Below, piece by piece: positions 1 through 38,198 of a stretch of DNA of 38,198 nt. Within the stretch, counting starts at the first letter, position 1; each line of letters starts with the position of its first letter. The notes under the pieces are model-generated. The model had not been told where the DNA came from. It saw nothing but the letters and a program-made list of their open reading frames with translations, and ran no database searches. The position numbers and the translations under genes were made by a program. The stretch lies in the IMG/VR virus record IMGVR_UViG_3300029448_000129, positions 1 through 38,198 of that record. One strand, written 5' to 3'. This stretch comes from a virus.

Positions 1-1175
1 ACTCTTGTAATAGTAGTATCACTCGCATGTCCTAATTCAATTCCTGTAAACTGTGGTGAATCGCCAGTACCTACTCCTATAGAGGTTCTTAAAGTAGCTC
101 CACTTTCTGCAACAGGATCTGTTGTACCATCTCCGACTATCATTTCACCATCACCTAATACAGCCATTGCAGTAATAGCTCCAGTTCCAGAACCTAGCAA
201 AACACCTCCATCGGTTAAAGTAGATGCTCCTGTTCCTCCATCGGCAACTGGAACATCAGTACCACCTGCACGGTATATAATATTACCTTCAATGTTAACA
301 TCCCCAGATGAAGCTCTGGTGAGTGTAGTATCCGAAGCATGACCTAATTCGATTCCAGTCAGTTGAGGACTATCACCAGTTCCAACTCCAATTGATGTAC
401 GTAATGTAGCGCCACTTTCGGCAACTGGGTCAGTAGTTCCATCACCAACAATCATTTCACCGTCTGCTAAGACAGCCATTGCTGTTACAGCATCTGTACC
501 AGATCCAAGTAGTATACCTCCATCTGTTAATGAAGTTGCTCCTGTTCCACCTACATCTACTCCAACAGTGCCAGTTCTTACTGTTGCTCCTTCTACTGCT
601 ATAACACCTGCTGATACTCTTGTAATAGTACTATCTGATGCGTGACCTAATTCAATACCTGTAAACTGGGGACTGTTACCGGTACCTACACCGATCGATG
701 TTCTTAAGGTAGCTCCACTTTCCGCTACAGGATCTGTTGTTCCGTCACCTACAATCATTTCACCATCAGCTAGTACAGACATTGCTGTAATTGCTCCTGT
801 GCCAGATCCAAGTAAAACACCTCCATCAGTTAATGAAGAAGCTCCAGTACCGCCGTCTGCTACTGGTACGTCAGTACCACCTGCTCTATATACTAAATTA
901 CCTTCTATATTTACATCACCAGAACTTGCTCTAGTTAGAGTTGTGTCTGAAGCGTGACCTAAATTTATTCCTGTAAATTGAGGACTGTCGTCAGTTTTAA
1001 CTCCTAAATCTAATTCCGTAGCAGCTACTCCATTGGTAGTTAATGCTATTGCTCCTTGTTCAGAAGTTGCTATAGAAGATCCAGAAACTATATCTGTTCC
1101 TTCTAGACTTAGTCCTGTTATCGATACTGTTGTTCCTGAAGCTGGTTGTATTGAATTTACTTTTATAATACTCAT
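1..1175 (-). CDS. Repeat-built tail-fibre protein, 3' end beyond window
   Basis: An open frame starts at the ATG at 1173-1175 and runs without a stop to the left edge, giving 391 codons so far. The protein begins MSIIKVNSIQPASG and then consists of tandem ~101-104-residue units. Each unit contains the motifs FTGIELGHASDTT, GGTGATSLTDGG, LLGSGTGA, MAVLADGEMIVGDGTTDP and ESGATLRTSIGVGTG. Such Gly/Thr/Ser/Asp-rich repeats are typical of the elongated shafts of marine phage tail fibres; this is recognition of style, not of a named family. The start is 3 nt after the stop of the upstream fibre-type gene, so the two are probably co-transcribed. The C-terminus, which would carry any receptor-binding or chaperone domain, is not visible. 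Confidence 0.8.
   Translation of the reverse strand, partial: MSIIKVNSIQPASGTTVSITGLSLEGTDIVSGSSIATSEQGAIALTTNGVAATELDLGVKTDDSPQFTGINLGHASDTTLTRASSGDVNIEGNLVYRAGGTDVPVADGGTGASSLTDGGVLLGSGTGAITAMSVLADGEMIVGDGTTDPVAESGATLRTSIGVGTGNSPQFTGIELGHASDSTITRVSAGVIAVEGATVRTGTVGVDVGGTGATSLTDGGILLGSGTDAVTAMAVLADGEMIVGDGTTDPVAESGATLRTSIGVGTGDSPQLTGIELGHASDTTLTRASSGDVNIEGNIIYRAGGTDVPVADGGTGASTLTDGGVLLGSGTGAITAMAVLGDGEMIVGDGTTDPVAESGATLRTSIGVGTGDSPQFTGIELGHASDTTITR
43..981 (-). repeat. Tandem ~312/303-bp coding repeats, alternating A/B types
   Basis: Equivalent points of the repeat occur at 43, 355, 658 and 970, so spacings are 312, 303 and 312 bp. The 312-bp units encode a stretch with YRAGGTDVPVADGGTGAS. 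The 303-bp unit instead encodes EGATVRTGTVGVDVGGTGAT. The partial unit at the left edge again reads like the 303-bp type (TTITRV). The array therefore alternates A-B-A-B with a ~615-bp super-period. Third-position differences between copies are frequent, so the copies are not very recent. Confidence 0.85.
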
Positions 1176-1178
1176 ATC

Positions 1179-1457
1179 TTAAAATGTTTCTACTTTTACT
1201 AATGATGTTGCGGTAACTGTAAAGGTTACCCCAGAATTAATTTGCATTGGTCCGTATATTGAAGTGTAATTACCGGCTGTAGTAGAAGTATCTGCCGACA
1301 TGCTGATAGGATTAGAATATCCAAATCCTCCTGTGTCTATTCCTGTTAATGCTGAGCCATCACCTACAAAGGCAGAAGCTGTTACATCATTTGTAACGTT
1401 AAGATTAGATAGAGCAGCATCAGAGCCGCTTACTATAAGTTTTTTCCAGTTTGGCAT
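1179..1457 (-). CDS. Small WKK-VSGS tail-fibre-family protein
   Basis: A 92-residue protein starting MPNWKKLIVSGSDAALSN. The longer reading from a GTG at 1494-1496 adds 13 residues (MGSFELPTIIISK). I prefer the internal ATG at 1455-1457 because the upstream paralogue at 1776-3188 starts the same way (MAEWKKVLVSGST). Both also share the motif F-x-GDGSALTG. After this motif comes a short domain ending TVTATSLVKVETF. It is probably a small structural fibre or fibre-adaptor protein. A UUCG-loop terminator of the previous gene and a TATTTATTATAA motif lie upstream, so it probably heads a transcription unit together with the fibre at 1-1175. Confidence 0.65.
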   Translation of the reverse strand: MPNWKKLIVSGSDAALSNLNVTNDVTASAFVGDGSALTGIDTGGFGYSNPISMSADTSTTAGNYTSIYGPMQINSGVTFTVTATSLVKVETF

Positions 1458-1520
1458 TTTACTTATTATTATGGTTGGTAACTCAAAAGAGCCCACTTCC
1501 TATTCAGGCCAATAATAGCT

Positions 1521-1533
1521 TTATAATAAATAG
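1521..1533 (-). promoter_or_regulatory. Candidate late promoter, CTATTTATTATAA
   Basis: Sense strand reads CTATTTATTATAA. It lies just downstream of the terminator at 1549-1572 and 63 nt before the ATG at 1457. It matches the recurrent TATTTATNATA motif of this window. Confidence 0.5.
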
Positions 1534-1548
1534 TACTTATAATATAAT

Positions 1549-1572
1549 AAAAAATGGCCCGAAGGCCAAATT
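1549..1572 (-). terminator. Rho-independent terminator with UUCG loop
   Basis: Sense strand reads TGGCC-TTCG-GGCCA followed by TTTTTTATT. The stem is 5 bp (1555-1559 with 1564-1568) and the tetraloop is the extra-stable UUCG type. It begins directly after the TAA of the 64-residue gene at 1573. Confidence 0.8.
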
Positions 1573-1767
1573 TTATTTCTGTTTTTCTATATATTCAGTT
1601 ACTTTTTTGAACACTATATAAAACTGCTCGAATTCATCGCCTGTATATCTGGCTGACCGGAGTTTAGTAAGGATAAATTCACATTCTTCAATTGTTAAAA
1701 CTATACCTTTAGAAGCCTTATCCTTACTTACTTTATCTATTAATCCCATTATTTTACGTAACCACAT
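1573..1767 (-). CDS. Small conserved phage protein, unknown function
   Basis: A 64-residue protein starting MWLRKIMGLIDK, with the pattern LTIEECEFILTKLRSARYTGDEFEQFY in its centre and a charged C-terminus. An alternative start at the ATG at 1749 would remove six residues. I know similar short proteins with an EExEFIL...G.EFE..Y pattern from marine phages, but no function. It probably forms a small helical bundle. It lies 8 nt after the stop of the large fibre-type gene and is followed at once by a strong terminator, so it is the last gene of that unit. Confidence 0.65.
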   Translation of the reverse strand: MWLRKIMGLIDKVSKDKASKGIVLTIEECEFILTKLRSARYTGDEFEQFYIVFKKVTEYIEKQK

Positions 1768-1775
1768 TTACTATA

Positions 1776-3188
1776 CTACACGTATATGTATATTTCACTT
1801 GATTCAACTCTTATATTTCCTACATGATCAGCTTGTGCAGTTGCTGCATCACTAGAATTACCTGCAAATACTCCTGCTAAATGGTAATTTACTGTAGCTG
1901 TAGTTGCATCTGATGCTACTGCATTTGCTACTCCTAATCGTCCATCATTTGAATTATGATCTCCGTTCCATACTAATGCTGCTCCTGCTCCTGCTGCTCC
2001 ATTAGCACCTCCAAAAATAATACCTGATTCGTCTGTTGCAGTTGAAGAACCGGAATTAAGAAGTATAAATTTATCTTCTACGTTTAAGTTAGTTGTTTGT
2101 ACTTCTGTAGTAGTACCTGCTACTGTTAAGTTACCAGATACTGTAAGGTTTGTAGAAACGGTAGCTGCACCAGTAATATCTACTCCTGCTGCAGTAACGC
2201 TTAATCTTTCTGTATCGTTTACTTTTACATTTACTTCATTTGAAGTACTAAAGTCTACATATTCTTGATCTGTAGCTGTACCTATTTTAGTTAATGAAGC
2301 ATTAATTAAAGATGTAATGGCTGTTTGAGCTGCTGTTACTGCTACGTCGTTAGCATTTGCTGTAATACCTGAACCTGCTCCTACGGATAATACAGTACCG
2401 CCACCACCAGCTAAACCTGCTCCAGCAACTGAAGAAGCTAATGCATCTGCATCAATACCTCCGTCTTTGACTGATATTGTTACTGCTCCTGATCCGTTAA
2501 AAGTAGTACCTGAGTTAAGTGCTATAGTAGCATTATCTACTGTTAAGTCGTTTGGTACTTTTATTACTGATAAAGTATCAGATGATAATTCTAAAGTAGA
2601 TGTATCAGCTGCGTTAGTATTTAACATTGTGCCTTCTACTGAGTCAGCTGCTATAGTTAATGCACCACCTGCTGCTACTGTAGCGTCTCCACTTACTAAA
2701 GCAAAAGCTCCGTTAGCTACATTAGTCATACTAACTCTTTTTTCAGTGCCGTTATCTGAAATTAAAAATTCATCTTGAGTTGCATGAGGTGTTGCGTCAA
2801 GTTCAGCAAAGTTATCTATATCTAAGGATCCTGCGGCAACTCCTGTTAGTGCAGAACCATCTCCCGAGAAAGCATTTGCTGCTATTGTACCTGAGAATAA
2901 AGCTCCTGATCCAGAGATATCCCTTATTGTTCCTATATCTTTATTTGCATCTAATACTACTGCTTTTGATGCTGCTGCTGTACCTGCGGTAACACCATCA
3001 AGTACATCTATTTCTGCTGCTGAAGCATCAACTGCTGCTAGTTTAGTAAAATCTGACTGAACTAATCCAGATACTCCGTCAAGTAAGTTAAGTTCTGCAG
3101 GTGTTGATGTAATTGCTGTACTACCAACCTGTAATGCTGCTACATCTATTGTAGACCCGCTTACTAGTACCTTTTTCCATTCTGCCAT
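1776..3188 (-). CDS. Tail-fibre-type structural protein, 470 aa
   Basis: It begins MAEWKKVLVSGSTIDVAALQ, the same opening as the 92-residue protein at 1179-1457. It is rich in Ala, Gly, Ser, Thr and Val, with fibre-like repeats: TPAELNLLDGVSG and AAEIDVLDGVTAG near residues 28-70, and FSGDGSALTGVAAG near residues 105-120. A TTTTEVQTTNLNVEDKFI segment near residue 360 introduces a C-terminal domain with DESGIIFGGANG and ends RVESSEIYIYV. I see no enzymatic motif. It is most likely a tail or baseplate fibre subunit. A TATTTATAATAA motif lies 26 nt upstream of the ATG, and no Shine-Dalgarno is present. Confidence 0.7.
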   Translation of the reverse strand: MAEWKKVLVSGSTIDVAALQVGSTAITSTPAELNLLDGVSGLVQSDFTKLAAVDASAAEIDVLDGVTAGTAAASKAVVLDANKDIGTIRDISGSGALFSGTIAANAFSGDGSALTGVAAGSLDIDNFAELDATPHATQDEFLISDNGTEKRVSMTNVANGAFALVSGDATVAAGGALTIAADSVEGTMLNTNAADTSTLELSSDTLSVIKVPNDLTVDNATIALNSGTTFNGSGAVTISVKDGGIDADALASSVAGAGLAGGGGTVLSVGAGSGITANANDVAVTAAQTAITSLINASLTKIGTATDQEYVDFSTSNEVNVKVNDTERLSVTAAGVDITGAATVSTNLTVSGNLTVAGTTTEVQTTNLNVEDKFILLNSGSSTATDESGIIFGGANGAAGAGAALVWNGDHNSNDGRLGVANAVASDATTATVNYHLAGVFAGNSSDAATAQADHVGNIRVESSEIYIYV

Positions 3189-3214
3189 TTTATTTTTATT
3201 TTAATGTTATATTG

Positions 3215-3228
3215 TTATTATAAATATC
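3215..3228 (-). promoter_or_regulatory. Candidate late promoter, GATATTTATAATAA
   Basis: Sense strand GATATTTATAATAA, ending 26 nt before the ATG of the 470-residue fibre-type gene, in the short gap between two genes. Matches the recurrent TATTTATNATA motif. Confidence 0.5.
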
Positions 3229-3835
3229 ACCCTCCTACATAAAAATCTCCTGACGAAGAAAAGAACAATCCTCCGGATACATAAGTTGGTGCTGTTGTTA
3301 AGGGTTTATAAATTACTGTCCCTTCAGTATTGATTTCTAACTTTTCATTTCCATTTACATTTACTTTAAAAGTATCTCCACTTCCGTCAAATCTTAATGA
3401 TAATGAACCTGTTATTTGGGTATCGTTAGAAGTAGCTACAAATGAACCTGTTTTTGAAAATATAGCAGGGTCTACTTTAGTTCCTGTTACATCTCCTGCT
3501 GATGAAGATGCTTGGGCTACTGTGCTTATTATATTCCCGGCATTATTTACTATATCAATAGATGAAGTTGTAATTCTTATATTACCAACCTTTATTCCTT
3601 CTTCTTCCCCAACTAACGTTGCAATAACTTCACCTGCTTTAACAAACTTTAAAGATGCTGTGTGTAAGTATAAATCTCTAAAAGGTTTAGATACGCTACC
3701 TATATCAAATTCAGCAGCATCACTAGGTATAATATGACCTTCAGATACTATAGACCCAGATACTTCTAATGAACCGGTTAGTTTTCCGTATTGAAGTAAG
3801 TCAGGAGATATTTGTTTCCACGAAATTAATGCCAT
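3227..3835 (-). CDS. Fibre- or baseplate-type structural protein, 202 aa
   Basis: The protein starts MALISWKQISPDLLQYGKLT followed by GSLEVSGS. It contains DIGSVSKPFRDLYLHTASLKF near residues 45-65; the xIGSxxxPFRDLYL pattern is common in phage fibre proteins shortly before a C-terminal domain. Later segments are SSIDIVNNAGN and a Gly/Ser-rich end (GGLFFSSSGDFYVGG). The SGS repeats match the other fibre-type proteins of this phage. The gene starts 3 nt after the stop of the upstream connector-type gene, so it is likely co-transcribed with it. The exact position in the virion cannot be told from sequence. Confidence 0.6.
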   Translation of the reverse strand: MALISWKQISPDLLQYGKLTGSLEVSGSIVSEGHIIPSDAAEFDIGSVSKPFRDLYLHTASLKFVKAGEVIATLVGEEEGIKVGNIRITTSSIDIVNNAGNIISTVAQASSSAGDVTGTKVDPAIFSKTGSFVATSNDTQITGSLSLRFDGSGDTFKVNVNGNEKLEINTEGTVIYKPLTTAPTYVSGGLFFSSSGDFYVGG

Positions 3836-3838
3836 ATC

Positions 3839-5062
3839 TTATTCAAATTTTCCTACTAATACTATTTCATCCTCAACGTTTAAAGTATACCCCATATCTC
3901 CAGTACTAAATACAACTATAATATTATCACCAGATTGAGAAACTGTACGTTGGGTATTAGGTATATAGGTATTATTAATATATGTATAAAATTCATCTTG
4001 ACCTAAACTAAAGCCAGAAGGAGCGGTAGTAATAGTTACATCACTAAACGTAGCAGTATGAGAACCTGCATTGATACTCGATGCTACGGCTGTACTATTT
4101 AATGAAAGGTAATCTTTTATTTCTTGAGTTAAATCTCCTCCACCTCCTCCACCTGTAGAAGCTCCAGATAAAGATCCAAAACTACCTTGATCAAAGAATC
4201 TAGTCTTAGCTTGTGATTCAGGAGTAGCTGCTCTAGCAGTTAATGTTTCTAAATCTCCTGATGTTTCTATTCCAAATTTTAATGTCGATTGAGAATAAAA
4301 TTTTCTATTACCTTGCATTTGAGCATTAATAGATTCTGGTATTATATATCCGTTTAATGTTATATTAAAAGATGTTCTAGTAACTCTATCAGTTCCTTCG
4401 CTTACATCTGTAGTAGTGGTATAGTTGTCAATCCTAGCTCTAAACTTAAATTTATCAGGATCACCCCAATAAGAATCAGATGCATAATTTATACTCTCTA
4501 TTAATTTATTATTTTGCTCTATATAATCAGTAAATATAACACAAGAGTAAACCAAAGTAACATAGTCTGGTATAACTACTCCTTGGTATTCTTTAGTTTT
4601 AGTTCTATTAGTTAAAACTGATAATCTATCGTAATGGTTTTTGTTATTATACTTTCTTTCAAATACATAAAAATTTTGAGGATTTTCTGCATCTACTTTA
4701 TTACCAAGTGTTCTATTCTTTTCTAAACTCTCTCTTCTAAACATAATGAGAGGAGCTTGTATTTTACCGTTTCTATCTCGGTAATAACCGTCTTTCTGTA
4801 CTGCTTTCCATCTTTCTTGGTTTCCATATATAACAGGTACATTTTTACGTATACCTTTTTGGATAACGGAAGGCTTTATAACATTATCAAAGTAGTATAC
4901 TATTGATTCATCTATATCTTTAATACCAACAGTAAAGTCACCCTTATCGTCGTTTCTAACTGTACGTTGGATTACTCTAGAAGTCTGGACAGAGTTATTA
5001 GGTCTTGCTTCTTGATATGCTGTGACTTGCTCTTCAAATCTTTTTGCTGGTTTACCTGCCAT
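3839..5062 (-). CDS. Neck or tail-connector structural protein, 407 aa
   Basis: It starts MAGKPAKRFEEQVTAYQEAR. The N-terminal ~270 residues form one conserved-looking region with VGIKDIDESIVYYFDNVIKP, VIYGNQERWKAVQKDGYYRD, IPDYVTLVYSCVIFTDYIEQ and a YGF-like NGYIIPESIN segment. A Gly-rich linker (SGASTGGGGGGD, near residue 305) leads to a ~100-residue C-terminal domain. Position directly after the neck genes suggests a head-tail connector or tail-completion role (T4 gp14 or gp15 functions). I recognise the N-terminal pattern from other marine myoviruses but cannot assign a T4 number. It is 1 nt from the gene upstream. Confidence 0.5.
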   Translation of the reverse strand: MAGKPAKRFEEQVTAYQEARPNNSVQTSRVIQRTVRNDDKGDFTVGIKDIDESIVYYFDNVIKPSVIQKGIRKNVPVIYGNQERWKAVQKDGYYRDRNGKIQAPLIMFRRESLEKNRTLGNKVDAENPQNFYVFERKYNNKNHYDRLSVLTNRTKTKEYQGVVIPDYVTLVYSCVIFTDYIEQNNKLIESINYASDSYWGDPDKFKFRARIDNYTTTTDVSEGTDRVTRTSFNITLNGYIIPESINAQMQGNRKFYSQSTLKFGIETSGDLETLTARAATPESQAKTRFFDQGSFGSLSGASTGGGGGGDLTQEIKDYLSLNSTAVASSINAGSHTATFSDVTITTAPSGFSLGQDEFYTYINNTYIPNTQRTVSQSGDNIIVVFSTGDMGYTLNVEDEIVLVGKFE

Positions 5063-5063
5063 A

Positions 5064-5543
5064 TTATTCTGTTATACCTATTCTATCAGCTCTAGTTAAG
5101 TGACAATCAACTATAATAGATACTGATTTACCAAATTTATTACCGTAGTCAGTTAAATTATAACTATTATTTCTACCTACAAATAATTGATTCTCTCTTA
5201 CAGTATCAACTTCATAGAAATTTTCTTGCCAATTAATTATATCTCCTACTTCAGGTACTACTACTGAAGTTTCTAAATCAGAACGTAAAAATGCAAATGA
5301 TGACTCTCTGTTTAAATCAGGACCCATATCATCAGTAGTAACTACTACATCCCCTCTAGTGATTAAACAGCTTAATTTTACAGGTATTTGAAATACTTTA
5401 TCTAAAGCTTCACCATATAAGTTAGCTGTAGTTTCATCTAAACTAAACTTGTAATATAATATCTCCTGTTCTATTATATCAGAAAGTAACTCTCTGTTTA
5501 CTTTAGTCAGGAGATTAAAATCTCTTTCGCTTCCGAATAACAT
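5064..5543 (-). CDS. Putative neck protein in the gp14 position, 159 aa
   Basis: The sequence starts MLFGSERDFNLLTKVNRELL and contains EQEILYYKF, NLYGEALDK, PEVGDIINWQENFYEVDTV and ENQLFVGRN. The last two give the beta-strand pattern typical of small head-completion or tail-terminator domains. It follows the gp13-type gene and a 99-residue gene, and its start codon shares one base with the preceding stop. T4 gp14 is longer (about 256 residues), so the equivalence rests on position and the general look of the protein. It could instead be an unrelated head-closure protein. Confidence 0.45.
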   Translation of the reverse strand: MLFGSERDFNLLTKVNRELLSDIIEQEILYYKFSLDETTANLYGEALDKVFQIPVKLSCLITRGDVVVTTDDMGPDLNRESSFAFLRSDLETSVVVPEVGDIINWQENFYEVDTVRENQLFVGRNNSYNLTDYGNKFGKSVSIIVDCHLTRADRIGITE

Positions 5544-5842
5544 TATTTTTCTTCTATTGTTTCTTCCCCAACTTCTACATTAATAATATTACTGTATTTG
5601 TTGGTTGCGTTATCTTTAAAAGCTTTAAAAGCTTCTGTTGGTTCTTTTTGACTTATTATCTTTACTTTATAAGTACCGGTACTAGAATCTGAATCTTGGG
5701 AAGCTACTGTTACTGTAGTTACTCCTGGTAATGCTCTTAATGCATCATCATACCCTTGATTACCTTCTTCTCCAAACTGCACCTTTATCATAGCTTCGAA
5801 GGTTTTAAAATCTAACTCTAAAAGTAACGGTATTAATTTCAT
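5543..5842 (-). CDS. Small conserved protein between neck genes
   Basis: A 99-residue protein starting MKLIPLLLELDFKTFEAM. Its first nine residues end LLLE, which loosely matches the tag seen on other proteins of this phage. The body has the pattern ALRALPGVTTVTVASQD, a strand (YKVKIISQ), a helix with EAFKAFKDNA, and the end VEVGEETIEEK. This beta-alpha-beta arrangement looks like a small ferredoxin-like domain. It lies between the gp13-type gene (gap of 1 nt) and the next neck gene (1-base overlap). A head-located structural or packaged role is an inference from position and the N-terminus. Confidence 0.6.
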   Translation of the reverse strand: MKLIPLLLELDFKTFEAMIKVQFGEEGNQGYDDALRALPGVTTVTVASQDSDSSTGTYKVKIISQKEPTEAFKAFKDNATNKYSNIINVEVGEETIEEK

Positions 5843-5843
5843 A

Positions 5844-6986
5844 TTATCCTATAAATATTGTCATTGGTACTGCTTTTAATGTAGTCTGTAAATCTTCAGC
5901 TTCTTGAGCTTTAGCAGACAATTGAGCTCCTCTAGACGATGCATCTAAGGTTTCTCTTAAATCAGTTAACAATGCTTCTTTTTCTGTTCTTGCATCCCCT
6001 AATAGATCTGCCTGATTTAAAGTAGTTTCTGATCCTGGTATAGGAACTGTGGTATATTTTCCTCTTATATAAGCTAGCATTTCTTTTGCTAAAGCTAAAG
6101 AGTAGTTAAATATCCACTGTCGTCCTACACTATTAATATAAGAGTACGTTGGATTTTCATAAGGTACTTCTGCCACTGTAGATATATTAGCTAAACTACT
6201 ATCAAAAGTTAAAGCATTTTTATCATTTTCTTTATAATAATGAAAATATAAACTTCCTGATGCGTTAGGAATTGGAAAAATTTTAAGTTGATTATTTACT
6301 ATTTCAAATGAGTAAGAAGACTTTCTAACTTGATCGTTAAATTCTATAGCTTGAAGTAATTGCATATCGTAAGAAACTGGCATTAACATAAAGTTAATTC
6401 CTGGGCTCATTGACCCAAATCCAAATGCGTCCATTAATGATTGAATACCAGTTCCAGTACCTGCATATGGGTCAAAGTATCTTTGAATAGCAGGCGGCGC
6501 TTCATAAAATACTTTACGTATTTCTATTTTACCTTCTATACTATTATCAGTAGCCCATTGGTTTAAATCGTAATTTTGAACCGAAGATGAAAGCTGTAAA
6601 GAACCTGTGTATTTAGTTATATTACCTCCTATACCAGCTTCTGTACCATAGTTTTTAGAGATCTGAACCATTTTGTTTAGGGTAGGTTCAACTACTCTAT
6701 TATTTACTGCACTACCTGTTGAAGCTCCTTCAAAGTTAATGTAGTTTTCTCTTATTTTGTATTTAAATACTTCGTTTCCATAGGTAGTAACAGCTTCTTC
6801 AAAGCAGGTATAGAAAGATCCACTTTCTAATTCTACATCCATTAAAGGAAAGCCAAGTCTAGACGCACAAAATTTTGCTACTTTATCTGCATCTTCTTGA
6901 AACTCAGTATCTGTATCGTAAAATCCAAAAGGTGTAGATCCTGTAGCAAACGTCGAACTACCTCCCCATATTGCAATATCAGCCAT
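5844..6986 (-). CDS. Neck protein, T4 gp13-like
   Basis: A 380-residue protein beginning MADIAIWGGSSTFATGSTPF. Features fitting the gp13 neck family of T4-like phages include the N-terminal region FYDTDTEFQEDADKVAKF with SRLGFPLMDVEL, and a C-terminal part with YINSVGRQWIFNYSLALAKE, IRGKYTTVPIPGSE and LNQADLLGDARTEKEALL. The (V/I)PIPG-x(6)-L-N-x-x-D-L pattern is the part I rely on most. In T4, gp13 and gp14 close the filled head and receive the tail. The gene follows the capsid gene after a strong terminator, with a TATTTATAAATA motif only 12 nt before its ATG. Confidence 0.65.
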   Translation of the reverse strand: MADIAIWGGSSTFATGSTPFGFYDTDTEFQEDADKVAKFCASRLGFPLMDVELESGSFYTCFEEAVTTYGNEVFKYKIRENYINFEGASTGSAVNNRVVEPTLNKMVQISKNYGTEAGIGGNITKYTGSLQLSSSVQNYDLNQWATDNSIEGKIEIRKVFYEAPPAIQRYFDPYAGTGTGIQSLMDAFGFGSMSPGINFMLMPVSYDMQLLQAIEFNDQVRKSSYSFEIVNNQLKIFPIPNASGSLYFHYYKENDKNALTFDSSLANISTVAEVPYENPTYSYINSVGRQWIFNYSLALAKEMLAYIRGKYTTVPIPGSETTLNQADLLGDARTEKEALLTDLRETLDASSRGAQLSAKAQEAEDLQTTLKAVPMTIFIG

Positions 6987-6998
6987 TTATGAATAGTT

Positions 6999-7012
6999 TA
7001 TTTATAAATAGG
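6999..7012 (-). promoter_or_regulatory. Candidate late promoter, CCTATTTATAAATA
   Basis: Sense strand CCTATTTATAAATAAAC, directly downstream of the capsid-gene terminator and only 12 nt before the ATG of the gp13-type gene. If transcription starts a few bases after the motif, the leader would be only a few nucleotides. Confidence 0.55.
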
Positions 7013-7016
7013 ACAT

Positions 7017-7043
7017 AAAAAAAGAGGCCCGAAGGCCTCTCTT
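7017..7043 (-). terminator. Strong rho-independent terminator after capsid gene
   Basis: Sense strand reads AGAGGCC-TTCG-GGCCTCT followed by TTTTTTT. The 7-bp perfect stem (7023-7029 with 7034-7040) has a UUCG tetraloop. It lies ~20 nt after the stop codon of the major capsid gene. Confidence 0.9.
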
Positions 7044-7063
7044 TATTTAATTTCTACTTTATC

Positions 7064-8662
7064 CTAGATAGTAGTTAAATCACTAATAAAGATTTTTCCG
7101 TAGAATTCAGGTCTGATCATCTTCTTAGCATAACGAGTCATTAAACCTTTTCTTGGAGTGAAGGTTTCAGGATCGTATACTAGAGGAGTCATCATTAATG
7201 GTACGTATGGAGCATAAACTGCACCAGTTTCTAAGAATTGAGATCCTCTATATCCTAACAACGCAATGTTCTCAGTCATATATGGGTTCTTGTATACTTG
7301 GAATCTGTTGTTTAATGCACCTACTTTCTGTACGCCCATTGCAAATTGATCCGCATCACCGTTTGTATTAGCAGCATATCCAGGAATTGATTCTAGGATA
7401 GTTGCAACAGTTGGAGATACTACAATAAAGTTAGCACCACCTCTTAACGTTTTTTGGTGAATCTTGTTAGATACTTTTTGGATTTTAGTCCCTAAAGTTT
7501 GGAACCATTGTCCTTGAGTATTATAAAAATCTGAAGTAGAAGTAATAAATGCACTTCCATTCCATATTTTATTGTTCTCAGCAGACCACTTTTCAGTAGT
7601 TTTAGCACCTAAGATCAACATATCTAAAATTTCTAGATCGATTTCCATTGAAATGTACTCACTAAGTAGTGAAGTCAATTCAGCTTCTGCATCGATTGAA
7701 TGATATGCGTTAAGATCTTGTGCAAATTCTGGAGTCCATTGAGCTTTCAATTTTCTTGTCTTAGCAACTACTGCTTCAGACTGTAATTGAACATCAATTT
7801 CAGGAATTGTGATAGAAGTATCAACTGCTGCTGTTGAATCAGCTTCAAAGTCTCCTCTTGTGTTGTCAGCAGGCTGTAAGCTATGCTTTACAGATCCGGC
7901 AAATTGCCCGTTAGCTGCAACAGTAATATCACTTTTCTTAATTACGAAAGTTACGTCGTTTCCAGATACAGTTGTAAGTTCAGGATAGTTAGTAATATCC
8001 GCAGAAGCAGATACTAATCTAAATGATCTTACAGCTTCTTTGTCAAATGCTACAGATGACATGTCTACTACGTATGTAGCGTAATCAGAAGGTAATTTTT
8101 CTTCGTTATAAGCAATTGAACTTGAAGCGGCAGATCCAGTAGCTTGAGCAGATACAGCTAAGGATTTTTCGTTTACAGAGTATCCGAATTTACCTGCACC
8201 ATAAAGACCGCCAGAAGCGTCAGTATCAGCTGCCATTTTAGTTCCACCTTCAGTTACGTTTCCGTACATATTGTCTCCGTCTGATCTTCCGCCTGTAGCA
8301 GTACCGTATTTAAAGTCTAAGTAAAATATTAGACCTGAAGGTAAGCTCATTGGTTGTACAGATACAAAGTCTTGTGCTACGATTTGAGAAAATACTTTTC
8401 TCACTAATGGAAGAGCAACTCCAGCCCACTGCTCACCAGCACCGGCAGTAAAGCCAGCTGATGTACCAGATGCACCAGTGTTGTTAGCCTCAGCAACGAT
8501 TTGCTTAGCTTGGTTTTCCAAAATCATAGCCATGTTAGCTGTTCCTTTTTCATCTAGTCCTTCTAGAAGTCCGGAAGCAGCCCATTTTTCAGATAGTCTA
8601 GTAGCATCAGCTTGTAAGCTTTTGTAGCCATTAGCACTTTCTAATAGGTTATTAATTTCCAT
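7064..8662 (-). CDS. 23: Major capsid protein, T4 gp23-like
   Basis: This 532-residue protein has the size and layout of T4-type major capsid proteins. The N-terminal pro-region (MEINNLLESANGYKSL, later LSEKWAASGLLEGLDE and MAMILENQAKQIVAE) is followed by the conserved AGEQWAGVALPLVRKVFSQI and VQPMSLPSGLIFYLDFKYGT segments. The C-terminal part has GGANFIVVSPTVATILESIP, GYRGSQFLETGAVYAPYVPL and KGLMTRYAKKMIRPEFYGKI. All are typical gp23 signatures. Maturation cleavage by the gp21-like protease is predicted after Glu58 (IVAE-A). It follows the scaffold gene by 25 nt and is bounded by a strong terminator. No Shine-Dalgarno precedes the ATG; the leader is A-rich. Confidence 0.97.
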   Translation of the reverse strand: MEINNLLESANGYKSLQADATRLSEKWAASGLLEGLDEKGTANMAMILENQAKQIVAEANNTGASGTSAGFTAGAGEQWAGVALPLVRKVFSQIVAQDFVSVQPMSLPSGLIFYLDFKYGTATGGRSDGDNMYGNVTEGGTKMAADTDASGGLYGAGKFGYSVNEKSLAVSAQATGSAASSSIAYNEEKLPSDYATYVVDMSSVAFDKEAVRSFRLVSASADITNYPELTTVSGNDVTFVIKKSDITVAANGQFAGSVKHSLQPADNTRGDFEADSTAAVDTSITIPEIDVQLQSEAVVAKTRKLKAQWTPEFAQDLNAYHSIDAEAELTSLLSEYISMEIDLEILDMLILGAKTTEKWSAENNKIWNGSAFITSTSDFYNTQGQWFQTLGTKIQKVSNKIHQKTLRGGANFIVVSPTVATILESIPGYAANTNGDADQFAMGVQKVGALNNRFQVYKNPYMTENIALLGYRGSQFLETGAVYAPYVPLMMTPLVYDPETFTPRKGLMTRYAKKMIRPEFYGKIFISDLTTI

Positions 8663-8687
8663 GGTTTGTTTATATTTTTAAGTTAAA

Positions 8688-9803
8688 TTAAATAATTCCA
8701 GCTAATTTTTGCATTCTACGAACAGCATCAGATACTTCTGCAATCACTTCTGGTTTACTAGCTGTCGTTCCAGTAGCTTTAGATGCAGATCCTTTGTGTT
8801 CTTTTATGCTTTCTTTTTTAGATACTTTTTTAGTACCTATGTTATCAGCAACAGTTTCAAAAACTAATTTTACTTCTTTAACTGTTTCTGCTTTATCAAA
8901 AGCAGCAATAACATTTACTTTTTGAGATTCAGATAAAGTATTAGACTTAAATATTTTGTTTACATATAATAATTTAGAATTAAGAATGTTAACTTCATTA
9001 AGCTCTTTTTTAAGAGTTTCAATAGTTTCTAAAGCTTGATCTAGTTCTGAGTTTTCTGCTTTATCTTCTTTAAGATCTGCTACTCTATTAATATTGTAGC
9101 TTTTTCCGTCAGATTGTGCTTCTACTTGATTAGATGTTTCTTCAGATACTTCTTCTTCTGATACTTTTTCTTCTTCTGATACACCGTCTAGTTCACGAAT
9201 TAGTTCATCTAGATCGATTTCTTCTTCTCCATCTTCCATTTCTGGTTCTTCTACTGGAGCTTCATCTCCCATTCCTTCAATATCACCAGCATCCATATCG
9301 TCAGCAGCAGCGTCTCCGCCTATTTCCTGAGCAATAATGTCTCTAATCATATCTTTGAATTGGTCAACTGATAAATCGGCTAGGTCTTCGTCACCTTCGG
9401 CTTCTTCTGAATGCTCAGCGTCGTCTGCAGTTTCTTCTGCATCATCCTCGGCTTCGTGTTCTTCTTCTGCTACTGCAGGCACCTCTGTTAGGTCTTCCTC
9501 CATTGCTTTGTCTTTGTCATCGTCGTCATGCATAGCTTCATCCATGTCTTTGTCATGGTGTTTAGCTTCTTCCATTTCGTCGTGGTCTTTAGATTTTCCT
9601 TCTTCAACCTCTTCTTCGACTTCGTTTACTACTTCTTCTACTTCTTCAGACTTATCGTCCATTTCTTGTAGTTTAGCAGCTAACATGTCTTTTAGATGAG
9701 GAGTTAAAGTCTCTTCTAAAGCTTCTTTAGCGTTAGCAATAGCGGCTTCTCTTACAGATTTAGCTTCAGCAATAGCTTGCTTGAATAAATCTTTATTTGC
9801 CAT
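8688..9803 (-). CDS. 22: Prohead core scaffold, T4 gp22-like
   Basis: A 371-residue, extremely acidic protein lying between the protease region and the capsid gene, as gp22 does in T4. Residues ~45-215 are dominated by Glu/Asp with Met and His patches. A helical part follows (LDQALETIETLKKELNEVN and onward). The protein ends SDAVRRMQKLAGII; a C-terminal RMQxLAG(I/L) is a recognised gp22 ending. T4 gp22 is shorter (~269 residues), and the acidic N-terminal half accounts for the difference. It forms the scaffolding core around which the prohead assembles and is then degraded by the gp21 protease. Its mRNA leader contains two perfect hairpins. Confidence 0.85.
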   Translation of the reverse strand: MANKDLFKQAIAEAKSVREAAIANAKEALEETLTPHLKDMLAAKLQEMDDKSEEVEEVVNEVEEEVEEGKSKDHDEMEEAKHHDKDMDEAMHDDDDKDKAMEEDLTEVPAVAEEEHEAEDDAEETADDAEHSEEAEGDEDLADLSVDQFKDMIRDIIAQEIGGDAAADDMDAGDIEGMGDEAPVEEPEMEDGEEEIDLDELIRELDGVSEEEKVSEEEVSEETSNQVEAQSDGKSYNINRVADLKEDKAENSELDQALETIETLKKELNEVNILNSKLLYVNKIFKSNTLSESQKVNVIAAFDKAETVKEVKLVFETVADNIGTKKVSKKESIKEHKGSASKATGTTASKPEVIAEVSDAVRRMQKLAGII

Positions 9804-9824
9804 TTTAAAAAATTTGTGGGTTTC

Positions 9825-9844
9825 TACGATTATTTAGAATCGTA
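9825..9844 (-). promoter_or_regulatory. Leader hairpin 1 upstream of scaffold gene
   Basis: Perfect 7-bp inverted repeat with a 6-nt loop, TACGATT-CTAAAT-AATCGTA in the sense strand. It lies 22 nt before the scaffold ATG and has no U-tract, so it is not a terminator. It may protect the mRNA or mark a processing site. Confidence 0.5.
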
Positions 9845-9866
9845 ATGTGAAATATTTGTTTCTTTA

Positions 9867-9887
9867 ATACAGTATAAGAGACTGTAT
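9867..9887 (-). promoter_or_regulatory. Leader hairpin 2 upstream of scaffold gene
   Basis: Perfect 7-bp inverted repeat with a 7-nt loop, ATACAGT-CTCTTAT-ACTGTAT in the sense strand. It lies between the candidate promoter at 9891 and the first hairpin. It has no U-tract. Confidence 0.5.
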
Positions 9888-9890
9888 ATT

Positions 9891-9905
9891 TTTTATATAA
9901 ATATA
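9891..9905 (-). promoter_or_regulatory. Candidate late promoter for scaffold-capsid operon
   Basis: Sense strand TATATTTATATAAAA, 87 nt before the scaffold ATG and inside the 137-bp gap that is the longest intergenic region of the window. It matches the recurrent motif. The long leader with two hairpins is unlike the very short leaders predicted elsewhere. Confidence 0.5.
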
Positions 9906-9940
9906 TACTTTTTACAAAAACCTTTGTAAGTTTGAATACT

Positions 9941-10447
9941 TTATATAGCAGTTAGTATTTCTGCTCCAAGATTTGCTATATCTCTACCTTTAAGAGCTCC
10001 TTTTACTGCACTTAAAACTGCAGTGCCGGCATTTAAACCTTTTATAGCTTGAATAGCACCTATGCCTGCTTTAATTCCTAAACCTGCAAGTACAGCTATA
10101 AATAATCCTTTGGCTATAACCTCTCTTTTGCTTGGGTCTCTTACAAAAGGTGAGATTACTCCGCCAATTAACTTAATAAAATTTTTTTCATTAGTATGGG
10201 CCCAGTTATGTACTGCTTCTGCTTTGTCTGCAGCTTTATTAAACCCTCCTTTTCTCAATGCTTTACCAACATATTTACCAAGCATATCTAAAATAGTATT
10301 AGAAGCTAGTGCATATGATAAAAAACCAACGGCTGTTATGGCTATTTCATCTAATTTGCCATCTTCCATTTCTTTATCTAAAGCTTGTTTTAGCTGGGAT
10401 GCTAATTGTGCTTCATCACTTTCTAAAATAATACTTGATAATTGCAT
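9941..10447 (-). CDS. Tagged prohead or internal protein with Gly/Ala-rich hydrophobic end
   Basis: A 168-residue protein starting MQLSSIILE-S, one of four near-identical N-terminal tags in this window. The next region (DEAQLASQLKQALDKEMEDG) is charged and helical. Then come AVGFLSYALASNTILDMLGK and, near residues 113-150, a Gly/Ala-rich hydrophobic stretch with GLFIAVLAGLGIKAGIGAIQ and TAVLSAVKGALKGRD. It lies between the prohead protease and the scaffold, where T4-like phages carry core and internal proteins. I recognise relatives in marine myoviruses without a known function. The glycine spacing would allow membrane insertion, so a packaged, ejected protein is a reasonable guess, but only a guess. 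Confidence 0.65.
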   Translation of the reverse strand: MQLSSIILESDEAQLASQLKQALDKEMEDGKLDEIAITAVGFLSYALASNTILDMLGKYVGKALRKGGFNKAADKAEAVHNWAHTNEKNFIKLIGGVISPFVRDPSKREVIAKGLFIAVLAGLGIKAGIGAIQAIKGLNAGTAVLSAVKGALKGRDIANLGAEILTAI

Positions 10448-11025
10448 TATGCTCTCAATAAATCATTAATAATCATATCTAAATTATGATAAATAGATTT
10501 AGGAGTTTTATCTTCATTTAAAGATACTGGGTTCATAAAAGCTCCATGTGTAGAGGGGTTAGAAACAAAATCCCAACATACTAAATCAAAATCGTCTTGA
10601 ACTTCTAAATGTCCTTCGTTAGTTTGATTAACAGAACCTGTACCTCTAGATGAAATACCAATTGTATGTCCTGCTTTTATAATTTCTTTTACGATATTAC
10701 CTGACGGTGTATTAAGTAATTCTACTTTGCCCATTAGATCATCTCCTTTCCAGTATAATTCTTTTACTATATGAGAAGCATTTTTTAAGGAGACAACAGG
10801 AGATTCAGGATGATCTAGTTCCCCAAAGGCATTACCTCTATCAACAAACTCTTCAACATACTTCTTAGCTTCTCTTACTAATATATCCTTAGAGTAAACT
10901 CTACCGTTTTGATTTTCGGCTTTAGCTCTTTGCATAACTCCTTCAACCTCGAATACTCCAGGTCTAGTTTTCGACTCTCTTATAGTCGGCTTAAATGGTG
11001 TTACGTCTACTAATAATTGTGCCAT
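10447..11025 (-). CDS. 21: Prohead core protease, T4 gp21-like
   Basis: A 192-residue serine protease of the T4 gp21 family, fused to nothing else. Key segments are NQNGRVYSKDILVREAKKY, GELDHPESPVVSLKNASHIV with His72, KAGHTIGISSRGTGSV with Ser125/Ser126, and FDLVCWDFVSNPSTHGA. The conserved His and Ser of these blocks form the proposed catalytic pair. In T4 this enzyme cleaves scaffold, capsid and internal proteins after Glu in sites of the type (I/L)xE and then degrades itself. It overlaps the start of the following tagged gene by one base (stop TAATG arrangement). Its likely substrates are the neighbouring scaffold, capsid and tagged proteins. Confidence 0.95.
   Translation of the reverse strand: MAQLLVDVTPFKPTIRESKTRPGVFEVEGVMQRAKAENQNGRVYSKDILVREAKKYVEEFVDRGNAFGELDHPESPVVSLKNASHIVKELYWKGDDLMGKVELLNTPSGNIVKEIIKAGHTIGISSRGTGSVNQTNEGHLEVQDDFDLVCWDFVSNPSTHGAFMNPVSLNEDKTPKSIYHNLDMIINDLLRA
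10484..10496 (-). promoter_or_regulatory. Candidate promoter inside protease gene end
   Basis: Sense strand CTATTTATCATAA within the last codons of the protease gene, 36 nt before the ATG of the tagged gene at 10447. It matches the recurrent motif but sits in coding sequence, so chance is possible. Confidence 0.3.
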
Positions 11026-11036
11026 ATAAAGTTTTT

Positions 11037-11912
11037 TTAAATATCTAATACTGCTGCTAATGCATCTTCTGCACTAGTACCTGGTTGTTCATCCATAAGT
11101 CCAATTGCATCTCTAGCAATATCAATTACTCTTTGCTCTTGTTCAGCGTTAGATCCCATACTTACTTGAAGTGTCCCTGCTTTTTCATTTTCAGATACTG
11201 TAGCTTTTTGCATTAGAGCTGTTGTGGTAGATTCTTCTTCAAAATAAGAAAGCTTATATTCATATCCTTCTGCAGAAAAGTTTAACTCATTATCAAATTC
11301 ATAATGATCTTCTCTACCTTTTCCTGCTGCTCTTAATTGTTGAAACATTTTTAATGCTTCTTCTGCTGATACTGTGCCTTTAGTTTCTTGTCCTCCGTGA
11401 CCTCCGTCTTGAGTTAAAACAAGTACAGGTTTGTTCATATCGATACCTGCATCTCTAAATGCATCAGTTGCTTTGAGCTCTGCAGTAGGTACGATATCAT
11501 TTCTTTCATTTACTTTCTTTTCAGATACTCCAGATTTCTGCATTAGAGCTGTTGTAGTAGCTTCTTCTTCAAAATAAGCAATCTTATATTCATATCCTTC
11601 TGCAGAAAAGTTTAACTCGTTTTCAAACTCATAGTAATCTTGCTTATCATCTTCCATACCTTTTGCTCTTAATTGTTGAAACATATTTAATGCTTCTCGA
11701 GCTGATACTATTCCTTTAGTTTCTTGTCCTCCGCGACTTCCGTCTTGAGTTATAACAAGTACAGGTTCATTCATATCGATACCTACTTGTCTGAATGCAT
11801 CTGACGCTTTTAGACTTTTAGTGTCTTCTGGTAGTTGATTTTCGTTTATCTTACTATTAGAAGTTAGTTTATTTTCTGTTAAGAAAGTTCTTAAGTCAAA
11901 GTTATTTTTCAT
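11037..11912 (-). CDS. Head-module protein with internal duplication, 291 aa
   Basis: The N-terminus, MKNNFDLRTFLTE-N, ends in a possible gp21 cleavage site (FLTE). The rest is two copies of one ~110-residue domain. Copy one (about residues 36-135) has ASDAFRQVGIDMNEPVLVIT and EALNMFQQLRAKG. Copy two (about residues 147-245) has ATDAFRDAGIDMNKPVLVLT and EALKMFQQLRAAG. Both continue with ELNFSAEGYEYK and TTTALMQK. The tail contains DIARDAIGLMDEQPGTSAED. No known fold is recognised. Placement directly upstream of the prohead protease and an ATGA overlap with the 554-residue gene point to a prohead core or packaged protein. Confidence 0.6.
   Translation of the reverse strand: MKNNFDLRTFLTENKLTSNSKINENQLPEDTKSLKASDAFRQVGIDMNEPVLVITQDGSRGGQETKGIVSAREALNMFQQLRAKGMEDDKQDYYEFENELNFSAEGYEYKIAYFEEEATTTALMQKSGVSEKKVNERNDIVPTAELKATDAFRDAGIDMNKPVLVLTQDGGHGGQETKGTVSAEEALKMFQQLRAAGKGREDHYEFDNELNFSAEGYEYKLSYFEEESTTTALMQKATVSENEKAGTLQVSMGSNAEQEQRVIDIARDAIGLMDEQPGTSAEDALAAVLDI
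11221..11790 (-). repeat. Tandem ~330-bp intragenic duplication
   Basis: Matching blocks, such as the one at 11221 and 11551 (offset 330) and at 11405 and 11741 (offset 336), show a direct duplication within the 291-residue gene. The 6-bp difference reflects two extra residues in the first copy (near KGMEDDKQDYYE). Nucleotide identity remains high across parts of the copies, for example around tatccttctgcagaaaag, so the duplication is relatively recent. Confidence 0.85.
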
Positions 11913-13573
11913 TTTATTTCCTTTTTAATAGTTTTTTTATTTTCTTGTACTGGGGTGAATACTGTTTCTTTTGGTGCTTCTGTTTCTTGAGCCATACCTG
12001 GGCTAGCTAATTTTTTAACTTGTGGTTGGTCTAAACCTTTAGTAAAACCCATTTTAATTACTGGTCTTAGATCTCTATTGAATGCCTGTTCAACTGCAGG
12101 TGCTAAAAAGCCTCCTACTTTTAAACCTTCTTCATTTCTAATCTCACCTAAAGTATCGTATATCTTTTGAATTTTAGTTCTGGTCTTATCGTAATACTGC
12201 TCAATATCAGTTACAATATTTTCTAATTGATTAATAGCTGATTTCATACCTTCAAAACCTGCATAGTCATCTCCAAATGCAGCTAATACGTTAGTAGCAG
12301 CTTCATTAATTTGTTTTTCTTCTAATACTTTAGTAATGATAGCTTTTAAACTTTCTCTTATAGCTTCATCTTTACCCATTGCTTTTTTGATAGCTTTATC
12401 TTTAGCAGCCATATAATCATCTCCGTCGATATCTCCATCTCCGTCGTGATCTTTTCCTTTCTTTTCGTCTATATAATCTGTATTGACTGATAAAAATTCT
12501 TGAAACTCATCTAAGATTGCCATATCGTCTGGTGAGTTAATAATATCATTATAATGAGTTCTGATAAAGTCTTTTATAGTTTCATTATCAGCTGGCATTG
12601 ATCTCTTAATCAACTGTATTACTTGATTAATAATTTCTTTCTTATCTTCGTAAGGATCTAAAGAAGTATCTATTTCTTCTATACCCTTCATTGCATGGTC
12701 CATATCAGTAGCAGGTTTATTTATTAGCTTTTCTGTAATTTGATCAATCATAGAACGGATACCTGTGTTTTTAATAGTCGCCCACTTATCAAGTTGATCA
12801 TCCCAGATATATCCATAATCAGCTCCCATACTATCTATTTCTTCAGCAATTTCTTTTGCTATTTCGTAGGCTTCTTCAGGTAATTTTATTTTAGTTGGTG
12901 CGTCATTATGAGTAGCAGAAATTTCACCTGAGGCAGGATCCATACTAGTAATATATCCTTTCATAGCAATATCTTTAGCTAAATCATCATTATTATAATG
13001 AGTCATAAGCCCCTGACCTAATCCTGAAGGATAACCATCATAGTGGTTGTAAGTAGTAGTTAATCTGTCACCGCTTAAGTATCCTACTAAAGCTCTAGTT
13101 CCTTCTTTTAAGTTTTCTTTAAGTTCCGCTTTTTTAAGCCCATTAAAAGTATCTACTTCATTACCTTTTTTGACTTCTACTGTTTTATCATGTTTATCTA
13201 CTTTAGAAGAATCTCCTGAGATAAGATGATAATAATGTAAAGGATCTTTTTTTAGATTAGCAACTGCTTTAACTCTAGCTTTTTCTTGATCTTCACCGGA
13301 AACTTTTTCATGGGACATTAATCCTGCTGCTTCCAATTCTATATCTATAGCTCTTCTTAGAGAATCAGTAGAATACTTGAAGGAGTCATCTACTTCAGTT
13401 TTTTCCTCAAAAAGCATATTTTGATTTTTAAGAATCTGTACTGTAGAGTTAAAATCGCTAACACTACTTACGTACATTGGGTATGACTGTCTCATTTGTC
13501 TAACAAATTCCGACTTAGCCATTTTACCTTCGTTTACGGCTCTATATTTTTCAGTTACTGTTATTGTTCTCAT
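11909..13573 (-). CDS. Large head-module protein with EF-hand-like loop, 554 aa
   Basis: This protein starts MRTITVTEKYRAVNEGKMAK. A domain near residues 160-280 has TTTYNHYDGYPSGLGQGLMT and later YGYIWDDQLDKW; I know the YxHYDGYPxxLG pattern from other phages without a function. Near residue 375 the loop KDHDGDGDIDGDDY has the Asp/Gly spacing of a calcium-binding EF-hand. It is followed by AAKDKAIKKAMGKDE. The C-terminal part is helical and ends in a Lys-rich tail. Location between portal and protease suggests a prohead core or packaged protein. Its first codons overlap the preceding 76-residue gene by 23 nt. Confidence 0.55.
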   Translation of the reverse strand: MRTITVTEKYRAVNEGKMAKSEFVRQMRQSYPMYVSSVSDFNSTVQILKNQNMLFEEKTEVDDSFKYSTDSLRRAIDIELEAAGLMSHEKVSGEDQEKARVKAVANLKKDPLHYYHLISGDSSKVDKHDKTVEVKKGNEVDTFNGLKKAELKENLKEGTRALVGYLSGDRLTTTYNHYDGYPSGLGQGLMTHYNNDDLAKDIAMKGYITSMDPASGEISATHNDAPTKIKLPEEAYEIAKEIAEEIDSMGADYGYIWDDQLDKWATIKNTGIRSMIDQITEKLINKPATDMDHAMKGIEEIDTSLDPYEDKKEIINQVIQLIKRSMPADNETIKDFIRTHYNDIINSPDDMAILDEFQEFLSVNTDYIDEKKGKDHDGDGDIDGDDYMAAKDKAIKKAMGKDEAIRESLKAIITKVLEEKQINEAATNVLAAFGDDYAGFEGMKSAINQLENIVTDIEQYYDKTRTKIQKIYDTLGEIRNEEGLKVGGFLAPAVEQAFNRDLRPVIKMGFTKGLDQPQVKKLASPGMAQETEAPKETVFTPVQENKKTIKKEIK

Positions 13574-13781
13574 TCTTTAAATAATCTACTAATTTAGTAC
13601 TAAAAGGCCTTTTGGTCCTTTCTATTTTTTTATATCCCTGTCTTTTTAATGCTTTGGTAGCTCTTTTATCTTTACCAAAAGCATAAGGAGTAGTGAATCC
13701 TTGTATGCTTCCTGAAACGTTTGCTTCTTCTAGTTCCTTTAAGACTTCTCTAACTAAAGAAACAAGATCTAATTTTTTCAT
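13551..13781 (-). CDS. Small basic head-module protein, 76 aa
   Basis: The protein begins MKKLDLVSLVREVLKELEEA and then turns strongly basic: TPYAFGKDKRATKALKRQGY, KKIERTKRPFSTKLVDYL. An acidic-hydrophobic N-terminal helix rich in LxE sites followed by a basic body is the pattern of a small prohead core protein such as T4 gp67 or a packaged DNA-binding protein. There is no sequence evidence for a specific equivalent. It starts one base from the stop of the preceding 284-residue gene and overlaps the following gene by 23 nt, so translation is tightly coupled. Confidence 0.6.
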   Translation of the reverse strand: MKKLDLVSLVREVLKELEEANVSGSIQGFTTPYAFGKDKRATKALKRQGYKKIERTKRPFSTKLVDYLKNENNNSN

Positions 13782-14635
13782 TACAAACTTTTAAGTTCGT
13801 TTACTAAATCGTAATACATCATTAAATTAACTAAGTGATTGTCTGATACTTTAATCTTATTAGTTAAAGGTATAATATTCTTAGAAACTTCTACTAATTT
13901 AATTTTAACTACATCATTTTTTACTCTACCTGTTAATTTTTCAACTGATGTTCTAATCTTATCTAATTCTTCATTTACTAATGAACGAAGTTTTTGACTA
14001 GAATTAACCGATGTAATAAACTGTCTTAGTACGTTTTTTTGCTCTGGTAGTAAGTCTTTATATTTACTATTAAATTTTTCTAAAAGAAATTTAAAAGTTA
14101 AAAGCTTTAAATCTTTATCATATTTAGAATATTCCTCTATTAATGTATCTTTAACACTATTAGGGTCTTGTTTAGCTGTAGTTAAATGTTCTAAAATAGA
14201 AGATTTAAAACTAACTAATAAGTCTGGGTCAATTAGATTATCATTATTTTGAGCTTCTAATAGACAGTATAAAGATGCAATAGCTTTATAATTTGATACT
14301 TGTATACCAAAAAATTCGTTAAGCTTATAGTTATCTCTTATTTCAGATATAAGATCGTATTTAGCTTTCTTAAGTGCTTTCTGATCTAATTTTCTGGATA
14401 CCTCAGTAATAGTAGAAATTATCATTTCAGCTTTACCTTGTGAAATATTTGAATTTTTTAGTATGTATTCATACAATTTAAACTCTTTGACTAAAGTAGA
14501 ATTGCCTGAAAAGTATTTTTTAAGTATACTAACTGCAGGAGAATTATCTTTAGAAAGAGTATCTGAGGCTATTTGCTTAACTAAAAGTTCGTAAATAAGC
14601 CCAGTATTTCTATATTTTGAATGTTTTATTTTCAT
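13781..14635 (-). CDS. Conserved head-module protein after portal, 284 aa
   Basis: A mostly helical, Lys- and Leu-rich protein starting MKIKHSKYRNTGLIYELLVK. The opening K-H-x-K-x-R-N-T-G-x-I-Y-E-x-L-V is a pattern I have seen in other marine T4-like phages at the same place, just after the portal gene, with no known function. No membrane segment, Cys cluster or catalytic motif is visible. In T4 the genes after portal are 67 and 68 (prohead core), so a core or portal-vertex role is possible. A TATTTATTATTA motif precedes the ATG by 13 nt, so the gene probably starts its own transcript. Confidence 0.55.
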   Translation of the reverse strand: MKIKHSKYRNTGLIYELLVKQIASDTLSKDNSPAVSILKKYFSGNSTLVKEFKLYEYILKNSNISQGKAEMIISTITEVSRKLDQKALKKAKYDLISEIRDNYKLNEFFGIQVSNYKAIASLYCLLEAQNNDNLIDPDLLVSFKSSILEHLTTAKQDPNSVKDTLIEEYSKYDKDLKLLTFKFLLEKFNSKYKDLLPEQKNVLRQFITSVNSSQKLRSLVNEELDKIRTSVEKLTGRVKNDVVKIKLVEVSKNIIPLTNKIKVSDNHLVNLMMYYDLVNELKSL

Positions 14636-14648
14636 CTAGATATATTAC

Positions 14649-14662
14649 TAATAATAAATATG
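14649..14662 (-). promoter_or_regulatory. Candidate late promoter, CATATTTATTATTA
   Basis: Sense strand CATATTTATTATTA, in the 29-bp gap after the portal gene and 13 nt before the ATG at 14635. Matches the recurrent motif. Confidence 0.5.
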
Positions 14663-14664
14663 GG

Positions 14665-16536
14665 TTAATTACCTAAATCCTTTATATTGTCTTCATTAAG
14701 TAATTCCGAGGTATCTTCCTTATCTTCAGTAAATACTATCTGTTTTAAGGACTCCTTATTTTTAAAATAAACTGACTGTGTTAAAAGTGATTCATTAACA
14801 TTTTCATTATCTGAAGGATAACCTCCATGCATACCTTCAATACCTAGAGGATCACGTCCTCCTACAGGGTTATCATTAGTACCGTATACTGATGCTTTTT
14901 CTTTTGGCCTACCTCCTTCTGGTCCAGGTTCTCCATATCCAGGGGGAACGTTAGCAGGGCCCTTTTCAGTAGCTGTAGCTCTCCTACCGTACATCGAAGC
15001 TAAATCATGAGGAGTACCATAAGAACGACCTGATCTTGCAGGATCATTGCCTTCAGCCTCTAGCTGAGCAATTCTAAATGCTCTTTTGCTATCTTCTCTG
15101 ACTAAGTCTCTTTCTTCGTTATACTGATCCTCTGATAAGCTAAATATATTTTCATATATATAATCAGATGAAAACATTTTAGTATCTCTCATTTGAGAAG
15201 CTAAATCTATTTTTTCTTTTAATAAAGCTACTTTTTCTTGCTCGTATATTACAGAAGCAGTAGTTAATTTAATTTCAAAGTTAGTTAAACTTTCTCCTGT
15301 GAAACCTTGAGTATATAAATGTACTAAAGCAATCTTAGTAAGTTCAGATTCTAATATTCTTTGAATACGTTCTACTGTTCTAGCAAATCTTATATCCTCT
15401 GCTGCTAAAGTTGCTTTTCCATTTAAATCACCTTCAAACCCAAAATATGCTTTTGGAATCTTTAAAGCAGCAAATAATTTATCTCTTAAATATACTATAT
15501 CATTAGTCCCATCATATTCTAATCCTTTAGTAGTCTCTATTCTAGTAGTAGCATCTCCACCTCTAACTGGAAGATAGAAATCCTCCATCATATTCTGCAT
15601 GTTAAACTTTAGATTATACTGTCCTGTTTGAGGATCAACGTATGGAGTTTTTTTCATTGTATTGATAGTCTTCTGCATAAACTGCTCTACCTCATTAGGA
15701 GGTATACTACCAACATTAACAAAGAACATTCTTTTTTCAGGTGCTCTCATGATACGGTGAATTAACATCGCATCTTCCATTAAATTTAATTGTTTGTATA
15801 TTTTTCTAGCAGGCTCTAAATAAGATCTACCATAAGGTAAGTAATTAGTATCTGAGATTAATCTGAAATGAGCTACTTCATAGTTATCTAAAGTAATAAC
15901 GTTTGATTTTTTTCTGCTAGGAATTTTATTAGGATCTTGGTGAGAAGCTAAACCATCAGGATCAATTATAAATTGTACTTTATTAGGATTTTCTGGGTCG
16001 TGACCTTCATGTCTTGATACATTATATACGGTATATGGTAGGACATTGTATACGCCGAACTTCTCTGCTACTTCTAGCTTTAAGAAAAAGTCTCCGTACT
16101 TACACATATTACGTGTCCATGACCATAAATTAAATTCTATATTTAATACGTCATAGAATAAATTATTAAGTACTCTTTGAATATTCTCGTCAGAAGATTT
16201 TATAGTTAAAATATCTCCTTGATCATTTCTTACTGTAGCTTCATCTGATAGTATGTCTAATGAAGAGGCTAAAATGGAATCAGTGTCCATTGCTTCATAA
16301 TCACTATATAGCTGTAGACGTAAAGTCTGGTAGTTTAAAGTTGGGTTATATTGATTACGTGAATTAGGAACGTATAGTCTAGTAAATCTGTCAATTAGAG
16401 AATTTGTTTCATATCTCCCAGAAGTTTGTATTTTATTTACGTCGGCGACTTTGAGCTCATTTCCTCCTATATTACGTATAATAACGTCATTAGAAAAAAG
16501 TCTTCTTAAACGTCCAAATAAGGATGTATCTGCCAT
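14665..16536 (-). CDS. 20: Portal protein, T4 gp20-like
   Basis: A 623-residue protein with clear T4-type portal signatures: MDTDSILASSLDILSDEAT near residue 80, WSWTRNMCKYGDFFLKLEV near residue 140, YEVAHFRLISDTNYLPYGRS with LEPARKIYKQLNLMEDAMLI near residues 225-255, and IMRAPEKRMFFVNVGSIPPN after that. Later come YLRDKLFAALKIPKAYFGFE and KATLAAEDIRFARTVERIQ. T4 gp20 is 524 residues; the extra length lies in a Gly/Pro/Glu-rich C-terminal tail. Twelve copies form the ring through which the terminase packages DNA and to which the neck attaches. It follows the terminase gene directly. Confidence 0.95.
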   Translation of the reverse strand: MADTSLFGRLRRLFSNDVIIRNIGGNELKVADVNKIQTSGRYETNSLIDRFTRLYVPNSRNQYNPTLNYQTLRLQLYSDYEAMDTDSILASSLDILSDEATVRNDQGDILTIKSSDENIQRVLNNLFYDVLNIEFNLWSWTRNMCKYGDFFLKLEVAEKFGVYNVLPYTVYNVSRHEGHDPENPNKVQFIIDPDGLASHQDPNKIPSRKKSNVITLDNYEVAHFRLISDTNYLPYGRSYLEPARKIYKQLNLMEDAMLIHRIMRAPEKRMFFVNVGSIPPNEVEQFMQKTINTMKKTPYVDPQTGQYNLKFNMQNMMEDFYLPVRGGDATTRIETTKGLEYDGTNDIVYLRDKLFAALKIPKAYFGFEGDLNGKATLAAEDIRFARTVERIQRILESELTKIALVHLYTQGFTGESLTNFEIKLTTASVIYEQEKVALLKEKIDLASQMRDTKMFSSDYIYENIFSLSEDQYNEERDLVREDSKRAFRIAQLEAEGNDPARSGRSYGTPHDLASMYGRRATATEKGPANVPPGYGEPGPEGGRPKEKASVYGTNDNPVGGRDPLGIEGMHGGYPSDNENVNESLLTQSVYFKNKESLKQIVFTEDKEDTSELLNEDNIKDLGN

Positions 16537-16546
16537 CAGGTTATGT

Positions 16547-16560
16547 TTTTATATAAATAG
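16547..16560 (-). promoter_or_regulatory. Candidate late promoter, CTATTTATATAAAA
   Basis: Sense strand CTATTTATATAAAA, 10 nt before the portal ATG and in the 26-bp gap after the terminase gene. Matches the recurrent motif. Confidence 0.5.
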
Positions 16561-16562
16561 TA

Positions 16563-18137
16563 TTATTTAAGTAACCAGGTGATATCTTCTTCTCCACCCG
16601 GTGTCTTTAAAAGATAAGGATTTTCTTGCAGATTACCAACTGTACTTATAATTGCTTGATTACGTTTATTCAAATTGGTAAAAGAAGAAAGTTGAGCTCT
16701 AGTCAGGTCCATACCCTGTTGTCTCATTCTTAATGCTGTGTCTCTTACATAAAGTGCTGTTGCACAAGATATAATTAAATCATCGTTATATCTATCTTGA
16801 GCTTGAGCTTTACCGTTCTTCCAAACAAATACTCTCATTTCGCTCATTAATCTTTTAGATTGTATAGTAACTGAGTGGTCTCTTATATACTCTATCATCT
16901 TAGCAATAACTAATGGTCTTGTTTTTGCTGACATTGTAAAGCCAGGAACTAATTTATCTCTTTCAAACTTACTCATATAAGATTCTACAGTTTCCATATT
17001 ATTTGTAGAACTATAGTACATATTCTTATACTCTCTTTCTAATATTTGTTCGATAGTTGCCCAACCTATATTAGCATTTTCACAAACTAATAATGCATCA
17101 TTATATTCTGATGCTATACCTACTAATAAGTTACCAAATTCTTTTGGTGCTATTTTACCTTTATATTCAGCTACTTGTACTGCATTATCTACATCAAATA
17201 TATGAAATGCAGAATAGTCAGTTGCATCACCTCTAGCGACATCTGCTACTACCATATAAGACTTGGTATAATCTACTCCTTCCCATACCCATAGATTACT
17301 ATCTACTCCTCTTCTTTCTAAAGGATCTCTTTGGTAGGTTTCTTCATAGTAAGCCATATCTGTAGTTTCAAATACAGTATCACCAGATGCTAAGAAATCG
17401 CAATCACATTCTTGTCCGGCCATTTTAGGTCCTAAATCTTGATCTTGAATGTCTCTCCATCTTTGATCTCTTTCAGGGTGTACTGACCAGGGTAACCGTA
17501 TAGGTGTAAAACTATTTTCACCTGTCTCAGCTTTCTCCCACGTTTGATGGAACCAGTTACCTATACCATTAGGAGTAGACAGTGCCATACATTGTCCACC
17601 TGTAGCTAAGGTTTGTTGAGCTGCAGTAAAGGTTTCATCTACGTTATCAATAAAAGCAGCCTCATCCATAAGGAGTAACGATACTGCTTCTGATCGTGCA
17701 GCATCAGGTGAAGATGATTTAGCTTGTACTTTAGAACCGTTTTTAAGTCTTAACGACAATTTATTTTTTTCTACTGCAGGTAGCTTTAACCATCTAGGCA
17801 ATTCATCGTACATAAAGGTTACTTTATTTACAAGGTTCCTTGCTGTTGCTTGAGTAGTTGCTAATGCTAAAACGTTTTTATCTTTATGAAATAACATTAA
17901 CCATAAACTATATGCAGAAGCTAGAGTAGATATACCTAACTGTCTTGACTTAAGAGTAATAAGATATTGATTATCTCTAAATAAATGCAATACTTTCTCT
18001 TGGAAAGGGTAAAGGGCAAATAAGATCCTACCACGAGTTGGGTGTTGTATATGGCAATACTTTTTCATAAAGTACGCCGGATCTTTAGCACACTTAATAT
18101 ATTCTTGTGCAATTATTTTTTTTATGTCTTGTGCCAT
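16563..18137 (-). CDS. 17: Terminase large subunit, T4 gp17-like
   Basis: A 524-residue packaging motor with both expected domains. The ATPase half has the Walker A-type loop SRQLGIST (residues 64-71), Walker B LLLMDE (154-159, Asp158 and Glu159) and the coupling motif STPNG (from 187). The nuclease half has an RNase H-like arrangement: VVADVARGDATDYSA with Asp299, VCENANIGW with Glu353, and a late NDDLIISCATALYVRD. This matches T4 gp17, which translocates DNA into the prohead and cuts the concatemer. No small-terminase gene (gp16) is recognisable in this window. The ATG lies 5 nt after the upstream gene's stop. Confidence 0.97.
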   Translation of the reverse strand: MAQDIKKIIAQEYIKCAKDPAYFMKKYCHIQHPTRGRILFALYPFQEKVLHLFRDNQYLITLKSRQLGISTLASAYSLWLMLFHKDKNVLALATTQATARNLVNKVTFMYDELPRWLKLPAVEKNKLSLRLKNGSKVQAKSSSPDAARSEAVSLLLMDEAAFIDNVDETFTAAQQTLATGGQCMALSTPNGIGNWFHQTWEKAETGENSFTPIRLPWSVHPERDQRWRDIQDQDLGPKMAGQECDCDFLASGDTVFETTDMAYYEETYQRDPLERRGVDSNLWVWEGVDYTKSYMVVADVARGDATDYSAFHIFDVDNAVQVAEYKGKIAPKEFGNLLVGIASEYNDALLVCENANIGWATIEQILEREYKNMYYSSTNNMETVESYMSKFERDKLVPGFTMSAKTRPLVIAKMIEYIRDHSVTIQSKRLMSEMRVFVWKNGKAQAQDRYNDDLIISCATALYVRDTALRMRQQGMDLTRAQLSSFTNLNKRNQAIISTVGNLQENPYLLKTPGGEEDITWLLK

Positions 18138-18142
18138 AACTT

Positions 18143-19192
18143 TTAAATATCAGTAGCATTCGGTTTATAATCTACTGGGTAGATACCGAATCTAGCATTT
18201 ACTATTCCCATATTCTTTCTATCCCTCCTAAAGGTAACATAAAGCATAGGTTCATAACCTCCTGATGGTATTTCAGGATTGTTTACTTGGTGGTTGCATC
18301 TAATTACGTAGTCCCCTGATTCTTGCGCTTCAAACTTTACAGGTCCTTGCAGTATTGCTTGACAGTTATTTATACCGAACTTATCTGATCCCTGTTCTAG
18401 ACCGTAGACGCTTTTACGTTTAGCTTCGTCGTTTAGAAGCGCTCTCTTAAAAGAAGTTTTCGGTTTAAGTTCTCCATCTGTTGCTTTTCTAACTGCCTCT
18501 ACAAAAGATTTAATTTCTTCATATTCTTCGAAACCTTTAAATCCGCTGTACTGTTGAAAGTGCTTAGGGGAGGAACCATCTTTATGTGACAGGAAAATTA
18601 CAGGTCCTTGATCAGTATTTAACGTAAAGTCAGCTTTCGGTGTACCTTTTACTGTTGCTGCACTAGTTACTTCCTTATACTCCTTTCCTCCTAATTCAAC
18701 ATCAATAGAACCTATCTCTTGCAATTCTTTATTAATTCCAGCTAATGCTATGTCTTCTTGAGCTGTACCAGATCCTTTTCCTTTTCCTCCAAAAGCAGGA
18801 GTTTTTAATAAACTGTTTATTCCAATATCTTTACCGTCTACTTTAAAAAAAGGAAAGGCATTTACTCCAGAACCAGCTAACTTTTTTATTCCGTCAATAT
18901 CTGAGTTTTGGAAGAATTCAGCAAATTCTGGTTTTGCAAAATCTATAACCTTTTCTTCTCCGGAGCTTAAAGCTATAGGTTCCTTATTAGAGATAAGGTC
19001 ATAAAGTTTATTTAGTCTAGGACCTCCGTATTTTCTTAAATCACCGAAAGATAAAATATTATAATCTCCTTCAGTTAGACTAAACCCAAACATAGATTCA
19101 AACAAAGCCATATCCTCTTGACTGTTAATGTCAGGATATCCTTTCTTGGTCTTATATGACCATTCTAGTATAGCTTTGTCTATGAGATTCAT
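18143..19192 (-). CDS. Unknown protein upstream of terminase, possible nuclease fold
   Basis: A 349-residue protein starting MNLIDKAILE-W, loosely resembling the phage's N-terminal tag. The central part has SAATVKGTPKADFTLNTDQG followed by PVIFLSHKDGSSPKHFQQYS. A Lys-Ala-Asp, a strand and then a hydrophobic strand ending in (S/E)xK is the layout of some PD-(D/E)XK restriction-type folds, and phage relatives often show KxD...ISLKK. This is suggestive only. The C-terminal part has NNCQAILQGPVKFEAQESGD and MLYVTFRRDRKNMGIVNARF. It sits directly before terminase and one base after the previous gene's stop. A packaging or packaged role is possible. Confidence 0.45.
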   Translation of the reverse strand: MNLIDKAILEWSYKTKKGYPDINSQEDMALFESMFGFSLTEGDYNILSFGDLRKYGGPRLNKLYDLISNKEPIALSSGEEKVIDFAKPEFAEFFQNSDIDGIKKLAGSGVNAFPFFKVDGKDIGINSLLKTPAFGGKGKGSGTAQEDIALAGINKELQEIGSIDVELGGKEYKEVTSAATVKGTPKADFTLNTDQGPVIFLSHKDGSSPKHFQQYSGFKGFEEYEEIKSFVEAVRKATDGELKPKTSFKRALLNDEAKRKSVYGLEQGSDKFGINNCQAILQGPVKFEAQESGDYVIRCNHQVNNPEIPSGGYEPMLYVTFRRDRKNMGIVNARFGIYPVDYKPNATDI

Positions 19193-20226
19193 TATGCTTC
19201 TGGTTCTTCTCCTGGTTCTTCGAAATCTATTTCTTCGCCACCTAGATCAGCTCCACCTTCTTCACCGCCTTCATCTCCTCCTAGATCATCTGCGGTGGTT
19301 CCTCCTCCTTCTTCGCCAGGAAAGTCTCCTCCGCCACCGCCACCGCCTCCGGTATCAGTATCAGCAGGCTCGCCTTCTCCAGCTCCACTCATTGGTCCTT
19401 CTTTATATAAAATTGCTAATTTGTCTAATGCTTGTTGGTAATCGTCAATTTTATTTATATAGTATCTTTTACCAAGTATTTGAGCCTCGAATCCAGCTCC
19501 TAACCACTTCATAATATACTCTTGACCATTTTTTAAATTTATTCTAAATTCAGTAGGTCGTGGTGAAATCCAATCTATTGAGTCGACAAACTCTTTAAAA
19601 TCTTCTGTCTGTAATTTTATAAGGGAAGCTTTTAGAGTAGGAAACTTGGCTAAAATAGTATCAGTAGCATCTTCTAATATAGTTTCTTCAGGTGCTGAAG
19701 TATCTGGTTCTTCTTCTGGAGTTGGCTCTTCTTCCTCTTTAATATCATCAAGCATAGATTCATGAATAAGACTAGCATGTATTTGAAAATCCTCAAAAAG
19801 AGATTCTAATGTAGCTCTACTCCTTATAAGTGCATACTGATCAGGGCGTTCTACTCTAAGGTATCTTTGTAACTTTCTAAAATTAGTTTTTATTAACTCA
19901 AATAACTCTCTTGCAGCTTTATCAGTTCTAACATCTTTATCCCTCATTAATACTTTAATGTCTTGTACTATATCATCATAGTCACTATACATTTTATCAA
20001 ATGAAGGTATAGCTATTACCTTATGACTTATTTGACCAGTACTTTTATTTTGACCATCAAACTTCATATAGCGAGTCATATCATTACTAAAGAAATCTTT
20101 AGGGTGTAATGGTCCGTGACGTTTTTCTATAGCCTTTTTAAAAGCAGCAGGAAGATCTTTTGGTTTAACATTTTCTTCTTGTACTTGAGCGTATGTTTCT
20201 AAAATAAGTTTTTCTAACTTGTGCAT
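19192..20226 (-). CDS. Tagged unknown protein with Gly/Glu-rich tail, 344 aa
   Basis: The N-terminus MHKLEKLILE-T matches the (I/L)xE-terminated tags of this phage. The first ~165 residues are helical and charged. An acidic linker (IKEEEEPTPEEEPDTSAPEE) leads to a compact domain near residues 190-270 with FKEFVDSIDWISPRPTEFRI and EYIMKWLGAGFEAQILGKRY. The last ~70 residues are nearly all Gly, Glu and Asp, with a run of eight glycines. Such a tail is disordered. The function is unknown. It lies between the 819-residue mosaic protein and the gene preceding terminase. An internal head role is inferred from the tag only. Confidence 0.5.
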   Translation of the reverse strand: MHKLEKLILETYAQVQEENVKPKDLPAAFKKAIEKRHGPLHPKDFFSNDMTRYMKFDGQNKSTGQISHKVIAIPSFDKMYSDYDDIVQDIKVLMRDKDVRTDKAARELFELIKTNFRKLQRYLRVERPDQYALIRSRATLESLFEDFQIHASLIHESMLDDIKEEEEPTPEEEPDTSAPEETILEDATDTILAKFPTLKASLIKLQTEDFKEFVDSIDWISPRPTEFRINLKNGQEYIMKWLGAGFEAQILGKRYYINKIDDYQQALDKLAILYKEGPMSGAGEGEPADTDTGGGGGGGGDFPGEEGGGTTADDLGGDEGGEEGGADLGGEEIDFEEPGEEPEA

Positions 20227-20229
20227 AGC

Positions 20230-22689
20230 TTATTTCTTTTTCTTTTTGTACCCTTTATGCCAATGCTCATTACTAGTTTTTATGTCTAGTTCACTGACTG
20301 GAATATCTTTTATAGTTTTTCCGTTTTCAAATAAAACATCATAATGTGTAACTACATACTTATTATTTTCTTTAACTAAGGTATGTTTCTCTGGTATACA
20401 GTTACCTTTGCCGTATATTTCATGAACCACTTTAGCAGCACAATCATGTTTAAATCCAGGACCTGCTTCATCTAATTCTTGATCTTTTCCTATATTAGAA
20501 GCTTTTTTAATCTTTTCTTGTTCAAGCTTCTTTTTAATATCAGTAAGTTTCTTAAGGTGAGGTACTACTGATTTATCTCCTGCTTTATATTTTTTAGCAA
20601 GTCTTTTCATAGTATGAACTGTAGTATCATAAAGGTCGTCTACATTTCTACCTTCTTCCATATCGTCTCTTCCATCTAACATAGCTTCAAGCTTTCTAAT
20701 AGCCATTTCTAATGCTTCATCTTCTGATATGTTAGCAGTGTGAGCTAGATTTCTTATTACTTGTTCTAAGTCTTCAAAAGCTGCTCTTACAAATCTATCT
20801 CCATCTACTTCGTTTACACCTTCTTTTTCTGCTTTAGTAGCATAGATTGCTTTTCTTTGAGCATCTGATTTATATTTACCTTCATCAGTACCTTTAGTAT
20901 CAATGAATATATGAGTAATATGGTCTATAATTTCTTGAGCTGCTTCTCCAGTGGAAATACCATCCTCGTTAGCCATACTAATAATAATGTTATTAATGGC
21001 TTCTCCATCTCCTCTACCTTCTTTTACTTTATCAGTATAAGCCATATTAGTAGGATCGCCTTCTGAAGGTTTAATTTTAGTAGTCATTCCATCTCCTTCT
21101 AAAGCAAGTTGATCTATGGCAGGTTGCTTTTCTTCTGAATCTAAGTAATGATATGCTTTTTGCATATAATCTTTGGCTAAGATTAATTTAGATTGCCACC
21201 AGTTAGGAAAATCTACTTCTCCGTCAAACTGCTCATACTTTTGTAATTTTTTAACTAGTTTAGCGGCATATTGAGCTGTTTCGTATGCTGTGGTCTGTAA
21301 CATGCCAGGTTCATCATCCTGATGCCCGACATCCATATCTTCTTTTTTGATCATTTCTTCTAGTTCGTTATCAATGCTAGTCTCATCTATTATTATACCG
21401 TTTTGTTGTAACTCTTCAACTGCATCATGTATATCTGCATTATCAGCATTATGGATATATAAAATGTTAGGATCGTTTAATTCAAACTTTACTTTACTAT
21501 CTCCAAAAGCTTTTTCAAGTATACCTAATGCCTCCATTAACTCAGTACTTTCTACTTTTATATAATGTACACCGGCTGGTGATTCATCAATCTTACCGGC
21601 TGCTATATCTTTTATTATATCAACATGTCCTTTCAGGTAGTGAATTTTATCAGCATTTATACCTAAATCTCTAGAAATATGAATAAGCTTCTCTCTTACT
21701 TTTTCAGCATATTCAACAGCTGCAGGAGTTGCATTCTTAGATGCAATAACTGCTTTTTCTAATTTAAATAAGTCATCATGAATTTTAGTCCATTCTCCAA
21801 GCTCGGCAGTAGTCTTACCGCTTTTAATAAGTTCGTTCCTTAAAGCTTGTGCACCTGGACATATATCGAAGTGCTGCGGTTCGTATTCGTCAAACTCTCC
21901 TTCTGAAATATTTTCTGTGTTAATTAACTTATCTAGTTTTTTCTTTTGATCTAAATGAGCTTTGCTTGAACCTTTTAAAGACTTAGAAAGTTTAATTATA
22001 CCTTTAGTATCTTTATCTAATTTTTTCTTTTGGTCTAGATGAGCTTTACTAGAACCTTTTAGTGCTTTAGAAAGTTTTTTTAATCCTTTAGTATCATCAG
22101 CATTTACTACTTCATTTTGAGATTTAAAATGCTTTGTAAGTTCATTAGCTAAATGATCAACATTAACCTGTGCTTCTCCTGATGGTTTAACTCCTACGTC
22201 TGTTAATTCTTTGTCAAATGAAAAATCAGTTAAATGTAAAGTATCATCAGTAATGTAAAATGAAAAAGAATCTTCATTATCATTCTTATAAGTAATATCA
22301 ATATCGAAAGAATTTTCTTCTATTTTTGTAGCTTTCATGCTACCTATTTCGTCTCCTAAGCTTTTTACACTCATGGCTACAGCTTTACCTACACTTTTAG
22401 CTATAGCTTTTGTTTCGTCTACACTAAATTTCATTCCGTCCTGTTCTTTAGTAAGCTTTACGTTAGCTCCATCATCAGCTAGGTCTTTTGCTTTAGCCTC
22501 ATCATCAGTATGTATCATACCTTTTTCAGCTTCTTTTAATTGTTTAATAAGAGATTCTTTTAGTAGCTCAAGATTCTTAGCTGTTTTGGCAATATTTTGA
22601 GATTTGCTAGGTGTATATGTTCCGTCTTTAATTTTTTCTAAAGTAAGCTGACATTTAGATAAACGGTCGTTTAGTTCTTTATAGGTCAT
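20230..22689 (-). CDS. Large mosaic protein, probable processed internal protein, 819 aa
   Basis: The longest complete gene in the window. Residues 1-60 are helical (MTYKELNDRLSKCQLTLEKI). Residues ~75-190 form a domain with VGKAVAMSVKSLGDEIGSMK. Residues ~195-255 carry two 28-residue Lys-rich repeats. A domain near 275-370 has EYEPQHFDICPGAQALRNEL. A further one near 640-690 has AFEDLEQVIRNLAHTANISE. The last ~75 residues are a separate unit: PGFKHDCAAKVVHEIYGKGN ... NEHWHKGYKKKKK. Between units lie possible gp21 sites (NISE-G, ELDE-A, MEE-G). I recognise the last unit as a mobile phage domain of unknown function. A packaged, multiply cleaved protein is my inference. Confidence 0.5.
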   Translation of the reverse strand: MTYKELNDRLSKCQLTLEKIKDGTYTPSKSQNIAKTAKNLELLKESLIKQLKEAEKGMIHTDDEAKAKDLADDGANVKLTKEQDGMKFSVDETKAIAKSVGKAVAMSVKSLGDEIGSMKATKIEENSFDIDITYKNDNEDSFSFYITDDTLHLTDFSFDKELTDVGVKPSGEAQVNVDHLANELTKHFKSQNEVVNADDTKGLKKLSKALKGSSKAHLDQKKKLDKDTKGIIKLSKSLKGSSKAHLDQKKKLDKLINTENISEGEFDEYEPQHFDICPGAQALRNELIKSGKTTAELGEWTKIHDDLFKLEKAVIASKNATPAAVEYAEKVREKLIHISRDLGINADKIHYLKGHVDIIKDIAAGKIDESPAGVHYIKVESTELMEALGILEKAFGDSKVKFELNDPNILYIHNADNADIHDAVEELQQNGIIIDETSIDNELEEMIKKEDMDVGHQDDEPGMLQTTAYETAQYAAKLVKKLQKYEQFDGEVDFPNWWQSKLILAKDYMQKAYHYLDSEEKQPAIDQLALEGDGMTTKIKPSEGDPTNMAYTDKVKEGRGDGEAINNIIISMANEDGISTGEAAQEIIDHITHIFIDTKGTDEGKYKSDAQRKAIYATKAEKEGVNEVDGDRFVRAAFEDLEQVIRNLAHTANISEDEALEMAIRKLEAMLDGRDDMEEGRNVDDLYDTTVHTMKRLAKKYKAGDKSVVPHLKKLTDIKKKLEQEKIKKASNIGKDQELDEAGPGFKHDCAAKVVHEIYGKGNCIPEKHTLVKENNKYVVTHYDVLFENGKTIKDIPVSELDIKTSNEHWHKGYKKKKK
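21929..22096 (-). repeat. Two 84-bp direct repeats (28 residues each)
   Basis: Copies at 21929-22012 and 22013-22096 encode LSK(A/S)LKGSSKAHLDQKKKLD preceded by DTKG(L/I). The copies are adjacent with no spacer and differ mainly at third positions. The product is a Lys/Ser-rich helical segment that could bind DNA. Confidence 0.85.
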
Positions 22690-22710
22690 TATTCTACTGT
22701 TTTATAGCTA

Positions 22711-22723
22711 TAATAATAAATAG
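22711..22723 (-). promoter_or_regulatory. Candidate late promoter, CTATTTATTATTA
   Basis: Sense strand CTATTTATTATTA, in the 39-bp gap upstream of the 819-residue gene and 21 nt before its ATG. Matches the recurrent motif. Confidence 0.5.
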
Positions 22724-22728
22724 ATAGA

Positions 22729-23418
22729 TTAATCAATAACTTTGAGATAGCTGAATAGATAGGGTTTATTAAGGTAGTCGTCTTCAAAATACTTAATACC
22801 TATTTTATTAAAGCCAAACATCTCAGCTTTATAAACTGCTTGATCATATTCATTTAAATGTTTCCACTCATTTTTTTTGCTCAAAAGCTCTTTAGCTTTA
22901 TTTTCCCAATCAGTAGAATCTATAAACTTCTCTAGTTTATTTAAATTTAGTAAAAATTCTTCAGAATTCCTAGCATCTAGTTCAAAATGAAATATTTCAA
23001 CTGCTTGGTCTTCATCTACCCAGTCTACTGCAAAGTCTGCTCCATATTTAGGTTTCATATGAACCAACCTCCATAAGTGAGGGTATTGTTTTGCTTTTTC
23101 TTTTATTTGCTCTAAGGCTTCTCCTTTATATGCAAGTCTATGAAGTATATGAGCATGATCGATAAGTAGGTTAGGATGAGACTCAATTTCAGAATACCAG
23201 TGTTGTAGTTGTACTTTTAAAGCGTTGTCTGGGACTCTTCTTGTTTGTCTTTCTTCTACTAAGATAGGTATTTGATTAGAAGCATAAAACTCTTTTTCAA
23301 TGGCATTTAATTCATAACCTTCTCTGTCAAAAAAAGATTCAGTCCACTTAACTTCTTCTACTGCAGGGCTGCTTAAATAAAGGTCTTCAATAACTTTGTA
23401 TCTATTTTTTTTAAACAT
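22729..23418 (-). CDS. Conserved phage protein of unknown function, 229 aa
   Basis: It starts MFKKNRYKVIEDLYLSSPAV. It is rich in Trp, Tyr, Glu and Lys with segments LKVQLQHWYSEIESHPNLLI, DHAHILHRLAYKGEALEQIK, YPHLWRLVHMKPKYGADFAV and DWVDEDQAVEIFHFELDARN. These look like an all-alpha soluble protein, with no signal peptide, membrane segment or recognisable catalytic motif. The middle patterns, especially a His/Trp-rich DHAHxxHRLxYxGxA, look conserved rather than low-complexity. The gene begins one base from the stop of the basic 73-residue gene and is the last of its transcription unit before a promoter motif. Confidence 0.55.
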   Translation of the reverse strand: MFKKNRYKVIEDLYLSSPAVEEVKWTESFFDREGYELNAIEKEFYASNQIPILVEERQTRRVPDNALKVQLQHWYSEIESHPNLLIDHAHILHRLAYKGEALEQIKEKAKQYPHLWRLVHMKPKYGADFAVDWVDEDQAVEIFHFELDARNSEEFLLNLNKLEKFIDSTDWENKAKELLSKKNEWKHLNEYDQAVYKAEMFGFNKIGIKYFEDDYLNKPYLFSYLKVID

Positions 23419-23639
23419 TATTTTTTACCGCCTTTCATATTAGCGCACCAATGGTACATTTTACCTTTTTCACCACCGTACTTTTTAGCTTTAGCTCTTA
23501 ACGATGTAACTGATCCTTTGCATGATGCTCCTGATTTTTTTACACGACCGGGTTTTGACTTACCTTTCTTCTTACCGTCTTTAAAATTTTCGGAAGCAAG
23601 TATTTCACCTATCATTTGTGCTAAAGTTAATCTTGTCAT
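23418..23639 (-). CDS. Small basic Cys-containing protein, 73 aa
   Basis: A Lys/Gly-rich protein: MTRLTLAQMIGEILASENFK, then KSKPGRVKKSGASCKGSVTS and LRAKAKKYGGEKGKMYHWCA with the end NMKGGKK. The KxGASCKGSVTxLRxKAKKYGGxKGxMYHWCANMK pattern recurs in marine phages and has no known function. The two Cys residues and the strong positive charge suggest a nucleic-acid-binding role. The hydrophobic N-terminal helix ending in Glu might be another head-targeting segment, though it is a poor match. It begins 9 nt after the stop of the glycosyltransferase-like gene. Confidence 0.6.
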   Translation of the reverse strand: MTRLTLAQMIGEILASENFKDGKKKGKSKPGRVKKSGASCKGSVTSLRAKAKKYGGEKGKMYHWCANMKGGKK

Positions 23640-23648
23640 ATACCTAAT

Positions 23649-24407
23649 TTAGATTAATGGTCTTTTGTCTATAATAGATAGTATAGGATCTATAATTTTT
23701 CTATTCAACTTAAATTCACCCATGTAGTGCATATATGAATTTTCACGATTTCTAAGTGTAAAATCACACTCTATATTATTAGTGTTTACTATACAAGCAA
23801 AATAATATTGAGAAAGCATTGAAGAAACAATAATGTTTTTAGGTATTAATTTTTCAGTAGGTTCGATTTTTTCTAAATAAAATTTTCTTATATTATAATA
23901 GGCATTTAAAAAAGAATTTTTAATCTCTTCGGTTCTAAAGCATAAAACTCCGACGTTGTAGTAACGAAGTTCATTATAATTAAAATCTTGTACGTGTTTA
24001 GCAGCTTTATATTTACTAAAAATTTTTAAAAGAGGTGGCATATAATGCTTTTTGCCTTGAATTCTATGCCTCATTCTTTCTCTTCTTTCAAAAACTATAT
24101 CAGCTGATTTGTTTATTTTTAATTCTGTATTTAAAATAATATCACCGTCAAAAGTAGTACTTCCTGCTGGTTCTACAGAATGTATATACATTTTAAGATC
24201 ATCTGTTATGAGAAAATCAATATTAGATATATTTACTTTACTATCATAATAGCCCTTTAAATACTCTAAAGTAAAGTCGCAGCCGTATAATTTAATTGAA
24301 TGGCCATAATCTCGTGCTTTAATCATTGAAGCTTTATAGAGATCTAGAACATAATTAACATCTTTATAGTCTCCTATTTGAAGAGAAAAACTAAAAATTA
24401 GCTCCAT
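23649..24407 (-). CDS. Possible GT-A-type glycosyltransferase, 252 aa
   Basis: The N-terminus MELIFSFSLQIGDYKDVNYV lacks a signal peptide. A GT-A-like layout is suggested by HSIKLYGCDFTLEYLKGYYD (residues 36-55), a DGD triplet in TTFDGDIIL (87-89, the DxD metal-binding type), NELRYYNVGVLCFR (near 145) and YMHYMGEFKLN near the C-terminus. The order strand-helix repeats, DxD, then YxNxG and a late His matches GT8-like enzymes, but identity is unproven. Glycosyltransferases in phages modify DNA, proteins or host surface sugars. The surrounding genes give no hint which. It may instead belong to an uncharacterised family of the same fold. Confidence 0.4.
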   Translation of the reverse strand: MELIFSFSLQIGDYKDVNYVLDLYKASMIKARDYGHSIKLYGCDFTLEYLKGYYDSKVNISNIDFLITDDLKMYIHSVEPAGSTTFDGDIILNTELKINKSADIVFERRERMRHRIQGKKHYMPPLLKIFSKYKAAKHVQDFNYNELRYYNVGVLCFRTEEIKNSFLNAYYNIRKFYLEKIEPTEKLIPKNIIVSSMLSQYYFACIVNTNNIECDFTLRNRENSYMHYMGEFKLNRKIIDPILSIIDKRPLI

Positions 24408-24435
24408 TAATATAACTAAATTGGTTTATTTTACC

Positions 24436-25104
24436 CTATTTTTTTTTCCAGATTTCACCTCTTCTACATCTAACTACTGCTCCTGAAGCATAAGCTGATG
24501 GCCAAGTATCATATTCTCTTTTGGCTCGTCTAGTACATCTATCATCTTTTTCTTCTAAAGTGTTTTCATTTTGCATTTCAGCTATAGTACCTACAATTAG
24601 GTTACGTATATCTTCTTTAGTTACTTTTTTGTAACCAGATCCATAAGGTGCTGCTTTGCCATCTTGGGGGTCAGATGTTTCAGTATATTGGGTCACTTTT
24701 GGTACTTTAGATCTTGTTTTATCTTTTGGATCACTTTTACGTGCTCCTCTTTCTTTAGCATCTTTAGACATTCTACCTTTAACTAAATTACCAGACTTGG
24801 TAAAGTAGTGTCCTGCTGGTGCTTCTTTAGTTTCTTTTTTTACTGTTGCTTTTTTAGTATTTTTCACGACTGTTTTTCCTTTAGCTCCTGCTTTCTTTTT
24901 CTTTCTAGCAGTGGCGGCTCTTTGGCCTTTTGTTAAACTTTGTGCTTTTGCTTTTGGTAAACACCTGTCAGGGTTCTTTTTATTTTTAGAAGTACCACAA
25001 GGTCCTGCTATATTGCCAGAAGAAGAGATACGAACCCATTTATCTTTTTTAAACCAGTCTCTTAACGACTCTAATGTAATATTTTGTATTTGTTTACTTG
25101 TCAT
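24436..25104 (-). CDS. Basic multi-module protein of unknown function, 222 aa
   Basis: Three modules are visible. Residues ~15-65 have KWVRISSSGNIAGPCGTSKN and KNPDRCLPKAKAQSLTKGQR, a Cys-containing module that I know from other phages. Residues ~100-165 have GHYFTKSGNLVKGRMSKDAK and are again basic. The C-terminal module, DDRCTRRAKREYDTWPSAYA-SGAVVRCRRGEIWKK, is another short phage domain of unknown role. The N-terminus MTSKQIQNITLE-S could be a gp21 cleavage site. High positive charge and modular make-up suggest a DNA-associated packaged protein. The start overlaps the stop of the membrane coiled-coil gene (ATGA). Confidence 0.5.
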   Translation of the reverse strand: MTSKQIQNITLESLRDWFKKDKWVRISSSGNIAGPCGTSKNKKNPDRCLPKAKAQSLTKGQRAATARKKKKAGAKGKTVVKNTKKATVKKETKEAPAGHYFTKSGNLVKGRMSKDAKERGARKSDPKDKTRSKVPKVTQYTETSDPQDGKAAPYGSGYKKVTKEDIRNLIVGTIAEMQNENTLEEKDDRCTRRAKREYDTWPSAYASGAVVRCRRGEIWKKK

Positions 25105-25457
25105 TGTCCATCAGAATACATTATTAATATCCTTACTATGACTGTTGTTAGTATACCGAATATAATCCATAATGCTTTATTGACTCCTGATTTCCAAGAT
25201 TGCAATTCAGATAGTTGTGAAATATAAGTATCGTATTCCCTTCTGCGTGTTTCTTGTTCTCTTCTAAATTCAGAATTTTTGTTAGTATTTACTATAACTC
25301 CATCATCTGGATTGAGTAGAGTAAATTTCAAATCAGATAAATCGTCCTTCATTTTTTCGAAGTCCTTAGCCATCTGTTTTAACTCACCATTCGGCATGTG
25401 AGTTTTAATGTGCTTGATTTCAGATAATACTGATTCAAGTATGTCTTTTTGAGTCAT
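25101..25457 (-). CDS. One-pass membrane coiled-coil protein, possible lysis accessory
   Basis: A 118-residue protein. Residues 1-90 are charged and helical (MTQKDILESVLSEIKHIKTH, later FRREQETRRREYDTYISQLS), consistent with a coiled coil. Residues ~95-112 form one hydrophobic segment (ALWIIFGILTTVIVRILIM) followed by a short tail YSDGQ. The layout and the motif L-x-S-W-K-x-G-x-x-K-A-L-W-I-I resemble XhlA-type hemolysin-associated proteins found near phage lysis genes. No endolysin is recognised nearby, so a holin, spanin or other membrane role is uncertain. A TATTTATATTAA motif lies 9 nt before the ATG. Confidence 0.5.
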   Translation of the reverse strand: MTQKDILESVLSEIKHIKTHMPNGELKQMAKDFEKMKDDLSDLKFTLLNPDDGVIVNTNKNSEFRREQETRRREYDTYISQLSELQSWKSGVNKALWIIFGILTTVIVRILIMYSDGQ

Positions 25458-25466
25458 TTCTGCAAT

Positions 25467-25480
25467 TTAATATAAATATA
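25467..25480 (-). promoter_or_regulatory. Candidate late promoter, TATATTTATATTAA
   Basis: Sense strand TATATTTATATTAA, ending 9 nt before the ATG at 25457, in the 27-bp gap after the zinc-ribbon gene. Matches the recurrent motif. Confidence 0.5.
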
Positions 25481-25484
25481 TAAT

Positions 25485-26060
25485 TTATCCTAAACGCTTA
25501 CGTACTATAGAGGAATATTCAAGAACTTTTTTAGTTATATTGTCCTGGTGTTGTTTTTTATTATGTTTCCAATCTTCTACATCACCTTGTTCAGTAACAA
25601 ATGTATCTACTTCAGACAGTTTATCTTGAAACCACAACTCTAAATCTTTAAGAAATCCATCCATATTATTCTGTAACATTTGTTTTTCATATTGTTCATA
25701 AAGACCTGCTTTTCTGAGTGAAGCTTCATAATCAACAGTGCAGTCAAAGCAAAATCCATGTATTCGGTACATTTTTTTATGTAGATGATGTCTCATAGAG
25801 CCTCCACATTTAGGACATGTAAGAGGCACCCTGGTAGCTGCTTTAGCTTTATCTAGTTTAGTAATGTTTTGCTTTAGACCGTTTTTAATAGTCCACTCCT
25901 TACCGTTCTCTTCCCAAACATCGCCTTCATTATGATGCTCTAAAGTTTTTTTATATCCAACTTGATCTTTAGTTTTAGAGGTATAGTCTTTATTTACTAA
26001 GTTTCTTACTCTTTGAACGTCTGATTGTTTAAATTCTTTTTTAAGTAAAGACTCACTCAT
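25485..26060 (-). CDS. Zinc-ribbon phage protein, 191 aa
   Basis: The N-terminal half has EFKQSDVQRVRNLVNKDYTS and GDVWEENGKEWTIKNGLKQN ITKLDKAK, patterns I know from a conserved family in T4-like marine phages. A zinc-binding site follows: CPKCGGSM near residue 82 and CFDC near residue 103, both CxxC pairs. The rest is helical and charged. The biochemical role is not known. A zinc ribbon suggests binding to DNA, RNA or a protein partner. The start overlaps the HAD nucleotidase stop by 8 nt, so the two genes are translationally coupled. Confidence 0.6.
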   Translation of the reverse strand: MSESLLKKEFKQSDVQRVRNLVNKDYTSKTKDQVGYKKTLEHHNEGDVWEENGKEWTIKNGLKQNITKLDKAKAATRVPLTCPKCGGSMRHHLHKKMYRIHGFCFDCTVDYEASLRKAGLYEQYEKQMLQNNMDGFLKDLELWFQDKLSEVDTFVTEQGDVEDWKHNKKQHQDNITKKVLEYSSIVRKRLG

Positions 26061-26598
26061 AACCTAACTCTTTTAATTTTTGTATAACGTGATTAACATC
26101 GCCGTTTTTACATCTAATAGCTATACCGCCTTTTGATGTCCATTCGTTTATATTTGACTTTTTATCATCTATTAATATACTATTTTCATTTGCATATCTT
26201 TGTTTATCTTTAGAATAAGCAAATATAACTTTAGGTTTAGGATTAAGATTATTTTTTACCCACAGGTTTTTTCCTAATCTAGAATTATTATCTCTTGAAG
26301 GAGAGGTAAGTAAATCAGGTTGATAAGGTTTAATAAAGTTCCATAACTGTTCTCCTTGAGGCATCCAAGGCATACCTATCCAAAATCTAACTCCTACTTC
26401 AACATCAACAAGATTCCAGAAAGCTGGTAATCCTTTTGCTTTTTCATATTCTTGAGGGTGCATTCCTGTAAAATGTTCAAACCTACTTTCAAAATCAGTA
26501 AGGACTCCATCCATATCACAGTAAATTTTATACGGTGGTTTTTCTTTAACCTCTGGTATAGGGTACGCTTCTAATAAATCAACTAAACTTTTTTTCAT
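26053..26598 (-). CDS. HAD-family 5'-nucleotidase-like protein with tag-like N-terminus
   Basis: A 181-residue HAD phosphatase. Motif I is YCDMDGVLTDF (Asp28, Asp30). The middle has LLTSPSRDN as motif II, K-rich helices, and ILIDDKKSNINEWTSKGG as motif IV. The LIDDxxxNxxxW pattern fits the small 5'(3')-deoxyribonucleotidase and 5'-nucleotidase group, which removes phosphate from nucleoside monophosphates. The N-terminus, MKKSLVDLLE-A, resembles the capsid-targeting and cleavage tag seen on other proteins here. Its substrate cannot be told from sequence. It lies between a zincin and the zinc-ribbon gene. Confidence 0.7.
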   Translation of the reverse strand: MKKSLVDLLEAYPIPEVKEKPPYKIYCDMDGVLTDFESRFEHFTGMHPQEYEKAKGLPAFWNLVDVEVGVRFWIGMPWMPQGEQLWNFIKPYQPDLLTSPSRDNNSRLGKNLWVKNNLNPKPKVIFAYSKDKQRYANENSILIDDKKSNINEWTSKGGIAIRCKNGDVNHVIQKLKELGYE

Positions 26599-26963
26599 TA
26601 GGCTACTAATTTCCAGTTTTTTTCTTCAGCAAATGCTGCAATCTCATATGGGTGATCTGAATAACTGTGACCCATGTTATAATACCTAGTCATCCATGAA
26701 GGAGACTGTAAGTAATGTTGATATTCGTGAACAATAGTTTGAGCTAAATGTTCTGCATCTTCTATGTTCTTATAATATATAACTATAGTGTTATAGTCAA
26801 AGATGTATTCAGCTTCAGGATTATCATCTTCTGTATAAACTGAATGTACATATGGTTGAAACTCTATATAGGGAGTAGTTTCATGATGTTTACTGTGACC
26901 GTATAGGTTTACACAGTTTTCTAAGTAGTTTTCAGCTAATCTTTTTGTAGTTCGTAAATGCAT
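26598..26963 (-). CDS. Small zincin-type metalloprotease-like protein, 121 aa
   Basis: The core is TIVHEYQHYLQSP, an HExxH zinc motif (His79, Glu80, His83). A third ligand is likely Glu107 in HPYEIAAFAEE. HExxH followed ~25 residues later by a (Y)ExxA helix is the layout of minimal zincins. The first residues, MHLRTTKRLAENYLEN, contain xAE-N and could be a weak tag. The protein is soluble and has no signal peptide. Whether it cleaves peptides is unknown. It lies next to another gene with an HExxH motif, suggesting a shared origin. A TATTTATGTATA motif lies 11 nt before the ATG. Confidence 0.6.
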   Translation of the reverse strand: MHLRTTKRLAENYLENCVNLYGHSKHHETTPYIEFQPYVHSVYTEDDNPEAEYIFDYNTIVIYYKNIEDAEHLAQTIVHEYQHYLQSPSWMTRYYNMGHSYSDHPYEIAAFAEEKNWKLVA

Positions 26964-26974
26964 AACCTTAATTT

Positions 26975-26991
26975 GTATACATAAATATACG
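26975..26991 (-). promoter_or_regulatory. Candidate late promoter, TATATTTATGTATA
   Basis: Sense strand CGTATATTTATGTATAC, a near-palindrome, in the 32-bp gap after the nucleotidyltransferase gene and 11 nt before the ATG at 26963. Matches the recurrent motif with one G. Confidence 0.45.
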
Positions 26992-26995
26992 AACT

Positions 26996-28276
26996 TTATC
27001 CTTCATCTCCAACTTTTTTAACTGAATCTTCCCAGTTTCTAAAAGTAATATTACCTTTTAAATACGCTTCTTTTTCTATTTCTAATAAATTTTCATCTTC
27101 ATTAGTATTAGTAGTACCTATATCTTCTAATCTACCTTCTAGGTTTTGTATATGATGAATCATTTCGTGTACAAACGATCTAACTATGTCTTTAGGATGT
27201 CTACCTTCTACATATAAAACTATTTCTTTTACATTAGGATCATAATATGCAGTTCTACCAAAAAAGTTTGCTGCATTAGTTTCATCCTTAATAGTTTTAA
27301 CTTCAGGTAACGGAGTAACATTCATACCTTCATCTATCATATATTCTAAAACGGAAGCTATATGTTTTGTATATTCTGGGATATCTTGTTCTTCTTTTAA
27401 TACGTCTAATCTTTCACCTTTTAAGTATGCTTTAATAACTCTTGGTTCAGTAAACTTGTACAAAATATCGTTAATAAAGTTTTTTATAAAATCAGAAGCT
27501 TTATCTTTTTGGTCTGAAAAATAAATTCCAAGTTGTTTCTTTATATCATCTTCTTTAACTTTAGAATCTATTGATAGTCTTTTTATAGCTCTATCTATTT
27601 TTTCAGTATCACTTTCAAAAAACGAAGCTTCAGATACAAACATTTCTTCAAAAAGATTTTCCATCTTTTCGTTCATTATTTCTGATATTATATTATCTTT
27701 AAGCATCTTTAATATAGATAGCAACTCTTCTCTGTTTAGTTGTTCAGGAAAAAAATCTCTTAATTGGTCTAAATTACCACTTAAAGCAGCTTGCCTTAAT
27801 TGTGAAGCTCTTACATTATTTCCTTTAGCAGCAGGTATAACTAAACCTTGTACATGAGGGGTATTTGTAAAAGTAGTAATTCTTCTTAAATCGATTAAAT
27901 CTTCTTCACTTCTTATTCCTGTAATAGCATAAAAGTTATCATTAGTATTTGCTTTAGCATAATCTTTAGCAGCAAACATAGGATTCTTTTCTCCATCCAC
28001 AACTTCTATTCCAGGTAAATATTTAGAGTATATTTTCCATATCGCTATAGATTCTCCTTTAGTTATTCCGTTTCTTTCTCCTCCTCCAGGAAACACTATT
28101 ACTTTATTTATTTTATCGACTATACTTTTTTTTCCAGAAAGAGAAGATGCACCAGCATCTTTATAATTATCTTTTGTATATACCTGACCATTATGAGTAC
28201 CGTTAAGTAAACTCTTAACGACTTCAAAATGACCTCTATGAGGTGGTTTAAATGCTCCTGGGTATAGTGCTATCAT
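26996..28276 (-). CDS. Nucleotidyltransferase-zincin fusion, 426 aa
   Basis: Two unlike domains are joined. Residues ~1-185 are an HxGH-type nucleotidyltransferase: YPGAFKPPHRGHFEVVKSLL (His13, His16), then GVTNTPHVQGLVI-like strands and NNVRASQLRQAALSG, which resembles the (S/T)xxR lid of NMN adenylyltransferase and cytidylyltransferases. Residues ~280-426 carry DIVRSFVHEMIHHIQNLEGR with an HExxH motif (His370, Glu371, His374) and a later LLEIEKEAYLKGNI that may supply the third ligand. The middle is helical. The reaction could be NAD synthesis or nucleotide-sugar transfer. The zinc part may or may not be active. It overlaps the kinase gene by 4 nt. Confidence 0.7.
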   Translation of the reverse strand: MIALYPGAFKPPHRGHFEVVKSLLNGTHNGQVYTKDNYKDAGASSLSGKKSIVDKINKVIVFPGGGERNGITKGESIAIWKIYSKYLPGIEVVDGEKNPMFAAKDYAKANTNDNFYAITGIRSEEDLIDLRRITTFTNTPHVQGLVIPAAKGNNVRASQLRQAALSGNLDQLRDFFPEQLNREELLSILKMLKDNIISEIMNEKMENLFEEMFVSEASFFESDTEKIDRAIKRLSIDSKVKEDDIKKQLGIYFSDQKDKASDFIKNFINDILYKFTEPRVIKAYLKGERLDVLKEEQDIPEYTKHIASVLEYMIDEGMNVTPLPEVKTIKDETNAANFFGRTAYYDPNVKEIVLYVEGRHPKDIVRSFVHEMIHHIQNLEGRLEDIGTTNTNEDENLLEIEKEAYLKGNITFRNWEDSVKKVGDEG

Positions 28277-29205
28277 AAAAACGCTTGTACTTTTTGATCG
28301 ATTTCCTGAGGTGATGAATGTTGTAATAAGTCTTGAAACGTAGGATTAAATACCATATCGGCAATACTATTTAAAACTGCATCATTTTTTTCATCACTAC
28401 TAACTTTGCCGTCTCTATATTTTTTTACTGCATCTTTAAGTTTATCTTCTCCAGGTCCAGTACCTATCTTTTGATAAGTTTTTAAGAAAGCTGTTTTAAG
28501 AGCTTTATCTTCTGATCTGTTATCTTTGTTCCAATCTACGTTTACTACAGCTTTGTTAAACTCTTGCTCTTCTTCTTGAGACATTACTACTGGTTTAAAG
28601 AAAGAGCTTTTACCTGCTCCTGTTTTTTCATTATAAGCTTTTAAGTAATCTTTTATTCCTGTAGTACCGTTTTTAGCAGCAGTATTAAATGCTTCTATTT
28701 CTTTTTTAAATTCACCACCTCTGTCATTTACAAAAATAGAAAGATTACCTTTAAGTTTCTTTTTAAAGTCTCCTATCTTTTGATAAGCATTTCTCCAAGT
28801 AGAGAATACTGATGAAGCAGGAATGTTTCTACCTCTTTGAAAATTAGATATATAAGATATCATTGGATGAGTATATACTAAAACCATATAAACATCGTAA
28901 CCACCTTTAAGTAGTTTATTTAAATTTTCATCAAACTTAGCACCAGAAGCAGTAGTATCCCATACTAAACTAATTTTATCTTCAGCTGCTGCAAGTACGT
29001 CTTTTTCAACTTGTCTACTAGCTGCTCCTAAATTATTAAAATAAGGATGGTCTTTATCTTCTACGTACTTATCAGGATTAAACTGAGTTAAACTATCAAG
29101 GTTAAGTTGATTAAGTAAATAAGTTTTACCCGAACCTGCTCCACCTGCCATTATTACAGCTTTAGGTTTGTTACGATCTTCTAATATAATGGTTGATAGT
29201 TTCAT
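28273..29205 (-). CDS. Tagged zeta-toxin-like P-loop kinase, 310 aa
   Basis: The protein starts MKLSTIILE-D, one of four near-identical tags in this window. Residues 21-28 are a Walker A loop (GGAGSGKT). Next come FNPDKYVED and ISLVWDTTASGAKFDENL, the Asp-containing strands that bind substrate in zeta-toxin and related kinases. VYTHPMISYISNFQRGRNIP is an Arg-rich helix resembling the lid. Zeta toxins phosphorylate UDP-N-acetylglucosamine; other members phosphorylate nucleotides or RNA ends. The C-terminal ~110 residues are helical and have no recognised fold. A tagged kinase would be a candidate for injection into the host with the DNA, by analogy with T4 Alt; this is inference. Confidence 0.7.
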   Translation of the reverse strand: MKLSTIILEDRNKPKAVIMAGGAGSGKTYLLNQLNLDSLTQFNPDKYVEDKDHPYFNNLGAASRQVEKDVLAAAEDKISLVWDTTASGAKFDENLNKLLKGGYDVYMVLVYTHPMISYISNFQRGRNIPASSVFSTWRNAYQKIGDFKKKLKGNLSIFVNDRGGEFKKEIEAFNTAAKNGTTGIKDYLKAYNEKTGAGKSSFFKPVVMSQEEEQEFNKAVVNVDWNKDNRSEDKALKTAFLKTYQKIGTGPGEDKLKDAVKKYRDGKVSSDEKNDAVLNSIADMVFNPTFQDLLQHSSPQEIDQKVQAFL

Positions 29206-29206
29206 A

Positions 29207-30097
29207 TTAATTATTATTATTTCCTCTTCCTCCCCTACTGGACCTACTTGAGCTTCTTGAGCTAGAGTTAGATGATCTTGAAGACGAATAGTTACTTCTT
29301 ACATTAGGTGTTGATCTATAATTACTTCTAGTACTATTATAGTTAGTTGAATTAGTATTAGGTCTTCGGTTTATTCTAATATTATTATTATTTATAGAAT
29401 TATTACCTCTTATAATTACATCTGGTGCATTATTAGGTTTTGAATATACTCTTATAGATCTTCCTCTATTTTCTCTTTTAATAGTTTCTACTACATTATC
29501 GATATTACTTTTGATATTTCTCCTAGGTTGATTATAATTAACAATATTACTGTTATTTGCTACATTAGCAACTTTTCTGCCAAAATTATAATTAGCTCCT
29601 CTCCTACCTCTGTTATAAGATACATTTTCTATATTACGGTTCCAAGCTACATTATATCTATTATTCCAATTATTAAACCCAAAACCGTTAAATCTCCAAT
29701 GGTTCCAACCATAGTAATAATTATTAAATCCAAAAGGGTCTCTCCAGTTATAACCAAAATTACTATAAGGATAATCAAATGCCCAATTCATCCAAAAGTT
29801 ATGACTGTTAATATACATATCAAATCTACTATATGGATTCCACATGTTATATCTATTAAGTGCACGGTTATTAAAATACCAACTGTAAGGTTGATTCATA
29901 GCATATTGAGCGAAATCCCATCTGAATCTAAAATCAGTTTGAAACTTCCTTGCTAATTCAAATTCGTTATCAATTACATCGACTGCTATTTCGGTTCCGT
30001 TAGGTCCGTATATAGGATCATAATAAACTGTAGATACTCTAAAGGTTGAGCAACTTGTTAAAAAAATAATGAGAGATATAATTAATAGTTTTTTCAT
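29207..30097 (-). CDS. Phage-encoded lipoprotein, Asn/Tyr/Trp-rich, 296 aa
   Basis: A signal peptide (MKKLLIISLIIFLTSC) ends in a lipobox LTSC with Cys16 as the lipid-modified residue. Residues ~20-75 form a short ordered part (VYYDPIYGPNGTEIAVDVID). Residues ~75-180 are crowded with Asn, Tyr, Trp, Phe and Arg, for example YNMWNPYSRFDMYINSHNFW. The last ~60 residues are Ser/Arg/Asn-rich and disordered. Aromatic/Asn-rich lipoproteins like this are common in Flavobacteriia. The Cys is not followed by the acidic residues of the known flavobacterial surface-export signal, so it may stay periplasmic. A role in blocking superinfection is possible. A promoter-like motif lies just upstream. Confidence 0.8.
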   Translation of the reverse strand: MKKLLIISLIIFLTSCSTFRVSTVYYDPIYGPNGTEIAVDVIDNEFELARKFQTDFRFRWDFAQYAMNQPYSWYFNNRALNRYNMWNPYSRFDMYINSHNFWMNWAFDYPYSNFGYNWRDPFGFNNYYYGWNHWRFNGFGFNNWNNRYNVAWNRNIENVSYNRGRRGANYNFGRKVANVANNSNIVNYNQPRRNIKSNIDNVVETIKRENRGRSIRVYSKPNNAPDVIIRGNNSINNNNIRINRRPNTNSTNYNSTRSNYRSTPNVRSNYSSSRSSNSSSRSSSRSSRGGRGNNNN

Positions 30098-30876
30098 ACT
30101 TTTACTGTTGTTGGGTAGCTATTATAAATAGGTTCTGTATTAGGGTTCTCTAATTCATATAGTTTATAAATAAGTCTAAACAGTTCAAAGTTTTTATCTA
30201 TATCATCTATCTGTAATAGCTTCCAGCCTTTACCTTGTATAACTTTCTTTTGTTTAGAAGGGCCTCGAGTCTGAGCTTTTAACCAAAGAATACCTGTACG
30301 CTCTATCTTTATTCCCCTGCTCTCTTCTAATGCTTTTGCATAAGAGGCTAATTGTAGGTCGTATGATTTATGTATGCTATTAGACGTTTTTAAATCTATC
30401 AGCCACACTTGATCGTTCATTTTACAGACTATATCTGCAGTACCGGCAAATTTATATTTATCAGACCATACGAATTGCTCAGAAGATATCAATTCAGGTT
30501 TATAAGTTTTCCAAAAATCAGCGAACTTAAGAATCATCTCCCATACAATCTGAGAATATTTAGCTTTACCGAAATCATCCATCCAAGATACTTCTTTTCC
30601 TTCTACTAGCTGTTCAGCTGCTTCATGTACTTGAGTACCTTCTTTACCTGCTTTCCTCATTATAAGGTCGGCGTTATGCCCAACATCCTTCATCCATGTT
30701 TCGAAGAACTTATTTTTGGGCATGTATTGGAGTATAGTAGTTACGGACGGGTAATATACTCCTTCGCCTCGCTTATAGACCCTACGGTCTAAAAAATTTA
30801 TCTGCTTTAACTCGGGGTTAAAATCTAATCTTTTTTTCTCATTTTGTTCGAGAATATTCATTCCTTGTTTAATCAA
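30094..30876 (-). CDS. RecB/Cas4-like PD-(D/E)XK nuclease, 260 aa
   Basis: All parts of the RecB-type nuclease core are visible. An early His is in KEGTQVHEAAEQLVEG (His84). Glu133 is in ISSEQFVWS. Asp148 is in KFAGTADIVCKM. The Asp161-x-Lys163 pair is in VWLIDLKTSNS. The following QLASYAKAL (Gln175) is the QxxxY helix typical of RecB, AddB and Cas4. No iron-sulphur Cys cluster is present. Phages use such exonucleases in recombination or DNA-end processing. The start lies 14 nt after the upstream gene's stop. Its last codons contain the promoter-like motif for the lipoprotein gene, and the two genes overlap by 4 nt. Confidence 0.85.
   Translation of the reverse strand: MIKQGMNILEQNEKKRLDFNPELKQINFLDRRVYKRGEGVYYPSVTTILQYMPKNKFFETWMKDVGHNADLIMRKAGKEGTQVHEAAEQLVEGKEVSWMDDFGKAKYSQIVWEMILKFADFWKTYKPELISSEQFVWSDKYKFAGTADIVCKMNDQVWLIDLKTSNSIHKSYDLQLASYAKALEESRGIKIERTGILWLKAQTRGPSKQKKVIQGKGWKLLQIDDIDKNFELFRLIYKLYELENPNTEPIYNSYPTTVKV
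30119..30132 (-). promoter_or_regulatory. Candidate promoter for lipoprotein gene
   Basis: Sense strand CCTATTTATAATAG, inside the nuclease gene's last codons and 21 nt before the lipoprotein ATG at 30097. It matches the recurrent motif and would allow the lipoprotein to be expressed separately. Confidence 0.4.
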
Positions 30877-30890
30877 AATATAATATTTAG

Positions 30891-31574
30891 TTAAAGGGTT
30901 TTTTGTTTGTTGATAGGCATTTTATTTAATCTTAAATTAGTAACTTTACATTTAGCTAAAGCATACCCTAATGCTAAACCTTCGCCATTACCTATGCCTG
31001 TATAAAAGTGCTCTTTATTTTTACTGTTCCATTCGAACTGGGGTCTAATGGACTCTAATACTGTTATTATTTCTGTCATAAAGTCTTTATATGGAAAAAC
31101 AAAAGTCTTTTCTATTACTGGGTTAATAGTATTTAAAGGTATGTTTTGTTTTTCAATATAATCTAATATATTATCTAAGTATCCTTTTTTAGGAGGCTTT
31201 GTATAAAAGAAACGTAGCCCACTAGCATTAGGAAGACTGTTCCAATTTCCATTAGTATATATGTCAGAAATTTTAGTTTTATCAAAATAAGTTAAATCCG
31301 TCCCAAAAATAGATTCTAGTTTACTTATATCCATATACATTATAGGTTCTTTTTTTTCTTGTACTAAATCATAAGTTAGTTTATACTTGTCAAAGTATCT
31401 GAATACAGGCTCGTTATATTTACGTATATCAGCATTTTTAAAGTAGTAACTCAATACTTCTATTTGGTCTGTATATATTATAAGATTTAAGTTATTCCTA
31501 ATAAACTGTTTACTCTTAATTAACGAGTCTACATGTTTGCTTCCTTTTGCAATTATTAAAACTGTATTTTTCAT
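30891..31574 (-). CDS. Unknown cytosolic protein, 227 aa
   Basis: It starts MKNTVLIIAKGSKHVDSLIK with a strand-helix pattern of a Rossmann-type or GT-A-type fold. Residues ~70-90 have KKEPIMYMDISKLESIFG and residues ~110-130 ASGLRFFYTKPPKKGYLDNI. The C-terminal part has PVIEKTFVFPYKDFMTEIIT and YTGIGNGEGLALGYALAKC. Together these could be a sugar-transferase-like protein, with MYMD as a degenerate DxD region, but the evidence is weak. Its start overlaps the primase stop by 4 nt, so it is translated with it. No signal peptide or membrane segment is seen. Confidence 0.45.
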   Translation of the reverse strand: MKNTVLIIAKGSKHVDSLIKSKQFIRNNLNLIIYTDQIEVLSYYFKNADIRKYNEPVFRYFDKYKLTYDLVQEKKEPIMYMDISKLESIFGTDLTYFDKTKISDIYTNGNWNSLPNASGLRFFYTKPPKKGYLDNILDYIEKQNIPLNTINPVIEKTFVFPYKDFMTEIITVLESIRPQFEWNSKNKEHFYTGIGNGEGLALGYALAKCKVTNLRLNKMPINKQKTL

Positions 31575-32494
31575 AAATCTAATTTATGCAACATTAAGCT
31601 AGATATATCAAGTTCCTGAGCAGTTTGAATGTGTTTAGTAAAAGGTACAAACCCCATCTCTGAAGGATCTTTATCAGGAAGGTCTATTAAGAAAACTCTT
31701 TTACCTTGATTTAAAAACTTTTCACCGATTTCCAATGCTCTATTTTTTGCATCTGTGTCAAGAGCTATATAAATGTCTTTTACTTTACTAGTAATTATTT
31801 TTTTATAAAGTGAGGTAGAAATACTCTTACCTAATATAGGTATAACATTTCTTTTTATAGCCATGGCATCAAATACTCCTTCACAAAGAACTATTGGTTG
31901 ATTCCAGTTAATAAAATTTTCAAAAAATATTATGTCTTTACTTGCTTCTGGATTTTTGTACTTAAAATAGTTGCCATCATAAGATCTCGCAACAAAGTAG
32001 TTGAGTGCATTGGATTTAGAATAACTAGGGATAATAACTCGTCCTCCATATTCTCCAGTTGTACAGTATCCAATGCTATATTTAATAAAATCATTATCGG
32101 TAAGTCCTCTTTCATATAGGTATCTTTTTACTAAATTAGCTACAACCGAAGTAGGAGATGAATTATAAAGCGGTTGATACTCCTTTGGTATCTCTATAAT
32201 AGATAGTCCCTTAAATTCTACAAAAGAACCTTTAGGTAAATACTTTAAAATTTCAGACGCTTGATCTTTAGGAGTCTTTAATTGATAAAGTAGAGAACGT
32301 ATAGTTTGTCCTTTAGTTTGACATACCCAACATTCCCAAAAGTTCTTACCTTCTTCGTTGGTATGCATATCTATCTCAAGCTTAGGTTTATGGTGATTAC
32401 AAAAAGGGCAATGAAACGCATGATTGTCTCTTGCTCTCTTATGACTCTTGCCCAATATATTCTCAATGGATCCTAAAAGGAAAGTATAATCCAT
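31571..32494 (-). CDS. DNA primase, CHC2 zinc finger plus TOPRIM
   Basis: A 307-residue primase of the phage type (T4 gp61-like role). The N-terminal zinc site is HCPFCNHHKPKLEIDM with Cys29 and Cys32, then WECWVCQTKG with Cys55 and Cys58. Residues ~135-175 have YSIGYCTTGEYGGRVIIPSY, the RNA-polymerase-like linker. The TOPRIM part has PIVLCEGVFDAMAI (catalytic Glu), DIYIALDTDAKNRAL (DxD) and LPDKDPSEMGF. It makes RNA primers on the lagging strand with a replicative helicase, which is not in this window. It is a replication gene placed between structural and late genes, unlike T4. Confidence 0.9.
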   Translation of the reverse strand: MDYTFLLGSIENILGKSHKRARDNHAFHCPFCNHHKPKLEIDMHTNEEGKNFWECWVCQTKGQTIRSLLYQLKTPKDQASEILKYLPKGSFVEFKGLSIIEIPKEYQPLYNSSPTSVVANLVKRYLYERGLTDNDFIKYSIGYCTTGEYGGRVIIPSYSKSNALNYFVARSYDGNYFKYKNPEASKDIIFFENFINWNQPIVLCEGVFDAMAIKRNVIPILGKSISTSLYKKIITSKVKDIYIALDTDAKNRALEIGEKFLNQGKRVFLIDLPDKDPSEMGFVPFTKHIQTAQELDISSLMLHKLDL

Positions 32495-32547
32495 AAAACC
32501 TGTCCGTATCTTTAAGGTAAGATAAGAACTATATTTTAATTATACAA

Positions 32548-32748
32548 CTATATTTCGTTGTTATGTAAAAGATCGCCGATAGCTGCAGTAACAGTTTGTT
32601 CTAAAAGAGCTTTATTATCTATATCTAGATAGTCGTCTAGCTTAATAGTAATAGCTTTAGCTAATTTAGTTACATCAGCATCGGATAGATTTATTTCCTC
32701 TCTTACTACATACTTATTATTTTCTAAAATTATTTTTGCTAGTTTCAT
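32548..32748 (-). CDS. Small tagged protein, 66 aa
   Basis: The first ten residues are MKLAKIILE-N, nearly identical to the tags at 33068 and 29205. The remaining ~57 residues are one acidic helical domain (EEINLSDADVTKLAKAITIK, then LDDYLDIDNKALLEQTVTAA). No function is recognised. Its start codon shares one base with the stop of the 106-residue tagged gene, so two tagged small proteins are encoded back to back. If the tag is a capsid-targeting sequence, cleavage after Glu9 would release a ~57-residue peptide inside the head. Confidence 0.6.
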   Translation of the reverse strand: MKLAKIILENNKYVVREEINLSDADVTKLAKAITIKLDDYLDIDNKALLEQTVTAAIGDLLHNNEI

Positions 32749-33068
32749 TATAATTTATAATTAAAATTTATTCTAGGGTAAAAATATCTATCACCATCGT
32801 CATCGAAATCATTAGCATCTTGTGTTATTTCAAATCCTTTAGATTGTAATATTTTTATTATTTTTTTAAACACTGAATCATCAACTCTGCTTCTTAGTCT
32901 AAACATTACATTACCAAACCCTTTTCCTTTAAGTGGATCGTCATCTTCTCTATCTTGATCGTAAACGCCCATGCTTACAAAAATATTATCCATATTAAAT
33001 TGATTTCTCAACTCTTGTTCAAGAGATTCAGCAGTTTTATTTTCGAATATGATATCACTTAATTTCAT
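32748..33068 (-). CDS. Small tagged protein, 106 aa
   Basis: The N-terminus MKLSDIIFE-N is one of the four matching tags. The body has ESLEQELRNQFNMDNIFVSM, GFGNVMFRLRSRVDDSVFKK, a helix IIKILQSKGFEI and the end DGDRYFYPRINFNYKL. This alternation of strands and one long helix suggests a small alpha/beta domain. I do not recognise it. The start overlaps the stop of the 45-residue basic gene as ATGA, and its own stop overlaps the next tagged gene by one base. Confidence 0.6.
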   Translation of the reverse strand: MKLSDIIFENKTAESLEQELRNQFNMDNIFVSMGVYDQDREDDDPLKGKGFGNVMFRLRSRVDDSVFKKIIKILQSKGFEITQDANDFDDDGDRYFYPRINFNYKL

Positions 33069-33202
33069 TTTCCTTGTCCTTTATACCTCTTTTGATAATT
33101 TTTTGAGGTTTTAAGTTTAGATGTTTTAGACTTAGCATGAATGCCGGGTCTCTTTTTTTTAGTTCCTCTTACGTAACTACCTAAAGTTAATCCTTTTGCC
33201 AT
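33065..33202 (-). CDS. Very small basic protein, 45 aa
   Basis: A short frame that starts at the ATG at 33200-33202 and ends in TGA at 33065-33067, overlapping the next start as ATGA. The protein is MAKGLTLGSYVRGTKKKRPG followed by IHAKSKTSKLKTSKNYQKRY and KGQGK. About one third of the residues are Lys or Arg. I recognise the opening GLTLGSYVRGTKKKRPGIHAKSK-type pattern from other marine phages, which supports it being real. It could be a DNA-binding protein. It overlaps the end of the upstream gene by 16 nt. Confidence 0.75.
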   Translation of the reverse strand: MAKGLTLGSYVRGTKKKRPGIHAKSKTSKLKTSKNYQKRYKGQGK

Positions 33203-33474
33203 ATCTTTACAACTAAATCACCTGTTCCTTTTACCAGACGGTGATATGTCTCTTTTGGTATAAATAGTTTATCTTTTAGTAATCTGCGGGGGATATCATT
33301 GTCTAGTTGAAATAGCCAGTCGGTATCGTTCATAGCTTGAACTATTCGATCTTGCTTATCTCTATGCCATACTAATTCATATGAAGGAGTGTCTTGAGAG
33401 AACTCTCTTATAATATAACCGTCTTCTTTTATTTCAGAATAAGGTCTACCAGTAACCTGAGAAGTTTGATCCAC
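33187..33474 (-). CDS. Small conserved protein, cupin-like pattern, 95 aa
   Basis: The protein starts MDQTSQVTGRPYSEIKEDGY. The segments SYELVWHRDKQDRIVQAM, TDWLFQLDNDIPRRLLKDKL, FIPKETYHRLVKGTGDLVVK resemble a single small jelly-roll: WHRD, a Pro turn, a strand, then IPxxxYHRxxKG. The two His residues (in WHRD and YHR) are in places where cupins bind metal. I know similar short proteins from other phages without a function. The start overlaps the upstream gene by 29 nt. It may be a metal-binding or sugar-binding domain; there is no proof of activity. Confidence 0.5.
   Translation of the reverse strand: MDQTSQVTGRPYSEIKEDGYIIREFSQDTPSYELVWHRDKQDRIVQAMNDTDWLFQLDNDIPRRLLKDKLFIPKETYHRLVKGTGDLVVKIWQKD
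33259..33267 (-). promoter_or_regulatory. Possible promoter motif CTATTTATA in coding sequence
   Basis: Sense strand CTATTTATACC, 57 nt before the ATG at 33202. It encodes Leu-Phe-Ile of the 95-residue protein, so it may be chance. Confidence 0.2.
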
Positions 33475-34231
33475 CGCCTAATGATTTCCAATAACGGCCA
33501 ATATTACATGACCAATAACCTGCTTTTGTTTTATCTTTCTTTTGAGCACATTTATGTCTAGCAGCAAAGGATGCTCTAGCTCCTCTTTGTTTAAGTTTAA
33601 CTGAAAGGTTAGTATCACCAAAAGATACTTTTTTTACATTACCTTTTTTTGATTTAACGTAAACGTAGAATTTTTTGCTTCCACCTCTTTTAGGTTTATT
33701 AAGTTGAACTTTTTTACCTTTATATTCAGCTTCAGGAATATAATCAACTGATGCTTTAATCATATCAAATCCAGAATAATCGAAAGTTTCGTTTTGAAGC
33801 TTTACTGCCTTTCTAAATTTATCCATATCAATATTACCTCCGATACTTTCAACTAATTCTTTTACAAGATCAAAATCTATCATATCATCTATAGAAGTAG
33901 CTTCATCAATAGTATCTTCATTTTCTATCATATTGTCTATCATACAGCCAATTTCGAATAAAGCATTCTTATCTGGTGATACCATTGGTAAATCTAAAGG
34001 AACTCTAATACCATTATAATCTCCATACTCTCCAATATCGGTAGTTTCTAAAAGCTCTATATCTTCTTCGCTAAGTTCGATTTCCTCGTTACTATGAGCT
34101 TCTCTTGCCTCTTTAAATAATTGTATAAAAGCATCAGAGTTATAACGGTAGACATGCTCATGTAATGATAGACCGTTATCTATATGGTACTGTAAGGATG
34201 GGTATCCTATTACTTCTTTTAGTTTAATCAT
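33446..34231 (-). CDS. Unknown protein with conserved basic C-terminal domain, 261 aa
   Basis: The N-terminal ~150 residues are acidic and helical (MIKLKEVIGYPSLQYHIDNG; EIELSEEDIELLETTDIGEY). The C-terminal ~95 residues form a different, basic domain: KKFYVYVKSKKGNVKKVSFG, then LKQRGARASFAARHKCAQKK, DKTKAGYWSCNIGRYWKSLG and GGSNFSGYW. This domain, with the ARxSFxARHxC and AGYWSC blocks, recurs in many phages and large DNA viruses and has no established function. Its Cys/His/Lys content suggests nucleic-acid contact. The gene overlaps the SegE-like gene by 8 nt. A CTATTTATAAATG motif lies 76 nt upstream, inside that gene. Confidence 0.6.
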   Translation of the reverse strand: MIKLKEVIGYPSLQYHIDNGLSLHEHVYRYNSDAFIQLFKEAREAHSNEEIELSEEDIELLETTDIGEYGDYNGIRVPLDLPMVSPDKNALFEIGCMIDNMIENEDTIDEATSIDDMIDFDLVKELVESIGGNIDMDKFRKAVKLQNETFDYSGFDMIKASVDYIPEAEYKGKKVQLNKPKRGGSKKFYVYVKSKKGNVKKVSFGDTNLSVKLKQRGARASFAARHKCAQKKDKTKAGYWSCNIGRYWKSLGGGSNFSGYW

Positions 34232-34718
34232 TATTAAAATCTTTTCTATAGAACTTTCCTAGAATGTTATCATTTATATACTGATGGCTGTACTCTTCTA
34301 AGACGTCATTTATAAATAGGTGTTTACATTCATAATATGTTAACAGCTTTTTATTTGGTACTAAATCTAATATTTTTCTTTGAAAATCTAAACTTAAGTT
34401 TTTTGAATCTTTAACAAGTTGTTTTATTTTTGGATGAGAACCATAGTAATCTTTCCAATCTGATTCGGTAACGATCTTCTGCTTAAGAGGTGTTCGTCCT
34501 CCTATACCGTTTGCTTTTCTTTCTTCTCGCAGAGCTTCTAATGCTCTTTTACCTAATCTTTTATTTCTTTCAAAGCGTAGAACTTTCTTACCAAGGTACT
34601 TGAGACCAGAAGGCTTATGAAAAACTTCATAAATAAATCCGTAAGTTCCTTCTGGAAAGTCTAATATGTCGGTGAAGATCCTACCCTGGTATGTCCAGGA
34701 AGGGTATGTCATTTCCAT
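34224..34718 (-). CDS. SegE-like GIY-YIG-type endonuclease-like protein, 164 aa
   Basis: The degenerate GIY-YIG core is TYGFIYEVFHKPSGLKYLGK: Gly27-Phe-Ile-Tyr30 and Tyr41-Leu-Gly43. Downstream, SDWKDYYGSHPKIKQLVKDS, FQRKILDLV and LTYYECKHLFINDVLEEY-SHQYINDNI follow the SegE-like family of T4-type phages. The Glu in YYECKHLF is in the place of the metal-binding Glu. Family members are annotated as homing-type endonucleases but many reside as stable phage genes near the terminase. Whether this one cuts DNA is unknown. It lies 18 nt after the S74 fibre gene. Confidence 0.75.
   Translation of the reverse strand: MEMTYPSWTYQGRIFTDILDFPEGTYGFIYEVFHKPSGLKYLGKKVLRFERNKRLGKRALEALREERKANGIGGRTPLKQKIVTESDWKDYYGSHPKIKQLVKDSKNLSLDFQRKILDLVPNKKLLTYYECKHLFINDVLEEYSHQYINDNILGKFYRKDFNND
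34308..34320 (-). promoter_or_regulatory. Possible promoter motif CCTATTTATAAAT in coding sequence
   Basis: Sense strand CCTATTTATAAAT, inside the SegE-like gene and 76 nt before the ATG at 34231. Match to the recurrent motif is good, but coding context makes it uncertain. Confidence 0.25.
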
Positions 34719-34736
34719 ATAATTTTGTTTCAGTCG

Positions 34737-36419
34737 CTAGAGCTTTGACTTTAGCTCATCGATTTGTAACTGCTGCTCCTTAACCGCTTCAATCAGTAAC
34801 GCGACAATTTTTTCATAACGTACGGCTTTATATCCGTTTTCTCGATCAGTTACTAGCTCAGGTAGTACTTTTTCGACTTGTTGAGCTATGACTCCTACAT
34901 CATGCCCTTCGTTAGAGTGAATACCTTCTTTAGGTATCCAGTCAAACTCTACTCCATTAATATAAGAAAGTTTTTGCAAAGGCTCTTTTATATTAGTAAT
35001 ATTTTCTTTTAATCTTTCATCAGAAGAATAATATGCAGTAATGTCTCCTGCTGCTCTAATCTCTCCTGTTGTTGTTGATGGAGCTGTTCCTATACCTAAA
35101 CAATGTGCTTGTAAGTGACTAGAAAATTGAGAAGTACCAGTCCCAGCTACTTGTAATAAACCTGAACCACTTATATCGCCAGTAGCTTTTAATAGTGAAC
35201 CAGTTATTTGTGCAAAAGTAACATTACTTGTAGTCTGTAAGTCTTTTACATTTACATCAACATCATTTATTTTTATTTGTCCTTGAGCAGTTCCTACAGC
35301 TGATCCTGATACCGTACCTGCTGGTGCAGTTGCTGAAGCTCCTTCTATAGTTGTTATCCTCGTACTAAACGAACCACTATCAACAGCAAACGAACCTGTT
35401 ATTTCACTTTTATTAGCTTTATCTGTTGTTAATGTACCTACACTAGCAAGGTTTGTTGCAATGTTAGTAGCTAAACTTGCAGAAGTTGCTACAAACGAAC
35501 CAGAGATAGAAGCACCTGTAAGTGATCTAATTAATGTAGCATTAACACCTAATGAACCTGATATAACTGCTCCTGTTAATGATCTTATTAATGCAGCATT
35601 ATCACCTAATGAACCTGAAACAGATGCTGCTGTAATACCCCCAAATGAGCCAGAAATGGAATCAGCATTAAGTGATCTTATAAAAGTAGCGTTAGGTCCT
35701 AAAGAGCCTGAGATTGACCCTGATATCTGTACTGATGAGGATAATAGTGTTTTAGCATTTAGATCATTTATAGAAGTTTCATGTGATGCGCTTGCAGCTG
35801 TTAAAGTTGCTATTGGAGTAGCAAAAGAAGCTGATTGTGCTAATCTTACCCAGTTACCTCCATGTGCATAATAAGCAGAACCGGTTGCATGTACGTGAGC
35901 AAACATACCATGCCAAGTAGTTGCATTTGGTAAATTATCAAATTCATCATAATGAAATCTAATTTTACTAGACTGACCAGATGCTTCGATTATGTTTTTA
36001 GTTGTATATTGACCTAGTACGTCTAAACTACCGGTAATAGTTTGAGAACCTGTTACTAGTAGGCTACCTGTTATTTGATGAGTATCGTTACTATCATCTC
36101 CAAATATAGTTGAACCTGATTCAAATATAGTAGATGAAGAAATTATTTCTGTATTGAATTGCTGGGCAGTAATATCTCCTGTTACTAAAAGAGAACCAGT
36201 TACTGATGCTACTCCTGTAGTTGATGAACCGCTGTAACCAATCCAAGTTGGTCTAGGGTCTATTTGTTTTTGTGCTCCAGAACTTTGCGAACTGAATAAG
36301 GAAAGTTGACCAGTAGTAATATCTACTGATGCGGAATTAATTAAATTCCTAAAGTTATCATCCACCTCTGATTGAGCTAGAGCTGAACCTTTTAATAATC
36401 TAAGAGTTATCTGAGACAT
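34737..36419 (-). CDS. Tail fibre with C-terminal S74 intramolecular chaperone
   Basis: A 560-residue fibre. The opening MSQITLRLLKGSALAQSEVD is followed by a DNFRNL-type attachment segment. The shaft (residues ~40-440) has SGSLLVTGDIT-type beta repeats and degenerate 19-residue repeats with NATLIRSLTGA. The C-terminal 96 residues are a Peptidase S74 intramolecular chaperone: SSDERLKENI at 465-474, then FDWIPKEGIHSNEGHDVGVI and AQQVEKVLPELV. Such domains trimerise the fibre and cut themselves off, here probably at Ser466-Asp467. A coiled coil ends the protein. It is a likely receptor-binding or side fibre. Confidence 0.9.
   Translation of the reverse strand: MSQITLRLLKGSALAQSEVDDNFRNLINSASVDITTGQLSLFSSQSSGAQKQIDPRPTWIGYSGSSTTGVASVTGSLLVTGDITAQQFNTEIISSSTIFESGSTIFGDDSNDTHQITGSLLVTGSQTITGSLDVLGQYTTKNIIEASGQSSKIRFHYDEFDNLPNATTWHGMFAHVHATGSAYYAHGGNWVRLAQSASFATPIATLTAASASHETSINDLNAKTLLSSSVQISGSISGSLGPNATFIRSLNADSISGSFGGITAASVSGSLGDNAALIRSLTGAVISGSLGVNATLIRSLTGASISGSFVATSASLATNIATNLASVGTLTTDKANKSEITGSFAVDSGSFSTRITTIEGASATAPAGTVSGSAVGTAQGQIKINDVDVNVKDLQTTSNVTFAQITGSLLKATGDISGSGLLQVAGTGTSQFSSHLQAHCLGIGTAPSTTTGEIRAAGDITAYYSSDERLKENITNIKEPLQKLSYINGVEFDWIPKEGIHSNEGHDVGVIAQQVEKVLPELVTDRENGYKAVRYEKIVALLIEAVKEQQLQIDELKSKL
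35495..35715 (-). repeat. Degenerate 57-bp coding repeats in fibre shaft
   Basis: Two adjacent units are offset by exactly 57 bp (for example at 35521 and 35578), and a third match lies 93 bp further (35671). They encode variants of SGSLGVNATLIRSLTGASI (19 residues). A shorter unit (SGSFGGITAA) interrupts the array. This fits a triple-beta-helix type shaft. Confidence 0.7.
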
Positions 36420-36429
36420 AATTTTTTAT

Positions 36430-37437
36430 TTACATATCTATTTTTACTACAAATGTCATTTCCGTACTATCAGACTTTGGTATAGGTTGACTAAATTTAG
36501 ATACAGCTAATAATTCGTTTGCATCATTATAAAGTCCTACTGTTGTTATATAGGGCTGAAAATTACTTCCTGTTATATTACTGTGAAGCGTTCCTTCAGA
36601 CCCAGTTACAGCTGATGGGTGTTGAGTAAAATTCAATTCATGATCTTTTACCTGACACCTAACATTATATGTATAAATAGGTTGAGTTGCTTTCCATCGC
36701 ATATCTAAATCTTCTCTATAAAAGTCAGTCATGCTTTCCGAGGTAAACATAATCAATCCGTGAGGATAAATTATATCCCCAATTTTAAAACTACCTGTAT
36801 CGGATAATACATTAGAAGCAGAAACTACAATATTGCCTTCTCCATCATCTATATACTCTATTCCATCACCATGTCTTAATAATTCAGCATCACTAGGTAT
36901 AGTAATATAATCGTCATCACTATCCGGTACTCCATCTGCTCCATCTTCAACATATCCAGAAATAAAATATGAACCTGAGTATCCATCTATAGCTGAAGCT
37001 CCTGATTTATGTACTACAAACGAGTTTGGTTTAATACCTACTCCTGTATGTTTTCTTGGGATAGAAAATACATTAGCTTGATTAGGCAACTCTCTAAAAC
37101 TTGATTTATAAGAACCTGTTGCTAAAGAAGACATTAAAAAATTATCAAATGATCCAGATTGTAGATTCTCTCCTGTTACTATAGATTGAGAAACAAAATT
37201 AGAATAATATAACTGATAGAGACTTTTATATCCTGTATACCTATTATATTTAGTACCTGAGTTACCTGTGAAGTTATGGAAGAAAGCAGGGTAGTAATCC
37301 CCAGAGCTAGATTCTACATAAAAGCCGTCTACTTCAAACTCTTCGAGTTGATCATCTCCTATAACATGGTAGGACTTATTTGCCTCGTACGATGTTACAT
37401 ATACATCTTGTTTGTTTAGCTTTTTGTAGGCTCCCAT
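36430..37437 (-). CDS. Tail or baseplate structural protein, 335 aa
   Basis: The sequence starts MGAYKKLNKQDVYVTSYEAN. The central part has many TGSYK/SGSFD-type turns (SIVTGENLQSGSFDNFLMSS) and Trp/Tyr residues. The C-terminal ~75 residues are HELNFTQHPSAVTGSEGTLH, then PYITTVGLYNDANELLAVSK and an acidic end. That module is shared with the upstream protein at 37441. It also occurs in tail or baseplate proteins of other marine T4-like phages. It is therefore a virion protein, perhaps a baseplate wedge-to-fibre connector, although the exact part is unknown. The gene starts 3 nt after the previous stop. Confidence 0.65.
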   Translation of the reverse strand: MGAYKKLNKQDVYVTSYEANKSYHVIGDDQLEEFEVDGFYVESSSGDYYPAFFHNFTGNSGTKYNRYTGYKSLYQLYYSNFVSQSIVTGENLQSGSFDNFLMSSLATGSYKSSFRELPNQANVFSIPRKHTGVGIKPNSFVVHKSGASAIDGYSGSYFISGYVEDGADGVPDSDDDYITIPSDAELLRHGDGIEYIDDGEGNIVVSASNVLSDTGSFKIGDIIYPHGLIMFTSESMTDFYREDLDMRWKATQPIYTYNVRCQVKDHELNFTQHPSAVTGSEGTLHSNITGSNFQPYITTVGLYNDANELLAVSKFSQPIPKSDSTEMTFVVKIDM

Positions 37438-37440
37438 TCA

Positions 37441-38198
37441 TTAAAAGTCAAGCTTTATACGGACCAAAGATTCTTTAGTAAAGTCTTTTAATAGAGGTCT
37501 CGATAGTTTAGCGGTTGCAAGTAAATCGTTATTATCGTTATATAGCCCTACTGATGTAGCGTATGATTGTGGATTATTAACCATTACGTTGTGCCTTAAT
37601 TCTCCTGATCCTGTAACGTTAGAAGGATTAGATGAATAATTAAATTCAGCATTTCTAGCTCTTACAAATACAAAGTTAGAAGAAATAGTTTCTTCAGAAT
37701 TAAGTTTAAATCCTCCTTCTGTAGCTCCTTTTTTGATAGCATCAAATAATTTTTCTGAACCGCTACCTTCAGTATTCATATTACGGAGAGTCCCTAAGTT
37801 TATTCCTCCATTAGAACCAGACGATGGACTATCAAGTGCTTTTCCATTTAGAAGTATAATACCGACATCTGGTAAGAAAAATCCATAAGAACCTGAAGTT
37901 TTAGAATGACCTGTTGCGTTTACTCCTGTGTATACATTTCCTAAACTACCAGATACTATATCAAACACTCTACCTGCATCATTAAAATTAGTAGTGGTAG
38001 CCACCTGACTGTTATCTGTTAATACTAAAAGTGGATTTGGATTATCCGTATCATCTGAACCTGATAATGTTAAACTAAGGGTACCAGGTAATAATTTTTC
38101 TTTATATCTAGCTCTATCTATTGATATTGCATAAAAATGTGAACCAGTTTCAGATCCAAATACGAAGTTACCTTCTTCATCTCCTAATACTAACGACC
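37441..38198 (-). CDS. Tail or baseplate structural protein, 5' end beyond window
   Basis: The frame stays open from 37441 to the right edge, giving at least 252 codons. A GTG at 38002-38004 could be read as a start (VATTTNFN), but the upstream frame continues in good coding sequence (LVLGDEEGNFVFGSETGSHF, then YAISIDRARYKEKLLPGTLS), so it is internal and the true start lies outside. The C-terminal part, EFNYSSNPSNVTGSGELRHN then YATSVGLYNDNNDLLATAKL, is paralogous to the end of the 335-residue protein. It is a tail or baseplate protein, probably of the same array. Confidence 0.8.
   Translation of the reverse strand, partial: SLVLGDEEGNFVFGSETGSHFYAISIDRARYKEKLLPGTLSLTLSGSDDTDNPNPLLVLTDNSQVATTTNFNDAGRVFDIVSGSLGNVYTGVNATGHSKTSGSYGFFLPDVGIILLNGKALDSPSSGSNGGINLGTLRNMNTEGSGSEKLFDAIKKGATEGGFKLNSEETISSNFVFVRARNAEFNYSSNPSNVTGSGELRHNVMVNNPQSYATSVGLYNDNNDLLATAKLSRPLLKDFTKESLVRIKLDF

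Follow-up and report, generated by a model that had tools for sequence, protein, structure and literature searches.

Lipoprotein gene, neighbouring genes and promoter-like motif

The window, i.e., the whole 38,198-base stretch of DNA analysed here, is an IMG/VR virus record and represents a fragment. On its minus strand, a lipoprotein gene lies between the genes for an exonuclease and a P-loop kinase, with the following features (basis in parentheses):

30094..30876, minus: PD-(D/E)XK exonuclease, upstream gene (PHROG 298, E=1.5e-42)
30120..30131, minus: promoter-like CTATTTATAATA in the exonuclease codons P-I-Y-N-S, 23-34 nt before the ATG (TATTTAT enrichment, codon conservation)
29207..30097, minus: lipoprotein gene, 296 aa, family A1 (type I body), with a non-overlapping tail of its own (ORF; viral relatives)
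30053..30097, minus: signal peptide, residues 1-15 (sequence; kept in all relatives)
30050..30052, minus: lipobox Cys16, preceded by LTS (invariant in the A1 alignment)
29768..29971, minus: conserved aromatic core, predicted helical, residues 43-110 (A1/A3 alignments; AF2)
29609..29767, minus: Asn/Tyr/Trp-rich linker, predicted disordered, residues 111-163 (sequence; pLDDT)
29591..29608, minus: conserved GRRG(S/A) motif, residues 164-169 (R166 invariant in A1)
29210..29419, minus: basic Ser/Arg/Gly/Asn-rich tail, final 70 residues (composition; overlap in relatives)
28273..29205, minus: Zeta-toxin-like P-loop kinase, downstream gene (Pfam PF06414, E=2.9e-12)

The preliminary description placed the lipoprotein ORF at the correct coordinates; the gene lies on the minus strand, with the ATG at 30097 and the stop codon ending at 29207 in the ORF call, and its start shares ATGA with the exonuclease stop (4 nt overlap). 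The N-terminal signal peptide and lipobox, which that description had recognized, read MKKLLIISLIIFLTS followed by C16 and are borne out, Cys16 being unchanged across 24 aligned relatives. S-T-F-R directly follows Cys16, with no acidic residues there, and residues 4-22 are the sole hydrophobic segment of the protein. The Asn/Tyr/Trp-rich body and the Ser/Arg-rich tail described before were both found: N+Q make up 22% of the mature protein, and the final 70 amino acids (S+R+G, 50%; N+Q, 27%) contain no D or E and have a net charge of +12. The window core (residues 43-110) reads ELARKF..DFRFRWDFAQYAMNQPYSWY...RFDMY..SHNFWMNWAFDYP; the family core consensus is FxLxxKLRTDFxFRWDFAQYAMNQPxSWY...RPYNRFDVYxxSxxFWxDWAxNYP, followed, in this order, by GRRGS, RVYxNPNN and the basic S/R/G/N tail. 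In the predicted structures, confident helix is limited to the conserved core. The full-length AF2 model is weak (pTM 0.32), with pLDDT of 74-84 over most of the core and below 50 from residue 113, and the model of an 83-residue domain is moderate (pTM 0.67, mean pLDDT 76.5). A fold search with the domain model returned no PDB match and no significant BFVD match.

The nearest cultured relative of the window is Flavobacterium phage immuto (vB_FspM_immuto_2-6A, Immutovirus), which has a syntenic primase-exonuclease-NadR-5'NT-terminase block and protein identities of 69-76% (terminase, 76%; major capsid protein, 69%; exonuclease, 70%), in agreement with the earlier mention of a flavobacterial counterpart; the phage is of flavobacterial type and marine, and T4-type head genes are present in the window as well. 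Immuto infects the laboratory strain Flavobacterium sp. LMO8. However, immuto has no lipoprotein at this site, and gp089, encoded after its exonuclease, is a different protein, which the kinase search did not reach; a comparison of the lipoprotein profile to the immuto genome gave no match. The annotated holin and endolysins of immuto sit elsewhere in its genome.

The order exonuclease-lipoprotein-kinase characterizes the window-like context A. At least four other contexts were found, and in contexts B-E, the lipoprotein is present and an adjacent kinase is absent. Several further proteins were observed in these neighbourhoods. Several unrelated contexts encode, close to the lipoprotein, a small HExxH-like protein with a weak, SprT-like Pfam match (window 26598-26963; L035 4660-5049; L056 4748-5137; L060 7263-7649; L062 7288-7674; L070 4782-5180). 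In another phage group, the gene for a protein with a signal peptide and a DKGH motif, like that of DNA/RNA non-specific nucleases, lies some 3 kb upstream of the lipoprotein gene (L055 2253-2936; L060 2131-2751; L062 2274-2906). Locus L056 has two more lipoproteins (8567-9136 and 5715-5990) beside the family member, one of which begins with the acidic CKKEEEE, as is typical of surface-exported lipoproteins. A 118-aa protein of the window (25101-25457), with a TM segment at its C-terminus and a weak 'hemolysin' match (phrog_937, E=0.036), is kept in context A and is possibly holin-like. N-termini like MKLSxIILE are common in the window, with [LI]xE at residues 3-16 in 18 of 43 proteins, compared to 12% of random internal 14-mers; examples on the minus strand are 28273-29205, 9941-10447, 32548-32748, 32748-33068, 19192-20226, 18143-19192, 7064-8662 and others. 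Since such a start resembles the T4 capsid-targeting/prohead-protease signal, several of these proteins, the Zeta-like kinase among them, may enter the head during packaging.

A promoter-like site overlapping the previous gene had also been noted. The sequence CTATTTATAATA at 30131-30120 (minus strand), within the last exonuclease codons, contains one copy of TATTTAT. There are 18 copies of this motif on the gene strand, and 10 of them are located 15-50 nt upstream of gene starts (3226, 5857, 7010, 10495, 14660, 16559, 22722, 25478, 26987 and 30130, minus strand), compared to 0.7 expected by length. This upstream count was not reached in 500 trials with shuffled segments, and none of the 7 antisense copies falls within the 15-50 nt upstream zones. 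TATTTAT is thus a candidate core of a phage promoter. The portal gene is among the genes preceded by it, as are further structural genes, suggesting that late expression is likely. The motif is found upstream of the lipoprotein in 71/71 relatives in the exonuclease-kinase slot. The exonuclease codons that carry it keep the commonest codon in 0.82-0.98 of the relatives (conserved-column mean, 0.70), and those for P-I-Y-N rank fourth of 257 four-codon windows by codon conservation, which is support and not proof because the peptide itself is conserved and the sequences are related. Locus L144 keeps TATTTAT though it has no lipoprotein, suggesting that the element serves the downstream cluster and not the lipoprotein alone. 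The promoter-like site therefore stands as a TATTTAT copy in the exonuclease end, and not as a sigma-70 promoter or a gene-private element. Sigma-70 promoters show no excess (18 sites versus 20.3 expected) and no site at this place; the T4-late promoter TATAAATA was rejected as well, being weakly in excess and mostly antisense.

Distribution of the family, body replacement and tail overlap

In IMG/VR, we detected relatives at 30 loci with the single sequence and at 53 loci with a profile; 22 records were checked, and each of these contigs has a single lipoprotein copy. Apart from the signal peptide, the lipoprotein has no match in Pfam, PHROG or NCBIfam, and a PHROG 'Rz-like spanin' match (E=0.15) was rejected as confined to the signal peptide. 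No relative was found among 50,697 phage records or in cultured phages, by a PDB sequence search, or in two scans of GTDB genome contigs (~85,000 bacterial and archaeal genomes), which depend on short peptide patterns; PADLOC reported nothing for the lipoprotein. As judged by these searches, the family is phage-only and previously unnamed. The homology search proposed in the preliminary description thus had a mixed outcome: there are phage relatives, in IMG/VR only, and none in bacterial genomes or cultured phages. Transfer of a host gene, also raised there, is unsupported, given 53 viral loci in several phage backgrounds and no relatives in GTDB genome contigs. Recent capture of a host lipoprotein would fit the resemblance, which we assume, to some Asn/Tyr-rich Bacteroidota lipoproteins with a basic tail; however, both genome-contig scans were empty, and the phage distribution of the family is broad and diverse, so that such capture is very improbable.

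In the exonuclease scan, almost every one of the 80 best loci has a lipoprotein gene at the site beside the exonuclease; in L144, the slot is empty and the kinase is present. Many slot loci have a shorter, different-looking type II body, and with the tails removed, type I and type II bodies are distantly homologous (hhalign probability 97.7). In L088, L089 and L090, an extra 183-aa ORF is found between the exonuclease and the type II lipoprotein. The kinase-slot rows L010 and L037 are context-B artefacts and were excluded from the statistics. On the kinase tree (a quick tree, with the overlap region left out), the body type changes at least 10 times. For example, the kinases of the window and L099 are 92% identical, both in the first 78 codons and downstream, yet the lipoproteins are of opposite, distantly related body types. 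Such frequent swapping of bodies is what one would expect of a gene whose specificity keeps changing.

In 58 of the 71 distinct slot loci, the last 71-79 lipoprotein codons are overprinted on the beginning of the kinase gene in a different frame (+2 relative to the kinase), extending 215-239 nt into the kinase gene. The expected number of stops in the second frame was obtained by redrawing synonymous codons from the same gene. In the 58 overlapping sequences, which are related and therefore not independent, there are 0.05 stops per 74 codons, compared to 8.8 expected; the segment that follows has 8.9, and the 13 non-overlapping relatives have 10.2. The kinase frame is real too, because the kinase starts with ATG and has Walker A inside the overlap in 58/58 cases, and kinase amino-acid conservation in the overlap is on a par with the rest (0.73 versus 0.68). 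In the overlap, third-position T drops from 38% to 10%, and the ratio of Leu codons CTN:TTR is 456:109, compared to 322:437 downstream. Hydrophobic residues constitute 13.6% of the overprinted tail versus 28.4% in a simulated stop-free frame; the tail is richer in S/R/G and N/Q than the simulated one and close to the tails of non-overlapping members. This composition is indicative of selection on the overprinted protein beyond stop avoidance. A slower change of silent sites in the overlap was not found in overlap-overlap pairs (same-codon share, 0.59 versus 0.60); the recoding signal shows between overlapping and non-overlapping relatives, not within overlapping pairs. Taken from the reading frames, one DNA stretch encodes two proteins in most slot relatives.

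The window itself has no overlap: the lipoprotein stop is 1 nt before the kinase ATG, and the overprint frame has 17 stops within the kinase start (first ~78 codons). In the comparison to the overlapping L099, conserved kinase residues have the same codon in 33% of cases in the first 78 codons versus 67% downstream. On the kinase tree, the window and L001 are placed within groups of relatives that have the overlap, and the overlap state changes 8 times, 5 of these changes being forced by well-supported branches (these parsimony counts carry no direction). The simplest reading is that the window lineage would have lost the overlap, and recombination could have contributed to its absence. The window tail, though non-overlapping, has the same composition as the overprinted tails. 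We consider the chances evenly balanced that the 5' end of the kinase gene serves as a constant 'shared tail exon' read out of frame, so that any incoming body would be automatically completed by a basic disordered tail, whereas lineages that lose the overlap, such as that of the window, would end with a tail of like composition. Dozens of relatives in which a single stretch specifies a catalytic P-loop and also a disordered envelope tail, next to several lineages without the overlap, represent a natural experiment, through which one can test how much the composition of the tail matters and what overlapping genes cost. Such tails are expected to be missed or shortened by gene callers with a penalty on overlaps.

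Possible functions of the lipoprotein

We tentatively propose, with somewhat less than even confidence, that the protein is an outer-membrane lipoprotein, expressed late and facing the periplasm, which protects progeny phages from re-adsorption or re-infection much as T5 Llp does. The lipoprotein would be made late, exported by Sec and acylated, and Lol would then deliver it to the outer membrane, where it would sit in the inner leaflet and face the periplasm. The aromatic core may dock on an envelope partner, e.g., an outer-membrane receptor or channel, while the basic arm would span the periplasm. The infected cell and its debris would be made unusable to sister phages through receptor inactivation or blocked DNA entry, an action like that of T5 Llp that implies no membership in the Llp family.

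We count in favor of this proposal the invariant lipobox, the lack of an acidic export signal and the motif common to structural genes. There is no D or E at +2 to +6 after the Cys in 87 of 89 family members. A surface-export signal of Bacteroidetes lipoproteins has been described (PMC5080379), and the lack of such an acidic signal predicts a periplasm-facing position, assuming a Bacteroidota host. Lipoprotein-mediated exclusion is an established mechanism, in which receptors of the outer membrane are reached from the periplasm (PMC9586334). The lipoprotein is accessory and not universal, the slot being empty in L144 and immuto; an envelope lipoprotein that is phage-only and non-universal, with a frequently replaced body, points to an envelope function that bears specificity, e.g., exclusion or protection from re-adsorption. 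We count against the Llp-like reading that neither homology nor a matching fold links the protein to Llp, Cor or anything else known, and that peptidoglycan hydrolases within ~2 kb of the lipoprotein in L035 and L063, two distant contexts, fit lysis equally well.

These hydrolases are the main hints of a link to lysis, which is the main rival to the Llp-like reading. In L035, an Amidase_2 endolysin is encoded ~1.8 kb downstream of the lipoprotein, and a one-TM protein also follows within ~3 kb; in L063, a tape-measure/endolysin-like gene lies ~1.2 kb upstream, and a secreted transglycosylase-like protein, recognized by sequence inspection, flanks the lipoprotein as well. A lysis factor of this kind would be an outer-membrane lipoprotein that helps to break this membrane open when infection ends, acting like an unusual o-spanin or by means of its cationic disordered tail in a disruptin-like way. 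The strongly basic tail and the TATTTAT motif common to structural genes are consistent with this role, and two-component spanins are characterized by an out-of-frame overlap that involves the lipoprotein gene (PMC6139136). However, the overlap partner is a soluble P-loop kinase and not an N-terminally anchored coiled coil, and no anchored i-spanin is adjacent in the fragment window, where the neighbouring exonuclease and kinase have no TM segment; a more distant partner, beyond the ends of the fragment, is conceivable. A C-terminal TM segment is absent, so the lipoprotein is not a u-spanin. Furthermore, the protein is about 300 aa long, its body is often swapped, and it is absent from immuto, with its lysis genes annotated elsewhere. 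A literature search that combined spanins and Bacteroidetes yielded nothing. We regard the lysis role as rather unlikely.

Known zeta toxins target peptidoglycan precursors, and the lipoprotein may be an envelope-takeover partner of the Zeta-like kinase, both acting on cell-wall/outer-membrane assembly, with the overlap coupling their synthesis. The gene order kept in context A and the high frequency of the overlap among slot loci are in line with such a partnership; however, the absence of an adjacent kinase in contexts B-E suggests that the pair is not obligatory, and L144 has the kinase without the lipoprotein, which makes this partnership improbable. A virion component or assembly factor, suggested by the structural genes among the neighbours and their shared promoter-like motif, is highly implausible, as the signal peptide and invariant lipobox direct the protein to the envelope and there is no PHROG structural match.

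Comparison with known systems

Lipoproteins of Bacteroidota phages and exclusion in this group are almost unstudied, and the family described here is missing from standard libraries and cultured phages. Bacteroidetes LES surface lipoproteins have a signal peptide II, as does the window protein, and presumably the same host phylum; unlike them (C-X-K-(D/E)2, SDDDD), the window protein has no acidic signal after the Cys. The out-of-frame overlap with a neighbour, and the presence of overlapped and separated members in one family, are shared with the overlapped class of Rz/Rz1 spanins. In contrast to two-component spanins, the partner is a cytosolic P-loop kinase, no i-spanin was found, context A is not a lysis cassette, and the 3' end of the lipoprotein gene overlaps the 5' end of its partner.

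Llp is a small protein of about 60 residues that is expressed early, unlike the window gene with its motif common to structural genes. Compared to Llp and Cor, the window protein is much longer (~300 aa, about four times Llp), has a long disordered basic tail, and has no fold similarity to them, nor any sequence or profile similarity as judged by Pfam, PHROG, NCBIfam and 50,697 phage records. Like them, it is phage-encoded, has a signal peptide II and a lipobox, is predicted to face the periplasm, and is the product of a non-essential accessory gene; Llp-like superinfection exclusion by the lipoprotein is possible.
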